Below, piece by piece: positions 1 through 64,000 of a stretch of 64,000 bases of DNA (within the stretch, counting starts at the first letter, position 1; each line of letters opens with the position of its first letter). A program made the translations under genes and the position numbers. The notes under the pieces were generated by a model. It saw only the letters and a list, made by a program, of their open reading frames with translations. It was not told the origin of the DNA and did no database searches. The DNA comes from a bacterium (GTDB lineage: Bacteria; Joyebacterota; Joyebacteria; Joyebacterales; Joyebacteraceae), in contig JALGZD010000219.1 in NCBI GenBank assembly GCA_025782395.1, positions 124,001-188,000 of the forward strand. Reading direction: 5' to 3'.

Positions 1-79
1 TGAGCCTCAGTTCCTTGACGCTGACACCGTCAATCAGTCGCTTCGCCTTGATTCCCCTGGGCAGGGCAGTTCCAGCCAT
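1..79 (-). CDS. RmlC-like sugar epimerase, 5' end only
   Basis: Only the first 26 codons lie in the window; the gene runs off the left edge. The start ATG is preceded by a strong GAGGAGGAG ribosome site. The translation contains IDGVSVKEL, which resembles the opening of dTDP-4-dehydrorhamnose 3,5-epimerase-like proteins (typically IDGVKVKxLxxIPDERG). It starts 16 bases after ugd on the same strand, so the two probably share a transcript and serve surface-polysaccharide sugar-nucleotide synthesis. The family call rests on a short stretch and is tentative. Confidence 0.5.
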   Translation of the reverse strand, partial: MAGTALPRGIKAKRLIDGVSVKELRL

Positions 80-95
80 CTTCTCCTCCTCGAAA

Positions 96-1418
96 TCACT
101 CCTTCGCACGCTTGCCGCGGCCGACCCCAACGTAGTGGAAGCCTGCTCTCTCGACAGTCTCGGGCTCGTAGATATTTCTGCAATCGACTATCACGCGACC
201 CGCCATCACCTCAGTGAGTCGGTCGGTGTCGAGCTGCCTGAACTCATTCCACTCCGTCACAAGTACGAGTATGTGCGCACCGGTGGCTGCTTCATAGGCG
301 TCCGGTGCGAACTCGACGAACGGCATGATGGCGCGAGCGTTATCCATAGCCACAGGGTCGTAACCGCGAACGGTTGCGCCCCTCGCCTTGAGACCCTCCG
401 CGAGGATTATCGAGGCCGCGTAGCGCATGTCGTCCGTGTTCGGCTTGAACGACAGTCCAAGGAGCGCGACCGTCTTGCCCGACACGCTACCTCCGGCGGC
501 TGCCTGTACCTTGTCGACCATGCGTTCTTTCTGGAGTCTGTTGACCTCGACCGTTGCATTCACGATACGACACTCCACGCCGGCCGCAGCAGCGATCTTC
601 GTCAGGGCCTTCGTGTCCTTCGGAAAACAAGATCCACCATACCCGGCTCCGGCGTGAAGGAACTTCGGGCCGATCCGCTTGTCCAGTCCCATCGCATACG
701 CCACGGTCTGCACATCGGCGCCCACCTCCTCGCAGAGATTGGCGATCTCGTTTATGAACGATATCTTCGTCGCAAGGAAGGCGTTCGACGCGTACTTGAT
801 GAGTTCGGCGCTCTCCGGTGTCGTGTCCACGATCGGTGTTCGGATCAGGTAGAGCGGAGCATAGATGCTTCTCAGAATCTGCCTCGCCCTCTCGCTGTCC
901 GCCCCGACCACCACTCTGTCCGGGCGCATAAAGTCGCCGACCGCCGCCCCCTCCCGGAGGAACTCAGGGTTCGAGACAACGTCGAACTCGTACGGTTCAC
1001 TCTGGTTCTCCTCGATGATCCCACGCACGCGGCGTGCCGTACCGACAGGAACGGTGCTCTTCTGCACGATGACCCGGTAGCCGTCCATGTTGCGCCCGAT
1101 GTCGCGGGCGACCGCGTCGACCTGTGAGAGATCGACGGCACCATCCTCCCCCTCGGGCGTGCCGACGGCACTGAAGATGACCTCGTTCTCTCTGATCGCG
1201 GTGGCCAGGTCCGTCGTGAAACTGAGCCGTCCTTCTTTCACATTCCTCAGTACGACGTCGGAGAGCCCGGGCTCATAGAACGGGATCTCGCCGGCCTGAA
1301 GGTGCCGTATCTTCTCTTCGATCTGGTCCACACAGGTGACAGTGTTACCCAGATCCGCCAACCCGGCTCCCCCAACAAGACCGACGTAGCCCGTCCCGAT
1401 AATCGCTATTCTGTGCAT
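96..1418 (-). CDS. ugd: UDP-glucose 6-dehydrogenase
   Basis: Oxidises UDP-glucose to UDP-glucuronate with two NAD+, feeding capsule and exopolysaccharide precursors in the cytosol. The 440-residue length is normal for the family. The N-terminus has the Rossmann motif GTGYVGLV, the middle carries the substrate-binding segment EFLREG, and the catalytic cysteine sits in GGSCFPKDTKAL. The C-terminal UDP-binding domain is complete. The start overlaps the last 13 bases of the upstream hydrolase gene, whose 3' end supplies an AAGGAG sequence, suggesting translational coupling. Downstream is an RmlC-like gene. Confidence 0.95.
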   Translation of the reverse strand: MHRIAIIGTGYVGLVGGAGLADLGNTVTCVDQIEEKIRHLQAGEIPFYEPGLSDVVLRNVKEGRLSFTTDLATAIRENEVIFSAVGTPEGEDGAVDLSQVDAVARDIGRNMDGYRVIVQKSTVPVGTARRVRGIIEENQSEPYEFDVVSNPEFLREGAAVGDFMRPDRVVVGADSERARQILRSIYAPLYLIRTPIVDTTPESAELIKYASNAFLATKISFINEIANLCEEVGADVQTVAYAMGLDKRIGPKFLHAGAGYGGSCFPKDTKALTKIAAAAGVECRIVNATVEVNRLQKERMVDKVQAAAGGSVSGKTVALLGLSFKPNTDDMRYAASIILAEGLKARGATVRGYDPVAMDNARAIMPFVEFAPDAYEAATGAHILVLVTEWNEFRQLDTDRLTEVMAGRVIVDCRNIYEPETVERAGFHYVGVGRGKRAKE

Positions 1419-2260
1419 GTAGTCGTCATCTCCTTCGAGCGGACCCGCCCGGCGCCTGCGCGCCGACTGCGTCCGTACGTTCCGTTGCCCAGATCTACTG
1501 GACCAAGAGTTTCTTCCCTGCCTGCAAGAAGCACGTGGACGTCGGATCTACCTGCCTTCTCGAGAATACCCACGGCCGTTTCGAATGCGAGCCTCGGCGT
1601 GTTGTTATCGCGGGAAAGGTGCGCAAGTATCAGTACCGAGAGCGGTCCGCGGGCCAGTGCGGTCAGCTCTCTTGCTGCAGCCGCATTCGAAAGATGGCCT
1701 GTGTTGGCCATGATGCGCTGCTTGAGAGCCCAGGGATAGTCACCTTCCAGCAGCATTCGCTCGTCGTGGTTGAACTCCAGAACCACACAGTCCGCTTGAG
1801 ACAGATGGTGGCGAACGCTTCTGCCAACGATTCCGAGGTCGGTCGCGATGGCCACCCGGTGATCTCCGTCCGTGATCGTGTATCCTACCGGGTCAGCGCA
1901 ATCGTGACTCACGCTGAATGCTGAAGCAGTAAGAGCACCTATCCTGTGTGACGTTCCGGATTCGATCACGACCGCATCGATACCGTCACCAACGCGGCTC
2001 TTCAGTGCCTCGTGTGTACGAAGCGTGGCGAAGACCGGCAGCCCGAAACGCCTTGCGACCGGCCCCAACCCGCTGATGTGATCGGAGTGCTCGTGAGTCA
2101 CCAGGATGCCGGACAGGCGTCCGGCGTCCACACCGACTTCATCCAAGGCGCTCTGAATGCGCTTGGCGGACATGCCCGCATCCACCAGGAGCCCATCCGA
2201 ATCGGACGACACAACCAGCGAGTTGCCCGAGCTGCCGCTCGCCAGCACTGAGATCTTCAT
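1406..2260 (-). CDS. MBL-fold hydrolase, YycJ/WalJ type
   Basis: A 284-residue metallo-beta-lactamase-fold protein beginning MKISVLASGSSGN, the hallmark start of the YycJ/WalJ group (proposed exonucleases or DNA-processing hydrolases). The metal-binding motif THEHSDH is present, with a later D and H in the expected places (FNHDERML, ILAHLSRDN). The open frame extends seven codons further upstream, but the chosen ATG has an AGGGGAG site and matches the family start. It overlaps ugd by 13 bases. The molecular role of the family is not firmly settled. Confidence 0.85.
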   Translation of the reverse strand: MKISVLASGSSGNSLVVSSDSDGLLVDAGMSAKRIQSALDEVGVDAGRLSGILVTHEHSDHISGLGPVARRFGLPVFATLRTHEALKSRVGDGIDAVVIESGTSHRIGALTASAFSVSHDCADPVGYTITDGDHRVAIATDLGIVGRSVRHHLSQADCVVLEFNHDERMLLEGDYPWALKQRIMANTGHLSNAAAARELTALARGPLSVLILAHLSRDNNTPRLAFETAVGILEKAGRSDVHVLLAGREETLGPVDLGNGTYGRSRRAGAGRVRSKEMTTTCTE

Positions 2261-2376
2261 CCACTCCCCTATCAGAGACACCGGCCCGACGCTGCCGGAC
2301 CGGCCGGTAACTCCATGACCACAGAAAGAACCCCAACTCCACCGGGTGATCGGTGAACCCGGTTCCCGGCTGAACG

Positions 2377-2655
2377 CTAGTCCGCAGTCTTGTCGGAGCG
2401 AGTATGGACATACTGGGAGATAAGGCGCTCGAATCTGCTCTGGTAGATGAGATCAAACTTGTCCATCATGTCAGGGATGATCTCCTGGGCTTGACGACGG
2501 ACACGCTGCGCGAGAACCGTGGCCTCCTGACGATCCAGCCTCCCCCCCATGATCTCCTCGCAGGCACTGTCCACCAGCTCTCTCAACTGAGTCAGTTTGT
2601 GCTCCTCGTCTGCCAGGAGTTCTTCCAGTTCGTGATCGTCAAGACGTTCGTCCAT
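2377..2655 (-). CDS. Small hypothetical protein, charged helical
   Basis: A 92-residue protein, acidic at the start (MDERLDDHELEELLADEE) and rich in E, R, Q and D throughout, with no signal peptide or membrane segment. It is probably all-helical or coiled-coil. The ATG is preceded by AGGGAGCAGAGGCC, a usable ribosome site. It is co-directional with the YycJ-like gene 116 bases downstream. I do not recognise the family; a small DNA- or protein-binding helper is possible, but nothing in the sequence shows it. Confidence 0.6.
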   Translation of the reverse strand: MDERLDDHELEELLADEEHKLTQLRELVDSACEEIMGGRLDRQEATVLAQRVRRQAQEIIPDMMDKFDLIYQSRFERLISQYVHTRSDKTAD

Positions 2656-2833
2656 GGCCTCTGCTCCCTGTGATCCTCTATTCCCAGTCAGCCAAGTGTG
2701 TCATGGGATTCTACGGCGAGCACGCTCTGAGGTCAAGCCTTTCGGACTGGCTACGGCGGAGGTGCGATTCGGGGCACGATCTGTCGCTCGCTCCCAACGC
2801 ATCTTGACAGCGCCATCTGTTGCGGCTTAGGCT

Positions 2834-3943
2834 TTGCGAAGGATGGTATCCACTATCGCGCAGGCAGACTGGGAGGTTGACGAGCACATGGCCGCACGGA
2901 CAGACAGCGAGGTTAGCGAGCACATGGCCGCACGGCTCAGGGAGAGAGCTACCGGACTCATAGACATAATCGAGAGAGCGCCCATCTCGACCGGGCGGTG
3001 GATTCTCGTTCTGGCCTCCATCATAGCACTCAGGCACTTCCTGGAGCAGGTATCGGGGCAACTGACAACGTTCCACTTCCTCTCGTACTTCGTGCACTAC
3101 CCGCTTGCATACATCGCCCCCCTCCTGGCTCTCTCCGTCGTTCTTGCGGCCATGGCGAGGGAAAGAATAGAACGTGTTACCAAGCTGATGTTGTTCGCGT
3201 GGCTCCTGACGCTTCTTCCTCCACTCGTGGACTTGCTTCTGACCGGAGCCGGCCAGCAACCGGAGCTGATCGGATACCTGATCCCCAAGGATCACACACT
3301 TGCCGAGGCGTTCATCAATCTCCTGAATCCGTTCTACCACGGTTTCCAGGGAACGACGGCCGGCATCAGAATCGAAGCGGCCGCCGGCTGCGTTCTGGCG
3401 GCAGTCTACGTACAGATCAAGACCGGAAAGCCCGCCCGCGCACTCTTGACAGCGGTTCTCGTCTACCCGACGATGTTCATCTTCTTCACGCTGCCGTCGA
3501 TAACTCTGGCGGTGACCCGTCTGTTCGGCTCTCAGCTCGAGAATGTGTATCAGCTCTTCTTCGCCAGGGCCAATGTCTACAGAGCGTTCGCCGGCGTGAC
3601 TCCCTTTGCGTTGTCCGATCTGTCGAATTCCCTGATCGACCTCATTCTGATCGTCCCTCTATCGGGTCTCTGGTACAGGATGTACTCACCTCAGGGGTTC
3701 AGAGACACTGTGCGCTCGATCGATCTTGTCACGACGCTCTGTCACGTCGCTGCAACCGCCGTCGGAATCGTACTCGCGGCACGGCTCTTGATGGGTTCCC
3801 GCGGTTTCGTGTCGGTCGCACACGCCTTCGACGTCATAGCACTGCTCGGCCTCATGGCGGCGGCGTTCTTCACGGCGCAGGCCGCGACCGCGATGCGTCT
3901 CCTGCTCAACGGAACCGCTGCACTTCCTGAGACTACTGCCTGA
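2834..3943 (+). pseudogene. Membrane protein; 5' part of a broken UbiA-like gene
   Basis: A 369-residue open frame with about eight hydrophobic segments from residue 53 on. The N-terminal region holds a 12-residue repeat (EVDEHMAARTDS, then EVSEHMAAR). I do not recognise the domain up to about residue 340. Near the end (FFTAQAATA) it looks like the lead-in to a UbiA prenyltransferase, but the frame then runs into unrelated residues and stops. The expected continuation, RN-x-x-TS-x-DY-x-LTGVIYVALAFLF, reads on in the next frame from about position 3892, interrupted by a TGA at 3928. The simplest reading is a one-base deletion plus a nonsense change in a single larger gene. The true start is uncertain: ATGs at 2843, 2888 and 2924 are all possible. 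Confidence 0.55.
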
Positions 3944-3957
3944 CCGGGGTCATCTAC

Positions 3958-4239
3958 GTGGCGCTGGCTTTTCTCTTCTCGCTCTCCGTCAGCTACGTCG
4001 CCCTCACATACGTCGTGGCCACGCTCTCCGTCTACTTCCTGTACTACGCCCCACCTCTTCGTCTCTCAAGATACGTGCCGCTCGCGGGCTTCATGATGGG
4101 AGCGGCTACGCTCTTCGCGGTGAGCCTTGGATACTCCGCCTATGCGGGTGAGCAGACGGCGCTCTGGATCCCGAAAGGCATCGTCGCACTCGCCCTTCTG
4201 AGGTCCGAGATGCGGGAAGAAACAAGTGGGACTTGGTGA
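3958..4239 (+). pseudogene. UbiA prenyltransferase-like core fragment
   Basis: A 93-residue membrane fragment. The segment YFLYYAPPLRLSRY is typical of the loop after the fourth helix in UbiA-family prenyltransferases, which join an isoprenoid chain to an aromatic or other acceptor in the membrane. The frame ends with an unrelated tail (RSEMREETSGTW). Another frame through the same bases continues plausibly as RDAGRNKWDLVTVLGEGRARALAG, which fits the second Asp-containing loop and following helix of UbiA proteins. So this piece probably joins to the gene starting at 4233, with a one-base deletion near 4200. The first Asp motif (NDxxDxxxD) is not visible in any frame. Confidence 0.5.
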
Positions 4240-5330
4240 CTGTCCTGGGTGAAGGACGTGCTCGCGCACTCGCTGGGATCGCCCTTCTCGTCGCGGCACT
4301 CCTCCCCGCTCTGCTGCTCAGGACTCCCGTGCTCGCCGTTCCTGGAGTCGTCGGCGGCATCGCCGCCCTCCTTCTGGTGCTGCGCGGACAACCCAACCGT
4401 GTGCCCGGAGGCCTGGTGGCCCTGGCACTGATCCTGGTGGCGGTCGGATTCGCGACCGGCGTGACGGATTCGACCTTCCTTCGACAGCAGCTGGCATCGA
4501 CGAGCTTCGCCGACGCCGCGAGACGCGGCGGGAGCTTCGAGTTCATGCAGAAGACGGACGCGACAGAGGAGCAGGGGCTCGTGAACGAAGGGATCCTCCT
4601 CTTCCGTTCGGGAGACATGGAGGGCGCGATCGAGCTCTTCAGAAGGGCGATAGAGATCAATCCCGAGTACGTTCACGCCTACGTGAGTCTCGGCTCCGCC
4701 CAGCTTCGCATCGAGCAGTACGAGGCCGCCGAGCGCTCCTTCCGTCGGGCAATAGAGTTCGATGACGAGAACGCTCTCGCGTACCTCGGGCTCGGACAGA
4801 CGTACAAACTGTTCGGGAGCACGGATGAGGCCATCAGATACGTCGAGCGAGCACTCGAGCTTGATCCGGAGAGCGCGGATGCGACCTTCACCCTTGCGCT
4901 GATCTACGCGGATGAGTCGGAACACGAGAAGGAATTCGAGGCTCTGACAAGAACCGTGGGTATCGATCCGCGCCACAGCCAGGCTTTTTCACGCCTGGCG
5001 GATATCTTTCTCGCAAACGACATGTACGCGGAGGCGGTGAGGGCGCTCGATGCAACAGCAGCAGGCCGCACACCGGTCGAGCACATCCACACACGACTTG
5101 CCCAAGCATACTACTCGATGGGAGATCTCAAGAGAGCTGAGAGCGAACTCCGTCGAGAGATATCACTGAGGCCGAGGACGGCATCACCACGAGCCAATCT
5201 GGCTCGTCTTCTAGCCGAAGCGGGCAGAACCAAAGAGGCCGTGTCTGAGTGGACGGTGGCCATTGATCTCACCACGGACCGGCGGCTCCGATCGCTCTTC
5301 GAGGCAGAACTCGCGAAACTCACGGATTGA
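4233..5330 (+). CDS. TPR protein with N-terminal membrane helices
   Basis: A 365-residue protein. Residues 10-75 form three hydrophobic helices that look like the C-terminal helices of a UbiA prenyltransferase. From about residue 115 there are seven tetratricopeptide repeats (for example EGAIELFRRAIEINPEYVHA, then EAAERSFRRAIEFD), which usually mediate protein contacts. As called, it starts at TTG 4233 or GTG 4236 and overlaps the preceding fragment. It is more likely the 3' part of one gene spanning 2834-5330 that lost its frame. It ends just before a strong bidirectional terminator. A UbiA-TPR fusion would be unusual; an independent TPR membrane protein is the alternative. Confidence 0.65.
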   Translation: MVTVLGEGRARALAGIALLVAALLPALLLRTPVLAVPGVVGGIAALLLVLRGQPNRVPGGLVALALILVAVGFATGVTDSTFLRQQLASTSFADAARRGGSFEFMQKTDATEEQGLVNEGILLFRSGDMEGAIELFRRAIEINPEYVHAYVSLGSAQLRIEQYEAAERSFRRAIEFDDENALAYLGLGQTYKLFGSTDEAIRYVERALELDPESADATFTLALIYADESEHEKEFEALTRTVGIDPRHSQAFSRLADIFLANDMYAEAVRALDATAAGRTPVEHIHTRLAQAYYSMGDLKRAESELRREISLRPRTASPRANLARLLAEAGRTKEAVSEWTVAIDLTTDRRLRSLFEAELAKLTD

Positions 5331-5385
5331 GTCCTATTGGCAGCGCCGTCCCTGGCACCGTCTGCCATGCCCGGCGCACCAAACA

Positions 5386-5415
5386 AAGACAGGGGGCCAC
5401 ACGGCCCCCTGTCTT
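5386..5415. terminator. Bidirectional terminator
   Basis: A perfect 13-bp stem, AAGACAGGGGGCC and its complement, around a four-base ACAC loop. It sits between the convergent TPR gene and the carboxypeptidase gene, where a shared terminator is expected. Confidence 0.85.
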
Positions 5416-5434
5416 GCGTCCAGCTCACTCATCA

Positions 5435-7762
5435 TCATTTGAGAAGGACCATCTTCGAGGACGCGACGTCTCCTTCAGCCTCAACCCTCACAAAGTAGAT
5501 GCCTGCGGCCGTCTCGCGGCCCGTGTCGTCAGTCCCGTCCCACACGAACTCGTGTTCACCGGCCTCGCGCTCTTCATCCACCAGTACCGCACGCACCACT
5601 CGCCCGGCAACGTCATAGATCTCTACATTCACCGCTCCGGCAGCCGGCATCTGGAACCTGACGGTTGTCCTTGGATTGAACGGGTTCGGATAGTTGGAGA
5701 CGGAGAGTCCTCGCACAGCAACGTCGTCGACCCCCGTGCCCGGCACGTCGCCTGAGATCGCGACATCGTCAACATACCAGCCATCGCTGGTGATGTACCC
5801 GTCTGAGTCAAGTCTGAACCGCACTTTGAAGGCACTCGTACCGACGTAGCTCGCGAGGTCGATCTGCACCTCCGTCCAGTCCTCAAGAAAGCCGTCGTAC
5901 GACGCCACCTCGGTCCAGCTTGAACCACCGTTCGTGCTCACCTCAACATAGCAGTAGTCGTATTCGGGCTCTGTGTCGTACTTGTGCCAGAACGAGAGAA
6001 GACCGCTCGTCGCCTCGGACAGATCCACGGAGTTCTGGAGTGCAACGGTGGTATTGACGTTGTTGCCGTAGTCTCCGCCCGGGCTGTCGGTCATCGATCT
6101 GGATGGACTGTAGGATTCGCTCGCTGTCGTCCCCCAAGCTCCCGTCCACGCCGCGAGACCTGATTCAAAGTCGTCGAAGAAGACAGGAGTGGAGAGAACG
6201 AAGTTCTCACTCGATGTCATGCCGTCGGACACGGTGACGTCATCGGTCGTGGCAGGCGTGTAGCCGGATTTGGTTGCTTTCATGTCGTAAGTGCCGACCG
6301 GGATGTGATTGATCTCGTAGTAGCCGGTCCCAGCGGCGCTCACGGACGAATAGCCCTCTATGTCTGTGAGCTCAACAGTCGCGCCACCGAGCGGACTCAT
6401 GCTCTCGTCGTAGACGTAACCCGCAATCGCCCCTCGGGGCGGCGGTTCAAGCGCGAAGCTGACGATCACAAACGTGTCGAGACTCGCCGAGACGTTGTAG
6501 ACCGTCTGCGTCGGATACTCAGCGGCCGAGCAGATAACCGTATACGTCCCGGACTCGACCATGCGATGGTAATCGCCGACTGCCGGGTCCGTATAGACGT
6601 CCTTGCCGATCTCGGGAATGCTGATGGTCGCGTAGATCGGATCCCCGGTACCGCCGTCGGTCACGAGGCCACGTATGCCGCGTCCCGACATGCGAGCCTG
6701 GTAGAGCATCGCATCTCGGTTATCGTTAAAGATCGGAGTGATCTGCGATGCGGGCGGATCCTTGATCGTAGATACTTCGATGGTAGTGTCGATCTCGCCA
6801 CGCACATCGTAGCACCAGTCCTGGCAGCTTCCCTTGATGATGTACCAGTCCGCCCCGTTGGTGACCCAGTAGCCGTTGTACGATGCATACCCGTTCGAGA
6901 GCGTGATGATCATCGGCTCGTCGGGTGTCGGGTCGTACGTATAGTCCCAGAGGTAGTTCACACAGACCGCACCGGAATGGAACGTGAGAGATGTCACGGG
7001 GTTCATCCCCACATTGAAGTCCCTCAACGCCCTCGACTCAGCCCCTCTCCAGCACGTACCGGCGTTGGAGCCGTCCGGACTGTAGTAGTCGCGGTTCAGG
7101 TCGATGCCGTCGGCGTTGTAACGTGAGCCATTCTCGTAGCCGTCCGGATTGAGCATCGGAATTATCCAGATCTCGCGCTCGTTGATGAGCCAGGTGATGT
7201 CCGGGTCGACACTGTAGTTCTCCAGGAGATACTCGATCATGTAGTAGCAGACCTCGGCGCTGATCGTCTCATCCCCATGGTGCGCCCCGATCCACTGGAT
7301 CTCGGGCTCGAACTCCTCAACGTCCGGGTTGTCCGTGATCTTCATCGCCCAGAGCTCACGGCCCTCAACGCTGGGCCCGATCGAGATGAGTTCCGTGATA
7401 TCCGGATAGTTCGCCGCCCACGCGGCCATGTCGGCCGTCAGCTCGGTGTAGCTGTGGTACTCGCCGCGGTCGGCCAGCCGCAGGGAGTGTACATCGGCGA
7501 TCATGTTCTCGACGACCACGACAGGCCGGTAGCCGTTCGCCCAGAGGACCTCTATCTCCCCCGGAATCGCCGCAATCTGCGCCACTCCGTCCCGTACCGA
7601 CATGATATCCATGTTCAGATCGTTCAGACGATGGATGTCTTCCCTGGAGAGGATCTCTACCTCCACCATCGCCGCATCGTCACGCGGATACGCCGACGAT
7701 ACGACCGGGAAGATCAGGGAGACGAAGAGCGCTGCTGCAAGCGTAAGATGCCACATCCGCAT
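5435..7762 (-). CDS. Secreted M14 zinc carboxypeptidase with FlgD-like sorting tail
   Basis: A 775-residue exported metallopeptidase. The start chosen (MRMWHLTLAAALF) has an AAGGAG site and opens a signal peptide; the open frame extends 25 codons upstream without one. The M14 domain (about residues 105-345) has the zinc motif HHGDE, a later FHSG histidine and the general base Glu in TTIEVSTIK. Two carboxypeptidase regulatory-like domains follow, then a jelly-roll (MAM or immune-inhibitor-A-like) domain starting FFDDFESGLAAW. The tail NYPNPFNPRTT...KMVLLK is the FlgD-like C-terminal domain used as a type IX or similar sorting signal in FCB bacteria. It probably degrades peptides at the cell surface or outside. 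Confidence 0.92.
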   Translation of the reverse strand: MRMWHLTLAAALFVSLIFPVVSSAYPRDDAAMVEVEILSREDIHRLNDLNMDIMSVRDGVAQIAAIPGEIEVLWANGYRPVVVVENMIADVHSLRLADRGEYHSYTELTADMAAWAANYPDITELISIGPSVEGRELWAMKITDNPDVEEFEPEIQWIGAHHGDETISAEVCYYMIEYLLENYSVDPDITWLINEREIWIIPMLNPDGYENGSRYNADGIDLNRDYYSPDGSNAGTCWRGAESRALRDFNVGMNPVTSLTFHSGAVCVNYLWDYTYDPTPDEPMIITLSNGYASYNGYWVTNGADWYIIKGSCQDWCYDVRGEIDTTIEVSTIKDPPASQITPIFNDNRDAMLYQARMSGRGIRGLVTDGGTGDPIYATISIPEIGKDVYTDPAVGDYHRMVESGTYTVICSAAEYPTQTVYNVSASLDTFVIVSFALEPPPRGAIAGYVYDESMSPLGGATVELTDIEGYSSVSAAGTGYYEINHIPVGTYDMKATKSGYTPATTDDVTVSDGMTSSENFVLSTPVFFDDFESGLAAWTGAWGTTASESYSPSRSMTDSPGGDYGNNVNTTVALQNSVDLSEATSGLLSFWHKYDTEPEYDYCYVEVSTNGGSSWTEVASYDGFLEDWTEVQIDLASYVGTSAFKVRFRLDSDGYITSDGWYVDDVAISGDVPGTGVDDVAVRGLSVSNYPNPFNPRTTVRFQMPAAGAVNVEIYDVAGRVVRAVLVDEEREAGEHEFVWDGTDDTGRETAAGIYFVRVEAEGDVASSKMVLLK

Positions 7763-7855
7763 TCGAATGCTCCTTCCAGACAGAACCCGCGTGATGCGGG
7801 CGGTCGGCGAGAATGCCGCCGGCCGCCCACTCGACACGGAACAGCCAGAGACCCA

Positions 7856-9874
7856 CTACTTGAGGAACGCCATTTTCTTCTCTGCGGTCTCGTCGCCGGC
7901 CGTCAGCTTCGCGAAATAGATGCCGGAGGCGAGACTTCTGCCGTCATCGTTCTTGCCGTTCCAGACGACGGAGTGCGGCCCCGCGGTCAGCTCATCATTC
8001 ACGAGCGTGCGCACGAGCCTTCCGCTCACGTTGTAGACACAGAGCTCAACGCGGCCGGCGTTGCTCGGCACGCTGAACTGGATGCTCGTGGTTGGATTGA
8101 ACGGATTGGGCATGTTCTGGCTGAGCACCAGCTTCGCGAAGTCGGGTGCGCCGTCGTCCGGCACACCGGTCTCGTCGAAGTCGAACCACGCCATGATCCG
8201 ATCGATCAACACACGGTTGTTGTCGGGGGGAGCGTACACCGGCTTCACGCACTCGAACGGGAACGCAAGGAAGACCACCTTGTGACCATCCTCTGATATC
8301 TTGACGGCCTTGTGTCCGCTGTCCGCCGAGAAGATGACATCGTCACCCGATGCCGGCGTCACACTGTCGCTCTCAGAAACCGGGAACGGACCACTGAGAA
8401 GACTGAGCGCCATCCCGTCGGATATCATGTCGCCGGCGACACCGTTCATGATGAACCCGGACGTGTCGTCCGTCCACGAGTCGATGTGGAGGTAGTCGGT
8501 TATGAACGTGTTCGTGCTGCTGCGACTCGACAGGTAGTTCATGCTGGCGAGGCAGAGGTTTCCGCCAGCGTTGAGATACTCGATCATCGCCAGCTCATCG
8601 TCTGCGACGATCGTCATCGCGTCCGCGCTGGCAGTGGTCCAGAACGTCGCATAGAACGACTTGAGAAGCGTCGCGCTCGGCCGTCCCTTTGTGTTGCAGT
8701 CCCACGTGTATGGCGGATAGCCCGTGTCCGTGAGAGCATCCTGGAAGTACGTCTCGTACAGCATCGGGCCGTCGTCGTCGACAAGCAGAATCGATGTCAG
8801 GTCGCAGAAGGCAATGAAGTCCGCTTCCTTCGTGAACCCGGCGCTGTTGCTCTCCACGGATATCGTCATCGTTCCGATGTCCTGGTGCGTACCGTTGTAG
8901 TCCATGATGTGGACGTAGAGCGTTTCGGTGACTCCGGCTGGAACGAAGAATGAGTGCGCTCCCATGTAGCAGACGCCGTCCGTCGAGCAATAGTTGGCAA
9001 CCCAGTTGTAGGGATCACCGGGGAAATCGGTGGTGAAGTCCACGTTCAGATCGTCGTCGGACGTGCCGGTGTTGTGCAGAAGGAGCGTGTAAGTAGCCTC
9101 GCCCCAGTAGTCGATCTCTTCCGCGAACTTGTCGGCCACCATCTCGAAGTCATACGGGTCCGGCATGAGCGCTGACTGAACGATCTGCTGAGGAGACGTG
9201 TCCTCAATGAAAACGATGATGTGCATATTGAGCGGGTCGTTCGTCGAGTTCGTGACGCCACTGAAGTACTTCGTGAACTCGATCGAGTCTCCAGCCGCGC
9301 TGAGCGTCGTCACTGTCTCAGGTGCCAGCATGTCGCGGACCGTGAACGGATACTCAACGCTGACGTCTTCATACACCACAAACTGCGCCCTGAGATCACC
9401 CACGCCTACCGTATCGGTGGCCTTGAATTTCGCAGTCACCCAACCCCCGACCGTTCCACGAGTTCCTTCGGTCACAATCGAACCAATGCACTCGATCTCG
9501 ATCGGACTCGGGACCGCAAGCCTGCTGTTGACTATGGGGCGGTATATGTCGATGACCGTCGGGCTGGCCCCAATGACGTCCTGCACAGCATCGAACTCGA
9601 CGTGCGGGATTCCCCCCACGCCGTAGTAGCTGGCACGGGCGTAGGTCTCGCCTGTAGCGTAGCCATCGCTGACGTGGTAGTAGAGCACCACCAGCTCACC
9701 AGTGCCCTTCTCTGCCTGAAGCTCGACGAGCGCCTCACGGGCGTTCGGACAATACCCACAACCCACCGCCCCGAACATCTCCGCCAACACCGTCCTGTCC
9801 GACGCGAGCGCGGAGAACGCTGAGATCATGAGAACAACTGCCACCAGACCAACGATCACCGATCGCCTTGTCAT
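7856..9874 (-). CDS. Omp28-like secreted thioredoxin-fold protein with sorting tail
   Basis: A 672-residue protein beginning with a signal peptide; the ATG is preceded by GGGAGGAG. Right after the signal peptide is an Omp28-type thioredoxin-like domain with a Cys-Gly-Tyr-Cys pair at residues 39-42 (EMFGAVGCGYCPN). The middle carries beta-rich segments and a flavodoxin/ThuA-like stretch (SILLVDDDGPMLYETYF). The C-terminus is a FlgD-like domain with MPNPFNPTTS and the ending KKMAFLK. It is likely exported across the outer membrane and may act as a surface disulfide or adhesion protein. It lies between the M14 gene and a second Omp28-like gene. Confidence 0.85.
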   Translation of the reverse strand: MTRRSVIVGLVAVVLMISAFSALASDRTVLAEMFGAVGCGYCPNAREALVELQAEKGTGELVVLYYHVSDGYATGETYARASYYGVGGIPHVEFDAVQDVIGASPTVIDIYRPIVNSRLAVPSPIEIECIGSIVTEGTRGTVGGWVTAKFKATDTVGVGDLRAQFVVYEDVSVEYPFTVRDMLAPETVTTLSAAGDSIEFTKYFSGVTNSTNDPLNMHIIVFIEDTSPQQIVQSALMPDPYDFEMVADKFAEEIDYWGEATYTLLLHNTGTSDDDLNVDFTTDFPGDPYNWVANYCSTDGVCYMGAHSFFVPAGVTETLYVHIMDYNGTHQDIGTMTISVESNSAGFTKEADFIAFCDLTSILLVDDDGPMLYETYFQDALTDTGYPPYTWDCNTKGRPSATLLKSFYATFWTTASADAMTIVADDELAMIEYLNAGGNLCLASMNYLSSRSSTNTFITDYLHIDSWTDDTSGFIMNGVAGDMISDGMALSLLSGPFPVSESDSVTPASGDDVIFSADSGHKAVKISEDGHKVVFLAFPFECVKPVYAPPDNNRVLIDRIMAWFDFDETGVPDDGAPDFAKLVLSQNMPNPFNPTTSIQFSVPSNAGRVELCVYNVSGRLVRTLVNDELTAGPHSVVWNGKNDDGRSLASGIYFAKLTAGDETAEKKMAFLK

Positions 9875-10027
9875 ACGAGTGCTCCTCCCGCGGCGATACC
9901 GCTGCAATTGCCAGGATCCTCCCGCCGATCGTTGTGGCGACAGTGTGCCTGCCCCGTTTCAGTTGTCAGCTTCTCTTCTCTGTTGAGCCGCCACATGCTG
10001 GATCCCGTCTGCTGTGGCCTCTCTTCT

Positions 10028-10086
10028 CTATCGTACTTCCGGTCGCGCAGACTGGTTGCTATCGTGCCTCCAGTCGCGCGGACTGG
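10028..10086. repeat. Two-copy 28-bp tandem repeat
   Basis: Two copies (10028-10055 and 10059-10086) with 4 mismatches and a 31-base period. The second copy holds the stop codon and last residues of the Omp28-like lipoprotein gene; the first lies just beyond it. It looks like a local duplication of the gene end. Confidence 0.7.
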
Positions 10087-11132
10087 GCTATCTCCATCGT
10101 CTCATCGTTCTGGACAAACGCTATCGCATCCAGATTCGCCGGATTCCAGCCAGGGTCGATCGTGACATCATAGACAACCTCGACGGAATCGCCGACCGCA
10201 GCTAGTGTGAACGGCACGTCGTCAAGGATATCCCGCGCGACGAACGGGAAGAGCTCGTGCGCAAAGTTGATGTCGTTCTCCAAGACAACCGTCCTCAAAA
10301 CGTATGTGCCGACTGGGAGAGCGTCCATCACTCTCACCTTGGCCGTGAGGCTTGCCCGCCCCCCACCGAGATCTCCCACGAGCCGCATCGAAAGCGGTGA
10401 ACCGATCGCTCGTCTGAGTTCGATCTCAAGCTCATAGTTCTCCTGGGCCGTAGAAACCGAACTCGACCCCTCGACGATCCTCCCGCCGTCGAAGACGGCA
10501 ATAGGATAGGCCACGGGGCTTCCGGGAAAATCCGGATTGTCCGTGTACCAGTCGATCCTGGCAATCGTCTCATCCGTTCCTACCTGTGTATCATCGTGGT
10601 ACGCGACGACACAGAGTCTGTCCGCCCCGTACTCGTCCATCAGGTTGTTGAGCGCCTCTTCCCCGAATGGACAGTTGACGCAGGCGAATGTCGTGATGAA
10701 CTCCACAAGCACGTTTCTGTCGACCAAGCCACCCGCAGTCCCAACCGCGAACAAGCAAGTGTCGGGTGGACTCTCATCACCTTTGTCATCGATAGCGACA
10801 ATGATGAAGACATGGTCGCCCTCTGCCACGTCCTCGACCGTGAGAACGTCATCAAACGTGGCTCCCACCACCGTGTCGTCGTAGCTCCACTCGAACTCCG
10901 CTATGGTCCCGTCGTAGTCGCCAGCGGCCCACTCAAACGTCACGTCGTCGCCGGTCACGACTTCTCCACCCGACGGGCAGCTGGTAATCGTCACCCAAGG
11001 CAGCAGATTGATCTCGACAGGATCGGCGAACCAATCACATCCTCCTTGAGCCGCTATCCACACAGTGATCAGGACCATCATCGAGATAGCTCGACGCATC
11101 CGGCGCCTGAGTCGTGTGTTAGTGTTCGGCAC
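10059..11132 (-). CDS. Omp28-type lipoprotein with CxxC
   Basis: A 357-residue predicted lipoprotein: a basic start, a hydrophobic helix and a lipobox-like AAQGGC with Cys at residue 32. An Ig/PKD-like beta domain (about 45-130) precedes an Omp28-type thioredoxin-fold domain with the pair Cys-Val-Asn-Cys at residues 151-154. The start is GTG with GGGGGG ahead of it, eight bases after the DUF6029-like gene, so it is the third gene of an operon with tlpA and the barrel gene. A role in envelope thiol chemistry is inferred. Unlike its neighbour it lacks a FlgD-like tail. Confidence 0.8.
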   Translation of the reverse strand: MPNTNTRLRRRMRRAISMMVLITVWIAAQGGCDWFADPVEINLLPWVTITSCPSGGEVVTGDDVTFEWAAGDYDGTIAEFEWSYDDTVVGATFDDVLTVEDVAEGDHVFIIVAIDDKGDESPPDTCLFAVGTAGGLVDRNVLVEFITTFACVNCPFGEEALNNLMDEYGADRLCVVAYHDDTQVGTDETIARIDWYTDNPDFPGSPVAYPIAVFDGGRIVEGSSSVSTAQENYELEIELRRAIGSPLSMRLVGDLGGGRASLTAKVRVMDALPVGTYVLRTVVLENDINFAHELFPFVARDILDDVPFTLAAVGDSVEVVYDVTIDPGWNPANLDAIAFVQNDETMEIAQSARLEAR

Positions 11133-11140
11133 TCGCCCCC

Positions 11141-12619
11141 CTAGAAAAACACACTGAGTTTCAGGCGCGCACCCTCGAACTCAGGCTCCTGGTAGCAGAC
11201 ACCGCCACTGCACTTGAGACCCCCGCGCTCGTTCCCCACGCTGACGGAGACCTCGAGATCGTCGGCAAGGCGTTTCTTCACTTCTGTCATCATCCAGACG
11301 CTTCGTTCCTCGGTCTTATCATTGCTGGTCTCGACCACGGTTGCGAATGTCAGATCGCAGCGTGGATAGACGGTTGCCGAAAAGAGGTAGTCCTCATGCA
11401 CGTCACCCGTCAACTCCTCCGTCTGCTGCGCCTGAAGCTGAAGTTCGATATCTCCTCCGAATTCCGGCGGCAGGGCAAGCTCGCCGCCCACCGTGAAGTG
11501 TTCGATGAACTTGCCAAGCTCGTACTCCCTCGACCAGGCTCCGGCCAGTGAAACACTGCCTCCGCTCTCAAACCAGTGATCGCCCTGCCCGAAGATTTCC
11601 CAGTGAAGGAGCTCGGCCTCATGGTTCCGTGCTTCCGACGCGCCGGCCATTGCCGTTGAACAATCCCCAAGCGGCATGCTGCCCTCGACAAGAAACCCTC
11701 GCTCGTCATTGAGATCAGGTTCGTAGGTCGTGCGGTTCATGAGGGCCCAGAGATGATCACGCACACCCGTCGGAGGACCAACAAGGTAGTGTTCAAAGTC
11801 ATCGAAATCCTTGAACTCACCGAAGAGCGTCATCCAGGGAAGCTCGAAGGTGCCTGCCAGATAGGTGGCGTGACCCTGGGATGCTTCCTCACTCGTCTCC
11901 GAGTACTCCATGTATCTCCCGGTGTACTCGGCGACGAATGTCACCGGCCCACCCCACGCCTCCAGCTCCGCACCCAGGAGCATATCTTCCGACCTCCCGA
12001 GAGTGCCTGGGACGAGTGGATCGGAATCCTCTTGGGTGGCGACCCGTTCTACTGCGCTGCCGGCCAGCTTCAGCCAACCCGCGTATGACTGCTCCGCCCG
12101 GATCGCCCGAAGCTCGTGGTGTCTGTAGCGCGTCCCGAAGAGAACCTCTCTGGTTGTCCCGGCGAGTCCTGTGAAATGCACACCACCGACGCCGTACTCG
12201 ATCAGAAGGCCATCGAGAGCGGTATCCTGCTCCAGATCTATGTCTTCAAAGCTTCGAAGCGACAGACCACGCCCGAATGTCGAAAAGAAGTGCCCTACTC
12301 TCAGGTGCAGATCACCCTGCTCGAGATCGGCGAAGCGGTACCTGATCTCCGAGAGCGCCAGATCGACGCCGGAGGGATTGTAGGTCGGGTCCGAGAGCTG
12401 GTAGGCCCGATAGACCACGCCGACCGTCAGCGGACCGATGCCTGCATCGAGTTCCAGCCTTGTATCGAAAGCCGATGCGTCGAGGCTCGTGTTGTGCAGG
12501 TACTCACTGAGAACAACGCCGCCGGTCCACACACTGTCTTCCGCACCAGCTGGCGTTATCACAGAGAGAAGCAGCCCGACTACGGCAATGGCAGTCGAGG
12601 AACGCACGCTCCTACTCAC
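11141..12619 (-). CDS. DUF6029-like outer-membrane beta-barrel
   Basis: A 492-residue protein with a cleavable signal peptide (ending PAGAE) and long alternating beta strands, finishing in an aromatic Phe-Phe typical of outer-membrane barrels. The segment FSTFGRGLSLRSFEDIDLEQD matches the conserved GRGL...YEDxDL signature I associate with DUF6029 proteins of Bacteroidota. The GTG start overlaps the end of the tlpA gene by eight bases, with a GGGAGG site inside that gene. Linkage to tlpA and an Omp28 lipoprotein suggests the three act as one envelope unit. The transported or bound substrate is unknown. Confidence 0.75.
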   Translation of the reverse strand: MSRSVRSSTAIAVVGLLLSVITPAGAEDSVWTGGVVLSEYLHNTSLDASAFDTRLELDAGIGPLTVGVVYRAYQLSDPTYNPSGVDLALSEIRYRFADLEQGDLHLRVGHFFSTFGRGLSLRSFEDIDLEQDTALDGLLIEYGVGGVHFTGLAGTTREVLFGTRYRHHELRAIRAEQSYAGWLKLAGSAVERVATQEDSDPLVPGTLGRSEDMLLGAELEAWGGPVTFVAEYTGRYMEYSETSEEASQGHATYLAGTFELPWMTLFGEFKDFDDFEHYLVGPPTGVRDHLWALMNRTTYEPDLNDERGFLVEGSMPLGDCSTAMAGASEARNHEAELLHWEIFGQGDHWFESGGSVSLAGAWSREYELGKFIEHFTVGGELALPPEFGGDIELQLQAQQTEELTGDVHEDYLFSATVYPRCDLTFATVVETSNDKTEERSVWMMTEVKKRLADDLEVSVSVGNERGGLKCSGGVCYQEPEFEGARLKLSVFF

Positions 12620-13178
12620 CGGCCTCCCCCTCGTTCACGGCCTCGATCTCCGCGGGTTCAGGACAACCGCCCGGGATAAGTTCTTCGATCGCCCGGACAA
12701 GCGCATCGTGGTTGCCCGGCCTGTAGCCGGTAACCGCGTAGGTGATATTCCCGTCCATATCCACGAGAACCGTCCTCGGAACGGAAGTCACGTGGTACTT
12801 GCGCGCAACCTTCTGGCTGGGATCCAGGACAACCTCGAACGTATTCCCCTTGCCTCTCACGAATGCCCCGACCTTTGAGGTCGTGCGCGGGCCGTCGATC
12901 GAGATGGCCACAACTGTAAGACCGCAGTCTCTGTAGTTGTCAAAGATCTCCTGGAGGTCCGGAAAGGCCTTCACACATGGTTTGCACCAGATCGCCCAGA
13001 AGTCGACGACCACCGGACCATCCTTCAGAAGTTCCGAGAGAGTGACATCCTCACCCGTAATGTTCGTCAACGTAAAATCAACGGCCTTCTTCTGGGCCGC
13101 AAACGACGTACCTATACCCATCAACACGAGAACGGCCACGCACAATACTACGAGGCCTGTGAGTCTCCTGCCTGTCAT
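12612..13178 (-). CDS. TlpA-like periplasmic thiol-disulfide oxidoreductase
   Basis: A 188-residue exported redoxin. Residues 1-28 form a signal peptide or anchor. The TlpA/ResA fold follows, with catalytic Cys65-Lys-Pro-Cys68 in FWAIWCKPC and the cis-proline loop TSVPRT. Such proteins reduce periplasmic disulfides, often for cytochrome c or for partner proteins. It is the first gene of an operon with a beta-barrel and an Omp28 lipoprotein, and is driven by the promoter at 13205-13234. The C-terminal tail is acidic (EAVNEGEAGE). Confidence 0.9.
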   Translation of the reverse strand: MTGRRLTGLVVLCVAVLVLMGIGTSFAAQKKAVDFTLTNITGEDVTLSELLKDGPVVVDFWAIWCKPCVKAFPDLQEIFDNYRDCGLTVVAISIDGPRTTSKVGAFVRGKGNTFEVVLDPSQKVARKYHVTSVPRTVLVDMDGNITYAVTGYRPGNHDALVRAIEELIPGGCPEPAEIEAVNEGEAGE

Positions 13179-13204
13179 GGATCCTCCATCTACTGTCTAA
13201 ACCG

Positions 13205-13234
13205 ATTATAGCACCAATGAGTATCAATCGTCAA
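13205..13234 (-). promoter_or_regulatory. Sigma-70-type promoter of the tlpA operon
   Basis: Read on the minus strand: TTGACG, an 18-base spacer ending TGC (extended -10), then a perfect TATAAT. It lies 26 bases before the tlpA start. Confidence 0.8.
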
Positions 13235-13261
13235 GAGTCCCGCCGGAGACCGGCGAGACTC
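13235..13261 (-). terminator. Terminator hairpin after the deoxynucleoside kinase gene
   Basis: An interrupted inverted repeat, GAGTC-CGCCGG against CCGGCG-GACTC with a three-base loop, 78 bases beyond the kinase stop and directly ahead of the tlpA promoter. There is no clear T-run, so efficiency is uncertain. Confidence 0.5.
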
Positions 13262-13338
13262 ATTCTCTCACGTCCGATAGCTGTTTTCCTTCTCTGAGAA
13301 GCCGCCGGACACTTGCCCAAGCCGCCGGCTCCCTGAAA

Positions 13339-14004
13339 TCAACCTCTGAGCGCTGCTGTTGCAACCTTTTCCCCGCGAGCGCCGATCCCCAGCTGTGCAA
13401 CGATCATCTCCAGCACGCCATGTATCGCTGACTCGTCCGAGACAAGATCCAGGTCGTCGGTCTCGAGGGTGATCACTCGCGTCTCCCGGGAGACCCGCAC
13501 GATCCACTCCTCGTAGGCCCGGTTCAGAGCCTTCAGGTATTCGGAGGAGATAGCACGCTCGCAATCCCTTCCCCGACACCGGATCCGCTCCATCAATGTG
13601 CCGACGTCGGCTCTCAGATAGACCACGAGATCCGGTGTCCTCAAGAAACTCGTCATCGAGTCGAACAACGACGTGTAGTTCTCGAAGTCGCGGTCGGACA
13701 TGTAGCCCTGGCGGTGGAGCGTCGTTGCGAAGATCTCTTTGTCCTCGTAGATCGTCCGATCCTGGATACACGCCTCGTCGGACCCCACCATCTCCCGGTG
13801 AATCTCGAACCGCTTGGAGAGAAAGAACACCTGCAGATGGAAAGACCACCTGTTCATATCCGCGTAGAAGTTGGTGAGATACGGGTTGTCGATGACCGGT
13901 TCGTAGAAGGCTCGCCACCCCAGATGATTCGCGAGGAGCGTGGTCAGGTGAGTCTTCCCGACACCGATGTTTCCCGCTACGGCAACGAACTGGCCGGGCT
14001 GCAT
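13339..14004 (-). CDS. Deoxynucleoside kinase
   Basis: A 221-residue P-loop enzyme of the deoxyadenosine/deoxyguanosine/deoxycytidine kinase family, which phosphorylates deoxynucleosides for salvage. Visible motifs are the Walker A GNIGVGKT, the DRTIYED motif (the family's DRS region), the EP pair that binds substrate (FYEPVIDNPY), and the lid R-x-R-x-R region (ERIRCRGRDCER). The length is normal. It has its own promoter (14069-14097), and the ATG follows GGAG by seven bases. Which base it prefers cannot be read from the sequence. Confidence 0.9.
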   Translation of the reverse strand: MQPGQFVAVAGNIGVGKTHLTTLLANHLGWRAFYEPVIDNPYLTNFYADMNRWSFHLQVFFLSKRFEIHREMVGSDEACIQDRTIYEDKEIFATTLHRQGYMSDRDFENYTSLFDSMTSFLRTPDLVVYLRADVGTLMERIRCRGRDCERAISSEYLKALNRAYEEWIVRVSRETRVITLETDDLDLVSDESAIHGVLEMIVAQLGIGARGEKVATAALRG

Positions 14005-14068
14005 GGAGCGACTCCGGAGGATTGCACTGGGTTCGCCGACAGAAGCACCGTCGGCTCGAGGCGAGCGG

Positions 14069-14097
14069 AGTATACGTCCGCGTAGTCACGGTGTCAA
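14069..14097 (-). promoter_or_regulatory. Promoter of the deoxynucleoside kinase gene
   Basis: Minus strand: TTGACA, a 17-base spacer, then TATACT, ending 65 bases before the kinase ATG. Both boxes are close to the sigma-70 consensus. Confidence 0.8.
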
Positions 14098-14151
14098 CTC
14101 ATTTCAAGAGCCGCCACCGGGTTCAGAATGATGCCGGCTCCTCTTGTTTCA

Positions 14152-14559
14152 TCACGGCAGAATGCGGACCTTCGTTCCGATCTCGATACGCGGCACGAGC
14201 CGCTCAAGATCCTCGTTTCGCATCCTGATGCATCCGCGACTCGCTTTGGCCCCGATGGTGTCGGGCTCATCAGTTCCGTGGATGCCGATACCTTCCCAGG
14301 GCGGGCACTCAAGGCGCAGGAAGTAGGGACCGTAGGATCGGATACCCTCGTACTCCCAGTCACTCGACTCCTCGATGGAGACGATCCTGAATTCGCCCTC
14401 GGGAGTTCTGCAATCACCTTCGGACGCTTTGTCACCACCATCCGGATTGAGACCTATGGCAATCCGGAAGGTCTCGGTACCGCCTTCACCGACGAGTTCC
14501 AGACTGAAGATTGACTTCCTCACGATGATCAGTGGAAGCACGATGTCGCCGAGTCTCAA
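14152..14559 (-). CDS. L,D-transpeptidase (YkuD family)
   Basis: A 135-residue YkuD domain. The catalytic motif HGTDEPDTIG...SRGCIRM is complete, with His and the nucleophilic Cys. These enzymes form 3-3 peptidoglycan cross-links or attach proteins to the wall. Oddly, the start (a TTG after a weak GTAGG site) gives no signal peptide, although this chemistry is normally periplasmic. Either export is by another route, the true start was lost, or the protein was shortened. It sits 41 bases after a TlpA lipoprotein gene on the same strand, so it may be co-transcribed. Confidence 0.85.
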   Translation of the reverse strand: MRLGDIVLPLIIVRKSIFSLELVGEGGTETFRIAIGLNPDGGDKASEGDCRTPEGEFRIVSIEESSDWEYEGIRSYGPYFLRLECPPWEGIGIHGTDEPDTIGAKASRGCIRMRNEDLERLVPRIEIGTKVRILP

Positions 14560-14600
14560 GTGTAGCCTACCCGCGCTGAGCTGCCTCGCTGTTTCCCGAA

Positions 14601-15197
14601 CTAGGCACCAGCACCATCTGTCGCGAGCGCACTCGTGATGTCGGATCTGAGCTCTGGAGCCATCTCCGTTGCGAAACCGACGTGCTTCGCAACGATGCGC
14701 CCGTCTCTGCCGATGATGAAGGTGGTCGGAATCCCGGTCACCTTGTAGGCCTCACTCACTGCGCGGCCGCCGACGAGAATCGGATACGTGATGCCGTTGC
14801 TCTTAACAAACGGCGCCAGGTCCGCGGCGCCTCCCCTGTCGAGGCCGACACCAAGTACGACGAGCCCCTGATCCTGGTACTCTTCATAGAGGTCGATCAG
14901 AACCGGGATCTCCACGCGGCATGGAGGACACCAGGTCGCCCAGAGATCGACAACAACGACGCTGCCTCTGAAGTCCTCCAACGTCACGATCTTCCCGTCG
15001 AGATCCGGAAGCGTGAATGTGGGAGGATACAACCCAACGCCGATCCCCGTGTCGTCACCTGCCGCTGATGAAGCCACGGCTTCAGTCGCGCTACCGGCCT
15101 GCGTTGAAACCCCGGCCTCATCGCTACACCCAACGAGCGTCAGAAGACCAATAAGCACAATTGCAAGCACAAGATACAGAGAAGTTCGTGTTCTCAT
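14601..15197 (-). CDS. TlpA/ResA-like lipoprotein thioredoxin
   Basis: A 198-residue lipoprotein redoxin. The start was set at the ATG seven bases after GGAAGG; the frame is open 30 codons upstream. The signal peptide ends in LTLVGC with the lipidated Cys at 24, then a Ser/Ala-rich linker. The TlpA domain has Cys90-Pro-Pro-Cys93 (LWATWCPPC) and the cis-proline loop TGIPTT. It probably reduces disulfides on the periplasmic side. It lies between the thioredoxin gene and the L,D-transpeptidase gene, all leftward. Confidence 0.9.
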   Translation of the reverse strand: MRTRTSLYLVLAIVLIGLLTLVGCSDEAGVSTQAGSATEAVASSAAGDDTGIGVGLYPPTFTLPDLDGKIVTLEDFRGSVVVVDLWATWCPPCRVEIPVLIDLYEEYQDQGLVVLGVGLDRGGAADLAPFVKSNGITYPILVGGRAVSEAYKVTGIPTTFIIGRDGRIVAKHVGFATEMAPELRSDITSALATDGAGA

Positions 15198-15317
15198 CTG
15201 CATTCCTTCCACCGGGTCCGCCGGCGCTTCCGCCTCGCGCGCTCCGGTCTGTATTCGCGAATCTGTCGGATCGGGGTTCGTGTGCAACTCCCCGCATAGT
15301 CCGTTGCTGAATCGTCC

Positions 15318-15647
15318 CTAGAGCAGCCCGTCGATCTTCTCCTGGATGTTCTCCTTCGCGGCGGCGCCGACAATCATGTCGACCGGCTCACCGTTCTTGA
15401 AGAAGAGAAGGGACGGGATCCCACGAATGCCGTACTGCAGCGCGAGCGGCTGATTCTCGTCGACATTGAGTTTCGCCACCTTCATCTTGCCGGCGTTGTC
15501 GCTTGCTATCTCCTCAACCATCGGGCCAACAACCATGCACGGCGCACACCATGGCGCCCAGAAGTCAACGAGCACAAGGCCCTCGTAATTGAGGATTTCC
15601 AAATCGAAGTTCTCTTGCGTTGCTGTGAACAGGTTCTTCGCTGCCAA
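15318..15647 (-). CDS. trxA: Thioredoxin
   Basis: With the TTG start at 15647 the protein is 109 residues, the canonical thioredoxin length. The open frame continues 34 codons upstream, but that extension lacks a ribosome site, whereas AGGAAAGGGG lies just before the TTG. The active site is Trp-Cys34-Ala-Pro-Cys37 instead of the usual WCGPC, and the cis-proline is in GIRGIPSL. It is a general cytosolic disulfide reductase. It follows the ArsR regulator gene by 132 bases and may be under its control. Confidence 0.92.
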   Translation of the reverse strand: MAAKNLFTATQENFDLEILNYEGLVLVDFWAPWCAPCMVVGPMVEEIASDNAGKMKVAKLNVDENQPLALQYGIRGIPSLLFFKNGEPVDMIVGAAAKENIQEKIDGLL

Positions 15648-15779
15648 TTTCTCTACCCCTTTCCTGCGGTGGTGCCGGCCCAGGCCGACACGTCGAATTT
15701 CTTCTTCAGCTCTCAATACGATGCAGTCGGCACCGCTCGGGTTCCACATTCCGAACCCTTACCTCCAGATCTCCGTTTC

Positions 15780-16139
15780 CTACTTCACATCGGGACGCGT
15801 AAGCGCCAGCCGCGCTATCTCCGCTGCCCTCTCTTCCACCAGGCGATAGCAGACCAGATGGCCCCGCCGCTCTGATTCAATGAGTCCTCCGTATTTGAGT
15901 CGACGCAGATGCTGCGAGACCGAGGGCTGTGGGATCCCGAGAAGCTCCTCAAGTCGCTTCACACAGAGTTCCCCCGAGCTCAGGAGCTCAATAATCCTGA
16001 GTCGCACCGGGTGAGCCAACGCTCTGAGAAGCTCGGAAGCACCATCGAAATCGGCATCAGCCGGGACTCCCACGGAAATGACGTGGCCGTCGCCTCGGGC
16101 TGTATTACCCTTCTCCCCACGCATGGATTGCTCCATCAT
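15780..16139 (-). CDS. ArsR-family transcriptional regulator
   Basis: A 119-residue winged-helix repressor. The helix-turn-helix spans LLGIPQPSVSQHLRRLKYGGLI, and the preceding strand has ELCVKRLEELL. Only one Cys precedes the recognition helix (SGELCVKRL), so a classical ArsR metal site is incomplete; a second Cys (HLVCYRL) lies in the wing. A thiol or persulfide sensor of the SqrR/BigR type is possible given the thioredoxin genes downstream. Several ATGs (16160, 16139, 16136, 16124) could start it; the one after GGCAGGAG was chosen. Its promoter overlaps an inverted repeat at 16164-16185. Confidence 0.88.
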   Translation of the reverse strand: MMEQSMRGEKGNTARGDGHVISVGVPADADFDGASELLRALAHPVRLRIIELLSSGELCVKRLEELLGIPQPSVSQHLRRLKYGGLIESERRGHLVCYRLVEERAAEIARLALTRPDVK

Positions 16140-16163
16140 CTCCTGCCTGTGAATATGCAAGTG

Positions 16164-16201
16164 TGCTTATATTATATAATCAGCATATCTGCCCGTGTCA
16201 A
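16164..16201 (-). promoter_or_regulatory. arsR promoter with overlapping operator
   Basis: A 22-base imperfect inverted repeat (16164-16185; TGCTTATATTA against TGCTGATTATA, 8 of 11 matching) overlaps the -10 region of a minus-strand promoter whose -35 TTGACA is at 16196-16201. Candidate -10 boxes are TTATAT (16-base spacer) and TATAAT (19-base spacer). An AT-rich repeat over the -10 of an arsR gene fits autorepression. Confidence 0.7.
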
Positions 16202-16285
16202 GGGGAGATCCCCGTACGCAAGAAGGTGCCCTCGCGTGTCGTGAGAGCACCTGCTCGGAATATCCACGTGTTCTGGAAGATGCTG

Positions 16286-17041
16286 CTACTCTATGGAGAA
16301 GTAGAGTCGCGTGAGAAGGAAGCCGTCTCGGTCCACGATGTCCACGTGCCACTCCCCCCGCCATTCATCGAGAACTTTTTTCTTGCTCCACGTGCGCCAG
16401 CGGCTGCTCCTGACCTCAAGCGGAACCCGTCCCATGTCACGCTCGCCCCAGTACCAGACGTGAGAGATCGTGTCCGGCTCGCCGGCCCCACCAATCTCGC
16501 TGAAGCAGCAGAGCCGTCCAACGCCGTCCCCTTCGGGAAGAAAGCTCTTCCCGGCCTCGGTCGGTTCGCTTTGCTCTATGCCCTTGCAGATGTAGGCACG
16601 GATCACGCTGAGCCCCGACGGTGAGACGTAGTCAGTCTCCTGTCCGGGAACGTCCGGCTGACTTGCCGCTGCCGTCTCCTCCGCGGGAGTCATCTCGAGT
16701 GGCACGGTCTCGTCGGTCCCCCGCGCATCGATTGCACCCTCAGGGTCCTCCGACTCGCCGGTCGTCTGTTCGGACACCGTTCCTGCCGCATCTCCGGAGG
16801 TCTCGGCCGCTGTTTCGCCGGTCCCGCTCGCGTCAGAGCTACCCAAATCAGATACTCCGGACTCATCCGGAGCGAAGGCGTCTGAACCAGCATCTTCCTG
16901 GCTGATACCCTCGTCGCTTTCGCCCGAGGTTTCATCGACCGCTTCCGCCGAGGAAGATGCGCTCTCGCTACGCTCTCCCGAGCACCCGACTATGAGGACG
17001 GTTGCAGCTATGAAACAGATAACGAGAACTGTCTTGATCAT
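16286..17041 (-). CDS. DUF2914-domain lipoprotein
   Basis: A 251-residue predicted lipoprotein. The start chosen (MIKTVLVICFIAATVLIVGC) gives a lipobox with Cys at 20. Residues 21-150 are a low-complexity linker rich in Ser, Glu, Asp, Ala and Thr, probably a flexible acidic spacer. The C-terminal 100 residues match the DUF2914 pattern (ISHVWYWGERDM, then SSRWRTWS and GEWHVDIVD), a small beta domain of unknown function common in envelope proteins. It lies 94 bases beyond cysE on the same strand. Confidence 0.8.
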   Translation of the reverse strand: MIKTVLVICFIAATVLIVGCSGERSESASSSAEAVDETSGESDEGISQEDAGSDAFAPDESGVSDLGSSDASGTGETAAETSGDAAGTVSEQTTGESEDPEGAIDARGTDETVPLEMTPAEETAAASQPDVPGQETDYVSPSGLSVIRAYICKGIEQSEPTEAGKSFLPEGDGVGRLCCFSEIGGAGEPDTISHVWYWGERDMGRVPLEVRSSRWRTWSKKKVLDEWRGEWHVDIVDRDGFLLTRLYFSIE

Positions 17042-17135
17042 GAATCCCACCCCCCAGTCGGTGGTCCCACGGGGACATGAGCGGAGGCACATCTGAGGAG
17101 AACTACTTCAGCCTAGTCCCCCCTCGCTCAGACTG

Positions 17136-17771
17136 TCAAGAGGTCTTCTCAACTTCGCCGCGTTCAAGCTCCGCAAGCCTCTCCTCAATGAAAGCAAGCC
17201 GGCTGACGATCGGATCGGGGATCGCGTCATGCGCCAGAGGAGCGTCGAGGACCCTCTTATCCTTCCCTCTCACAATTCTCGCCGGAACACCGACGACTGT
17301 GCAATCATCCGGCACGGGCTTGACGACGACGGAGCCGGCGCCGATGCGGACATCACTACCGATCACGATGTTTCCCAGCACACGCGCCCCACATCCGATG
17401 ACAACATCGCTCCCGATAGTAGGGTGACGCTTGCCTGTCTCCTTGCCCGTTCCCCCGAGTGTCACGCCCTGATAGAGGGTCACGTTCTCACCGATGACGG
17501 TGGTCTCCCCGATGACGACTCCCATGCCGTGATCGATGAAGAAACCGTGGCCGATATCCGCGCCAGGGTGGATCTCGATACCGGTCAAGAGACGCACCCC
17601 CTGCGAGATGAACCTCGGCAGGAACGGCACCTTTAGTTTCCAGAGCCCATGGCTCACACGGTGAGCCATAGCCGCGTGAAACCCCGGGTATGTCAACACT
17701 ATCTCGAGAACACCGCAAACGCCCCTGGCAGCCGGATCCCTCGCCATCGCAGCTCTGATAAGATCGATCAT
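17136..17771 (-). CDS. cysE: Serine O-acetyltransferase
   Basis: Makes O-acetylserine from serine and acetyl-CoA, the first step of cysteine synthesis. The 211-residue protein is the short EpsC-like form. The ATG after GAGGAGCGG was chosen; the frame is open 70 codons upstream but that part has no family resemblance. It has the helical N-terminus, the [15 protein letters not shown] catalytic region and the left-handed beta-helix hexapeptide repeats ([14 protein letters not shown], then IGAGSVVV). No cysK is adjacent. Its proximity to several thiol-redox genes may be only coincidental. Confidence 0.93.
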
Positions 17772-17964
17772 TCTTCCGCTCCTCGCGATCCCGGACTTGT
17801 GGCCCGCGCAGCCGGGGTATGCGCCGCGCGCAGCCGGGACGCACCTCCACATTCGGTCGGCGCACGCAGGCCCGCTGTGCCTGTTTCGGCTCACGCTGTA
17901 ATTGTGTGGGCAAGGACCGTGCCAGCCTCGATTTCGGAGGCCGGTGGTTCTCCACACGTCGATC

Positions 17965-17994
17965 TTGACATCGCCGTTCACGCGCTGCTATAGT
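17965..17994 (+). promoter_or_regulatory. gltX promoter
   Basis: TTGACA, an 18-base spacer ending in TGC (extended -10), then TATAGT. It lies 66 bases before the gltX ATG and would also drive the two tRNA genes. Confidence 0.8.
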
Positions 17995-18009
17995 ACTATT
18001 CTGACATCG

Positions 18010-18038
18010 GGCCTCTCCCAGCGAGGCCTGTTTCTTCA
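18010..18038 (+). promoter_or_regulatory. Hairpin in the gltX leader
   Basis: GGCCTC, a seven-base loop, GAGGCC, then TGTTTCTTC. It lies just after the predicted transcription start and resembles a weak intrinsic terminator, so attenuation of gltX is possible. No leader peptide or T-box sequence is visible. Confidence 0.4.
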
Positions 18039-18060
18039 TCCAGCGATGGGATGGTTTCAC

Positions 18061-19533
18061 ATGAGCGAGACGAGAGTCAGATTCGCTCCAAGTCCGACCG
18101 GGTACCTGCACATGGGAGGCGCCCGCACGGCTCTGTTCAACTGGCTTCTTGCGAAACACAGTGGCGGCCGCTTCATCCTCAGGATCGAAGACACTGACAG
18201 GAAACGGTCCACGACGGAGTTCCTCGACGCGATCCTCGAGGATCACAGATGGCTTGGACTCGTTTGGGATGAGGGTCCGAAGATCGGCGGGGCTGCCGGC
18301 CCCTACTTCCAGTCGGAGCGAGCTGACACCTACGCTCCGCTCATCCAGAAGCTTCTCGATGAGGGTTCTGCGTACAGGTGCTTCTGCTCTCCGGAGGAAC
18401 TCGATGACCGCAGAAGCAGGTCCTCGCAGAAGGGACACGATTGGAAGTATGACAGGAAGTGCGCCGCGCTCTCCAAAGAACAATCAGCGGAGCATGACGC
18501 GGAAGGTCGCTCCTCTGTCGTGCGGTTCAGGATCCCGGACGGCAAGACGAGCTTCGATGACATGGTGTTGGGCCCTGTGGAAGTGGATAATCAGGAACTG
18601 GACGATCTGGTGATTGCGCGCTCGGACGGAACGCCTACCTACAACTTCGTCGTAGTGGTGGACGACAGCCAGATGGGAATCACGCACGTCGTGCGTGGAA
18701 GCGACCACCTCTCCAACACACCGAAGCAGATACTGATAGCCAAGGCACTCGGGACAGAACCGCCGGAGTTCGGCCACCTGCCGCTTGTGTTCGGTCCGGA
18801 CAAGCAAGTGCTCTCCAAAAGGCGCGGCGCGGTTGCCATCGGCGAGTACCGCCGGAGAGGCTATCTTCCGGAGGCCCTCGTCAACTACATGGCGCTTCTC
18901 GGATGGTCCTGCGGCGGCGAGCAGGAGTTCTTCAGCCTAGATGAACTGGTTGCCGAGTTCGATATCTCGAAAGTCAGCAGAAAGGCGGCGGCCTTCGACC
19001 CTGAGAAGCTGGCCTGGATGAACGCTCAGTGGATCAAACGACTCTCGGTTCCGGAAAGAACGGCGCGAGTGGTACCGTTCCTGGCGGCCGCCGGCTTGGT
19101 CAGTGATACCCCGGACGAGAAGAAACTGGCTGAGCTTGAGCGAATTGTGCATCTCATCGACGATCGTTTGAAGACACTGGCCGACATCGTCGAACATGCG
19201 GGCTTTTTTCTTGCGGCCGACATCACCTTCGATGATATTGCCGTTGAGAAGGTGTTGACGAAGCGCGAGAGTGTGAATATACTTGATGGGTTGTATGGAC
19301 TTCTGTCCGATGCTCCTGATTTTGAGTCGGAGACGATTGAAGAGCTCACCCGGCGACTCGCGGAGAAGCGGGGCGTGGGTGTCGGGAAGGTCGTTCGACC
19401 GGTGCGCGTTGCAGTGACCGGCAAAGAGGTAAGCCCCGGGATCTTCGAGACGCTCTCTCTCCTCGGTCGCGAGAAGGTGCTGGCAAGGCTGAAGGCCGCG
19501 AGCGAGCTGGCGTCGACGCTGACAACCGAGTAG
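18061..19533 (+). CDS. gltX: Glutamyl-tRNA synthetase
   Basis: A class I synthetase that charges tRNA-Glu in the cytosol, 490 residues, a standard length. The HIGH motif appears as YLHMGG in RFAPSPTGYLHMGGART, and the KMSKS motif as VLSKRRGA. The C-terminal anticodon-binding domain is complete. ATG 18061 was chosen because the protein then starts MSETRVRFAPSPTG as in relatives; ATG 18046 is in frame but has no better ribosome site. The stop is four bases before a tRNA-Gln gene. Whether the enzyme also mischarges tRNA-Gln cannot be read from sequence alone. Confidence 0.95.
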   Translation: MSETRVRFAPSPTGYLHMGGARTALFNWLLAKHSGGRFILRIEDTDRKRSTTEFLDAILEDHRWLGLVWDEGPKIGGAAGPYFQSERADTYAPLIQKLLDEGSAYRCFCSPEELDDRRSRSSQKGHDWKYDRKCAALSKEQSAEHDAEGRSSVVRFRIPDGKTSFDDMVLGPVEVDNQELDDLVIARSDGTPTYNFVVVVDDSQMGITHVVRGSDHLSNTPKQILIAKALGTEPPEFGHLPLVFGPDKQVLSKRRGAVAIGEYRRRGYLPEALVNYMALLGWSCGGEQEFFSLDELVAEFDISKVSRKAAAFDPEKLAWMNAQWIKRLSVPERTARVVPFLAAAGLVSDTPDEKKLAELERIVHLIDDRLKTLADIVEHAGFFLAADITFDDIAVEKVLTKRESVNILDGLYGLLSDAPDFESETIEELTRRLAEKRGVGVGKVVRPVRVAVTGKEVSPGIFETLSLLGREKVLARLKAASELASTLTTE

Positions 19534-19537
19534 CTTC

Positions 19538-19611
19538 TGGGGAGTCGTCTAGTGGCAGGACAGCGGACTCTGGATCCGCCGGCGGAGGTTCGACCCCTCC
19601 CTCCCCAACCA
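19538..19611 (+). tRNA. tRNA-Gln (anticodon CTG)
   Basis: A 74-base cloverleaf: acceptor TGGGGAG paired with CTCCCCA, anticodon stem GCGGA/TCCGC around the loop CTCTGGA (anticodon CTG, reading CAG), a T arm with GGTTCGA, and an encoded CCA. It starts four bases after the gltX stop. Confidence 0.93.
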
Positions 19612-19618
19612 TGATTAT

Positions 19619-19693
19619 GGCGCCATCGTCCAGTGGCTAGGACGCCGGCCTCTCAAGCCGGTAACACGGGTTCGATCCCCGTTGGCGCTACCA
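19619..19693 (+). tRNA. tRNA-Glu (anticodon CTC)
   Basis: A 75-base cloverleaf: acceptor GGCGCCA paired with TGGCGCT (the first pair is G-T), anticodon stem CCGGC/GCCGG around CTCTCAA (anticodon CTC, reading GAG), T arm GGTTCGATCC, encoded CCA. It is seven bases after tRNA-Gln and ends before a strong terminator. Confidence 0.93.
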
Positions 19694-19698
19694 AGTGA

Positions 19699-19740
19699 AG
19701 AGAGCGGAGCGCGTGTAGCGCTCCGCTCTCTCTTTCTCTA
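19699..19740 (+). terminator. Terminator of the gltX-tRNA unit
   Basis: A perfect 13-14 bp stem (GAGAGCGGAGCGC and complement) with a five-base loop, followed by CTTTCTCT. It lies directly after tRNA-Glu. Confidence 0.85.
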
Positions 19741-19754
19741 TCGGAAGACTCCCG

Positions 19755-20040
19755 CTACTTCTTCTTGCGGACAACCTTCCTCTTCGCCGGCTTCTTCTTC
19801 GCGACCTTCTTCTTCGCGACCTTCCTCTTCGCCGGCTTCTTCTTCGCGACCTTCTTCTTCGCGACCTTCCTCTTCGCCGGCTTCTTCCGCGACCTTCTTC
19901 TTCGCGACCTTCCTCTTCGCGACCTTCTTCTTCACGACCTTCTTCTTCGCGACCTTCTTCTTCACGACCTTCTTCTTCGCCGGCTTCTTCTTAGCAACCT
20001 TCTTCTTCGCCGGCTTCTTCTTCGCCGTCTTTACTGCCAT
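19755..20040 (-). CDS. Histone H1-like lysine-rich protein, with frameshift
   Basis: The gene starts MAVKTAKKKPAKKKV after an AAGGAGG site and is built of five-residue units KKKVA, KKKPA and KKKVV, typical of histone H1-like C-terminal tails that bind DNA nonspecifically. Near 19883-19889 the repeat CTTCTTCTTCGC (plus strand) is two bases short. After that point the original frame encodes Glu/Gly-rich EEEGREEEAG repeats ending at 19738, whereas the shifted frame keeps the Lys-rich pattern and ends naturally as KRKVVRKKK at TAG 19755-19757. Restoring two bases gives a 95-residue basic protein. Slippage, an assembly error or programmed frameshifting could each explain it. Confidence 0.7.
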
Positions 20041-20298
20041 TGGTCCTTTACCTCCTTGACCCCAGTCCGCGCCCATTCGCGGAGGGACAATCTGGCCGAC
20101 CCGGCTTCCTCTCACGTCCGCCACGCACGCCCTTGCTCCGGAACGCACCGGCGTCCACCACTCGTTGATGATCACTCGTGCGATGAGACCCGAAGTGCGC
20201 CCGCCCAAGTCACACCGGCGCATACACGAAGCCGTGAACATCAACAGTCAACAAGTGACAAAGAACTCAAGAGAACGGAACATACCGCTCACCCGTCA

Positions 20299-20327
20299 CA
20301 TATAGGATGGTGTTTCGGAAGTGTCAA
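20299..20327 (-). promoter_or_regulatory. Promoter of the histone-like gene
   Basis: Minus strand: TTGACA, a 17-base spacer, then TATATG. It is about 260 bases upstream of the ATG, giving a long leader in which I see no other gene. Confidence 0.7.
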
Positions 20328-20531
20328 GCGAAAAGTGCGCGCGCCGGTCGCGACGAACGCGCGCAAGAGTTGTGCGACCGATGATGACGACTACGATGAT
20401 CGTGTCGAAGTGTATCTCGATCGCTCTCGTTTCCATCGCGCGAAACTCGAATCAAGCGCAGTCTTGATCGCGTGAAACTTGAATCGAGAATTGAATTGCA
20501 CCGATCGAAGTTGGAGTGCACGAGTCGAACA
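20328..20531. other. Spacer with degenerate GAATC-type repeats
   Basis: No gene found here. The bases 20430-20560 contain repeated short motifs of the form GAAACT(C/T)GAATC(A/G)AG and GTTGAATCG, less GC-rich than the neighbours. The last few overlap the end of the nuclease gene. They may be binding sites or decayed sequence. Confidence 0.4.
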
Positions 20532-21923
20532 TCACAGTTGAATCGTCTCACCGTCAATTGGAACCGAGACGTTTGCGAACCCGTCCGCTGTGAGGCTATG
20601 CCCAAACGCGATGGCCTGATCCTCACTTCCATGAACCACGATGGTGCGTCTCGGAGGTCGCTTTATCCCGTTCGCAAACGTGAGCAGTTCATCGCGATCC
20701 GCGTGCGCGCTGAATTCATCGAAGACCTTGACTCGAGCCTTCAATGGGTACTCCTGTCCGAAGATCCTCACGATCCGATTCCCTTCAGCGATTCGCCTGC
20801 CAAGTGTGTGCTCTGCCTGGTAGCCGACGATCAGGACCGCATTCTTGCGGCGGGTGATGTTGTTCTTGAGGTGGTGGAGTACTCGGCCCGCCTCGCACAT
20901 CCCGGAGGCCGATACGATCATCATGGGACCGGGGCGTCTGTTGAGTTTCTTGGAATCGCCGGCCTCCATGACGTACTGAACGCGAGAGAAACCGAGAGGG
21001 TCGTCCCCCCTGCCTATCAGTGCCTTCATCTCAATATCGAAGCACTCAGTGTGCTTGCGGAAGACCTCCGTTGCGCGAACCGCCATCGGGCTGTCCACGT
21101 AGATCGGAAACTCTGGAATCCTCCCAGCACGCATGAGTTCATGAACACAGTAGAGTACCCTCTGCGTTCGCCCCACGGCGAACGACGGTACTATGATCTT
21201 CCCTCGCCGCCGAACAGCATCAGAGATAAACTGTGCCAATTCGTCGTTCACGTGATCCATCGAACTGTGTGTGCGTAAGCCGTACGTGCTCTCCGTGATC
21301 AGAATGTCGGCCGAAGAAACCTGATACGGATCCTTCAGAATCGGCACATCCTTCCTGCCGAGATCTCCTGTGAACACCACCTTCCGAGAGTTGCCTCTTT
21401 CATGCGCGTCGATCTCGAGAAGCGCCGACCCGAGTATATGGCCGGCGTCGCGCCACGTAGCCGTGACGCCCGGAGCAACTCCTGTCGGAACGTCGTAGTC
21501 AACACCACAGAAATGCCCGAGCGCTTTCTCAACGTCTTCAACAGTGTAAATCGGATGAAGCACCGACTCCCCTCGCTTCCTCCGACGCTTGTTGAGGTAC
21601 GAGAGATCGTGGCTCTGTACGAACGCGGAATCACGCAGCATGATGTCGCAGAGATCGACCGTCGCATGTGTTGCGAAGATCTTTCCTGTGAATCCGTGCT
21701 TGACCAGCGTTGGGATACTGCCGCAATGATCAACGTGCGCGTGCGAGAGAAGAAGAACGTCGATCGAGGCCGGATCGAACGGGAGATTCCTGTTGCGGCG
21801 CTCACTCTCTGCTCTTCTTCCCTGAAAAAGCCCGCAGTCGAGCAGAACCCGTATTCCACCCACCGACAGCACATGCTTCGAGCCGGTAACGTTTCTCGCG
21901 GCGCCGTGAGCAGTGAATTCCAT
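20532..21923 (-). CDS. MBL-fold beta-CASP RNA nuclease
   Basis: A 463-residue beta-CASP ribonuclease of the CPSF73/YSH1-like group. The metallo-beta-lactamase part has SHAHVDHCGSIP (motif 2), DAGHILGSA (motif 3) and FTGDLGRKD (motif 4). The beta-CASP insertion contains PSFAVGRTQ, IVSASGMCEAGR (motif B region) and the C-terminal FSAHAD. Such enzymes cut or trim RNA in the cytosol; relatives occur widely in bacteria alongside RNase J. The ATG follows AGAGGACAC. It is leftward and divergent from the thiamine operon. Confidence 0.92.
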   Translation of the reverse strand: MEFTAHGAARNVTGSKHVLSVGGIRVLLDCGLFQGRRAESERRNRNLPFDPASIDVLLLSHAHVDHCGSIPTLVKHGFTGKIFATHATVDLCDIMLRDSAFVQSHDLSYLNKRRRKRGESVLHPIYTVEDVEKALGHFCGVDYDVPTGVAPGVTATWRDAGHILGSALLEIDAHERGNSRKVVFTGDLGRKDVPILKDPYQVSSADILITESTYGLRTHSSMDHVNDELAQFISDAVRRRGKIIVPSFAVGRTQRVLYCVHELMRAGRIPEFPIYVDSPMAVRATEVFRKHTECFDIEMKALIGRGDDPLGFSRVQYVMEAGDSKKLNRRPGPMMIVSASGMCEAGRVLHHLKNNITRRKNAVLIVGYQAEHTLGRRIAEGNRIVRIFGQEYPLKARVKVFDEFSAHADRDELLTFANGIKRPPRRTIVVHGSEDQAIAFGHSLTADGFANVSVPIDGETIQL

Positions 21924-22120
21924 GTGTCCTCTTTCGCTCGAGTCAGAAGTTCACATCAGGAGAAACACCAGGGATTCCGGTAACTCAGCACACCATGTCG
22001 ACCACAGAGACTGACGGCTATATGATTGACCGATGCTGAACCGTGTGGTAGGTTATACGAAGTTACAGAGTCGCTCAAGCATCGGATTCGAGCGTGGGCG
22101 ACAAGAGATGCGCCGAGATC

Positions 22121-22198
22121 GTTGGGGGAGGCCGGAAAGCGGCCTGAGAGAAACGACCCTTCGGACCTGAACTGGGCAATGCCAGCGTAGGGAAACGA
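22121..22198 (+). promoter_or_regulatory. TPP riboswitch (THI element)
   Basis: The conserved thi-box elements are visible in order: GGGGG and a GGCC/GGCC stem, CTGAGAGAAACGACCCTT, GACCTGAACTGGG, and AATGCCAGCGTAGGGAA. It binds thiamine pyrophosphate and shuts off the genes behind it. A terminator-like hairpin follows before thi4, so control is probably by premature termination. Confidence 0.95.
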
Positions 22199-22217
22199 CT
22201 CGGGAGAACGCGAATGC

Positions 22218-22259
22218 CGCGGGGCTCCCCTGTCTGGAACAAGGGTCCCGCGTTTCTTT
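22218..22259 (+). terminator. Riboswitch expression-platform terminator
   Basis: GCGGGGCTCCCCTGT can pair, with a small bulge, with ACAAGGGTCCCGC; GTTTCTTTG follows. It sits between the TPP aptamer and thi4, where a regulated terminator is expected. Confidence 0.65.
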
Positions 22260-22306
22260 GTTGCTCAGCTGTCCGCGACAACTGCAGAAAGGCATGGGAG
22301 AGAACG

Positions 22307-23095
22307 ATGATCAGTGATGTTGCCGTCACAAGAGCCATATCGCAGCGGTTCTTCGAGAAGTTCTCCGAGTCACTGGAACTGGACGTGGCCATCGTGGGAG
22401 CAGGACCGGCCGGGCTGGTCGCCGGCAGATACCTGGCGGAGGCCGGAAAGAACGTCGCCCTCTTCGAGAGCAAGCTGTCGACCGGCGGCGGCATCTGGGG
22501 CGGAGGAATGCTCTTCAACGAGATCGTGGTCGGGAAGGACGCCCTTCCGATCATGGACGACTTCGGGATAGACTACCACCCGCACGACGCAGGATGCTAC
22601 ACGGCGGACGCAGTGCAGACTGCCGCGGCTCTCGCGTACGGTGCAAGCAAGGCAGGGCTCAGGGTTTTCAACACATGCAAGGTCGAGGATGTGATCTTCT
22701 CGCGCGACCGTGTCTCAGGTGTGGTCATCCTCTGGAGCCCCGTCATCGCGGCCGGCCTTCACGTTGACCCTCTGTCGATTTCCGCGCAGGTCGTGCTGGA
22801 TGCCACCGGCCATGATTCGGACATCGTTCACGTCGCCGTCCGGAAGATGGGCATCAGGCTCGCGACGGAGACCGGAGGCATCGTAGGCGAGAAAAGCATG
22901 TGGGCCGAGAACGGCGAGAAGACCGTCGTCGAGAAGACCGGCGAGGTCTTCCCTGGGCTGTACGTGTCCGGCATGGCCGCAGCAGCGGTCCACGGCGGCT
23001 ACAGGATGGGTCCCATCTTCGGGGGCATGCTTCTCTCGGGCCGGAAGGTCGCGATGCAGATCCTCACCGAGCTCGGTAACGGCAGCACGCCGTGA
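22307..23095 (+). CDS. thi4: Sulfide-dependent thiazole synthase, Thi4 type
   Basis: A 262-residue Thi4-family protein that builds the adenosine diphosphate thiazole precursor of thiamine from NAD+, glycine and a sulfur source. The dinucleotide-binding motif VAIVGAGPAGLVAG is at the N-terminus, followed by GGGIWGGGM and GLHVDPLSI. The region of the suicidal yeast cysteine reads VLDATGHDSDIVHV with no Cys, as in archaeal enzymes that use free sulfide catalytically; this points to a low-oxygen, sulfide-containing habitat. ATG 22307 follows GGGAG. It is the first gene after the TPP riboswitch. Confidence 0.93.
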   Translation: MISDVAVTRAISQRFFEKFSESLELDVAIVGAGPAGLVAGRYLAEAGKNVALFESKLSTGGGIWGGGMLFNEIVVGKDALPIMDDFGIDYHPHDAGCYTADAVQTAAALAYGASKAGLRVFNTCKVEDVIFSRDRVSGVVILWSPVIAAGLHVDPLSISAQVVLDATGHDSDIVHVAVRKMGIRLATETGGIVGEKSMWAENGEKTVVEKTGEVFPGLYVSGMAAAAVHGGYRMGPIFGGMLLSGRKVAMQILTELGNGSTP

Positions 23096-23135
23096 TGTCT
23101 CGACACATCCACATGCAGCACCAAGGGAGCCGGCC

Positions 23136-23804
23136 ATGAATCCGGATGGAGGCGGCCTCGGCAGCAGACTCACAGGGAGCGGACTCTACCTCGTCATCAC
23201 TGCCCCGAACGTGCCGCACATCGAGCTGGCACGCGCAGCGGTCGAACGCGGTGTCCCGGTCATCCAACTCAGGGAGAAGGAGCTTCCGGATCCCGAGCTG
23301 CTGGAACTCGCGCGCGCCTTGAGAAATCTGACCGATGGAACCGGGACCAGGTTCATCGTCAACGATCGCCCCGACATCGCCGCGGCCGTGCGTGCGGATG
23401 GTGTCCACATCGGAATGCGGGATACCGACGCTGCTGTTGCTCGAAGAATCGTCGGACCTGACGCAATAGTCGGGCTCTCCGTGAACACAGTTGCCGACGC
23501 AATGGCCGTAGAAGCGGACGTGGATTACTTCGGAGTGGGGCCGGTGTTTCCAACCGACACAAAACCGGATGCTGACGACCCGGTCGGAGCTGACAGGATA
23601 ACCAGCATCACGAGGGCCGTGCCCGGTATTCCGGTAGTTGCCATAGGTGGACTCAAGCCCGGAAACGTCGCGACAGTAGTGGCGGCCGGAGCAAGGTTCG
23701 CGGCCGTCGTGTCCGCCGTCTGTTTCGCAGACGATCCCGTCGCCGCGATCGACATTGTGCAGAACGCCCTTGCCACGAGCGCTGATCGATCCGGACAAGG
23801 ATAG
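23136..23804 (+). CDS. thiE: Thiamine-phosphate synthase
   Basis: Joins the pyrimidine (HMP-PP) and thiazole phosphates to give thiamine monophosphate. The 222-residue TIM-barrel protein shows the family motifs: VIQLREKEL, FIVNDRPDIAAAVRADGVHIG, DYFGVGPVFPTDTK and VAIGGLKPGNV. The start ATG follows GGGAGCCGGCC, 40 bases after thi4, so the two are in one riboswitch-controlled operon. Confidence 0.95.
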   Translation: MNPDGGGLGSRLTGSGLYLVITAPNVPHIELARAAVERGVPVIQLREKELPDPELLELARALRNLTDGTGTRFIVNDRPDIAAAVRADGVHIGMRDTDAAVARRIVGPDAIVGLSVNTVADAMAVEADVDYFGVGPVFPTDTKPDADDPVGADRITSITRAVPGIPVVAIGGLKPGNVATVVAAGARFAAVVSAVCFADDPVAAIDIVQNALATSADRSGQG

Positions 23805-23862
23805 AACACTATGGTGATCCCGACATGATGGGGATCGCCCACAACCGTAACACGCAGGAGGC

Positions 23863-24453
23863 TTGCGAATCGTCTACGACATTGACGGGCAGAACAATCA
23901 CGAGAATCTCAAGTACTGTCCGCGCTGCGGAACGCTCTTGGGCGTGAGGGGGCTGCGCGGACACCCGAGACCCGTGTGTCCCAACTGCAGCTACATCCTC
24001 TATCTGAATCCCGCGCCGGTCACTGCCGTCATCATCGAGCGCGATGGCGCCATCTTGCTCGTCAGACGCAGGTACCCACCGGGCGAAGGACTCTGGTGCC
24101 TCCCTACCGGGTTCATCGAGCAGGAAGAGACGCCGGAGGAGAGCGCAGTGCGTGAAGTCAAGGAGGAGACCGGGCTTCAGATTGAGGTAGACAGCTTGTT
24201 CGATTCATGGTCGAGCAGTGAGGATCCGAGAACTCCCATCGTCTGTTTCGCCTTCACGGCACACATCCTCGGGGGTACGCTTGCTCCCGGTGACGACGCC
24301 GCGGACGCCCGCTTCTTCATGCTCGCTGCTCTGCCTGATGACATCGCATTCGCGAGCCATCACGCCACACTCGAGAGGTACTCCCAGAAACTCCCGCGCG
24401 GCGATCGCCGCCGGAGCAGACGACCACCGTACGATCCCGACCCCAACATGTGA
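23863..24453 (+). CDS. Nudix hydrolase with zinc ribbon
   Basis: A 196-residue protein: an N-terminal zinc ribbon (CPRCGTLL...CPNCSY) and a Nudix domain with the complete box GFIEQEETPEESAVREVKEETGL. Nudix enzymes cleave nucleoside diphosphates linked to another group. Its place between thiE and the AIR-synthase-like gene suggests a thiamine-related job, such as hydrolysing a thiamine or precursor diphosphate or sanitising ADP-thiazole, but this is inference from context. The start is TTG after GCAGGAG. The tail is Arg/Pro-rich. Confidence 0.88.
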   Translation: MRIVYDIDGQNNHENLKYCPRCGTLLGVRGLRGHPRPVCPNCSYILYLNPAPVTAVIIERDGAILLVRRRYPPGEGLWCLPTGFIEQEETPEESAVREVKEETGLQIEVDSLFDSWSSSEDPRTPIVCFAFTAHILGGTLAPGDDAADARFFMLAALPDDIAFASHHATLERYSQKLPRGDRRRSRRPPYDPDPNM

Positions 24454-24479
24454 GCGCGAACAGAAAGGATCAGCAAGGA

Positions 24480-25544
24480 ATGTCAACTACCAAGCTCCCG
24501 CCGCTCGGTAAGGCCACACCAGCGTTCTTCGATGAGGTCATCTTCCCTCGACTCGGCGCCGCCGACCCTACAGTAAGAGTGGGACCGACACATGGCGTCG
24601 ACTTCGGCGCAGTGGAGATCGGTGATCACGTCATGGTGATGTCCTGCGATCCCTTCTTCATCGCGCCCGCACTCGGCTGGGAGCACGCCGCATGGTTTGC
24701 CTTTCACATACTGCTCAGCGACGTCGCGGTGAGTGGAATCCCGGCGCGCTACTTCACCGTAGACCTGAACCTGCCTCCTGAGATGGATAAGGAAACGCTC
24801 ACCACCATATGGAACACGATACACGAGGAGGCCAAGCGTCTCGGAGTGGCCATCGTAACAGGACACACAGCCAGGTACGCCGGCTGCAGCTACCCGATGG
24901 TCGGAGGAGCCACGGTGATTGGCGTGGGGCGCGCAGAGGAACTGGTCGATCCGAGGAAGGCATCGCAAGGTGATGTCATTGTCATCACGAAGGGACCGGC
25001 GATCGAGACAACCGGGCTCATGTCGATGCAGTTCCCCGAGTTCATCACGGAGGCGCGCGGCGAGGATGTGACGCGGCGCGCCCAGGAGATCTTCTACCAG
25101 ATGTCAGTCGTGCGTGACGCGGCCATCGTTACGGAGGCCGGTCGCGCGACCGCCATGCATGATGCGACCGAGTGCGGAATATGGGGCGCGCTGTTCGAGA
25201 TAGCAAGAGCGTCCGGCCAGGGGCTCCTTGTCGACAAGCGCAGCATTGTAACGCAGGATGTGGTTCTGGAGGTCTGCGAGGTCTTTGACATAGATCCGTA
25301 CAAGGCCATCAGTGAAGGCACGCTGATAGCAACCGTAGCACCGGAGAGCGTCGATGCCGTGCTTGCCGCCCTCAAAGCAGAGGGCATTCCCGCGTCGGCC
25401 GTAGGAGAGCTGCTGCCTCCGGAGAGCGGAGTTATTGTTCGTGATGAGCACGGACAACACGATCTGGAGCACCCGGAAGTCGATCCGTTCTGGATTCGCT
25501 TCGAGGAGTACCTCGTGAAGCAGGCTGAGAGAAGAAAGGTATGA
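24480..25544 (+). CDS. AIR synthase-related protein (PurM/ThiL/HypE superfamily)
   Basis: A 354-residue member of the PurM/HypE/ThiL superfamily of ATP-dependent enzymes. Recognisable features are the early Asp/Gly segment GPTHGVDFGAVEIGDHVMVMSCDPF, the nucleotide-binding region around LSDVAVSGIPARY, and the C-terminal domain with HDATECGIWGALFEIA. In a thiamine operon the obvious candidate role is thiamine-monophosphate kinase (ThiL), but the sequence differs from typical ThiL openings and is closer to the archaeal AIR-synthase-related group. ATG 24480 was preferred; ATG 24450, overlapping the Nudix stop, is possible. Confidence 0.8.
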   Translation: MSTTKLPPLGKATPAFFDEVIFPRLGAADPTVRVGPTHGVDFGAVEIGDHVMVMSCDPFFIAPALGWEHAAWFAFHILLSDVAVSGIPARYFTVDLNLPPEMDKETLTTIWNTIHEEAKRLGVAIVTGHTARYAGCSYPMVGGATVIGVGRAEELVDPRKASQGDVIVITKGPAIETTGLMSMQFPEFITEARGEDVTRRAQEIFYQMSVVRDAAIVTEAGRATAMHDATECGIWGALFEIARASGQGLLVDKRSIVTQDVVLEVCEVFDIDPYKAISEGTLIATVAPESVDAVLAALKAEGIPASAVGELLPPESGVIVRDEHGQHDLEHPEVDPFWIRFEEYLVKQAERRKV

Positions 25545-25552
25545 CATAGAGG

Positions 25553-26299
25553 ATGGAGCTCGATTCGCTCACACTCACTGATATCGCCCTTCGCCATCTG
25601 CCGCTGGCGGGGTTTCACCATCTGCTCATTGCCGTACTCGCTGTCATGTGGTGGCTCAGACGTGAGGAGGTCGGGAGATTTCTGAGTGCTTACATGGCGC
25701 TCGCTTTCGCGACGACGGCCGTAGCACTCCGTTCACATCCCGCCTGGTGGCTGGCCGGGGGACTCGTGAGCGGAGTGCTTGCGATGGCATGGCTCCGTGA
25801 AGCAATCCGCCCGCGCTTTCGCATGTCCTTCGAACGCACGCCCAGACTCCGGCTCAGCCTCATGGTGGTGGCGGCCGGCTTCGCGGTCGCCTATCCCGGC
25901 CACTCGGGGGACCTGCCGGTATTCATCTTCTCCCCGCTCGGGGTCACCGTTCGTCCCACGCTGCTTCTGGCGCTCGCGGTTCTGAATTCGGTCACGCCGA
26001 CCGCCGACCCCACCCTCCGCTGGACCCACGCCGTCGCCGGAGTCTGTTACGGTATCGCCGGAGTGGTGAGCGCCTTCCCACTGGGACCGGCGTCGGTCGT
26101 GGCATCCCTTGTTCTGGTGCTGACCTCCTGTTATGCCTTGGCACTCCTGATCGTGGGAGCGCGCGAGATCGATCCCGGCGACGCTCCAGGTGCGACGAGC
26201 ATCCAGCAGTTGCGCACCCGCATGTATCAGAGACACACGTTCCTTCCCGGGCCACGCGATCCGAGGCAGCGAATCCGCAAGCCGAGACGCCGGCCCTAA
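25553..26299 (+). CDS. Membrane protein of unknown function, six to seven helices
   Basis: A 248-residue polytopic membrane protein with hydrophobic segments at roughly residues 20-36, 44-60, 63-80, 98-113, 126-150 and 155-200, and a basic Arg/Pro-rich tail (RQRIRKPRRRP). It starts eight bases after the AIR-synthase-like gene, so it belongs to the thiamine operon by position. A transporter for a thiamine precursor is a natural guess, but I see no motif of ThiT, ThiW, CytX or similar families. It is followed by a terminator. Confidence 0.65.
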   Translation: MELDSLTLTDIALRHLPLAGFHHLLIAVLAVMWWLRREEVGRFLSAYMALAFATTAVALRSHPAWWLAGGLVSGVLAMAWLREAIRPRFRMSFERTPRLRLSLMVVAAGFAVAYPGHSGDLPVFIFSPLGVTVRPTLLLALAVLNSVTPTADPTLRWTHAVAGVCYGIAGVVSAFPLGPASVVASLVLVLTSCYALALLIVGAREIDPGDAPGATSIQQLRTRMYQRHTFLPGPRDPRQRIRKPRRRP

Positions 26300-26351
26300 G
26301 CGACACCTGCGGACACTGGAACGCTCCCGCAGGATGACACTGCCGAACATG

Positions 26352-26380
26352 AAAACGCCGGCGGCTGCCGGCGTTCTTGT
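26352..26380. terminator. Bidirectional terminator
   Basis: AACGCCGGC, a GGCT loop and GCCGGCGTT, then CTTGTCCCTCTC on the plus strand and AAAA on the other flank. It separates the convergent membrane-protein and radical-SAM genes. Confidence 0.8.
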
Positions 26381-26460
26381 CCCTCTCTTCACCCTGTCTC
26401 GTGCGTCCGGGTGACGTTGCAACGGTGATCAGCAGGCGACGATATCCCCCGCCGATATCC

Positions 26461-27183
26461 CTACACGTCGATCTTCCCTCTGATAACGCACTCGTCCACC
26501 TTGCGCCCCACCATCTTCTTGAACTCGTTCAGACGCTCTGAGTTGTAGGGCAACTCGTCCATAAAGCTGGGATCAAGCGTTTCGCGCGCGACGTAGTTCT
26601 GTATGACGTAGCGGCGCGCTCCTCTGATCTGTTCCGCGATCAGCTTCATGTCACTGGCTCGGTGCAACGTGGGAACAACCGTCGTTCGAAACTCGTAGTC
26701 GATCTGGCCGTCCATCAGGATTTCGATACTCCCGCGGACCTTGTTGAAGATCCGGCGATCAGTGATGCCGGCGCTCTTCGCATATGACTCGTAGTCCAAC
26801 GGGGCTTTGACGTCCATCGCCACGTAGTCCACCAACTCATCTGCAATAAGCCGCTCGAGCATATCGGGAAACGAGCCGTTCGTGTCCACCTTGATGCGCA
26901 TACCGGCGTCTCTGAGTGCCTGGATGAGCCCGGGAAGATCTTTATGCATGCACGGCTCACCACCGGTGATGCAGACACCATCTAGGAAATCATTGTGCTC
27001 GGTGACGTAGGAAAGCACGACATCCAGCGGAATGGTCTCGTACTGGTCGGGCAGAAGAACGAGCCCGGCGTTGTGACAATAGGGACATCGGAAATTGCAG
27101 TTGGGCAGATACAGCGTCGCAGCGACCATCCCATCCCAGTCAACGAGGGACATCTGGTCGAATCCCTTTATGGCAAGCTTCAC
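26461..27183 (-). CDS. Radical SAM activating-enzyme-like protein (NrdG/PflA type)
   Basis: A 240-residue protein with the radical-SAM cluster motif CNFRCPYC near residue 29 and the GGEP motif (VCITGGEPCMH). Its length and layout match anaerobic ribonucleotide reductase activating proteins (NrdG) and pyruvate-formate-lyase-activating-like enzymes, which generate a glycyl radical on a partner under anaerobic conditions. No NrdD or glycyl-radical partner is in the window. The ATG overlaps the stop of the upstream radical-SAM gene, so they are translated together. Confidence 0.85.
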   Translation of the reverse strand: MKLAIKGFDQMSLVDWDGMVAATLYLPNCNFRCPYCHNAGLVLLPDQYETIPLDVVLSYVTEHNDFLDGVCITGGEPCMHKDLPGLIQALRDAGMRIKVDTNGSFPDMLERLIADELVDYVAMDVKAPLDYESYAKSAGITDRRIFNKVRGSIEILMDGQIDYEFRTTVVPTLHRASDMKLIAEQIRGARRYVIQNYVARETLDPSFMDELPYNSERLNEFKKMVGRKVDECVIRGKIDV

Positions 27184-28118
27184 GACCCCTCCCCTTTGCG
27201 AACGATAGACACATAATACAGCAGCTCGCCGTGCCGCACAACCTTTAACCGCTTGCCATCGAGGAGGGAGCCAACAATTTTCGCGACCTCACCCGGACTC
27301 GCTCCGAGCGCGGCCGCGATATCGCCAATCGTGACAGGTCTCCGGGCTGCCATGTCAACGATCACCTCTGCCGAGTCGGCGGCGAAGGCATGAGAGTGGA
27401 CACTCGGCGACGCCACAACCTCCGCGTGAGGGGCGAGTGCTCTCGCGATCTCGTGCAGGCGGTCATCACAGACCGCCTCCGTACCAGCCATGGCTGGCGG
27501 GCGCACGACGGTATTGACGTGTATCTTGGCCGGCGAGATCAAATCGGCCGCGTGCGCAAGTCGTGCTACCTCTTCAGGATCGTCGTTCATGCCCTTCACT
27601 ATTACGGTCTCGAGCCAGACTTCACCGTCGAACTCCGTCGTGAAGGTCGCGATTCCGTCGATAATCGCTTCCGGGTCGAGGCCGGGGTCGGGCCTGTTGA
27701 TACGCTGAAAAACCTCTCTGGAGACGGCATCCACAGACGGAATCACGACATCAGCTTTCATCAGAGCCTTCCGGACACCGGGATCCGTCATGAGGCTGCC
27801 GTTTGTAAGAACCGCTATCCTCGCGTCCGTCACCGCCCGGACACCATCGATCGCAGCGTCAAGATCGAGACTAAGCGTCGGCTCACCGGAGCCCGAGAAC
27901 GTGATGTAGTCCACATCCGGATCTTCATCAAGACGCGTTCTAAGCTCGTCCAGAACCTCGTTGAGGTCGACGAAACGACCGCGTTTTATCCTCCTGTCCG
28001 TCGTTGGACCCAGCTCGCAGTAGAGACAGTCCATCGTGCAGATCTTGGGAACCAGCAGATCGATGCCAAGGGACAGACCGAGCCTTCGCGACGGCACGGG
28101 TCCGAAGATATGTTTCAA
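27180..28118 (-). CDS. Radical SAM protein of the COG0731 type
   Basis: A 312-residue Fe-S protein starting at a TTG (LKHIFGPVPSRRLGLSLG), one base after the thiD stop and behind GGAGGAG; the open frame extends 32 codons further inside thiD. The motif ICTMDCLYC (Cys-x3-Cys-x2-Cys) binds the 4Fe-4S cluster, with FSGSGEPTL as the GGEP equivalent. The opening FGPVPSRRLGxSLG is diagnostic for this group, distantly related to wybutosine-forming enzymes. The last 60 residues form a small winged-helix-like domain (VTIGDIAAALGASPGEVAKIV). The substrate is unknown; coupling to thiD is suggestive but unproven. Confidence 0.85.
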   Translation of the reverse strand: MKHIFGPVPSRRLGLSLGIDLLVPKICTMDCLYCELGPTTDRRIKRGRFVDLNEVLDELRTRLDEDPDVDYITFSGSGEPTLSLDLDAAIDGVRAVTDARIAVLTNGSLMTDPGVRKALMKADVVIPSVDAVSREVFQRINRPDPGLDPEAIIDGIATFTTEFDGEVWLETVIVKGMNDDPEEVARLAHAADLISPAKIHVNTVVRPPAMAGTEAVCDDRLHEIARALAPHAEVVASPSVHSHAFAADSAEVIVDMAARRPVTIGDIAAALGASPGEVAKIVGSLLDGKRLKVVRHGELLYYVSIVRKGEGS

Positions 28119-28119
28119 T

Positions 28120-28938
28120 TCACTCCTCCATCCTGCCACTGCCCCTGACAGATGCAGTGTGAACGGTGTGGTTGACGAGCGCACTGCCCCGACCGATGTC
28201 GAACGATTCCTCAATGCCGCGGGTTACGAAACGCTTCGCGTTCTCAATGGCGCACGCGAGAGCGTCGCCACGTGCGAGTCCGGAAGCGATCGCAGCCGCA
28301 AGCGTGCAACCGGTCCCGTGGATCCTACCGCCCTCTATCCTCCTGCCCGTGAAATCGTGGAACTCTGCACCGTCGAAAAGAATATCGGTCGCATCGCCGG
28401 TCATGTGCCCACCTTTGACCAGAACAGATGCTCCCGTTGTCTCGTAGATCGCGCGCGCAGCGTCTCTCATTGCCACCCGTGTGTCCACGGTGAGTCCGGT
28501 CAGAACAGCAGCCTCGTCCACATTGGGAGTGATTACGAGCGCCAGAGGAAGGAGTTCTCTCACGAAGATGTCTGTTGCCCTCTCATCCATGAGCCTCGCG
28601 CCGGACGTCGCCACCATGACCGGGTCCACAACCACATTGGGGATGCTGCGTGCTCTGATGCGATCAGCGACGGTCTCCATGATCTCCACGGTTGCCAGCA
28701 TTCCGGTCTTCGCGGCCTGAGCCCCCATGTCATCCATAATCGCGTCGATCTGCTCGGCGACAAGCTCGGCCGGAAGATGGAAGGACTTTCTTACTCCAAG
28801 GGTGTTCTGTGCAGTAATCGACGTGAGCGCACTCGTCCCGTGGACGCCGAAAGCGTTCATCGTCTTCAGATCGGCCTGGATTCCGGCTCCGCCGCATGAG
28901 TCCGAACCGGCTATCGTCATGACCGTGGCCACTCTCAT
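28120..28938 (-). CDS. thiD: Hydroxymethylpyrimidine (phosphate) kinase
   Basis: Phosphorylates HMP and HMP-P to HMP-PP, the substrate used by ThiE. The 272-residue ribokinase-fold enzyme shows [19 protein letters not shown] at the start, TSITAQNT, the [10 protein letters not shown] stretch, and the anion hole with catalytic Asp replaced by the usual Cys-containing [17 protein letters not shown] at 28950 is an alternative start. Its upstream region holds a structured leader (28941-29061) that is not a TPP riboswitch. Downstream genes are two radical-SAM proteins in tight coupling. Confidence 0.93.
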
Positions 28939-28940
28939 GC

Positions 28941-29061
28941 CATCCCCCACCCGCCTGAAGAACGGCGGGGCTCGCGCAGGGCAATTCGTCTTGCCCGCAG
29001 TTCCCGACGGTGTTATCGTCGCTAAGATGTCTCGAACGGGCGCTCCCGCATACTGGGAGCG
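28941..29061 (-). ncRNA. Structured leader or IS605/omega-RNA-like relic
   Basis: Four stem-loops in 120 bases upstream of thiD. In minus-strand order they are CGCTCCC/GGGAGCG (29041-29061), CGACG/CGTCG (29005-29021), GGGCAA/TTGCCC (28979-28996) and CCCGCC/GGCGGG (28950-28969). The last two, with the phrase GCCCCGCCGTTCTTCAGGCGG, recall the 3' ends (omega-RNA/RE) of IS200/IS605 elements. No tnpB or tnpA is nearby. It could be an orphan end of such an element or a thiD leader of unknown ligand. Confidence 0.4.
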
Positions 29062-29150
29062 TTCTACCGAACCCCATCTTACTCCCGGGCAGTCCGAGCG
29101 TCAAAACGTTACTGCCTGAGGGGGAAAGCTCAGCTTCGGAGATCCCGGTC

Positions 29151-30623
29151 GTGCGACTGACGCGACATCCGATACTCGAGTTCGACCGCGGTCGGGAGAT
29201 CGAATTCGAATTCGATGGCAGAAAACTCCTCGGATTCGAGGGCGAGAGCATCGCAGCTGCGCTTCACGCCAACGGCGTCCGCGTCCTCCGCGAGAGCATC
29301 AAGAAGAAGCGTCCGAGAGGTTTCTTCTGTGCCATCGGACGATGCTCGTCATGCCTGATGACCGTCGACGGAATCCCGAACATCATGACCTGCGTGACTC
29401 CGCTCAAGAAAGGCATGCGGGTAGAAACTCAGCGGGGAAAGGGCAGCGTACCACTCGCCGAACCGTCCTCCGCAGGCCCGCCGCCGTCTGAGACGAAACG
29501 TGGCACCGACGAGGTGGCGACCATACCGCTCGCGATCGTCGGCGCGGGGCCGGCAGGGTTATCTGCGGCAGCCTACGCGGGTCGTATGGGTGTGGAGACG
29601 GTCGTCATCGATGAGAACGACGTTCCTGGTGGACAGCTGATCAAACAGACCCACATGTTCTTCGGTTCCCGCGAACACTACGCGCAGATTCGCGGGATCG
29701 ACATCGGGGACAAACTGATCGCGAACCTCAGCGACCTTCCGGCCAAGCTCATGCTGGGAACAACGGTTCTCGGACTCTATCCGGACCGGACGCTCTCGCT
29801 CCTGACAGCCGGGCGTCATGTCCGACTCAGGGCAGGCGCCGTTATCCTCGCGACCGGCGCCTCAGAAAACATGCTGGCGTTCGAGAACTGCGACCTCCCC
29901 GGCGTCTACGGCGCTGGAGCCGTTCAGACCCTGATGAATGTGTACGGAGTCGTTCCCGGCAAGCGTGTGCTCATGGTGGGAGCCGGAAACATCGGTCTGA
30001 TTGTCGCGTATCAGCTGCTGCAGGCCGGCGTCGACGTCGCAGCCGTCATCGACGCCGCGCCCGAAGTAGGAGGCTACCACGTGCATGCCGCGAAGATACG
30101 AAGAGCGGGCGTGCCGATCCTGATATCGCACACAGTTCTCAGAGTCACGGGGCCGGACCGTGTGGAGTCCGCAGAGATCTGCCGTGTGGACGATCACTGG
30201 CAGCCTGTGCCGGGATCCGAGACCACGCTTTCGGTGGATACCGTGTGTCTCGCTGTCGGCCTGACGCCGAACTGCGAACTGGCTTTCCAGATGGGATGTC
30301 GGCAGACCTACATGCCCGAACTCGGCGGGCTGGTGGCGGTCCACGGTTCGCATCTCGAAACCAGTATCCCTGGCGTTTTCATAGCCGGCGATGCATCGGG
30401 TGTCGAAGAGGCCTCGACCGCTATGATAGAGGGACGACTCGCCGGGCTGGCGGCCGCCGAATGGTTGGGCACAGAGTTCGATGCGGATGAACTGACACGC
30501 TTGAGAGCTGAAGCGGCAGGCAGTCTGGAGACACTCCGAGCAGGTCCGTTCGGCGCCAAAGCGCGTGAGGGTAAGAAGAAAATGCTCTCCTCTATGAACG
30601 AGGACAAGGCGGACTCCAAGTGA
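29151..30623 (+). CDS. Dehydrogenase alpha subunit: 2Fe-2S plus FAD/NAD oxidoreductase
   Basis: A 490-residue subunit of a flavin amine or amino-acid dehydrogenase complex. Residues 1-100 are a SoxA-N-like 2Fe-2S domain (cysteines in CAIGRCSSC and CVTP). Residues 120-450 are a pyridine-nucleotide-disulfide oxidoreductase fold with two dinucleotide motifs, IVGAGPAGLSAAAYAG and LMVGAGNIGL, and the FAD motif GVFIAGDASG. It resembles PdhA of the dye-linked L-proline dehydrogenase PDH1 and HcnB/sarcosine oxidase alpha. The start is GTG at 29151 after CGGAG. First of four overlapping or near-abutting genes. Confidence 0.85.
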   Translation: MRLTRHPILEFDRGREIEFEFDGRKLLGFEGESIAAALHANGVRVLRESIKKKRPRGFFCAIGRCSSCLMTVDGIPNIMTCVTPLKKGMRVETQRGKGSVPLAEPSSAGPPPSETKRGTDEVATIPLAIVGAGPAGLSAAAYAGRMGVETVVIDENDVPGGQLIKQTHMFFGSREHYAQIRGIDIGDKLIANLSDLPAKLMLGTTVLGLYPDRTLSLLTAGRHVRLRAGAVILATGASENMLAFENCDLPGVYGAGAVQTLMNVYGVVPGKRVLMVGAGNIGLIVAYQLLQAGVDVAAVIDAAPEVGGYHVHAAKIRRAGVPILISHTVLRVTGPDRVESAEICRVDDHWQPVPGSETTLSVDTVCLAVGLTPNCELAFQMGCRQTYMPELGGLVAVHGSHLETSIPGVFIAGDASGVEEASTAMIEGRLAGLAAAEWLGTEFDADELTRLRAEAAGSLETLRAGPFGAKAREGKKKMLSSMNEDKADSK

Positions 30624-31120
30624 ACCACAGACAGAACGGCATACTGAGGGACGAGGAACTGAAGCGCCTGTTGCCGCCGGCCGCGAGGCTTGCGGCGGGT
30701 CCGGTTGTCGTTATCGAATGTGTGGAGAATATCCCGTGCAATCCCTGCGTTCAGGCCTGCCCGAAAGGCGCCATCATCATAGAAGGGGACATCAACAACA
30801 CGCCCACGGTTGACTACGACAAGTGCAACGGCTGCGGGCTGTGCATCAGCGCGTGTCCAGGCCTCGCCATCTTCGTTGTGGACGCGGGTCGAACCGACGC
30901 TGTTGGGATTGTCGTGCTTCCGTACGAGTACTTGCCGCTCCCCGAGAAGGGCGAGATCGTGTCGGCCCTCGACAGAGAGGGCAACACCGTCTGCGACGCG
31001 CGTGTCGTTCGCGTGGCCGATGCGAAAGCGCTCGATAGAACGCCTCTCGTGTCAATTGAGATCCCGCAGGACAAGGTGATGATCGTAAGGCACTTCAAAC
31101 GCAAGGATGAACAGGATTGA
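30620..31120 (+). CDS. Dehydrogenase ferredoxin-type subunit, two 4Fe-4S clusters
   Basis: A 166-residue protein with two ferredoxin cluster motifs: CVENIPCNPCVQACP (a slightly long first spacing) and CNGCGLCISACPG. It carries electrons between the flavin subunits, corresponding to PdhF of PDH1-type complexes. The GTG start overlaps the alpha-subunit stop by four bases, giving tight translational coupling. The C-terminal third (residues 90-166) is not a standard ferredoxin and probably docks on the partner subunits. Confidence 0.85.
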   Translation: MNHRQNGILRDEELKRLLPPAARLAAGPVVVIECVENIPCNPCVQACPKGAIIIEGDINNTPTVDYDKCNGCGLCISACPGLAIFVVDAGRTDAVGIVVLPYEYLPLPEKGEIVSALDREGNTVCDARVVRVADAKALDRTPLVSIEIPQDKVMIVRHFKRKDEQD

Positions 31121-31392
31121 AGGACGACGTAATCATATGCAGGTGTGAGGATATCACCTACGGCGAGATAGTCGAGGCCATCGACTCCGGTCTCACGACG
31201 CTGGACGAGCTCAAGCGGGTTCTCCGGACGGGAATGGGACCGTGCCAGGGCAGAACGTGCTCGCGTCTCATCGCCCGGATCATCACGGAGAGGGTCGGTG
31301 GAGAAGTCGCCGACATGAGGTTTCTTCTTGACCGACCGCCGACGATGCCTGTGGAAATCGGCATCCTTGCCGGCAAGAACGACGAGGACTGA
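31117..31392 (+). CDS. BFD-like 2Fe-2S subunit
   Basis: A 91-residue protein with the bacterioferritin-associated-ferredoxin-type fold: CRCEDIT at the start and GPCQGRTC later provide the four cysteines of a 2Fe-2S cluster. It matches the small PdhX subunit of PDH1-type dehydrogenases. The TTG start overlaps the preceding stop. The tail after residue 65 is short and hydrophobic. Confidence 0.85.
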   Translation: MKDDVIICRCEDITYGEIVEAIDSGLTTLDELKRVLRTGMGPCQGRTCSRLIARIITERVGGEVADMRFLLDRPPTMPVEIGILAGKNDED

Positions 31393-31403
31393 CAAGAGAC
31401 GTC

Positions 31404-32549
31404 ATGAGAACCAATGCTGACTGTGTGATCATAGGTGGCGGTGTCATCGGCGCCGCTGTCGCGTACAACCTTGCCAAGGGCGGGATGACAAACTGCGTCC
31501 TCCTTGAGTCGAAGTACCTGTCCAGCGGCGCGACGGGCAGGTGTGGAGGCGGGATCCGGCAGCAGTGGAGCACGGAACCGAACGCGCAGCTTGCCATGGA
31601 CAGCGTGCGCATTTTCAAGACGCTCGAGGAAGAACTGGACACCGACATCGAGTTCCTGCAAGGAGGCTACCTCGTTCTTGCCTACACCGATGAGGACGTG
31701 GAGCAGTTTCACAAGAACTTCGAGCTCCAGCGCAGACTCGGACTCGACGTGGAGATCCTCCAGCCTGAGGAGATAGCAACACGTGTTGTGAGACAGCTGA
31801 ACACCGACGGCGTTCGCATGGCAACTTACTGTCCCTCGGACGCAAGCGCGAACCCCTTTCTCACAACGAAGGCGTACGCGGACGCCGCCGTGAAACTCGG
31901 AGTCGAGATTGAGCTCTTCACCCCGGTGACTCGCATTCTCCGTGAGGGGAACCGAATTGTGGGTGTCGAGACCGAGCGGGGAATCATCAACACACCTCGC
32001 GTCGTGAACGCGGCGGGAAGCCACAGTGTACTGCTGGCCCGAACCGTCGGCGTGGAAATTCCGATAACTCCGTATCGCCGGGAGATCCTCGTAACGGAGC
32101 CGCTCGAGCGCTTCCTCGACCCGATGATAATCTCGTTCAGTTTCGGCATCTACTTCCGCCAGGTGAAGCACGGGTCCGTGATAGGCGGGTTCGCCTACCC
32201 GGATGAGAAGCCGGGTTTCAACGAGGAATCAAGTGTGGATTTCCTGACGATGATGTCGCACAAGCTGAGCTTCCTCATGCCGGCGCTCAAGCACGTGAAG
32301 GTAGTGCGGCAGTGGGCGGGTCTCTACGATGTAACGCCGGACGCGCAGCCGATCATCGGTGAGACGGACGGCGTCGACGGGCTCTTCCAGGCGAGCGGCT
32401 TCAGCGGACATGGCTTCATGATCGCGCCGAAAGCGTCGTCGCTTCTCGCGCAGCTCATCCTCGGACAGAAACCCGATCTGGATATCGACAGGTTGAACGT
32501 GAGGCGGTTCTCGGAAGGCGACATCGACCTGGACCACTCGGTAGTCTGA
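31404..32549 (+). CDS. FAD-dependent amino-acid dehydrogenase, catalytic (beta) subunit
   Basis: A 381-residue D-amino-acid-oxidase-fold flavoprotein. The FAD motif VIIGGGVIGAAVAYNLA is at residue 8, the family segment GRCGGGIRQQW follows, and the C-terminus has GHGFMIAPKASSLLAQLILG. It is the likely substrate-oxidising subunit (PdhB-like), acting on proline, sarcosine, hydroxyproline or another imino or amino acid and passing electrons to the three upstream gene products. The substrate cannot be read from the sequence. It ends 70 bases from the convergent DUF3160 gene. Confidence 0.88.
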   Translation: MRTNADCVIIGGGVIGAAVAYNLAKGGMTNCVLLESKYLSSGATGRCGGGIRQQWSTEPNAQLAMDSVRIFKTLEEELDTDIEFLQGGYLVLAYTDEDVEQFHKNFELQRRLGLDVEILQPEEIATRVVRQLNTDGVRMATYCPSDASANPFLTTKAYADAAVKLGVEIELFTPVTRILREGNRIVGVETERGIINTPRVVNAAGSHSVLLARTVGVEIPITPYRREILVTEPLERFLDPMIISFSFGIYFRQVKHGSVIGGFAYPDEKPGFNEESSVDFLTMMSHKLSFLMPALKHVKVVRQWAGLYDVTPDAQPIIGETDGVDGLFQASGFSGHGFMIAPKASSLLAQLILGQKPDLDIDRLNVRRFSEGDIDLDHSVV

Positions 32550-32619
32550 TCCGAGACAGTGGCCCGGCTGTTCAGTTTGGACGATTCGGCGCGGTCGTTT
32601 CTCCGTCGGGAGCAGCCGA

Positions 32620-34572
32620 CTACTCCTGAAGGAACTCCATCACCCACTGGGGTCTCGGCGGCGGCGAGCTGTCAAGCTTCCTCAACCAGTCCTTGGTCGT
32701 GAGGGCCTTTTCCCCCACCGTCTTGAACTCGTAGAATGAAGAGATCACACCTCCGAAGAGCAGTCTGTCTTCTCCCTGCCCGACACTCACGTAGATCAGG
32801 TCAGGATCCCCCACAGCGACCTCGATGGTCGTTCCCGTTCCGAAGTCGTGGTAGACCGAAGCGACGAATGCCACGCTTTCAGTGGGCACTCCGCGCTGCT
32901 CCGCGCGCCCGGTTCCCCCGAGGAAACCCGGGCCGGACGCCGGATCCATAGGGCCGTCCGACGCGGCGCCCAGCTGCGTGGTGTCTCCGACAGGCGCGAC
33001 ACATGATCGTTCGACAGAGACGATGAACTCGCGATAGGCATCCATCCTGGCTGAGATGGAGTCGTCGAGCAGGTAGTTCTCCCACAGCTTGTCTCTGAGA
33101 TTATCGAGAAGATCTCTGAGCCGGACATAGAGCTCCGGGTACGGCTCGACCATGAGACAATGACTCTCGACCTCTGAGAGCGCGTCTCTGAGACTGAATG
33201 CCGCATCCATGTGCCCGGCAGGTGCTCGCCGTATGTCCGCCCACGCGGCCGCTGCTGTCGATAGCATCCTTGTCTCCCACGCGCGCGTCCTTGCGAAATC
33301 GGGGAGTTGGTTTCTCGACGGCTCGAAGAGCGCGGAAATCGCGTGGAGCCAGCTCCAGTACAGATCACTCGTCCAATCCCCGTACGTAGCCTGCTCGAGC
33401 TCGAACTCGAGCTCGTGGTATCCCACCCGGTAGATCTCCCGGCCGAACGCGTCCTGGTCATCGAGCACCGATCTCGCGGCCCTCGAGCCGAGAAGCGCCA
33501 TCAGGCTCAAGGCAACCGAGGGCGCCTGCTCGGATGTGCTTCCCAGTCTTCGGAAGCCCTGTCTGTAGTGGAAGTCCCTCGGACACAGCAAGCGAAGACC
33601 TCTCAGCTCGTGTGTTTCGAAATGGGGAGGGGCAATCTCCCCCACTCGCTCCGCGAATCGCGCGACGAGCTCCTGGTCGGAGAGAAGCTCAATGTTGAAT
33701 TCCTCACCGAAGACGTCGTCCGCGATCTCCATATAGTCAAGGACGGTTGGGTCGCCCGCCCCCCCACGAAAGAAGAGCAGCGGGTCATAGATGAGACTCC
33801 AGAGCTCCAACCAGTCACCCGCCTCTTCCTCAAGAGCGCGCACGACGAGCAGAGCCTGAATCGTGAGACGGTAGTCCTCGACTCGGCCTTCGGGTAGAGC
33901 GAATGCCATTCTGCTGTACCACGTGACCGCCCTGTGAAATCTCTCGAGGCGTTCGCTCGAGGCGTAGTGGCCCTCAGAGATGTAGTGCGAATAGTCCTCG
34001 CCCGGCCCCGCCACACCGTCCAGCGGTGTGGCACCCATAATGGGCGAGAACCCTACTACTGCTCCTTCCTCGACGAGCGCGAGTTCCCTCTCGACAAGTC
34101 CGAGTGCCGTCTCGGATGGGAAGAACTCCGGGTCCAGCAGGCTCAAGCCGACCGAAAAGAACGCGACATTGAGCCGGGCCGCCTCTCTGACAAATGAGTC
34201 GGTCGCGCGCAAATACTGGTCCTCACTTAGCCGCACCATCTCCCGTGACAGCTCCTCGAGCCGCTCGTAGAGCTCGTTTCCCTCCAGTGTGAGAAGGACC
34301 TCGTCGAGGAACAGACGCGTCGTTCGCAACACCACGTCGGCGGTGATGAATGGGTTGACGCCCTGTTCACGGAGCATACGATAGCTCTGCGCGGGATTCG
34401 GCGCTTCGCCGGAGACAGCAACGAAACCCCGCTCGGAGAGAGCCCTCAGGCTCGAATCGGACAGACCGGAGATATCGGCGACCTCGGCGTTGCCGATTGT
34501 TGCGCTGCCTGTTACCAGAACGAACAGGCACACGATCTTGATTGCAACCGCAGCCAAGCGCGACAGACGCAC
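32620..34572 (-). CDS. DUF3160-domain secreted protein
   Basis: A 650-residue exported protein. The GTG at 34572 was chosen because AAAGGAG lies seven bases before it and the signal peptide then starts promptly (VRLSRLAAVAIKIV). The body is mostly helical and matches DUF3160, a large domain of unknown function: early NPFITADVVLRTTRLFLDEVL, central DPLLFFRGGAGDPT, and the C-terminal VASVYHDFGTGTTIEVAVG beta part. Family members are secreted or periplasmic; no catalytic residues are established. It follows the XRE-cupin gene by about 146 bases. Confidence 0.85.
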   Translation of the reverse strand: MRLSRLAAVAIKIVCLFVLVTGSATIGNAEVADISGLSDSSLRALSERGFVAVSGEAPNPAQSYRMLREQGVNPFITADVVLRTTRLFLDEVLLTLEGNELYERLEELSREMVRLSEDQYLRATDSFVREAARLNVAFFSVGLSLLDPEFFPSETALGLVERELALVEEGAVVGFSPIMGATPLDGVAGPGEDYSHYISEGHYASSERLERFHRAVTWYSRMAFALPEGRVEDYRLTIQALLVVRALEEEAGDWLELWSLIYDPLLFFRGGAGDPTVLDYMEIADDVFGEEFNIELLSDQELVARFAERVGEIAPPHFETHELRGLRLLCPRDFHYRQGFRRLGSTSEQAPSVALSLMALLGSRAARSVLDDQDAFGREIYRVGYHELEFELEQATYGDWTSDLYWSWLHAISALFEPSRNQLPDFARTRAWETRMLSTAAAAWADIRRAPAGHMDAAFSLRDALSEVESHCLMVEPYPELYVRLRDLLDNLRDKLWENYLLDDSISARMDAYREFIVSVERSCVAPVGDTTQLGAASDGPMDPASGPGFLGGTGRAEQRGVPTESVAFVASVYHDFGTGTTIEVAVGDPDLIYVSVGQGEDRLLFGGVISSFYEFKTVGEKALTTKDWLRKLDSSPPPRPQWVMEFLQE

Positions 34573-34718
34573 GTGTCTGCTCCTTTCACCCGCCCGTTCC
34601 GAGCGGAGTGCGCGCAGCATCTACACATCCTCCCACAGGTTTCTCACGCGCTCCTGTGCGAACCACAAATCGGAGACGCTCTCGACCACCCGGTGAGGAG
34701 AAGGGAAACCCGAACTCC

Positions 34719-35288
34719 CTAGGGTGACAGCACGCCTTCCGACGTCGTCACCCAGAATGCCCGTGTGCCGTCCGAACCGAGCTTCTCGATCCGGTGAGGC
34801 ACGCTGGCTCTGAACTGAATGCAGTCACCCGGGCCCAGTTCGTACTCATCGCCGCCGACGATGATCTTGAGCTTCCCCGACTCAACGATGAGAATCTCCT
34901 CGCCTTCGTGCGGGCGAGTCTGCAACGGCCCTGACTCGATATCCTGAAGCTCCACCACTCGCAGCCGCCCGGCCGGTATCCCGGTAGTCAGGAAATCGAC
35001 CTCAGCCACGGTCTTGTCGCCGTCTCTGACGACATGATGGGGTCGCTCGTGCTTGCGCACTACTGAAACACTCGGCAGCTGTTCCTCTTCGACGAAGTAG
35101 GTCGCCGGCGTGCTCAAAGCGCGCGCAATGCGCAGCAGCGCTCCAACCGTCGGTGACGTCCTTCCACGCTCGATCTCCGATATGTGCGTGGGAGACATCC
35201 TGGAACCGTCTGCGACCTGTTTCAGGGTCATACCCCTGGCCAGCCTCTCGAGCTTCACCCGCCGCCCCAGTTCTGCCTTGTCAAGCAT
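34719..35288 (-). CDS. XRE-family regulator with cupin sensor domain
   Basis: A 189-residue regulator. Residues 8-62 form a helix-turn-helix of the XRE type (RGMTLKQVADGSRMSPTHISEIERGRTSPTVGALLRIA). Residues 110-180 are a cupin (RPHEGEEILIVESGKLKIIVGG, then GPGDCIQFRASVPHRIE), the usual ligand-sensing part in regulators of amino-acid, polyamine or osmolyte genes. The dehydrogenase operon nearby is a natural target, but no operator was identified. A 240-base spacer without visible genes precedes it. Confidence 0.9.
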   Translation of the reverse strand: MLDKAELGRRVKLERLARGMTLKQVADGSRMSPTHISEIERGRTSPTVGALLRIARALSTPATYFVEEEQLPSVSVVRKHERPHHVVRDGDKTVAEVDFLTTGIPAGRLRVVELQDIESGPLQTRPHEGEEILIVESGKLKIIVGGDEYELGPGDCIQFRASVPHRIEKLGSDGTRAFWVTTSEGVLSP

Positions 35289-35530
35289 GGTTCACCCCTC
35301 CCTGTCTCGGATCCAGCTCTGGCCTCACCCGCTCTTCGGGTAGAAGACTACTTCGGGGTCCCCGGTGAGGATCTTCACAATCAAACGAACCTCGCGGACT
35401 TCACCCTTCCCTCACACCTCTCCACGCCCGCGGCGGCACTGTACGAACTCGTATTCGCGTCAACCTCCCTTTTGAGAAAGATAGCAGCGGTCATCTGCCG
35501 GCTCCCAACCCCCACTGACCACCGGACCCG

Positions 35531-36721
35531 TCAGACGTGGGTCTTCTCTCCGACGCGAACGGCACGGGTTTGTTCACGCTCACGAGCTGGTTCAGGCGCC
35601 TCGTCCGAGCGGTCTATCCCCAAAGCCGACTCGTATTCCGACAGGATCTCCTGCGTGACCCTCAACCACGCGTAGCGTTTCACGGCCTCATGCGCTCTTG
35701 CTGTGAGTCTTTCTCTTATGTCGGGCCTTCGCGCCAGCCTGATCACGGCGTTCGCGATAGAGTCCGGTGATCCCGGCGTGACGAGAAGCCCGGTTCGCTC
35801 CCCCTCGACGACTTCGCGGTAGCCCGATATGTCGGATGCAACGATGGCCGCACCGGCCGCCATCGCCTCCAGAAGCACGATCCCGAAACTCTCGCCACCG
35901 GTCGCCGGAGAACAGAAGACGTCTGCGCTCGCGTAGTAGCGAGCGAGCAGATCACCCGAGACGAATCCGGTGAACTCGATGTGTTCGCGACACCGCTCCA
36001 ACATGTGGGATTCGTAGTAGCTCGCCAGCGGCCCGCCGCCGACAACGACAAGCCTCGCGTTCGGCACCGCGTCCAGAATCGCGGGCATCGCTTTCAGAAG
36101 GAACTTCGTTCCCTTGCGCGGCTCCATCCTCCCGACAAAGAGGATGTTGAATCCCCCGTCGTCGAGCTCGGACAAGGGCCTGGCAAGCTCGAATCGCTCG
36201 ACGTCGACGCCATTGGGAACAATGCTGTATTCGCCGGGGAAGTAGCGCGACGCCGTCTGCCGCGCCGCGCTCGAGACGGCGATGCGTCTTCTGAGCCGCC
36301 GCACGTAACGGTCGAGCAGCGGCCTGAATACCCGGTATCCCAACGAACTGTCGTTGCTGGCGTGGAACGTCCCTACGACGGGGACGTCAGCCTGCCCCAG
36401 CGCCGACAGACACAGAGTGGGCATGAGCGGTTCGTGCAGGTGCAGGACGTCAAACCTCTGTTCATCGAACACGCTTCTCAGCCGGCCGGCCATCTTAAGG
36501 TCCAGTGCAATGGGACAGATGGAACCGTTGGCCGGCACGGAGATCGCCCTGCCGATCCGGATGACATCGTCCTCGCACGGGGAACCGCCGTCTCCGAAAG
36601 TCGTCGTCACCACGCGGACGTCGTGTCCAAGACTGGAGAGCTCCCTGTAGGTATGATAGACGTGTTCGGTCACCCCTCCGGGGTAAGGATGGAACGCGGG
36701 TGTGACGATGCCTATCTTCAT
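35531..36721 (-). CDS. GT4-family glycosyltransferase, PimA-like
   Basis: A 396-residue GT-B fold enzyme. The N-terminal half opens KIGIVTPAFHPYPGGVTEHV, the C-terminal half has LFVGRMEPRKGTKFLLKAM and the donor-binding ATGGESFGIVLLEAMAAG with the EX7E glutamates. It resembles PimA and related mannosyl- or glucosyltransferases that glycosylate membrane lipids or phosphatidyl-inositol. It lies 84 bases beyond the MFS-acyltransferase fusion, so a shared glycolipid pathway is likely. The last 25 residues are charged and probably disordered. Confidence 0.9.
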   Translation of the reverse strand: MKIGIVTPAFHPYPGGVTEHVYHTYRELSSLGHDVRVVTTTFGDGGSPCEDDVIRIGRAISVPANGSICPIALDLKMAGRLRSVFDEQRFDVLHLHEPLMPTLCLSALGQADVPVVGTFHASNDSSLGYRVFRPLLDRYVRRLRRRIAVSSAARQTASRYFPGEYSIVPNGVDVERFELARPLSELDDGGFNILFVGRMEPRKGTKFLLKAMPAILDAVPNARLVVVGGGPLASYYESHMLERCREHIEFTGFVSGDLLARYYASADVFCSPATGGESFGIVLLEAMAAGAAIVASDISGYREVVEGERTGLLVTPGSPDSIANAVIRLARRPDIRERLTARAHEAVKRYAWLRVTQEILSEYESALGIDRSDEAPEPAREREQTRAVRVGEKTHV

Positions 36722-36805
36722 GACCCGTCCTCTGATCGTGCTGCGGATCCCAAGCGCGCCCGTTGCTGCCTGATGCGGTGCCGCCGTTGCGCCCTCATGT
36801 CGTCG

Positions 36806-39061
36806 TCACGGCGCCCAGATCGGCTGCAACATACACCACTGATCCGGGTAACGCCCAATGTACCGCTCGATAATGCCGGCGAGTCGCTGCGTGTACGTTT
36901 TCACAGCCGCGTCGAAATCATCACCGGCATCAGTCTCTATTGGTCGCTCGATGAGCAGCTCGTAGCTTCCATCAGATCTGCGAATGCAGAAACCGGGAAC
37001 GATCGGCGCCCCGCTTCTCAGAGCAAGGTACGCCGCCCCTCTCGGCAGAACCGTCCGCTTCCCGAAGAACTCCACGTCGACACCATCGGCACCGACAAGC
37101 CTCTCCCCCAGAACGAAAACGATCTCGTTCCTTCTCAGCGCCCGCCAGACCTTGAGCGTCTGACCCAGCCGAATAACGTTGACCCCTCCGCGCTTCCGCA
37201 AGGAAGAGACGGCGCTATCCGATGCATCTCCGGAGACCGGCTCAACGATCGCCGAAAGGCCCGGCAGTCCGTCCGCGTCCGCCATAGCCGCTCCACCCAT
37301 GTCCCAGCTGCCAAGATGAGCCGAGACGAAGATGACGCCCTTCCCCGCGCTGAGCGCCTCCTGAACATGCTCGAGCCCTCGAAATCTCACCCTATCGCTC
37401 ACACTGTTCCTGTGCCGACCGCCCAAACCAAGGAAATCCGCATAGTACCGCCCGTAGCTTCTGAACATTCTCCTGGCCAGCACTTTCGCTTCCCTGCTGT
37501 CCGGCGGCTTCCCGAGTACGTGCCCGGCGTTCTCTTGTGCATACCTCCGCTTAGTCTTGAGGACGTACGCGGCGAGATCTGAGAGAGGTACCACGATCCA
37601 GTAACTCATGCGCCGCGGCAGCGTCGCCGCCAGTCTTGCAGTCACGCGAAGAAGTGGATACGCGTTCAGGAGATTGAGTCTCGACGTGTCGGCAAGAAGA
37701 AAAACCGAGATGCAGGCGTAACCCATCGAAACGAGACCGACGGCGACCAAGAGGTATCGAGGGCCGATCACGTCCACAATCACGCCGGACAGAACCCCCG
37801 CGATGCCGAACGCGGCCTTCGACAACATGTCGCGAAAACCAAATGCCTTACCGACACTCTCCTTCGGCATCGTCTCGTGCACCACCGTGTCACAGGTGAT
37901 CATGGCCGGCGCTACGAAAACGCCCATGAGGAGAACACCTGCTGAGACAAGGATGATTGTCGACGACTGCGCGATCCCGATGATAACGGCACCGCAGAGG
38001 AAACAACTCACGGCGATAATGGCTCGACGCGGTGTGCGTGAGAAGAAATGCCCGACCAGAACGGATCCCACAAGCATTCCCACGCCGGCAAGCGAGAGCA
38101 GGATACCCAGCTGCGCCGGTCCCATCGCAAACTCGTTCCTGACAAGGATGGGCAGTGCAACCATGACGAACCCGACGACGAACATGAGACTCGACAGGGA
38201 GACTGTCGAGTAGATGACTATCGCGTGCCCCTTCATCTGAGCTATGCCGTCCTTGAGATCTGCGACCAGCCTCTGGTATGCAGAGCTGATCACCTCGACT
38301 TCCTCTCCTATCGGCGCTGCGATCTCGTGGCCGATACGCACTGCGTCTTCCCTGAACTCCACACGGCTGTGCGCGTGAAGCGCGTGGCGCGCCGCCTCCC
38401 CGACGACTCTTCTCCTGGCGGCCAGTTCCTCCTCGCGCCCGGCCGCCACTCCCGAGATACCTCTCAGGGTCATGAATGCGACGAAGATACCCGAGACGAC
38501 ATAGGTAGCCGAGTCCGCGAAGAACCCGACTGTAAAACCGAACCGCTCGACGAGAAGTCCACCGCCGGCCGGACCAACTATGATCGCGACCACACCCGCG
38601 ATGTTCAGAAGCGAATTGGCGGACATGAGGTTGTCACGTTTCACGATCTGCGGAAGCGCGGCCGACTTGGCCGACAGATAGAATCGATTGATGGTGAACA
38701 CGAGGAATATGAGGATGTACACCATCACCATCGAGCGTGAGACCAGCGCAATCGCGGCGACGAGCACTGCCCGTATGAAGTCGGACGCTATCATCAAGGT
38801 GCGACGGCTGATCCGGTCTGCATAAACCCCTGAGATCGGACCGATGAACAGAACGGGCGCACTGGCCAGAAGCAGGATCTTCGAGAACTCAAGACCGCTT
38901 GTCTTCTCACCACCGGAGATCGTGAAGATGAGCGCGGTCAGAGCCATCAGGTTCAGATGATCGCCCACCTGAGACGCCAACGACCCCGCCCAGAGCAGCG
39001 TGAAGTCTCTGTTGTGGACGAGTTCCGCGAACCCTCTCCTCTTGTCGGCTGTCCCCGTCAT
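36806..39061 (-). CDS. MFS transporter fused to LpxL-type lipid acyltransferase
   Basis: A 751-residue two-domain protein. Residues 1-440 are a major-facilitator transporter with about twelve helices (opening FTLLWAGSLASQVGDHLNLMALTAL) and a long central cytoplasmic loop at 205-270. Residues 460-751 are a lysophospholipid/lipid A acyltransferase (LABLAT) domain with the HX4D catalytic motif in AHLGSWDMGG and the ERLVGADGVDVEFFG loop, corresponding to the family ERD...FFG motif. The join is continuous, with no frame break. It may acylate a lipid and flip it across the inner membrane. The ATG overlaps the PhaR-like stop. Confidence 0.9.
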   Translation of the reverse strand: MTGTADKRRGFAELVHNRDFTLLWAGSLASQVGDHLNLMALTALIFTISGGEKTSGLEFSKILLLASAPVLFIGPISGVYADRISRRTLMIASDFIRAVLVAAIALVSRSMVMVYILIFLVFTINRFYLSAKSAALPQIVKRDNLMSANSLLNIAGVVAIIVGPAGGGLLVERFGFTVGFFADSATYVVSGIFVAFMTLRGISGVAAGREEELAARRRVVGEAARHALHAHSRVEFREDAVRIGHEIAAPIGEEVEVISSAYQRLVADLKDGIAQMKGHAIVIYSTVSLSSLMFVVGFVMVALPILVRNEFAMGPAQLGILLSLAGVGMLVGSVLVGHFFSRTPRRAIIAVSCFLCGAVIIGIAQSSTIILVSAGVLLMGVFVAPAMITCDTVVHETMPKESVGKAFGFRDMLSKAAFGIAGVLSGVIVDVIGPRYLLVAVGLVSMGYACISVFLLADTSRLNLLNAYPLLRVTARLAATLPRRMSYWIVVPLSDLAAYVLKTKRRYAQENAGHVLGKPPDSREAKVLARRMFRSYGRYYADFLGLGGRHRNSVSDRVRFRGLEHVQEALSAGKGVIFVSAHLGSWDMGGAAMADADGLPGLSAIVEPVSGDASDSAVSSLRKRGGVNVIRLGQTLKVWRALRRNEIVFVLGERLVGADGVDVEFFGKRTVLPRGAAYLALRSGAPIVPGFCIRRSDGSYELLIERPIETDAGDDFDAAVKTYTQRLAGIIERYIGRYPDQWCMLQPIWAP

Positions 39062-39375
39062 ATCGCCCCGACTCCCGCCTTCTCAACCTCCGCTACATCG
39101 CGGGCGGCTTCATTGCCGTGCTCGAGCGATCCGCGGAGCGCGAGAAGCACTCGCTCAGCCAGCTGAGCTCTGGCTTCGTCATCCGGGTGGCGTCTCACGT
39201 ACTCCAGGATCGCTTGGATCATAGTGACCGCTGAGATGTCCTCACCCGTTCCCTTAAGCTCAACATGAACATCCTCGCCGGAGAGCACCAGCTCGGAAAG
39301 CTCAAGAAGGGTGATAACCTTTCTCTTGTGCGTGTCGTAGAGACGCCTGTTCGAGTACTTGAGGATGAACCTCAA
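39058..39375 (-). CDS. PhaR-like DNA-binding domain protein
   Basis: A 105-residue protein with the KYSNRRLYDT signature of the N-terminal DNA-binding domain of PHA/PHB accumulation regulators, followed by the expected TLLELSELVLSGEDVHVEL strand-helix. No PHA synthase or phasin is in the window, so here it may regulate envelope lipid genes instead. The start is TTG, five bases after TAGGAG. It overlaps the MFS-acyltransferase gene by four bases and leads the operon from a promoter at 39430-39458. Confidence 0.8.
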   Translation of the reverse strand: MRFILKYSNRRLYDTHKRKVITLLELSELVLSGEDVHVELKGTGEDISAVTMIQAILEYVRRHPDDEARAQLAERVLLALRGSLEHGNEAARDVAEVEKAGVGAI

Positions 39376-39429
39376 TGTGACTCCTACTCACTCCAAACTT
39401 GTTTCGTTGCTTTTGTGCGGCGCACCATG

Positions 39430-39458
39430 AACGTATGAGCCTTGCGCTCGCCCGTCAA
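39430..39458 (-). promoter_or_regulatory. Promoter of the PhaR-like/acyltransferase/GT4 operon
   Basis: Minus strand: TTGACG, a 17-base spacer, TACGTT, 54 bases ahead of the TTG start. The rest of the spacer between here and the OPT gene end (39376-39627) shows nothing else. Confidence 0.6.
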
Positions 39459-39627
39459 GGCTTTTTCTCCTAGATAGTTTGCGCATTGCGGAGGCGACGT
39501 GGAGCCGACCTGGCAACAAAGCCCAGGAAACCCCATTCACACGACAGGAGGCCGCGTTGCAGGAACAAGCGAAATACCGACACGACGGCCACTACCAGAC
39601 GACCACTATCCCATGGACGCCGCACCT

Positions 39628-41562
39628 CTAGCTGTCGGATGAATTCGTACCTTGCTCTCTGGTCGATAGATGAAGTACCAGCGTCAGGAGACCAAAGAGC
39701 AGAGCTGCGACGAGGCCGGAGGCTCTCCCGGCCCAGCCATGCCCGATCGTGATGTGCTCATCAAGCCCCGCATTGACCAGTGCGGCCACACCGATGCCCA
39801 TCAGCGCGCCGCCGGCAATGAGCCCCGAGCTGAAGAGGACTCCCCGCTCGCGCCGCGTGTGCTGCCTCTCGGGACCACGCGTGCGCTCTACCATGAGTCT
39901 TACGAGACCACCAGTCATGATAGGTGTCGAGAGCCTGATTGGAAGGTAGAGCCCCACGGCGAAGGGCAGCGACGGAATACCAAGAAGCTCAACACATGCA
40001 GCCATGAACGCTCCGATGAAGACGAGCGTCCAGGGCAGCGACTGAGTGAGCACACCCTTGACGACCATGGACATGAGCACGGCCTGCGGCGCCGGCAGCC
40101 TGTCCGACCCGATTCCGTATGCGCGGTGCAGGAAGAAGACAACCCAGCCGATCGCAAGCGCCGAACTCAACACGCCGATGATCTCTCCGATCTGCTGTCG
40201 TCGAGGCGTTGCTCCGACCAGAAAACCGGTCTTCAGATCCTGCGAGGTGTCGGAAGCGATACAGATCGCGATGCATACCACGGCCCCGACGGAGATGGCC
40301 CCGATCATGCCAGCCTTCCCCGTCCACCCCATGCCCAGAAAGATGAGGCTGGTCGCCAGAAGTGTCGCTATGGTCATACCCGACGCAGGGTTCGAGCTGC
40401 TACCGACCAAACCGACGATCCTAGAGGATACGGTTACAAAGAAGAAGCTGAAGACCACTATGAGCAATGCACCCATCGCATTGACCGGTATCGCAGGCAG
40501 AAGCCAGGCCACGATTCCCAGGAGAACCGCGCCCAACAACACCAGCTTGGTAGGAAGGTCGCGCGCCGTCCTCACGGTCTCGGTCTCACCACCGGAACAC
40601 CCCAACAGTTCCTTGAAACCCGCGCCGAACGAACTGACCATTGTGGGTATCGCCTTGATGAGGGTAACAAGCCCGCCCAACGCGACGGCCCCCGCCCCGA
40701 TGTAGCGTATGTAATTGTCCCAGATCTCGCCCGGACCCATCTGTTCTATGGGAACGCTCCCGGGATAGAGCGGCTCGGCCAGACCGCTTCCCATCATCTT
40801 GATGATCGGGATCAGCACAAGCCACGCGACGCCGCCACCGGCGAGCATTATGCCTGAGATGCGCGGGCCGATGACGTATCCGACGCCCAGAAGCGCCGGC
40901 GCTACCTCACCGCCCATCTGAGCGCCCTCGACTCCACGAATATTCCAGGTGGGACGATCAGGCCAAAGGCGCAGGCCATTCATCAGGAATTCATATAGCG
41001 CACCGATCCCCAACCCCGCCAGAACCCGAGCAACCCGCGACCCTCCCGCGTCGCCGGCCACGAGCACCTCCGCGCACGCCGTGCCCTCGGGAAAAGGCAG
41101 CTTCCCGTGTTCACCTATCATCAGATGACGACGAAGCGGGACCATAAAGAGCACGCCCAGAAGCCCTCCCACGACCGCCAGCGCAAAGATCTTCGAGAGC
41201 TCCGGCATGAAGCCAAGCAATATGAGCGCCGGGATTGTGAAGATGATGCCTGCTGCCAGAGATTCGCCGGCGGAGCCCACTGTCTGAACCATGTTGTTCT
41301 CAAGCACAGTAGGGCGAGAGCGGAAGAACCGGCTCAGCGCGATGGCGATGACGGCCGCCGGAATGGACGCGGACACCGTCATGCCGACCTTGAGACCGAG
41401 GTAGGCGTTGGCGGCGCCGAACACAATGCCGACCAAGGCGCCAATGAGCACGGACCGGAGCGTAAACTCGGGGATGGTGATCGCGTGCCCCGTGTAAGGC
41501 TTGTAGTCCTCTCCCTTGCAGCCGCTGTAAGCATCGGCCCCCAGACGTCGTTTGTTGCTCAT
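39628..41562 (-). CDS. OPT-family oligopeptide transporter
   Basis: A 644-residue polytopic membrane protein of the OPT/YSL superfamily, which imports oligopeptides or metal-chelates with protons. The opening ITIPEFTLRSVLIGALVGIVFGAANAYLGLKVG and the later KLPFPEGTACAEVLVAGDAG are typical of bacterial members. About 15-16 hydrophobic segments are visible. The ATG at 41562 follows GGAG by six bases; an ATG four codons upstream lacks a ribosome site. It is last in a four-gene operon, 31 bases after the TPR gene. Confidence 0.93.
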   Translation of the reverse strand: MSNKRRLGADAYSGCKGEDYKPYTGHAITIPEFTLRSVLIGALVGIVFGAANAYLGLKVGMTVSASIPAAVIAIALSRFFRSRPTVLENNMVQTVGSAGESLAAGIIFTIPALILLGFMPELSKIFALAVVGGLLGVLFMVPLRRHLMIGEHGKLPFPEGTACAEVLVAGDAGGSRVARVLAGLGIGALYEFLMNGLRLWPDRPTWNIRGVEGAQMGGEVAPALLGVGYVIGPRISGIMLAGGGVAWLVLIPIIKMMGSGLAEPLYPGSVPIEQMGPGEIWDNYIRYIGAGAVALGGLVTLIKAIPTMVSSFGAGFKELLGCSGGETETVRTARDLPTKLVLLGAVLLGIVAWLLPAIPVNAMGALLIVVFSFFFVTVSSRIVGLVGSSSNPASGMTIATLLATSLIFLGMGWTGKAGMIGAISVGAVVCIAICIASDTSQDLKTGFLVGATPRRQQIGEIIGVLSSALAIGWVVFFLHRAYGIGSDRLPAPQAVLMSMVVKGVLTQSLPWTLVFIGAFMAACVELLGIPSLPFAVGLYLPIRLSTPIMTGGLVRLMVERTRGPERQHTRRERGVLFSSGLIAGGALMGIGVAALVNAGLDEHITIGHGWAGRASGLVAALLFGLLTLVLHLSTREQGTNSSDS

Positions 41563-41593
41563 GTCTGTCTCCATGTCGTCGGCACTACTGCTG

Positions 41594-42652
41594 TTACTCT
41601 GGACGGTGCGGTTGCAGATCGTTCAGCTCCTCGGACGCGCCCTCGTGGCCGGGCTCTATCTCAAGAGCCGTCTCCCACTCGGCGCGAGCCTTCGCGTGCT
41701 CTCCTCGTTCCGCGTAGACAAGACCCAATCTCCAGTGGGACGAGGCGAGAGTTCCCGTGTCTATCTCCTCGCCGCGGGCGATGAGATCCAGGAACCCCTC
41801 TTCGGCCGCCGGGATGTCGTCACCGAGGAGGAACTCTGCCGTGGCCAGCATATAGGTGGCTCGCTCCATCTCCGGGTCGATCCGCAGGATGCGTCGGCCG
41901 ATCGGAATGGCGTCGGCGTACCGTTCCTCCCTCATGTAGAACCGGCTGAGACTCCTCCAACCGTGGATGTTGGTCGTGTCGACCTGGGCGCCGGCCAGAT
42001 AGGCGGTCTCAGCGGCCTCCTTGTCCCCCTGCGACATGGCCACCATCGCACGGGCCCGGAACCCGCTGAACTCGTCCAGATCCTCGATCGTGCGCACGGT
42101 CGCTTCCGCTCGCTCCATGCCTCCCCCGGCGAATCCCGGCGCGTGCGCGTAGTATTGAAGCAATCCGATATGCGCATCGACGTTCTCGGGATCGCACTCG
42201 ACGGCCTTCTCGCACTCGCTCTTGTACTTCCCTCCGTAGAACATGGCTCTGAACCCGCCTTCGCTCGCCTTCATCCCATAGCCGTACGCGAGCATCAGAT
42301 GGTACTCCGAGTTCCCACGATCGCGCTTGATCGCTCTTCTGGCATGCTTGATAGCGAGCTCGGCGTCTTCTCTCATCAGGCCGACGATCGCCAGGCCATG
42401 CTCGGCGCGGTGGTCGTCATCGTCGATCTTGAGAACCTTGAGGTAGAGCGCCTCTGCCGCGCTCGGCCTGCCGGCTTCGAGTTCCCGCCCCGCGCGAGCG
42501 ATAAGGGAATCCGGTGCGTTCTCGCCACTATCTGAGCCTGAGGCGTCGGCGGCCGACGATGGCACTCCCGAGCACACCAACATTAGGAGAAGCAGTGCAA
42601 CGGCGCCGGCTGTGCGGCCGCAGCCGGCGAGACACGCAATTCGGTTTTTCAT
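41594..42652 (-). CDS. Secreted TPR protein
   Basis: A 352-residue exported protein with a signal peptide (hydrophobic 15-35, then PSSAAD) and at least five tetratricopeptide repeats (for example PSAAEALYLKVLKIDDDDHRAEHGLA). A Cys in MLVCSG could be a lipobox, but the context is weak. The ATG overlaps the stop of the DMT transporter gene and has AAGGAG in front. Between two transporter genes it may be a periplasmic partner or assembly factor. Confidence 0.85.
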   Translation of the reverse strand: MKNRIACLAGCGRTAGAVALLLLMLVCSGVPSSAADASGSDSGENAPDSLIARAGRELEAGRPSAAEALYLKVLKIDDDDHRAEHGLAIVGLMREDAELAIKHARRAIKRDRGNSEYHLMLAYGYGMKASEGGFRAMFYGGKYKSECEKAVECDPENVDAHIGLLQYYAHAPGFAGGGMERAEATVRTIEDLDEFSGFRARAMVAMSQGDKEAAETAYLAGAQVDTTNIHGWRSLSRFYMREERYADAIPIGRRILRIDPEMERATYMLATAEFLLGDDIPAAEEGFLDLIARGEEIDTGTLASSHWRLGLVYAERGEHAKARAEWETALEIEPGHEGASEELNDLQPHRPE

Positions 42653-43596
42653 GAGAGCTCCTTCTCTTCCTCAACAGCATACTCCGGCACGACGTCGGGA
42701 CCCGTGACCGTCTCGTCCCCGCCCTCCAGCGACGTCAGAATAACGGCGGCCACGATAAGAACTGCTCCCAGAGTGGCGCCTGCAGACAAGTGCTCACCGA
42801 GCACGGCCGTCGCCAGGGCGAGAGCAAAAACGATCTCCACAAGCAGTATCACGCATGAGCCGGTCGCTGAGATGTGCTTCAATCCCCATGTCCACAGCAG
42901 AAAGGGCAAGACAGTACAGAAAAGAGCCGTGTAGGCAACGGCCCAGAGATCCATTGAGAGCTCTGGAAGACCACCCTTTCCGAAGACGGCGGCGAGAGGA
43001 AGCGCCGTCAGTGCGGTCACCGTAACCATCGCCGCGGTCAGAACGCGCACGTCGGCGATGTGCTCCGACACGATTTTCTTATTGAGAAGAACGAAAGCCG
43101 TCCAGATGATGGCGGCGCCGAAGATGAGCGCATCTCCGGTGAGCTCGGCTCCCGGTATCAGTCGGAGGCGTCCGCCGGTTGTCACCATAATGACGCCGAC
43201 CATTCCCGACACAATAGCAGCTGTCTTGAGACGCGTCAGGCGCTCCCTGAACACGAACCACGACGCTACGGCAACCAGAATGGTGTTGCTGTTCACAAAG
43301 AGCGCTGCCTTGCTCGCGGTAGTCAGGGTCTGTCCTTTGAACTGCATTACGAAGCCAACGGCGTTCGTGACCCCAAGCCAGATGACCAGTGGGTGCCTCA
43401 GCGCCGCGCGGAATCCGGCGAGCCGTCTGATAGCCGCCACATAGCCGATCGCGATTCCCGAGGCCAGCGCAAATCGCATGAAGACAAACCAGTAGGGATC
43501 TATCGCCCTGAGTCCGAGCTTCACGACTACGAAGGACGATCCCCAGAGAAGGCCGGACAGCATCGTCGCTGCCACGGCGGCTCGGTGTCCCTTCAA
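42649..43596 (-). CDS. EamA/DMT-superfamily transporter
   Basis: A 315-residue inner-membrane transporter with ten helices in two EamA repeats (LLWGSSFVVVKLGLRAI at the start; GAAIIWTAFVLLNKKIV at the second). Such proteins export amino acids, drugs or metabolites. The TTG at 43596 was chosen since GGAGGAG precedes it; the open frame extends 16 codons more. It sits 96 bases after the DUF401 gene and overlaps the TPR gene by four bases. The tail is acidic (EYAVEEEKELS). Confidence 0.88.
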   Translation of the reverse strand: MKGHRAAVAATMLSGLLWGSSFVVVKLGLRAIDPYWFVFMRFALASGIAIGYVAAIRRLAGFRAALRHPLVIWLGVTNAVGFVMQFKGQTLTTASKAALFVNSNTILVAVASWFVFRERLTRLKTAAIVSGMVGVIMVTTGGRLRLIPGAELTGDALIFGAAIIWTAFVLLNKKIVSEHIADVRVLTAAMVTVTALTALPLAAVFGKGGLPELSMDLWAVAYTALFCTVLPFLLWTWGLKHISATGSCVILLVEIVFALALATAVLGEHLSAGATLGAVLIVAAVILTSLEGGDETVTGPDVVPEYAVEEEKELS

Positions 43597-43692
43597 GGTC
43601 TCCTCCGTGGAAAGGAAGCGGGTTCGACGATAGGCGGAATCCACGCCGCCGGAGTCGTTGCGCGTATTACGCCGATAGAGCGAGCGCTTATC

Positions 43693-44907
43693 CTACAGGA
43701 GCACTATGGCCACTGCAACGCCCATGATGACGAGCGTGGCGGGGATGAGGAGCCTGTATATCCCGCCTAAGCCGGCGCCGAAGTACTCGCGGGAGAGCAC
43801 AAGGCAGAGATGCACCGGAGAGAGCAGACACCCTACGAATCCGGAAGCGAAAGCCAGCATCACGAGTTCCATATCGACGCTGCCGCCATCCATGGTCATG
43901 ATGGGCAGGAGCAGAGGAAACGTCACAGCGACGAATGCCACGGTAGCACCGGTCACGAGACCGATGAGCATCGGCGCGGCTATGATGACCAGGAGTTCCG
44001 GCACCTGCATCTGCAAGAAGAACTCAGGGAGAGCCTCGCGGATGCCGGTCACGATGAGGAGGTGCTTGTACGCGCTGACGCCGAACACAAGCGTGATTAT
44101 CTGAAACTCGGTCCCCTTTCTCAGAGCAGCGAGCACGTCACGCACGTGCGCTTTCTCGAACACGGCAAGGAAAACCACGACGGCGAGCACAACAAGCATG
44201 ACTTCGAACTTGAACACGAGCGCGCCTATGATGACGATAGCGAAAGGCAGCGTGCCCTTGGCGAGAACCGGCCACGCTTCCTTGCGCCCCTCCGGCGATG
44301 TCTCGTTCCGACCGACCGGGGCGCGTCTCAATACGAGCAGGACGCCGCCTGTGATGGCCGCCAGCGTGAGTGGATAGGTCGTTCTCGCGATATCAGCGAC
44401 CGGGCGGTCGATGAGAAGAGCGACGAGGATAATGGCCGGATAGAGCGGCCAGACGTATTCCCATACGTGGCGAAACCAGTAGGCGATGAAGAAACGATCC
44501 TCCGGCCTGACGTCCGTCGACTTGAGCGCGTTCTCCACCATCGGTGCGGTCAGCATCGTCCCCCCCGGCATAGGGAGAAGACCTCCGAAGGCGGGAACGA
44601 GCGCGACGACGATCCGGTTGTCCCGGATCATGCGCTTGAGTCCCCAGACGACATGATCCAGGTACCCAAGCCTTCCTGCAAGCGCGCCCAGCATCAGGAT
44701 CGTCGCGATGCGGCCGAACAGCAGAAGCGAGTCCTTCGCGATGACGGCACGCCACACCTCGACACCCGTCCAAGCGACGGCCCTCCCGGACACGAAGGCC
44801 ATGCTCACCGCGCCGACGAACATCGCGATCCCAAGATCCAGCCGGAACCGGACGAGAGCGATTATGAGAACAACAGAGAGCGCCAAGGCAACGATGTCCC
44901 GTTCCAC
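43693..44907 (-). CDS. DUF401-family membrane transporter
   Basis: A 404-residue membrane protein of the DUF401 family, distantly related to gluconate and citrate-type (IT superfamily) transporters. The segments AFGGLLPMPGGTMLTAPMVE and WEYVWPLYPAIILVALL are typical, and a long loop separates two halves. The GTG at 44907 was preferred because GGGAGGGGA precedes it; an ATG nine codons upstream lacks a site. It is first of the transport operon. The substrate is unknown. Confidence 0.85.
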   Translation of the reverse strand: MERDIVALALSVVLIIALVRFRLDLGIAMFVGAVSMAFVSGRAVAWTGVEVWRAVIAKDSLLLFGRIATILMLGALAGRLGYLDHVVWGLKRMIRDNRIVVALVPAFGGLLPMPGGTMLTAPMVENALKSTDVRPEDRFFIAYWFRHVWEYVWPLYPAIILVALLIDRPVADIARTTYPLTLAAITGGVLLVLRRAPVGRNETSPEGRKEAWPVLAKGTLPFAIVIIGALVFKFEVMLVVLAVVVFLAVFEKAHVRDVLAALRKGTEFQIITLVFGVSAYKHLLIVTGIREALPEFFLQMQVPELLVIIAAPMLIGLVTGATVAFVAVTFPLLLPIMTMDGGSVDMELVMLAFASGFVGCLLSPVHLCLVLSREYFGAGLGGIYRLLIPATLVIMGVAVAIVLL

Positions 44908-44974
44908 ACTCCCCTCCCTCAACTGCGCGGCCATTACCGCTGTACGCAGCGGCCATCACCGACGCGTGCATACG

Positions 44975-45010
44975 AAGGGGACGCTACAGACCGATCTGCC
45001 GCGTCCCCTT
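44975..45010. terminator. Hairpin between nitroreductase and DUF401 genes
   Basis: AAGGGGACGC and GCGTCCCCTT form a perfect 10-bp stem with a 16-base loop, 60 bases beyond the nitroreductase stop. A T-run exists only on the plus-strand side. A second perfect palindrome, CCGCTG-TACG-CAGCGG, is at 44937-44952. Confidence 0.5.
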
Positions 45011-45072
45011 CATTTTGTCTCTCTCCCCGAGCACGCTCGAAGCTGCGCGGTGCGCCTCGGTCGGCACGAAGA

Positions 45073-45888
45073 CTACTCCAGCTCGGACACGGCAAGATTG
45101 ATCTTGATCATGTCGTCCCGCCACCTGTAGAAGCTCTCCGTGTACGTGACCTGCGAGACAAACTGAGCCAGATTCTCGACCCCCTCCTTCTCGATGTGTT
45201 TCTTGAGCTTCGAGTCCGCCGGAAGGTTTCTGACCCAGTTCTGATAGTAGGCTTCCTTGTCGACATAGTGCGCAATCAGCTCGTCATCAGAGGGGTCGTG
45301 ATAGGTCTCCTCGTGCACGATCGCCTCAAGAGGCAGTGTTGGAGCAAGCGGCGGCCGCTCGGATGGATAGCCCAGGATGAGCATCGTGACCGGCATCACC
45401 CGCTTGGGAAGGTCAAAGAAGTCCAGCGCCGTGTGTGGTTGCCAGACGATCTCCTGAATGTACTGCGATCCGAGGCCTTGAGCCTCAGCAGCAACGACGG
45501 AGTTCTGAGCAGCCGTGTAGACCGCCCGCAGAGATACCCAGAGGACGCCCGTGCCGCCGAAATGGGACTTCCCACCCTCAAGGGCGGCCCATCTGTTCAG
45601 GCGATGTGTATCTACACAGAAGATGAGGGAAACCGGCGCCTCCTCAATACAGACCTTCCGTCCTTCGCACAGCATCTCGTTCAACTTAGATCTGCGAGCC
45701 TTGTCCTTGACTACGATGATGGAGATCGGCTGTGCCCCGCGGTAGCCACCGGTCAGAGTTCCGCCCGGCGCCGACGCGCGCTGTGCAGCTCTGAGCACTT
45801 TGTCCAGAACATCCTGAGGAATCTCCTCTTCCTTGAAGTGAAGGATGCTCCTTCTGTCGAACAGGAAATCCAGATTGCTCTCGCTCAC
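45073..45888 (-). CDS. Nitroreductase-family protein
   Basis: A 271-residue flavin-dependent nitroreductase-fold protein. Residues 5-190 are the fold, with FDRRSILHFKEEEIPQDVLDKVLRAA binding FMN phosphate (R-R-S), the APGG loop, and GLGSQYIQ...LGYPSERPP at the end. A C-terminal extension of about 75 charged residues is unusual. GTG start after GGGAGGG, 15 bases after the ECF sigma gene, so probably in the same operon. The substrate is not evident. Confidence 0.88.
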   Translation of the reverse strand: MSESNLDFLFDRRSILHFKEEEIPQDVLDKVLRAAQRASAPGGTLTGGYRGAQPISIIVVKDKARRSKLNEMLCEGRKVCIEEAPVSLIFCVDTHRLNRWAALEGGKSHFGGTGVLWVSLRAVYTAAQNSVVAAEAQGLGSQYIQEIVWQPHTALDFFDLPKRVMPVTMLILGYPSERPPLAPTLPLEAIVHEETYHDPSDDELIAHYVDKEAYYQNWVRNLPADSKLKKHIEKEGVENLAQFVSQVTYTESFYRWRDDMIKINLAVSELE

Positions 45889-45903
45889 TCTACCCTCCCG
45901 CTT

Positions 45904-46497
45904 TCAGAGTTCTTGCTCCTTGAGAATGTCTCTCAACATCGCCCGTCCCCGATGGAGATGAGTCTTGAGCGTTCCCATCGGGATGCCGAGCGTCTCGGCT
46001 ACTTCCTTGTAGCTTCTCTCTTCAAGATAGAAAAGCGTTATGACCGTTCGGTACTGCACCGGCAATCTCGAGACAGCGCCGCGCATGGCCCGGCGAAACT
46101 CCTCGTCAAGCACGCGCCGGCCCGGATCATCACGACTGTTCCTCGTAAGCGCGTCCGCCTCGATGTGAGCCCCGAGATCGATGTCCACGGTCCAGGGGCG
46201 TCGCTTCTTCCGCCTGAGGTGCGTGAGTGCCCGGTTGGCAACTATCCGGTAGAGCCAACTTGAGAACTTCGAATCGCCTCTGAACCCGCCGATCGCTTTG
46301 TAGGCACGAACGAACGCCTCCTGAGCGACATCGGCCGCGTCGTCTTCATCACCGATGATTCTGATGGCGATTGTGAACGCGTAGTCCGAGTAACGTTCGA
46401 CTAGAACAGCATAGGCACTCTGATCGCCGGCCTGGACCCTCGCGACCAGTTCCTCGTCTGCCAATGCCCCGGCGCGCGGAGAATCCGACCTAATCAT
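45904..46497 (-). CDS. ECF-type RNA polymerase sigma factor
   Basis: A 197-residue ECF sigma factor. Region 2 (residues 20-90) has the DAADVAQEAFVRAYKAI motif and FSSWLYRIVANRALTHLRR. Region 4 (130-190) has LPVQYRTVITLFYLEERSYKEVAETLGIPMGTLKTHLHRGR. The typical cognate anti-sigma is not adjacent; a zinc-finger candidate lies 1 kb upstream on the same strand beyond an opposed gene. The ATG follows GGAGGG. It is co-directional with the nitroreductase gene. Confidence 0.93.
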   Translation of the reverse strand: MIRSDSPRAGALADEELVARVQAGDQSAYAVLVERYSDYAFTIAIRIIGDEDDAADVAQEAFVRAYKAIGGFRGDSKFSSWLYRIVANRALTHLRRKKRRPWTVDIDLGAHIEADALTRNSRDDPGRRVLDEEFRRAMRGAVSRLPVQYRTVITLFYLEERSYKEVAETLGIPMGTLKTHLHRGRAMLRDILKEQEL

Positions 46498-46855
46498 TGG
46501 CCCTCCACGCCGGCGCTTGTGGCTCCGAGGCGTCCAGGCCGGATAGTCGCACGCCTACCGGCCGGAACCAACATCCAATGCTACCAGAACCCCACGCGGA
46601 TCCAAGCTGATTCACACTCGAAACGTCGCTGAGCCGGGAAGTATCTCCTGATCTACCGCCACGGTGACCACCATCCCCGATGTCCGCTTCGGACAAAGCG
46701 GTATCACGTGAAACACGCCCCGGCAACCCGATGTCATAGGTTGTGAACGAAGCAATGGCAGAGGTGGAAACAGGCAGCTCGGTGGCCATCATGTCAACGG
46801 ATCTGGAGAACCGGAGACACCGACAGGGTGACTTGAGACAAGAGAGGAGAGACTC
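46498..46855. other. Divergent intergenic region, no gene
   Basis: About 360 bases between the divergent sigma-factor and DUF6249-like genes. I see only the ribosome sites at its two ends (GGAGGG on the left, AGAGGAG on the right). No convincing promoter boxes or inverted repeats were found. Confidence 0.5.
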
Positions 46856-47290
46856 ATGGGGACCTTCTTCTTTGCCTTTATGAGCACTTTGATCAGCATG
46901 GCAGCCATAGTGCTCGTAGTGATGCTGATCGTCAGGGGTTTCATAAGCAGGGACCGGACACGCAAGGAATCGTTCGAACTGGCTCTTCAGAAGGGCATCT
47001 ACGATCCGACGATCATCCGTCCAAAGGGAAGACACGGCGGCGATGCGGCGCTGGGATGGGGCATCGCTCTTCTCGGAATCGGCCTCGCTGAGGCGATCGG
47101 CTTTATCGCTCTCGGCGTATGGAGACAAGCCGCCATCGGGGCTCTGGTTCCGTTCTTCGTCGGGATTGGGCTCATCATCTTCCACGTGGTGGTCAAGCGG
47201 AACGCCGTTGATATCGAAGAGAACGGCAAGCCCATCCAGCTCGTGCCGGGTGCCGACCAGACCGGTAGCGACGCGGATCAGGATCAGTAA
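46856..47290 (+). CDS. DUF6249-like small membrane protein
   Basis: A 144-residue protein with an N-terminal helix (residues 4-27), a middle basic stretch with ALQKGIYDPTIIRPKG, and two further helices at about 62-78 and 84-108, ending in an acidic tail. The layout, including a helix, an EKGI/QKGIYDP-like motif and two more helices, resembles DUF6249-type proteins often found beside sigma/anti-sigma genes. The ATG follows AGAGGAGAGACTC. It is encoded opposite to, and between, the sigma factor and the anti-sigma candidate. Confidence 0.7.
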   Translation: MGTFFFAFMSTLISMAAIVLVVMLIVRGFISRDRTRKESFELALQKGIYDPTIIRPKGRHGGDAALGWGIALLGIGLAEAIGFIALGVWRQAAIGALVPFFVGIGLIIFHVVVKRNAVDIEENGKPIQLVPGADQTGSDADQDQ

Positions 47291-47435
47291 CATCGCGGCG
47301 GCAGGGCTCGCAGCGGCGAGGTCAATGGTCGCAGCGTTCGCATTCGATCTTGCGGACATGAGGCAAGCCGATGGATATCTCGAGGCAGATCTCACGAACG
47401 TGCAAGTAGTCAGCATTATATTGAGGCTGTTTGCG

Positions 47436-48038
47436 CTAATGAAGGGAGATCGGCTGCAGCTCGTGGGTCAGTTCGCGCGCCGTCCTGAACCCCGAGATAG
47501 CTATGAACACAACCGAGACGGTGACGAGTCCCCAGAGGATACCGAAAGCGATATCGGACACCTGGGCAGCCTGGAAACCGGACAAACCCGCGATGGCATC
47601 CTGAGCCGATCCAAGAAGTGACGACACCGCCAAGGAAAGAACACCCAGCGCTCGCCCTGGCGCCTGCCCGATTCCCGAGCGGACGACCACGAGAGCCGCC
47701 CCCACCAAGCCGACCGCTACCGCAGCGCTCAGACCGACCGGTTCGGCGAACCGTCGGGCAGTCGACATCTCCACGATCTCGGACATGACGGCGGGAGCCA
47801 GCCACGCCGGGGCTCTCTCGATTGGATCGTTTCTCAAAGCGGCGTGGATCGCCGCATACTCACGCCGAAGTGCCGCACACCGGGGGCATCGATCGATGTG
47901 CTCGTCCAGGAGCGTCGTCTTTCCCGATGAGGAACCCGCAGATGGAGACTCCACGGCCCTGCCAGAGCGATCATCATCGCCCCTCAGAGCACCATCAAGT
48001 TTCATCTGGATGAGTATCTCTGCTTCCCGGCAATTCAC
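47436..48038 (-). CDS. Zinc-finger (zf-HC2) anti-sigma factor candidate
   Basis: A 200-residue membrane protein. The N-terminus has the HxxxCxxC anti-sigma zinc motif in HIDRCPRC after an opening MNCREAEILIQMKLDG, as in RsrA/ChrR-like anti-sigma domains. Three hydrophobic segments follow at about 104-121, 132-147 and 166-185, so the sensor part is in the membrane. It probably binds the ECF sigma factor encoded 1 kb downstream. The start is GTG. It lies 120 bases after the propeller gene. Confidence 0.8.
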   Translation of the reverse strand: MNCREAEILIQMKLDGALRGDDDRSGRAVESPSAGSSSGKTTLLDEHIDRCPRCAALRREYAAIHAALRNDPIERAPAWLAPAVMSEIVEMSTARRFAEPVGLSAAVAVGLVGAALVVVRSGIGQAPGRALGVLSLAVSSLLGSAQDAIAGLSGFQAAQVSDIAFGILWGLVTVSVVFIAISGFRTARELTHELQPISLH

Positions 48039-48158
48039 CTCACGTCTCCTGATCTTGATTCGACCGATACGGGCATCACTCGCCCGTTACTTGGACACCG
48101 GATTCACCACCGGGGTTTCAGTATCTCCGCCGGAACCTTGGGGCTTCCCTGCCGGAAG

Positions 48159-50234
48159 CTACTTCACGACAATCCGCGCTACGCCGATGTTTCCGGCTCT
48201 GTCGGCTCCCCGAACCGCCACGGCGTGCTCGCCCGGCGCCGGATCCTCGAACCTGAGCGTGGCCTCTTCAGAACGCGAATCAAACATCCCATCAACGGGA
48301 AACGCCGGCATCCATTCCCCATAGTCGATCGACACCTCGACGCCGGCCACAGGGCTCGCTGCATCCCTGACGCTCGCGGTGACTAGAACCACTGTTCCGT
48401 CGCGCTCGAGTTCTATGCCATCGACGCGGGGGGGAGTGTTGTCCACGGTGAAGACAGGGCTTATTGCCTCCGCGCTCGCGGCAAGATCCGCCCGGTTGCC
48501 CGCCGCGTCAGTGGCGACGACTTTGATCCGGTAGTCCCCGTCCGGCATCGAAACGGAGTCCCATGTGTGAAGGGTTCGTTCAAGCTCCTCCTCCATCAAG
48601 CCCCATTCCCCGTCGCCCTCACCCTTTACGTAGACGTCGAATGACAGGATGTCTCCATTCATGTCCGAGGCAATCCACTCCACCGTTCTCAGGCCTCTCG
48701 CTACCGGCGGCGCGCCCAGAGCGGAGTGTTCTGAGACACTGAGAGAGTATGTGATTTCGACCCCGGAGGCTAGAGTTTGACTCACACTGCCGGCAGAGTT
48801 CCTGCAACCGGAGAAACCCTCCCCGGCCGGGTGCACTTCCACGCGCACGACCTCGGGTGCCACGTTCTCCCGCAGAAATGCTATCTCGACAGCGTGCATG
48901 ACCGGTCCTGAACCACGACCGCGATCAAACTCGACTGCCCACTGAAGAAAACGGGCCCGCGGGCTTGCGATCGAGCCGTCGACGAGATCAGACCAGGTAC
49001 TCCACGTATCGTCCGGCTCTTCGACGTTGCCTGAGCGACTACTGACATTCAGACGACCACCCCGTTCCTCCGCTCTGACGCTGCAACGCCCCCAGGATGC
49101 CGACGTCGTCGCGTCGAGCACTTCGGATTCGTATCTTCCCGACTCCGATCTCCCCGCGCTCACCTCGTAGACAGATCCGGGGCTGCCGGTGGCAAAGATG
49201 AGTCCTTCGGGACCCGGAAGCATCGCCAAGATCTCCTCCTCGTCCAGATCGACCACCAGACCCGCTTCGCTGGGCCTGACCGAGAACACGCGACCTCCGG
49301 CCCCGGTCCCTGCCCAAATGGATCCATTCGGCCCGGCAGCCAGCGAGACAACGGGCGCGACCTCAGAGCGCCATATCTCAATTGCCCCTCCCTCGCTTAC
49401 CCTGTAAACGGAACCATCGCCGATCGGCGGCTGTGGATCCGCAAACTCGTCCAGCACGCACTCCATATTGACGCTGGTCGCGGCGAAGTAGAGAGTGCCG
49501 TCACTGGAAGAGACCGCACCGGAGATCTCATCATACGGCGTATCGTACACGACGCTGACCTTTCTGCCCGGTGTCACATCCAGCAGGAGACCATCTCCGC
49601 CGGTCCCTGCAAGAACTCTGTCTCCGATGACGGCGAGCACGACGATGTTGAGATCGGTCGATTCGTGGATGACTTCCATCCGTCCCTCGGAATCGACGGC
49701 TATCACCTTCGCCGCCTCTCCCGTGCCGACGAGTAGGCCGTGCTCTTTGGACCAGACCATGCTCCAGACGTATCCCTCACCTGTATCACACAGAAGCTCC
49801 GGCTCCTCGCCTGCACAAACCCGGTAAATCTCTCCGCCGGGCGATGTCCCCACGTAGATGGTGCCGTCCGGCCCGGTCGCGATCACCGGAAGATCCTGCG
49901 TTTCCATCTCAAGAAGGAGTTCGAAGTCACCCCGGTCAATCCGGTACAACCTGCCCGGCGTTCCAGTGACTACGTATGTCGCTCCATCGCGCCCCCTGAC
50001 TGCGCCCCACACGTATTGAGCGTCGGGAGTCTCCAGCTTTTCAACAGCCGATCCCAGAACTGCCCGTCCGACTTCAAGGAGGGAGACGCCGGTCGGCGTT
50101 CCGGACAGAAACTCCGAGTATTCATCCGTAAGCCAATACAATGTTGAGACCGCTCCGGCCGAACCCGTCAGGGCCGCGAGCAGGATCACAATCAGCACTA
50201 TTATTGAGGATCTCATTCCAGCCGCTGGCGGCAT
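48159..50234 (-). CDS. Secreted beta-propeller protein with Ig-like C-terminus
   Basis: A 691-residue exported protein. After the signal peptide (helix at 8-28) come about six WD/SMP-30-like blades with repeating DGTIYVGTSPGGEIYRV and NGSIWAGTGAGGRVFSV phrases (residues 70-370). Residues 380-480 form a discoidin/jelly-roll-like domain (SWGRCSVRAEERGG), and the C-terminal 200 residues hold fibronectin/Ig-like strands (NTPPRVDGIELERDGTVVLV). The ATG has AAGGAGGAG directly in front, nine bases after the S55 peptidase gene. The function is unknown; it may be the partner or substrate of the peptidase. Confidence 0.75.
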   Translation of the reverse strand: MPPAAGMRSSIIVLIVILLAALTGSAGAVSTLYWLTDEYSEFLSGTPTGVSLLEVGRAVLGSAVEKLETPDAQYVWGAVRGRDGATYVVTGTPGRLYRIDRGDFELLLEMETQDLPVIATGPDGTIYVGTSPGGEIYRVCAGEEPELLCDTGEGYVWSMVWSKEHGLLVGTGEAAKVIAVDSEGRMEVIHESTDLNIVVLAVIGDRVLAGTGGDGLLLDVTPGRKVSVVYDTPYDEISGAVSSSDGTLYFAATSVNMECVLDEFADPQPPIGDGSVYRVSEGGAIEIWRSEVAPVVSLAAGPNGSIWAGTGAGGRVFSVRPSEAGLVVDLDEEEILAMLPGPEGLIFATGSPGSVYEVSAGRSESGRYESEVLDATTSASWGRCSVRAEERGGRLNVSSRSGNVEEPDDTWSTWSDLVDGSIASPRARFLQWAVEFDRGRGSGPVMHAVEIAFLRENVAPEVVRVEVHPAGEGFSGCRNSAGSVSQTLASGVEITYSLSVSEHSALGAPPVARGLRTVEWIASDMNGDILSFDVYVKGEGDGEWGLMEEELERTLHTWDSVSMPDGDYRIKVVATDAAGNRADLAASAEAISPVFTVDNTPPRVDGIELERDGTVVLVTASVRDAASPVAGVEVSIDYGEWMPAFPVDGMFDSRSEEATLRFEDPAPGEHAVAVRGADRAGNIGVARIVVK

Positions 50235-50243
50235 TGCTCCTCC

Positions 50244-52211
50244 TTATCGCTCCGTTCTGACTGTCAGTTGAATTTGATGGACCCCGATCACAGACCGGTC
50301 GTGTGTGAATTCGTCCTGCGCGAGCACTGTCATCTCACTGCGTGCCGCGGCCCCGCTCGCGGCGACGGACGCCATGGCCAACACTGCCCTTCCAGGGACA
50401 CCTCGGAGTTCGTCTCCCGAAAGGGAAAGCCCCGGCTTCGGGGAAAGGAGCTGGGCAACGACGGTGTCCTCTGAACGCGACCGATCTATCAGATCGGCGA
50501 GTTGACTGTAGCTCCGCGGTACAAGCCCATCACCCAGTCTGCTCGATTCCCAGTCGTGGTACTCCTGCGCTCCGCCGACCCACAGGAAAAGCTGACCCTC
50601 CTGCTCGGATTCCGGAACGTGCAGCTCAAGCGTTCTTTCAGTAAGCCCTTTCTGCCAATCGCGAAGAACAACACTAATCCTGACGATATCCCCTGGAGCA
50701 TAGACAGTCCTGTCAGCGTTGACCCGCTCGATGGCCGCCCACCGCCGAGTCTCATCGAGTTCGACTTCGAGTTCGATACGCTCGATCTCACGACGCTCGA
50801 ACTCGTTCAGAAGCAAGACATCCATGAGGGTCGCCAGTTCTCCCGCGCTTCGGAAGGCCGGCGTCTCACTGCAGAAGTGATTCGCGTAGTCGATCTCGCC
50901 CTCGTCCGTCACAATGTGGATTCGCAAGGTGACATCTGCGGGTCCCGCCGACTTGGTGACTTCGGAAATGGCATTCGCCACAGCCAGGCTCGAGAAAAGC
51001 GACGCATAGGCGGGAGACCGCAGTACTTCGAATCCGAACTCATGCACCACACCTGCCGACCCGCGCACTGTGACCGCGAGCGGCAGCATCTTGGGCGCAC
51101 TACCTAGTCGGCCGGCCACCATTCTGCGTCGATCCTGATAGAACGTGCCTACGAGATCGGTCCCGGAAGCGAACTTGTACGACACTGAGAGCATCGGCAT
51201 CGTCGTGTGCACGAAGGCTCCGACCATCGGGAGCTCGACAGATCCTGCGTGGAACATCGGGTGTCCAAACGCAAGGACGCGATCGCCATCGCGGTGCGTC
51301 ACCGTCCCGGTAGCCGTCATGTTGACGTCACCGCGCACAAGCTGAATGCCGACAGAAGACCCCGGAAGAAGCTCGGCTGCACCTTCCTCTGAACCAGACC
51401 CGCCTTCCGATGTTCCTCCTGCAACGGGGGTCAGGGACAGCCCCGACAGAACTCCGCGAGCTCCCTCGAGGAAGAGAGGATCGTGTCCCGATACGAAGAG
51501 GGGCAGGTTCAGCGGTGCGAGTTCCGCACTGTCTGCAGGAACACCGATCTCACTCAACACGGTCTCGGGGATACGAGCGGTTGACGAGCGAGGGAGCCGT
51601 TCCGGGTCGCCGCCGGTTCCGATTCCCGTGGCCTTCGATACCCACGCCACGCGCGACCTCCGAACCTCTCCACCGGTGATGCGATCGAACGCGGGGCCGG
51701 CAGCGTGTCCGGGTGTGTCCGTCGAAGCCGGCATCTCATCGAGCATATCGTACGCGCGAAGCATTTCCTCGATAGGAGTGATACCAGCTATCGGCTCCTT
51801 GCAGAACGACCAGGCGGAAGCGATCGCTCCGATCAGCCGTCCGCCCTTGTAGACGGGACTCCCGCTCATACCCTGCATGATACCCGTGTTCTCGAGCAGT
51901 TCACCTTCGGCCCGGGCAAGAATAAGATCGCTGCCCGGCGACACATCTCGGACTACACCCAGGATCTCGAGCTCGAACTCCTCTATCTCGGTTCCATGAA
52001 AGACGGACAGTCCTGTGCACCGGTCTCCCGGCGCAATCTCGTCGATGAACGCGAACTCCACGCCCCCGCTGTGCGGGGCGTCGCCATGCGAGGCATCGCT
52101 ATGCGAGGCTCCACCTGGCGAGGCACCGCTGGGCGAGCCGAACACAGGAGCCGCCGCAAGCAGGACAGACAGCAGAATGGCAGTAAGAGGCATCTTCCTG
52201 AATCGGCGCAT
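50244..52211 (-). CDS. S55 (SpoIVB-like) serine peptidase domain protein
   Basis: A 655-residue exported protein. Residues 1-25 are a signal peptide, 26-50 a Gly/Ser/His-rich linker, then the SpoIVB/S55 domain with EIAPGDRCTGLSVFHG and the catalytic Ser in GIMQGMSGSPVYKGGRLIGA. The rest is beta-rich with a VFAFGHPMFHAG-like HxxF loop typical of the family. In spore formers SpoIVB signals to SigK; here no sporulation genes are seen, so another signalling or processing role is likely. Starts at 52262 and 52373 are possible since a 35-base block with the ribosome site is duplicated. Confidence 0.8.
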   Translation of the reverse strand: MRRFRKMPLTAILLSVLLAAAPVFGSPSGASPGGASHSDASHGDAPHSGGVEFAFIDEIAPGDRCTGLSVFHGTEIEEFELEILGVVRDVSPGSDLILARAEGELLENTGIMQGMSGSPVYKGGRLIGAIASAWSFCKEPIAGITPIEEMLRAYDMLDEMPASTDTPGHAAGPAFDRITGGEVRRSRVAWVSKATGIGTGGDPERLPRSSTARIPETVLSEIGVPADSAELAPLNLPLFVSGHDPLFLEGARGVLSGLSLTPVAGGTSEGGSGSEEGAAELLPGSSVGIQLVRGDVNMTATGTVTHRDGDRVLAFGHPMFHAGSVELPMVGAFVHTTMPMLSVSYKFASGTDLVGTFYQDRRRMVAGRLGSAPKMLPLAVTVRGSAGVVHEFGFEVLRSPAYASLFSSLAVANAISEVTKSAGPADVTLRIHIVTDEGEIDYANHFCSETPAFRSAGELATLMDVLLLNEFERREIERIELEVELDETRRWAAIERVNADRTVYAPGDIVRISVVLRDWQKGLTERTLELHVPESEQEGQLFLWVGGAQEYHDWESSRLGDGLVPRSYSQLADLIDRSRSEDTVVAQLLSPKPGLSLSGDELRGVPGRAVLAMASVAASGAAARSEMTVLAQDEFTHDRSVIGVHQIQLTVRTER

Positions 52212-52275
52212 CGGAGGTCCTTTCATGCCGGCCTTGAGAAGCATCTTCCTGAATCGGCGCATCGGAGGTCCTTTC
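52190..52275. repeat. 35-bp direct repeat carrying the ribosome site of the S55 gene
   Basis: Two identical 35-base copies (52190-52224 and 52241-52275), 51 bases apart, in frame. Each encodes MRRFRKM and includes AAAGGA and an ATG, so the S55 gene has two equivalent start sites. Confidence 0.9.
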
Positions 52276-52375
52276 GTGCGCGCATTCAGTGGGAACTGTC
52301 GCGTAGCGGGCACGCCGCTTGGTCTTTGGTCTGACGAGTCTCCGCCATCACACGCTGCGATGTCAAGACGCACTG

Positions 52376-53113
52376 CTATCTTCCGCCCGGCGCGTCCGTG
52401 CGACCACCTGGAGCACTCTGTTCGAAGGAATCCAAAAGCCGGAAGCGGACCGCCTGATCACCGAGGAAGTTCACAGGCTTACCATCCACGATGTACGGGT
52501 GATAGCGCCAGCGACGGAGAGCTCGCGCGGCGGCGCGTTCGCATGCACCGTCTACTTCCGACCGCAACAGCCACGCGTTCGCTACCTCGCCCGTCTTCGT
52601 GACGTGCAGACGGAAGACAACCACTCCCTCGATGCCTTCTGCCGTGGATGAAACGGGATACTCGGGCTTCACGAGATGCACAACTACCATATCCCGGCTG
52701 CGGGGCTGCGGCAACGACTCCTCCAGCTGAACAAGGAGATCATCACCAATGCTCGCGTCACCATCCGCGTCGCAGGACTCGACCGCCTTGGTCTCCTCGC
52801 TCGGCACGCCCCACTCCGTGATCGTGATCGGGACTATGTGAAAGAAATCGACCGTCCCCGATCCAGCCGCCGGACGGGCATCCGACTCCACATCGGCCGC
52901 CGCTCGCTCTATCGATATCTCCGGCAGGATGCGCGTCGGTCCGTAGTAGCCTACGTGACGGACAAGCGGTACCTGATCCCCGAACGGTGCTACTGCCAGC
53001 GTGAGAACAAGGTGTGCAGCGACCGACAGGACCACGGCGATCGACACAGCGCGCCTGTACTCCGCGTCCCGCCGACGCCACACCTGTGTCTTCTGCAGAT
53101 GCCGTAGGTCCAC
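52376..53113 (-). CDS. TonB-family energy transducer
   Basis: A 245-residue protein with one N-terminal helix (RRAVSIAVVLSVAAHLVLTLAVAP) and a C-terminal TonB domain (PEYPVSSTAEGIEGVVVFRLHVTKTGEV...RALRRWRYHPYIVDGKPV). It passes proton-motive energy to outer-membrane receptors. The linker is short and not Pro-rich, which is typical of the shorter class. The GTG at 53113 is preferred; the frame extends further into glgC but lacks a site. No TonB-dependent receptor or ExbB/D is in the window. Confidence 0.85.
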   Translation of the reverse strand: MDLRHLQKTQVWRRRDAEYRRAVSIAVVLSVAAHLVLTLAVAPFGDQVPLVRHVGYYGPTRILPEISIERAAADVESDARPAAGSGTVDFFHIVPITITEWGVPSEETKAVESCDADGDASIGDDLLVQLEESLPQPRSRDMVVVHLVKPEYPVSSTAEGIEGVVVFRLHVTKTGEVANAWLLRSEVDGACERAAARALRRWRYHPYIVDGKPVNFLGDQAVRFRLLDSFEQSAPGGRTDAPGGR

Positions 53114-53159
53114 GCCTGGGCGAACCTTCCGGGGGAGCGTCCGGTGCGGCCCCAGCCTC

Positions 53160-54371
53160 CTAGAACTGGAACTCCTTCGGGATGACAACGATGCCGCTCT
53201 CGGTCGTTGTGAAGCGCTTCGCGTCCTCTTCTGGATCGTAGCCGATCTGCATCTTCGGCGGAATCCGCACGCCCTTGTCGACAATGACGCGGCGAAGCTT
53301 CGCATAGCGCCCAACGTCGACGTCCTCCATCAGGATGGACTCGAACGCGTAGCTGTAGCTGTTCGTTCTTACACCAGGCGATAGAACGCAGCGCTGGATC
53401 CTACCGCCGGAAATGATTGCGCCGGTAGAGACGACGGAGTCCACCGCGGCGCCCATCCTCCCCTCACCTCCACCTCCGGCGAACACGAACTTCGCCGGAG
53501 GATATCCTCCCTGATACGTGTGGATCGGCCAGCTCCTGTCGTAAAGGTTCAGCTGAGGGGTGATCTCCACAAGGTCCATGTTGGCCGCCCAGTAGGCGTC
53601 CATCCTCCCGATATCGCGCCAGTAGCCGGGTTCGTCTCCGTCCGTGAACACGAACGCCCTCATATCCCCGCCCTGTTCGATCATCCTGGGGATCACGTGG
53701 TGACCGAAGTCGTACTTGCCCTCCGCGATCACTGTCTTGAGGATCTCTGTCATGGCGTCCGTCTTGAACACGTAGATCCCCATCGAAGCCAGTACGCGGT
53801 CGGGAGCGCCCGGCATTGTCTTTGGGCGATCGGGCTTCTCCTCGAAGCCGCGCACGACCATCTGCTCATCCACCTCAACTATGCCGAGGCCGAAGGCGTC
53901 GTCGACGCTGCGCTCCTGCACGCAGATCGTCACGTCGCCGCCGGATGCCGCGTGGAAAGCGAGAATCGAGTTGTAGTCCATCGCGTAGATATGGTCACCC
54001 GAGAGAACGAGCGTGAACCGAGGTTTGAAGCGATCGAGCAGATACACGTTCTGCCATATTGCATCGGCGGTGCCTCGGTACCAGTCATCGCCGAGGCGCT
54101 GCTGCGCAGGCACGTTCTCAATAAACTCGCCCACCCAGTGACTGAGGAATCCCCACCCTCGTCTGAGATGCAGTGCGAGCGATCGCGACTTGTACTGCGT
54201 GAGCACGAAAATCCGTTTGAGACCCGAGTTGATGCAGTTCGAGAGACTGAAGTCAATGATGCGATAGATGCCGCCAAACGGCACGGCCGGCTTGGCGCGG
54301 TCTCGGGTCAGTGGCCAGAGTCGCTTTCCCTTGCCGCCGGCCAGCACCATCACAACTGTCTCCCTGTACAT
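53160..54371 (-). CDS. glgC: Glucose-1-phosphate adenylyltransferase
   Basis: Makes ADP-glucose for glycogen. The 403-residue protein has the nucleotide motif VLAGGKGKRLWPLT, the FSLSNCINSG segment, the YRGTADAIWQN motif, the catalytic DHIYAMDY and the GYWRDIG region, followed by the C-terminal left-handed helix (SVVSTGAIISGGRIQRCVLSPGVR). Complete. ATG follows AAGGAGGCAGG. It lies 46 bases upstream of tonB on the same strand; a functional link is not apparent. Confidence 0.95.
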   Translation of the reverse strand: MYRETVVMVLAGGKGKRLWPLTRDRAKPAVPFGGIYRIIDFSLSNCINSGLKRIFVLTQYKSRSLALHLRRGWGFLSHWVGEFIENVPAQQRLGDDWYRGTADAIWQNVYLLDRFKPRFTLVLSGDHIYAMDYNSILAFHAASGGDVTICVQERSVDDAFGLGIVEVDEQMVVRGFEEKPDRPKTMPGAPDRVLASMGIYVFKTDAMTEILKTVIAEGKYDFGHHVIPRMIEQGGDMRAFVFTDGDEPGYWRDIGRMDAYWAANMDLVEITPQLNLYDRSWPIHTYQGGYPPAKFVFAGGGGEGRMGAAVDSVVSTGAIISGGRIQRCVLSPGVRTNSYSYAFESILMEDVDVGRYAKLRRVIVDKGVRIPPKMQIGYDPEEDAKRFTTTESGIVVIPKEFQF

Positions 54372-54403
54372 CCTGCCTCCTTAGTACGGATCGATCACGC
54401 GAA

Positions 54404-54419
54404 GCGCCACTTGTGGCGC
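54404..54419. other. 16-bp palindrome between the CsgG-like and glgC genes
   Basis: GCGCCAC-TT-GTGGCGC, perfect arms. It lies 33 bases ahead of the glgC start; it may be an operator or weak terminator. No T-run follows. Confidence 0.4.
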
Positions 54420-54488
54420 ACGGCCGCTGGATTGTGCCCAAGGCGCGACCAAGCACGGCTTGGCGCCGGGAACAACACTCACAAGATG

Positions 54489-55424
54489 CTACTCGTAGCG
54501 CACCATGTCTCCGGCATCGAAACCCGACCCGCTGACGACCGAACAGATGGCGTACTTCTCCTTGATGTCGGACGCTTCGATGACACCAAGAAGCTCCTCC
54601 TCAGCACCCAGATCCAGTCCCGTGACCGGGTCGATGAGAGCCTCTCCCATTCTGTAGACGTTGAACTTCATTCCCGCTGTGATGCCGGTGCTCTGTCCAG
54701 CATTGAGGTAGATCTTCATACCGGAGGCTTTGATGATGCGACCGGTCCAGGGGACGTCTTCGAGTGTCTCAACTATGCTCTCGACCAGGTCCTCGATCGC
54801 CTCACGCGTCGCCTTGCCGACGAGCGTCTGATCAAACTTGCCCTTGTGTCCGAAGGAGAAATCCTCTGTGCTGAGCTTGAGTCCCATCTGCGTTTTCTCG
54901 TCCGACGCGGTTTCGGCGAGGAGAATCTCGCCTGTCGTCGTATCTATGATACGGACGTCTATCGAGACCCGTGCAGTCGTCTTCGAGAACCCAGCACCAC
55001 CCAGCCCCGAGATCCTCCCGCCCGTATCGGATGCCATGTAGCCGAACTCGGAGACCGAACCGTAGACAATGGCTGTAACACCGAGGAGTTTCCCGAGCTG
55101 AGGAGCGGTCTGGGCCGTCACCATGCCCGACTGCCCGAGGTTCTGCTCGGCGAGGACATGGTCCAGCTGTTCTCGCTCCATCACGCTGAATTCGCCGGAC
55201 TGAACGAGCGCGGTCATGAGCATATCGGACATACCGCGACCCGGGTTGGGACCGGTCCAGTTCCACCGGCTGCGGTCGCTCTTGTCCTCAAACTCGACGA
55301 CCGCGATCATCTTCTTGAGTCCTGCAGGCGCCTCATCCTTTTTCGCTCCCGCAGGCGGCGATATGGCGGCCACGGCCAGGAACGCGATCAGAATAGTCCA
55401 TAGAGCTATTCTTGCTGTTTTCAT
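54489..55424 (-). CDS. CsgG-like lipoprotein/curli-assembly-family protein
   Basis: A 311-residue exported protein. The signal peptide ends at PPAGAK, without a lipobox Cys. The CsgG domain follows: MIAVVEFEDKSDRSRW, FSVMEREQLDHVLAEQNLGQSGMV, GVTAIVYGSVSEF, then a glycine-rich loop GGRISGLGGAGFSKTTARVSIDVRIIDTTTGEILLAE and DLVESIVETLE. CsgG-family proteins form outer-membrane secretion channels or related assemblies. The last 80 residues are an SH3-like domain (GMKIYLNAGQSTGITAGMKF). ATG 55424 follows GGAGGAT. Confidence 0.85.
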   Translation of the reverse strand: MKTARIALWTILIAFLAVAAISPPAGAKKDEAPAGLKKMIAVVEFEDKSDRSRWNWTGPNPGRGMSDMLMTALVQSGEFSVMEREQLDHVLAEQNLGQSGMVTAQTAPQLGKLLGVTAIVYGSVSEFGYMASDTGGRISGLGGAGFSKTTARVSIDVRIIDTTTGEILLAETASDEKTQMGLKLSTEDFSFGHKGKFDQTLVGKATREAIEDLVESIVETLEDVPWTGRIIKASGMKIYLNAGQSTGITAGMKFNVYRMGEALIDPVTGLDLGAEEELLGVIEASDIKEKYAICSVVSGSGFDAGDMVRYE

Positions 55425-55527
55425 CAACACATCCTCCGTGTTCGCGTGCTCTGATGTGGCCTCCGATTGCACGGAGGCCGCTCACCTACAGCCGACAGAC
55501 CGTAGTATCGAACCAACGGCCACGCTA

Positions 55528-55556
55528 TTCTTAGATTGAAGAGGGGTAGCTGTCAA
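55528..55556 (-). promoter_or_regulatory. Promoter of the CsgG-like gene
   Basis: Minus strand: TTGACA, a 17-base spacer, TAAGAA(T). It lies about 100 bases ahead of the ATG in the divergent region 55425-55801. Confidence 0.65.
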
Positions 55557-55702
55557 GCCTGCGCTTCCGGCGAGGGTTCAATTGTTCAGACGGGTCGCCC
55601 ATTCCAACGGTCGCGTTCCGTGATGAGTCGCAGTGGGTTTCTCATGTGAGCAGCCTCACGACATTCGATGGTGGCAACATCTCAATCATGGCGCTTTTTG
55701 TG

Positions 55703-55731
55703 TTGACAGGGAAGCCCCGGTGACCAAGAAT
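55703..55731 (+). promoter_or_regulatory. Promoter of the secreted jelly-roll gene
   Basis: TTGACA, a 17-base spacer, AAGAAT, about 70 bases ahead of the ATG at 55802. The -10 box is a weak match. Nothing else was recognised in the divergent region. Confidence 0.5.
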
Positions 55732-55801
55732 CAGCCTCGGATGAGTTTCCGTCGCCGAATGAGCGGTGGAGGACGATTTTACGCACACGGGAGGTCCTAT
55801 C

Positions 55802-57022
55802 ATGACTGTAAGGACTGTTCTTGTAGCCCTCGTGGTGATGGCACTGCTGTCACCCGGTCTCACGGCAAAACTGCAGGAGGCGGAGATAGTCGGCGATTCC
55901 GATATCGGTTCACGACCACCCGCGATATTCTGGTTCGATAACATGGAGAGCGGCGTCAACGGATGGACAACAGTAGATGAGACGGCCATCGCCATTCCGC
56001 ATTTCCACGTTGATACGTACATGGCCTACGACGCGAACCACTGGTGGTGCGGCTCCTTCGCCTACGACATCAACGGCGGCTACGGTAACTCCTGGACCGA
56101 CCTTCTCGTCATCCCGACGACAGACATGTCCGCTGCCAGCTATCCCATCCTGACGTTCGTGCACTATTTCGACAGCGAGCCGGGATACGATTTCACGTAT
56201 GTCGATGTGAAGATCAGCGGCATCTTCGTCGCGCAGAACGCCGGGTACAACGGCCAGATCCCCGGCGGCACCTGGGTTGATCTCGGAGCCTACGGTTTCA
56301 TTCTGGCTGGTGCCGACAACCCGGTAGAGGCCCGCTTCCGCTTCGCATCCGACGGCGCCTGGTCGGATGAGGATGGCGACTACGACTCGGTGGGTGGCGC
56401 CTACATGGTGGACAACGTGAAGCTCTTCGATTTCTACGGTGGAACCGTCTACTTCCTGGACGACGTGGAATCAGGCGGGCTCTGCACTCCCTCGGTCCCG
56501 GCAGCATCAGGCGACTACTGGCACCAGATCACCCGTCTGTGCCCGGCATACAGCGACCCGACCAGTTGGTGGTGTGGTGACGATGCCGACACCAGTCTCA
56601 TACCGCCCGATCTCTGCAATTCCCTCATCTCACCGCAGGTGGATATCTCTTATCTCGCCCCTGCGTCGACCTGCACTCTCTTTTTCGCCCTCCACGCCGA
56701 GGTACCGACGGTGGACAACGACTACTGGACGGAGTCCATAACAACTGATGGAGGAACAACCTGGTACGGTCTCGGTGCCTGGTGGGGTGACTTCGAGCAG
56801 TGTGACGGATGGGGCTTAAACGGTCTTAGCGGCATTGATCTCACGAGCTTCCTCCCAGGGACCTTCTTCCAGTTCAAGTTGACGTTCAATACTACGGACA
56901 ACGGCTGCGGACCCGGAGCGGCGGGCGGCGCAGGAATCATGCTCGATGATACATGGCTGGAAGAAACAGAGATCCCGGTCGAGCGCTCGAGCTGGGGCTT
57001 GATCAAGTCGTTCTATAGATAG
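55802..57022 (+). CDS. Secreted jelly-roll protein with WGxIK C-terminus
   Basis: A 406-residue exported protein. ATG 55802 follows GGGAGG and opens a signal peptide (VALVVMALLSPGLTA). Two jelly-roll or MAM-like beta domains follow, each with an acidic FDNMESG or FLDDVESGG opening and Trp/Tyr-rich strands (ANHWWCGSFAYD, SWWCGDDAD). It lacks the FlgD-like tail; instead it ends in SSWGLIKSFYR. I have a vague impression of similar WGxIKxxYR ends in uncultured FCB genomes, so this may be another sorting signal. No enzyme motif is visible. Confidence 0.75.
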   Translation: MTVRTVLVALVVMALLSPGLTAKLQEAEIVGDSDIGSRPPAIFWFDNMESGVNGWTTVDETAIAIPHFHVDTYMAYDANHWWCGSFAYDINGGYGNSWTDLLVIPTTDMSAASYPILTFVHYFDSEPGYDFTYVDVKISGIFVAQNAGYNGQIPGGTWVDLGAYGFILAGADNPVEARFRFASDGAWSDEDGDYDSVGGAYMVDNVKLFDFYGGTVYFLDDVESGGLCTPSVPAASGDYWHQITRLCPAYSDPTSWWCGDDADTSLIPPDLCNSLISPQVDISYLAPASTCTLFFALHAEVPTVDNDYWTESITTDGGTTWYGLGAWWGDFEQCDGWGLNGLSGIDLTSFLPGTFFQFKLTFNTTDNGCGPGAAGGAGIMLDDTWLEETEIPVERSSWGLIKSFYR

Positions 57023-57059
57023 AGAGAGTTCGCAGCGTGAGTGCGGCTCATCGATGGTG

Positions 57060-57083
57060 CGCCCCCGGCGATCGCCGGGGGCG
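57060..57083 (+). terminator. Terminator after the jelly-roll gene
   Basis: A perfect self-complementary 24-base palindrome (CGCCCCCGGCGA and its mirror), 37 bases after the stop. T-run weak (GTCCTTACC). Confidence 0.65.
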
Positions 57084-57280
57084 TCCTTACCTTGACCTGT
57101 TTCACCGGATAACGAGTTGCAACGCATTTGGAGCAGGTGCATCAGAATAGCAAGAGCAGAAGGATGGCCTCTCGCTCGGCCGGGTGCGAAATGCACGGGC
57201 AGTGCCACACCGGCCAAGGAGTTAGCCGCATCGACGGTTGCGGACCAGTCGAGTAAATGTGGTCGGACGTTCATGCATCC

Positions 57281-57309
57281 TTGACGAATCGGTTGGATTG
57301 AGTTAAAAT
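57281..57309 (+). promoter_or_regulatory. Promoter of the first C25 peptidase gene
   Basis: TTGACG, a 17-base spacer, TAAAAT. The same two boxes and spacing precede the second C25 gene. The rest of 57084-57280 shows nothing recognisable. Confidence 0.8.
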
Positions 57310-57360
57310 ACTATGATGATTGTAGTTGCGGCTGCCACTCAAGGCTCAAGGAGGATACCG

Positions 57361-60300
57361 ATGCGCCTGTCCGGGCGACGGATCGCACTGTCTTCAGCCC
57401 TCGTGGTCTTCATGACCATATTTCTCTGGGCTCCGGCCGCGCTCGCGGCCTCTTCATTCACATACACAATGGAGTTCTCATCTGCTGACATCACGACCAC
57501 GCAGGTGGCGGGGTACGATGTCATAGAAATGGACGGCCTCAGATCCACACTGGAACTGGGTCATCCGGAACTCCCAGTCGCATTCGTACGGTTCGCTCTC
57601 CCCGAGGCGATGACGGCCATCGAGGCGTCGGCAACCGTCACGCAAGCAAGTGTGATTCCCGGCAGGTTTGAAGTCAAACCTGTTCAGCCGCAGATCCCGT
57701 TCTCGCTCCCGACGGTCCCTGAGTGGCTCGACCCGGAGCCGAGCATATACGAGTCATCAATACCATACCCTTCGACACCGTGTCGCCTCATGGATACGGG
57801 CAACATGTCCGGCCATCGGGTTGCGACCGTCGCGGTCTACCCGCTCCAGTACAGCCCGACCGATGGCACTCTGACCTTGAATGAAACCGTGACCGTCACT
57901 CTCGAGTTCGAGCGCGACGGCCGTGCGGCAAGAATCCCTGCGGCCAGATCCGCCAGGGCAGATCGCGTCATGGTCGAGAGGGTAAGGGATTTCGTGATCA
58001 ACCCGTACGACGTCGCGGAGACTTTCGCCCTCACAACACGAGACGATCAGGTCGACTACCTTGTCGTCACAAGCTCAACGTACGAGCCGCTCTTCCAGCC
58101 GCTCACGGACTGGAAGGAGCAGAAGGGCCTCAAGACCGAGATAGTCACGACCTCCTGGATCTATGCCAACTACAGCGGCGTCGACAACGCGGAGATGGTC
58201 CGTAACTGCATCATCGACTACTACGAGAACCATGGCACTCTGTGGGTTCTCCTCGGAGGCGACACCGGTGTCGTGCCGGCGCGCGCCGCCTATGCATACA
58301 ACGTCGGAAGCTCGAGCGAGAACTCCCCCATCTGCGATCTTTACTACAGCGATCTCGATGGCACGTGGAACGGGGATGGCGACGGCACCTGGGGCGAGAT
58401 CACGCAGGACGACATCGATCTCTACGCGGACGTCTACGTCGGCCGCGCTCCAGTCAGCACGACGGCAGAGGCATCGCGCTTCGTCACAAAGGTTCTCACG
58501 TACGAGGGTTCTCCTGCCGGGAACACGCTTCCCACTGACTACCAGGAAAACATGCTCTTCCTCGCGGAAGTGCTGTGGACCAACCCGTGGACCGATCACG
58601 CCATTTGCAAGAACTACATTGACGACGAATCGGTCCCGGGACAGTTCGATCCTATCACGAAGCTCTACCAGACAAACGGGCTCCTCACGAAATCGCGAAC
58701 TCTGAGCAATCTCAACGCCGGCCAGAACATCACGAACCACAACGGCCACGCCTATTACAACGTCCTCAGCATCGGCAGTTCGTCGCTCTACCGCTCCGAC
58801 TTCGACGGCCTGACCAACACGCACAGACAGGGTATCTTCTACACAATCGGGTGCTACCCGGCCGCTCTCGACTACGACTGCATCGCCGAGCACTGGATGA
58901 ATTCAACGGGCGGCGGTGTGGCGTTTGTAGGCAACAGCCGCTATGGATGGGGTTCGCCGGGGGGACCGGGCAACGGGACGTCCGATCGGTACGACCGTGA
59001 GTTCTTCAGACAGCTGTACAACCACGGTCACGACATCATCGGAGTAGCCCACGCGGCTCACAAGGACGTGTTCGTGAGCGAAGCACGCTCCGACGGCTAC
59101 ACACGCTACGTCCTCTACGAGCTGAATCTGCTGGGTGACCCTGAGATGAGGATCTGGTCTCATGAGCCATCAACCGCGATCGTTAACTGCCCCACCAGCG
59201 TTCCCCTCTCGGGTGAGCCGTTTGTTGTCACAGTCCGTAACGACGACGGAGCCATCGGGGGCGTGTCCATATATCTTCACAATGACGAGATCGACGCTAT
59301 CTTCACGACGGGTCCTGATGGAATGGTCGTCGTGGACATCGATCCGACAGTCGAGGGTCCACTCACGATGATGGTGACGGGACCCGACATGCTCCCACAC
59401 GAAGCAACGCTCGCAGTCGTCAACCAGCCAGCGGACGTGATCGCGCCCGACCCCGTCGGTACGCTGATGGCTGCCGATCCGTTTGACCTTGGCGGCCTCG
59501 TGAAGCTCGATTGGACGGGCTACGTTGTCCCAGGTGACTTCGCGTACTACAAGGTCTACCGTGAGCCCGCGCCGTTCACGGATGTGTCCGGACTCACGCC
59601 CATCGCTTCCTGGCTCCTTGCGCCTGACGGCACGACACTCGACGACACAACGGTCTCGAATGCGGAGCCCTATTACTACGCAGTGGTGGCGGGAGATCTG
59701 TGGGGCAACGAAGACCATCTCGTCGACTGCATCGGCCCGATAGCAGCGAGCGTAAACGCCAAGGTGCTTCTGTGGGACGCCGATGACGGTGATCTGCCGT
59801 TTGATGGAATCAACGACATATTCTCCGAGGAGGACGGCACGGAAGTCCCGTGGCTTCAGGCACTCGACTCGATAGGCGAGCTCTATGTCTACTCGGAGAC
59901 ACTGCCTGAAGATCTCAATCCATTCGACCTCATCATCTATTTGGGTGGGGTCATCAATTTCGGCGGCTTGAATGTATCGATGACGGACGATGAGGCCGCT
60001 GCACTCATCGCCTTCGTGGACGACGGCGGGAGCCTCTACGTTGAGGAACCGAACTTCGGCAGCCACTACAAGGTGAACGGAACCGAGACGACACTGGAGC
60101 TCTGGGATCGTTTCCACTGCACGTATGCGATGGGCAATCCAAAGACCACCGGCAATGTTCAGTCGCTCGACGGCGTGGCCGGGACACTTATGGACGGATT
60201 CTACTTCACGTATGACTACCAGGCGGATTCGGATCAGTTCGTCAGCAAGGTCGGGCCCGATGGGGAACCAGGTGGTGTCCTGCTCTGGACCGATCAGAGT

Positions 60301-60765
60301 CTCGAGAACCGTGGGGCATGCTATGTCGATCCCGCAACCGGATCACACCGCTACATGATATCCGTGATCCTTGGAGGCACGACCGGCTCGGGCTATCCGT
60401 CGACGCACCTCGAATATGTGACGAGAATCCTCACAGACCTCAGCCTCATCGGCAACACGGGAGTAGCTGACAGCTTTGTTGGACTCCCAAACCGGCTCTT
60501 CCAAAACGCACCCAACCCCTTCAATCCCACCACGACTATCAACTATGCGGTTAGTCGCGAGCGTGCGCACGCACGCCTTGCCGTCTACGATGTCGCCGGC
60601 AGACTTGTCTCAGTCCTGGCCGATGGACCGACCACAGCTGGAGACCACATGGTCGTGTGGAACGGAAAGGACTCGCACGGCGAGCAGGTCTCATCCGGCG
60701 TCTACTTCGTTCGCGCCGTCATCGACGGTTGGCAGGCCTCGCGCAAAATGGTACTTCTGAAGTAG
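57361..60765 (+). CDS. Gingipain-family (C25) cysteine peptidase with FlgD-like sorting tail
   Basis: A 1134-residue exported protein. ATG 57361 follows GGAGG and opens a signal peptide (ending ALAASSF). An N-terminal propeptide region (to about residue 210) precedes the C25 domain: DYLVVTSSTYEPLFQPLTDW, LLGGDTGVVPAR, the catalytic His near 462 in NHNGHA, and Cys near 498 in IGCYPAALDYD. Then come an Ig-like domain, an FN3-like domain and a ThuA/GATase-like segment (VLLWDADDGDLPFDG). The tail APNPFNPTTT...KMVLLK is the FlgD-like sorting domain. It probably acts as a surface protease or a T9SS-type sortase-like enzyme. Confidence 0.92.
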   Translation: MRLSGRRIALSSALVVFMTIFLWAPAALAASSFTYTMEFSSADITTTQVAGYDVIEMDGLRSTLELGHPELPVAFVRFALPEAMTAIEASATVTQASVIPGRFEVKPVQPQIPFSLPTVPEWLDPEPSIYESSIPYPSTPCRLMDTGNMSGHRVATVAVYPLQYSPTDGTLTLNETVTVTLEFERDGRAARIPAARSARADRVMVERVRDFVINPYDVAETFALTTRDDQVDYLVVTSSTYEPLFQPLTDWKEQKGLKTEIVTTSWIYANYSGVDNAEMVRNCIIDYYENHGTLWVLLGGDTGVVPARAAYAYNVGSSSENSPICDLYYSDLDGTWNGDGDGTWGEITQDDIDLYADVYVGRAPVSTTAEASRFVTKVLTYEGSPAGNTLPTDYQENMLFLAEVLWTNPWTDHAICKNYIDDESVPGQFDPITKLYQTNGLLTKSRTLSNLNAGQNITNHNGHAYYNVLSIGSSSLYRSDFDGLTNTHRQGIFYTIGCYPAALDYDCIAEHWMNSTGGGVAFVGNSRYGWGSPGGPGNGTSDRYDREFFRQLYNHGHDIIGVAHAAHKDVFVSEARSDGYTRYVLYELNLLGDPEMRIWSHEPSTAIVNCPTSVPLSGEPFVVTVRNDDGAIGGVSIYLHNDEIDAIFTTGPDGMVVVDIDPTVEGPLTMMVTGPDMLPHEATLAVVNQPADVIAPDPVGTLMAADPFDLGGLVKLDWTGYVVPGDFAYYKVYREPAPFTDVSGLTPIASWLLAPDGTTLDDTTVSNAEPYYYAVVAGDLWGNEDHLVDCIGPIAASVNAKVLLWDADDGDLPFDGINDIFSEEDGTEVPWLQALDSIGELYVYSETLPEDLNPFDLIIYLGGVINFGGLNVSMTDDEAAALIAFVDDGGSLYVEEPNFGSHYKVNGTETTLELWDRFHCTYAMGNPKTTGNVQSLDGVAGTLMDGFYFTYDYQADSDQFVSKVGPDGEPGGVLLWTDQSLENRGACYVDPATGSHRYMISVILGGTTGSGYPSTHLEYVTRILTDLSLIGNTGVADSFVGLPNRLFQNAPNPFNPTTTINYAVSRERAHARLAVYDVAGRLVSVLADGPTTAGDHMVVWNGKDSHGEQVSSGVYFVRAVIDGWQASRKMVLLK

Positions 60766-60766
60766 C

Positions 60767-60787
60767 CGTGGGGGCTCCGGCCCCACA
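60767..60787 (+). terminator. Terminator after the first C25 gene
   Basis: GTGGGG and CCCCAC around a short GC-rich loop right after the stop. No T-run, so strength is uncertain. Confidence 0.5.
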
Positions 60788-60809
60788 AATAGGACGTTAT
60801 AGCGAGACG

Positions 60810-60843
60810 AGCGCGTCATGGAGGCAAATCTCCTTGACGCGCT
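60810..60843. promoter_or_regulatory. Inverted repeat overlapping the second C25 promoter
   Basis: AGCGCGTCATGGAG, a six-base spacer, CTCCTTGACGCGCT: 13 of 14 positions pair. The right arm contains the -35 box TTGACG, so a repressor bound here would block the promoter. Confidence 0.55.
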
Positions 60844-60862
60844 TGTCAAATTATGCTAAAAT
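60834..60862 (+). promoter_or_regulatory. Promoter of the second C25 peptidase gene
   Basis: TTGACG, a 17-base spacer ending TGC (extended -10), TAAAAT. It implies a leader of about 330 bases before ATG 61204, in which I recognise no other gene or known riboswitch. Confidence 0.8.
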
Positions 60863-61203
60863 TCCTTTACTAAGGATAATTCGCCGGCATTTGCATCCGG
60901 CAACTGCATCATGGGAGAAACACCGCTCACCAGACTGCTACCGTGCCAGCAGATCGACAATGTGCTCGCCTAAGTGACCAAGTGGACGTCCGTCATGCGC
61001 TGGACCGCACATGATGAGGGCGACGATCGATGACCACCTGGCATATCACGAAGGCGAAGCCCAACGGTAGCTTTTAGTGCGGTGATGTTTATGTGTTGTC
61101 CCCGCGCGACTTGCACCGGGATCGGGCGTTCAACTATACGCTTCGATCCCGTTCCTGTCCCAGGCGTTTGAGACCGGAAACATAAGCAATGAAGGAGGAA
61201 GTG

Positions 61204-64000
61204 ATGACCCTCAGATTGGCGGCTCACCCCTTGGCTCTCTGTCTGATCGTGTTGGCTGCCCTCTCGGCGGCGGCGACAGGCCCGTCCATAGATCTCCTTG
61301 TTGACGCATCACAGGTTGAGATCCTGCGAGAGGATGGTCTTTCGAGGCTCGTTCTGGAAGGACATCGCTCGCTCGCCGATGTCGGCGCGCCCGCCATTCC
61401 CGCGAGAGTCGTCCACTTCGTGATCCCGGCGGACATGACGGTGGACGATATCGTTATCTCCTTCACAGCCGAGGAAGAGCTGGCCGGCGTCCACAAGGTT
61501 CGGCCCGCTCAGCCTGAGGTTCCCACCGGCGGAACTCCACGGTGGGTCGATCCGGACGCCTCGATCTATGCCAGCGACGCCATCTACCCTGCGGAGCGCG
61601 CGGTCTTTCTGGGCGACGGGTATCTCGGTGGCTACCACATCGCCAGCATAGCCCTCTACCCTCTCAGGTACCGACCGCTCTCCGGCAAGCTTGTTCTCAC
61701 GAGCGATCTTTCCGCACGGATAGAGCTTGCGGCGGGGATCGATCGGTCGGCACCTCGCCATCGGGTGACGGCGCACTCGGATGAGCTCTACCGCAGCATC
61801 GTCCGGAACCTCGTTCAGAATCCCGAGGACGTGGCCGTGTTTGCGAAGCAGTCGGTTGAGGTGCTGAACGGGACGGGGCCCAGCCCATTCATGCCTCGGC
61901 ACAGCCCCTCTCTTGAGGGAAGCCTTGTCGAGTACATCATCATCACAGATGAGCAACTTGAGCCATACTTCCAGGAGTTCGCGGACTGGAAGACAAAGAA
62001 GGGTGTGCCGGCCGTTGTGAAGACCGTTTCGTGGATTAACGCCAACTACCCCGGCGGCAGCGACACAGCGGAACGGGTACGACTGTTCATTCAGGATGCC
62101 TTTGCCTCTTGGGGAACTACCTACGTACTTCTGGGTGGCGACACGAACATCGTTCCGATCCGCCTCGTTCGCTCTTCCTACTATGGCGGATGGGACATCT
62201 CGACAGACGTCTACTACAGTGATCTGGACGGCAACTGGAACGGCGACGGAGACAGCCAGTTCGGCGAGGGGTACGGTGGCCCTACATCCCCGGGTGACAG
62301 TCTCGATCTCTACCCCGACGTTTTCGTGGGAAGGGCTTCGGTCACGAACATAGTCGAGGCCGAGACGTTCGTGGACAAAACCCTTTCGTACACAAGGACA
62401 CCAGATCTCATCTTCACTGAGAGGGATCTATTTCTCGCGGAGGTCCTGTTCCCGTACGACTGGGAACCGGGTGATCTGGTGAGCACCGACGGCGCCGAAC
62501 ACGTTGTGGAGCGGATGCTGCATCTCGTTCCGCCGACCGTCCATGTGTCCCGTGTCTACCAGAACTACGAGGCATTCCCAGGTTCTTACCCTCTGAACAG
62601 GGAGTCGATGATCGACTCGCTCGAGCGGGGCTACAACATCATCTCGCACGTCGGCCACGGTAACAAAGACGCCATGCGAGCGGGACGCGGCAACTACGTC
62701 TCGGTACAGGATGTCGACGCTCTCACGAATGGAGCCAGCGCGTCGGGCCTTATCTGGATGCTCAACTGTACGTCGACCGCTATTGAGTACGACTGCATCG
62801 CGGAGCACGTGCTCAACAATCCCAGCGGGGGTACAGCATTCGTCTACGGTCCGACGAGATTCTGTTTTCCGACCACGGCAAAGGATTACTACTACTCCTG
62901 GTTCGAGTATCTCTACGCGTTCAACACGACTCGCGCGGGAGTGGTCAGCGCGATGTGCAAGGTCCCGTATGTCGCTGAATCGACCTACGACAACACGGAC
63001 CGCTGGACTCAGATGAGCTTCGTTCTGCTTGGAGATCCGGAAGCTCGACTCTGGACCAGAAGACCCACCAACATGGCGATCGTGCACAACAGCACGGTGC
63101 CACTAGGTCTGGTTGATCTGACAGTCACGGTCTCGAACCCGGCGGCGGTCGACAGCGCGCTCGTGTGCGTTGTCAAGGACGGCGAGGTCTACGCCACGGC
63201 CCTGACGAACGCGTCCGGCCAGGCGCTGCTATCGTTCGCTCCTCTGACAACCGGTTCGATGACGATCACAGTCACGGCTGCCAATCAGCTGCCGTATGAG
63301 GACACGATCGTCGTCACCTCATCGGCTGGGCCATATGTCACCCTGAGGTCGGTCACGCTCGAGGACGATGCGGTGGCGCCGAGTGAAGGGAATGCTAACG
63401 GCCTGCCTGAAGCAGGTGAGAGCATCGAAATCAGCATGCTCATACGAAACGCCGGCCAGGCTCAGGCAACTGCTGTGACCGCGACTCTTACGAGTGCCGA
63501 TCCGGCCATCATGATCATTGACGGAACGGAATACATCGGCGATATAGCGGCGACGACCGAGATGCCGCTGACGGCTCCGTTCGCAGTCACGATTGCCGAC
63601 ACATGCTCCAACGAGTATGAGACGGTTCTTCAGATCGAGTTCTCTGAGGCGACGCGCCTCTCGTGGACCAGCAGTTACACGCTCCGCGTGTTCCGTCCGA
63701 TCCCCGTCCAGCTCAGGAACTACGCGAGCGACGACGGGAACGGCGACGGGATCCCCGACGTCGGCGAGCATGTCACTCTGACGATCGAGATACTCAATGA
63801 GGGTAACGGCGACGCCGATGAGGTCACAGGAATCCTCCGCTGCCCCAGCGCCGAGGTAACTGTCACCGACAGCACCGACACTTGGGGCGGCATTGCGGCA
63901 GGCCAGGCGGTGACGGGCACGGGGGGGTTCGAGTTCGACATCGTATCGGTCGTGACGCAGCCGTTTGAACTCGAGCTTTCGGACGAGGACGGCAAGATCT
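61204..64000 (+). CDS. Second gingipain-family (C25) peptidase, 3' end outside the window
   Basis: An open frame of 932 codons running off the right edge. ATG 61204 follows AAGGAGG. The signal peptide (LALCLIVLAALSAAATG) is followed by a propeptide region with HFVIPADMTVDDI and the C25 domain: EYIIITDEQLEPYFQEFADWK, LLGGDTNIVPIR, the catalytic His near 485 (SHVGHGNKD) and Cys near 521 (WMLNCTS). After residue 620 there are repeated Ig/CARDB-like domains with EDD-rich Ca-binding-looking loops (SDDGNGDGIPDVGE). It resembles its neighbour but not closely, suggesting old duplication. A FlgD-like tail is expected beyond the window. Confidence 0.9.
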   Translation, partial: MTLRLAAHPLALCLIVLAALSAAATGPSIDLLVDASQVEILREDGLSRLVLEGHRSLADVGAPAIPARVVHFVIPADMTVDDIVISFTAEEELAGVHKVRPAQPEVPTGGTPRWVDPDASIYASDAIYPAERAVFLGDGYLGGYHIASIALYPLRYRPLSGKLVLTSDLSARIELAAGIDRSAPRHRVTAHSDELYRSIVRNLVQNPEDVAVFAKQSVEVLNGTGPSPFMPRHSPSLEGSLVEYIIITDEQLEPYFQEFADWKTKKGVPAVVKTVSWINANYPGGSDTAERVRLFIQDAFASWGTTYVLLGGDTNIVPIRLVRSSYYGGWDISTDVYYSDLDGNWNGDGDSQFGEGYGGPTSPGDSLDLYPDVFVGRASVTNIVEAETFVDKTLSYTRTPDLIFTERDLFLAEVLFPYDWEPGDLVSTDGAEHVVERMLHLVPPTVHVSRVYQNYEAFPGSYPLNRESMIDSLERGYNIISHVGHGNKDAMRAGRGNYVSVQDVDALTNGASASGLIWMLNCTSTAIEYDCIAEHVLNNPSGGTAFVYGPTRFCFPTTAKDYYYSWFEYLYAFNTTRAGVVSAMCKVPYVAESTYDNTDRWTQMSFVLLGDPEARLWTRRPTNMAIVHNSTVPLGLVDLTVTVSNPAAVDSALVCVVKDGEVYATALTNASGQALLSFAPLTTGSMTITVTAANQLPYEDTIVVTSSAGPYVTLRSVTLEDDAVAPSEGNANGLPEAGESIEISMLIRNAGQAQATAVTATLTSADPAIMIIDGTEYIGDIAATTEMPLTAPFAVTIADTCSNEYETVLQIEFSEATRLSWTSSYTLRVFRPIPVQLRNYASDDGNGDGIPDVGEHVTLTIEILNEGNGDADEVTGILRCPSAEVTVTDSTDTWGGIAAGQAVTGTGGFEFDIVSVVTQPFELELSDEDGKI

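Follow-up and report, generated by a model that had tools for sequence, protein, structure and literature searches.

The closest described counterpart of the locus considered here is the mycobacterial PIM set, in which the genes pgsA, patA and pimA (Rv2612c-Rv2611c-Rv2610c) follow one another. To our knowledge, no protein has been established as the one that moves acylated PIM (AcPIM) across the membrane of tuberculosis-type bacteria. Among bacteria, inositol lipids were at first regarded as mostly confined to Actinobacteria and Spirochaetes, until their presence in Bacteroidetes was demonstrated, and the inositol-lipid cluster BT_1522-1526 of these Gram-negative bacteria comprises inositol-phosphate and PI-phosphate synthases, while genes of the patA/pimA type are not mentioned in the available part of that report (PMC9246714). 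A transporter joined to a membrane-surface acyltransferase is represented by LplT-Aas, where LplT imports lysophospholipid for Aas, the complex is formed via the large central loop of LplT, and fused LplT-Aas open reading frames exist (PMC11416262).

The window, a stretch of 64,000 nucleotides, comes from Candidatus Eisenbacteria, a little-known phylum of LPS-making bacteria, for which the literature search found no paper linking Eisenbacteria with phosphatidylinositol. It contains a minus-strand operon of a PhaR-like gene, an MFS-acyltransferase fusion and a GT4 glycosyltransferase, transcribed in that order (Table 1). The PatA-/PimA-like gene order is common to this operon and the mycobacterial PIM set, as are the PI-phosphate and inositol-phosphate synthases of the host genome and the retained catalytic residues; in contrast to that set, PatA is here fused to an MFS domain, the PI genes lie about 70 kb away, a PhaR-like gene stands upstream, the host encodes lipid A synthesis, and several PatA and PimA residues (H284 of the former, D253 and K256 of the latter) are replaced. 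The first-pass annotation had described a single 751-residue protein joining a transporter and an acyltransferase with intact HX4D, followed by a GT4 enzyme, and both points are borne out, the motif reading HLGSWD and the GT4 gene starting on the same strand after a gap of 84 nt. The four-base overlap (ATGA) that it reported between the PhaR-like gene and the fusion is present in the window, but just 4 genomes have it; an ATGA overlap between the fusion and GT4, found in 12 genomes, is the commoner arrangement. The downstream HTH-cupin gene retains its order across the family, 0.1-1.6 kb from GT4.

Table 1. Features of the operon and its downstream neighbour, in positions of the window
Feature	Position	Strand	Description and basis
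PhaR-like DNA-binding protein	39058..39375	-	105 aa, TTG start; PF07879
MFS-PatA-like fusion protein	36806..39061	-	751 aa; Pfam, conservation, predicted fold
MFS domain	37697..39061	-	residues 1-455; PF07690/PF05977, Foldseek MFS matches, tree
PatA-like acyltransferase domain	36806..37696	-	residues 456-751; PDB, PRK07920, Foldseek
HX4D motif H582-D587 (HLGSWD)	37301..37318	-	equivalent to PatA H126-D131
E607	37241..37243	-	equivalent to PatA E149 (mannose contact)
R622	37196..37198	-	equivalent to PatA R164; invariant in family
E653	37103..37105	-	equivalent to PatA E200 (charge relay)
PimA-like GT4 glycosyltransferase	35531..36721	-	396 aa; PDB PimA match
HTH-cupin regulator, downstream	34719..35288	-	PF01381 + PF07883; operon membership uncertain

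The acyltransferase part of the fusion is matched by PF03279 at residues 476-749 (144 bits), and its best sequence match among the solved (PDB) proteins is mycobacterial PatA with 86 bits, against 46 bits for LpxM. The best solved fold match, obtained by Foldseek with the predicted model of the fusion, is likewise PatA, at a TM of 0.86 (normalised to the target). The NCBIfam PatA model PRK07920 gives 157 bits, below its curated cut-off of 209, and the domain is therefore named PatA-like. The equivalents of PatA Y80, Y83, H126, D131, E149, R164 and E200 are all kept, of which H126, D131 and E200 are catalytic, E200 acting in a charge relay, while E149 and R164 are acceptor residues that contact mannose (PMC4792965). 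The inositol-contact residue H284, required for the activity of PatA, is not kept, its position being taken by Cys743; cysteine stands at this position also in the PatA-like proteins of three other loci (L155, L161 and L162), the first two of them PI-linked. By these sequence and fold comparisons the domain is PatA-like and not LpxL-like, and the earlier label of an LpxL-type acyltransferase is not upheld.

It was also put forward in the first-pass annotation that a full separate lipid A set, using the fusion as its ordinary LpxL, would speak against a glycolipid unit. The set is indeed complete, but it is separate, lying on another contig in a cluster that has its own DUF374 gene and lacks the fusion gene; moreover, the genome encodes two other PF03279 paralogues, both with HX4E and lacking the equivalents of D131, E149 and E200, whose shared residues are not found in the fusion. 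A secondary acyltransferase of the usual lipid A kind (LpxL/LpxM), incidentally fused to an MFS pump, would share the PF03279 fold and would be in keeping with the lipid A genes of the genome. However, this is highly improbable, since PatA surpasses LpxM in both sequence and fold, the fusion carries HX4D and the glutamates of PatA positions 149 and 200, where paralogue C67 has HX4E and the LpxL-like C-terminal WMHRRW, and the lpx cluster has its own DUF374 gene on a contig other than that of the fusion. The LpxL reading was thus set aside on the residues, the fold and the separate lipid A cluster. The acyltransferase tree, whose weak backbone cannot place the fusion, was used only to show that the host's own paralogues lie elsewhere.

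The best solved match of GT4 is PimA, over the full length and with 220 bits, the next solved protein reaching 74 bits; the identity to the M. smegmatis enzyme is 38%. The catalytic and phosphate-binding residues G16, H118, R196, K202, E274 and E282 of PimA are kept, as is N63, and Y9 and Y62 are replaced by alanine. PimA D253 and K256, which we take to be guanine contacts, are Gly and Leu in GT4 and are kept only at two actinobacteria-like loci, L170 and L167. Because the donor-base residues differ from those of PimA, mannose is not assured and the donor may not be GDP-mannose. A GPMC system was also considered and rejected, its NCBIfam glycosyltransferase model giving a match of 77.6 bits against a cut-off of 400. 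The changed guanine-side residues would suit the same machinery acting on another acceptor or sugar, with an acylated glycosyl-diacylglycerol or a non-mannose glycosyl-PI as the product, and so would the pairing of PatA-like genes with MGDG-synthase-like enzymes at L104, L106 and L109. Such a product appears unlikely, though deserving of some weight, given that the PatA residue set is kept with the mannose-contact glutamate included and that genes of the PI-phosphate and inositol-phosphate synthases occur in every family genome checked.

These two synthase genes adjoin each other in all 11 of the 11 family genomes checked, and in the host the pair is located on the contig of the operon. The synthase matches are under the NCBIfam equivalog cut-offs (166/180, 139/170 and 523/638), and the best model of the host PI-phosphate synthase is that of archaetidylinositol-phosphate synthase, as distinct from the BT_1522-1526 cluster. 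Adjacent patA and pimA genes are found repeatedly in genomes outside the phylum as well, in some cases together with the PI-phosphate (PIPS) and inositol-phosphate (INO1) synthase genes, in the orders PIPS-INO1-patA-pimA-patA (L155, L161), INO1-patA-PIPS-patA-pimA (L175, L176) and PIPS-patA-pimA (L167, L170), the GT4 of L170 being 83% identical to PimA.

The trio was sought in other genomes, as had been proposed, and is conserved throughout the phylum, contrary to the possibility that the operon might not be conserved. The fusion is present in 18 of the 20 genomes of the phylum, the two genomes without it being 57% and 73% complete, and it is adjoined by the PhaR-like gene throughout the family. 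GT4 is missing beside the fusion in G001 only, a 99% complete genome in which the fusion is kept and no close GT4 was found. Across the family the fusion is conserved over its full length, with 50-88% identity and without in-frame stops, which indicates that the joining of its parts is more than chance. The gene order is kept over about 13 genes around the operon, so that gene proximity inside the phylum is by itself weak evidence.

The MFS domain is matched by PF07690/PF05977 at residues of about 17-459, and the predicted structure of the fusion has two parts, for which Foldseek finds MFS transporters at a TM of about 0.8 (normalised to the target). No MFS-PF03279 fusions were found outside the family in the survey of 386 genomes; a seeming second case (G374) was rejected, its MFS_2-type gene stopping before a separate PatA-like gene, and the strong MFS match of G301 was dismissed as a lipid-linked case because Rnf genes, and not lipid genes, adjoin it. 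A separate related MFS gene stands beside patA/pimA at L113, L118 and L154, and at L198 beside the PI-phosphate synthase, about 7 kb from patA-pimA; in each of the four the linked MFS is the genome's best match to the fused domain. In the tree with unlinked MFS proteins as decoys, the linked and fused MFS are set apart from most decoys (94/94), and a narrower fork has 83/78. That the generic best models of the domain are antiporter and efflux families would agree with export of an unrelated drug or solute and an incidental fusion, which is quite improbable in view of the related separate MFS genes of these four genomes. The flippase of the first-pass annotation has thus gained weight from the company of patA/pimA elsewhere, with the transport as well as its direction still inferred.

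Remodelling instead of export, with the MFS domain taking up from the outer leaflet a glycolipid in its lyso or de-acylated form for the fused acyltransferase to re-acylate, has a precedent in the complex and the fused frames of LplT-Aas (PMC11416262). The central loop of about 75 residues (about 200-275) recalls that of LplT, and Aas- and LplT-type models match the MFS domain weakly, with 65 and 30 bits. The coupling to a PimA-like GT4 and PI synthesis genes points, however, to de novo synthesis, and the domain is PF03279/PatA-like where Aas has PlsC, with the acyl-ACP synthetase domain absent by Pfam, so that remodelling is rather unlikely.

The operon is rather likely to make and move an acylated phosphatidylinositol glycoside, that is, a PIM-like lipid. 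PI would come from the PI-phosphate and inositol-phosphate synthases, whose genes lie at a distance on the same contig. At the cytoplasmic face, GT4 as a PimA-like enzyme would put a sugar on inositol, and the PatA-like domain, which the MFS domain would keep at this face, would attach a fatty acyl group to that sugar; the acylated glycolipid would be flipped by the MFS domain. Support for an acylated-glycolipid unit of the PatA/PimA kind, as originally proposed, lies in its phylum-wide occurrence, in PimA and PatA as the nearest solved relatives, in the synthase genes and in the same gene sets of unrelated genomes. The PhaR-like protein, the genome's only PF07879 match (58 bits, cut-off 25; TIGR01848 44.8 bits, below the cut-off of 109), probably regulates the operon. 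Its suggested role as a lipid-responsive regulator is not supported, the match being limited to the DNA-binding domain, and no PHA-binding C-terminal domain, nor any Pfam match besides PF07879, was found in its 105 residues.

It is possible, and proposed here tentatively, that acylated PI glycosides have a dedicated flippase in the MFS domain, with synthesis and flipping united in one polypeptide, that an LPS-bearing phylum makes PIM-like lipids, and that the separate MFS beside patA/pimA in other phyla is the same flippase. For the AcPIM-moving protein of tuberculosis-type bacteria the fusion offers a testable lead, and together with the same transporter family beside patA/pimA in unrelated genomes it names a candidate flippase protein. 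If this is true, the range of PIM-type lipids would include a bacterium that carries lipid A genes, and the AcPIM flippase problem would have an MFS answer.

The PhaR-like gene, the fusion gene and the GT4 gene (a PimA-like glycosyltransferase) lie where the first-pass annotation had placed them, all on the minus strand, and the HX4D motif claimed for the fusion is present as H582-D587. The AlphaFold model of the fusion (mean pLDDT 75) agrees with the predicted division into an MFS transporter part and an acyltransferase part; in Foldseek it matches PatA at a target-normalised TM of 0.86 and MFS transporters at about 0.8. The lipid responsiveness proposed earlier for the regulator finds no support in the sequence: of PhaR, it has the DNA-binding domain alone, and its score against TIGR01848 falls far short of the cut-off, so that sensing of PHA or lipid is likewise unsupported.

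Coordinates of the operon genes in the window and of other features mentioned in the text
Feature	Location	Strand	Match
PhaR-like gene	39375..39058	-	Pfam PHB_acc_N 58 bits
Fusion gene	39061..36806	-	Pfam MFS_1/MFS_3 + Lip_A_acyltrans 144 bits
GT4 gene	36721..35531	-	Pfam GT4 domains
DUF3160 gene	window 32620-34620	-	
lpxC-fabZ (host contig G000:C38)	L085:2394-3577	+	
Third PF03279 protein (host contig G000:C34)	L058:4650-5636	-	
Radical SAM/SPASM gene	L047:11859-13241	+	
MFS_2-type transporter gene	L103:4692-6878	+	

The named relatives are metagenome assemblies of Candidatus Eisenbacteria. All 20 phylum genomes examined are of one family, and 18 contain the fusion (divided between contigs in G010 and G016), the two others being 57% and 73% complete. 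Exactly one PhaR-domain gene occurs in each of the 18, adjoining the fusion wherever the contig permits the test (the G011 pair is split at contig ends), and GT4 stands downstream in all except G001; the lack of operon conservation named beforehand as a refutation was not observed. The four-base overlap of the PhaR-like and fusion genes is seen in 4 genomes only, and an ATGA overlap of fusion and GT4 in 12. The surrounding genes, about 13 in number and among them OPT transporter, TPR, EamA, DUF401, cupin-HTH and DUF3160 genes, keep their order, and therefore the neighbourhood within the phylum alone proves little. The DUF3160 gene follows the cupin-HTH gene in an order kept through the phylum. 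G001 (99% complete) has lost GT4 from its usual place, with the fusion on one side and the cupin gene on the other, and has no close GT4 anywhere; it retains the PhaR gene, the fusion and the PIPS-INO1 pair. In part of the family (L046, L047, L048, L049, L053, L059), a gene for a 460-aa radical SAM/SPASM protein, which is not in the window and falls outside all NCBIfam families (113 bits at best, cut-off 500), is situated between GT4 and the cupin-HTH gene.

The acyltransferase is nearest to PatA, not to LpxL as first annotated: the ACYLTRANSFERASE part of the fusion matches PatA best in the PDB (86 bits vs 46 for LpxM), and PRK07920, the PatA model, is its top NCBIfam match (157 bits, under the 209 cut-off). 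In alignment with M. smegmatis PatA, the residues Y80, Y83, H126, D131, E149, R164 and E200 are kept, and the H284 position is Cys. H126 and E200 form the PatA charge relay, E149 and R164 contact mannose and H284 contacts inositol, with mutation of E149, R164 or H284 each severely compromising transfer (PMC4792965). The two other PF03279 proteins of the host (G000:C67, G000:C34) have HX4E, Asp at E200 and no E149 equivalent. Glu at E149 was found in 10/19 PatA-like proteins from pimA-bearing loci vs 0/21 from pimA-free loci (Fisher p = 1e-4, in which independence is overstated, the sequences being related). The G000:C34 protein, third of the PF03279 proteins of the genome, is encoded alongside plsY, gpsA and a GT2 gene in a phospholipid gene cluster. 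As to the counter-case of a full lipid A set employing the enzyme as its ordinary LpxL, the complete lpx set is present but separate, in a cluster on G000:C38 (lpxD, lpxC, fabZ, lpxA, recognised from sequence, lpxB, a DUF374 gene, kdtA, lpxK), and the fusion is not within it. LpxJ, which is a secondary acyltransferase of lipid A, belongs to the DUF374 proteins. In this assembly the host lpxC, joined to fabZ, appears to be split by a frameshift, probably a sequencing error; in relatives the match to lpxC runs without a break.

GT4 aligns with PimA along its full length (220 bits; next solved protein 74), with 38% identity to M. smegmatis PimA and 35-40% in the family, which equals or exceeds the 25-36% of those relatives found outside the actinobacteria. 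G16, N63, H118, R196, K202, E274 and E282 are conserved; D253, K256, Y9 and Y62 are changed. A PIPS-type CDP-alcohol phosphatidyltransferase gene followed by that of inositol-3-phosphate synthase lies about 70 kb away on the same contig, the two being adjacent in all 11 family genomes checked. The best models of the former are archaetidylinositol-phosphate synthase (166 bits) and PI-phosphate synthase (139), both below cut-off; the latter scores 523 bits (cut-off 638).

In a survey of 386 genomes for the fusion and GT4, no fusion was found beyond the family, and the nearest GT4 relatives often adjoin PatA-like genes, as PIPS-INO1-patA-pimA-patA (L155, L161), INO1-patA-PIPS-patA-pimA (L175, L176), PIPS-patA-pimA (L167, L170) or patA-pimA (L153, L156, L158, L159, L162, L164, L165). 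A positive control is provided by L170, whose GT4 shares 83% identity with M. smegmatis PimA. A separate MFS gene occurs as patA-pimA-MFS (L113, L154), as pimA-MFS-patA (L118) or, in L198 (of the same family as L154), beside PIPS at a distance of about 7 kb from patA-pimA. Compared with the MFS domain of the fusion, each scores best in its genome (97-112 bits, vs about 50 or less for other MFS), and in the tree they group with this domain apart from most decoys (support 94/94; 83/78 at the narrower fork leaving out the last decoy). PatA-like genes also adjoin MGDG-synthase-like glycosyltransferase genes in other phyla (L104, L106, L109), once with a neighbouring MFS, as MFS-patA followed by the MGDG-synthase-like gene (L104). 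In L103, the MFS_2-type transporter gene terminates right before a gene of PatA-like type; this may be a second pairing of a transporter with PatA, independent of the first.

What the analysis establishes is homology, residues and linkage; the identity of the lipid and of the sugar, as well as flipping and its direction, are inferred. For the direction of transport, the main rival is an import like that of LplT-Aas, in which the MFS takes up a lysolipid and the acyltransferase using it relies on the MFS central loop; fused LplT-Aas ORFs exist (PMC11416262). The main doubt over the substrate comes from the loss of D253 and K256 in GT4 and of H284 in the fusion. PatA-PimA systems are known, and so are transporter-acyltransferase fusions; neither the two in combination nor their occurrence in an LPS-bearing phylum was found in the literature searched, which was limited in range. 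Most likely, PI would be glycosylated by GT4, the sugar would be acylated by the fused PatA-like domain, and the acylated glycolipid would be flipped by the MFS domain.
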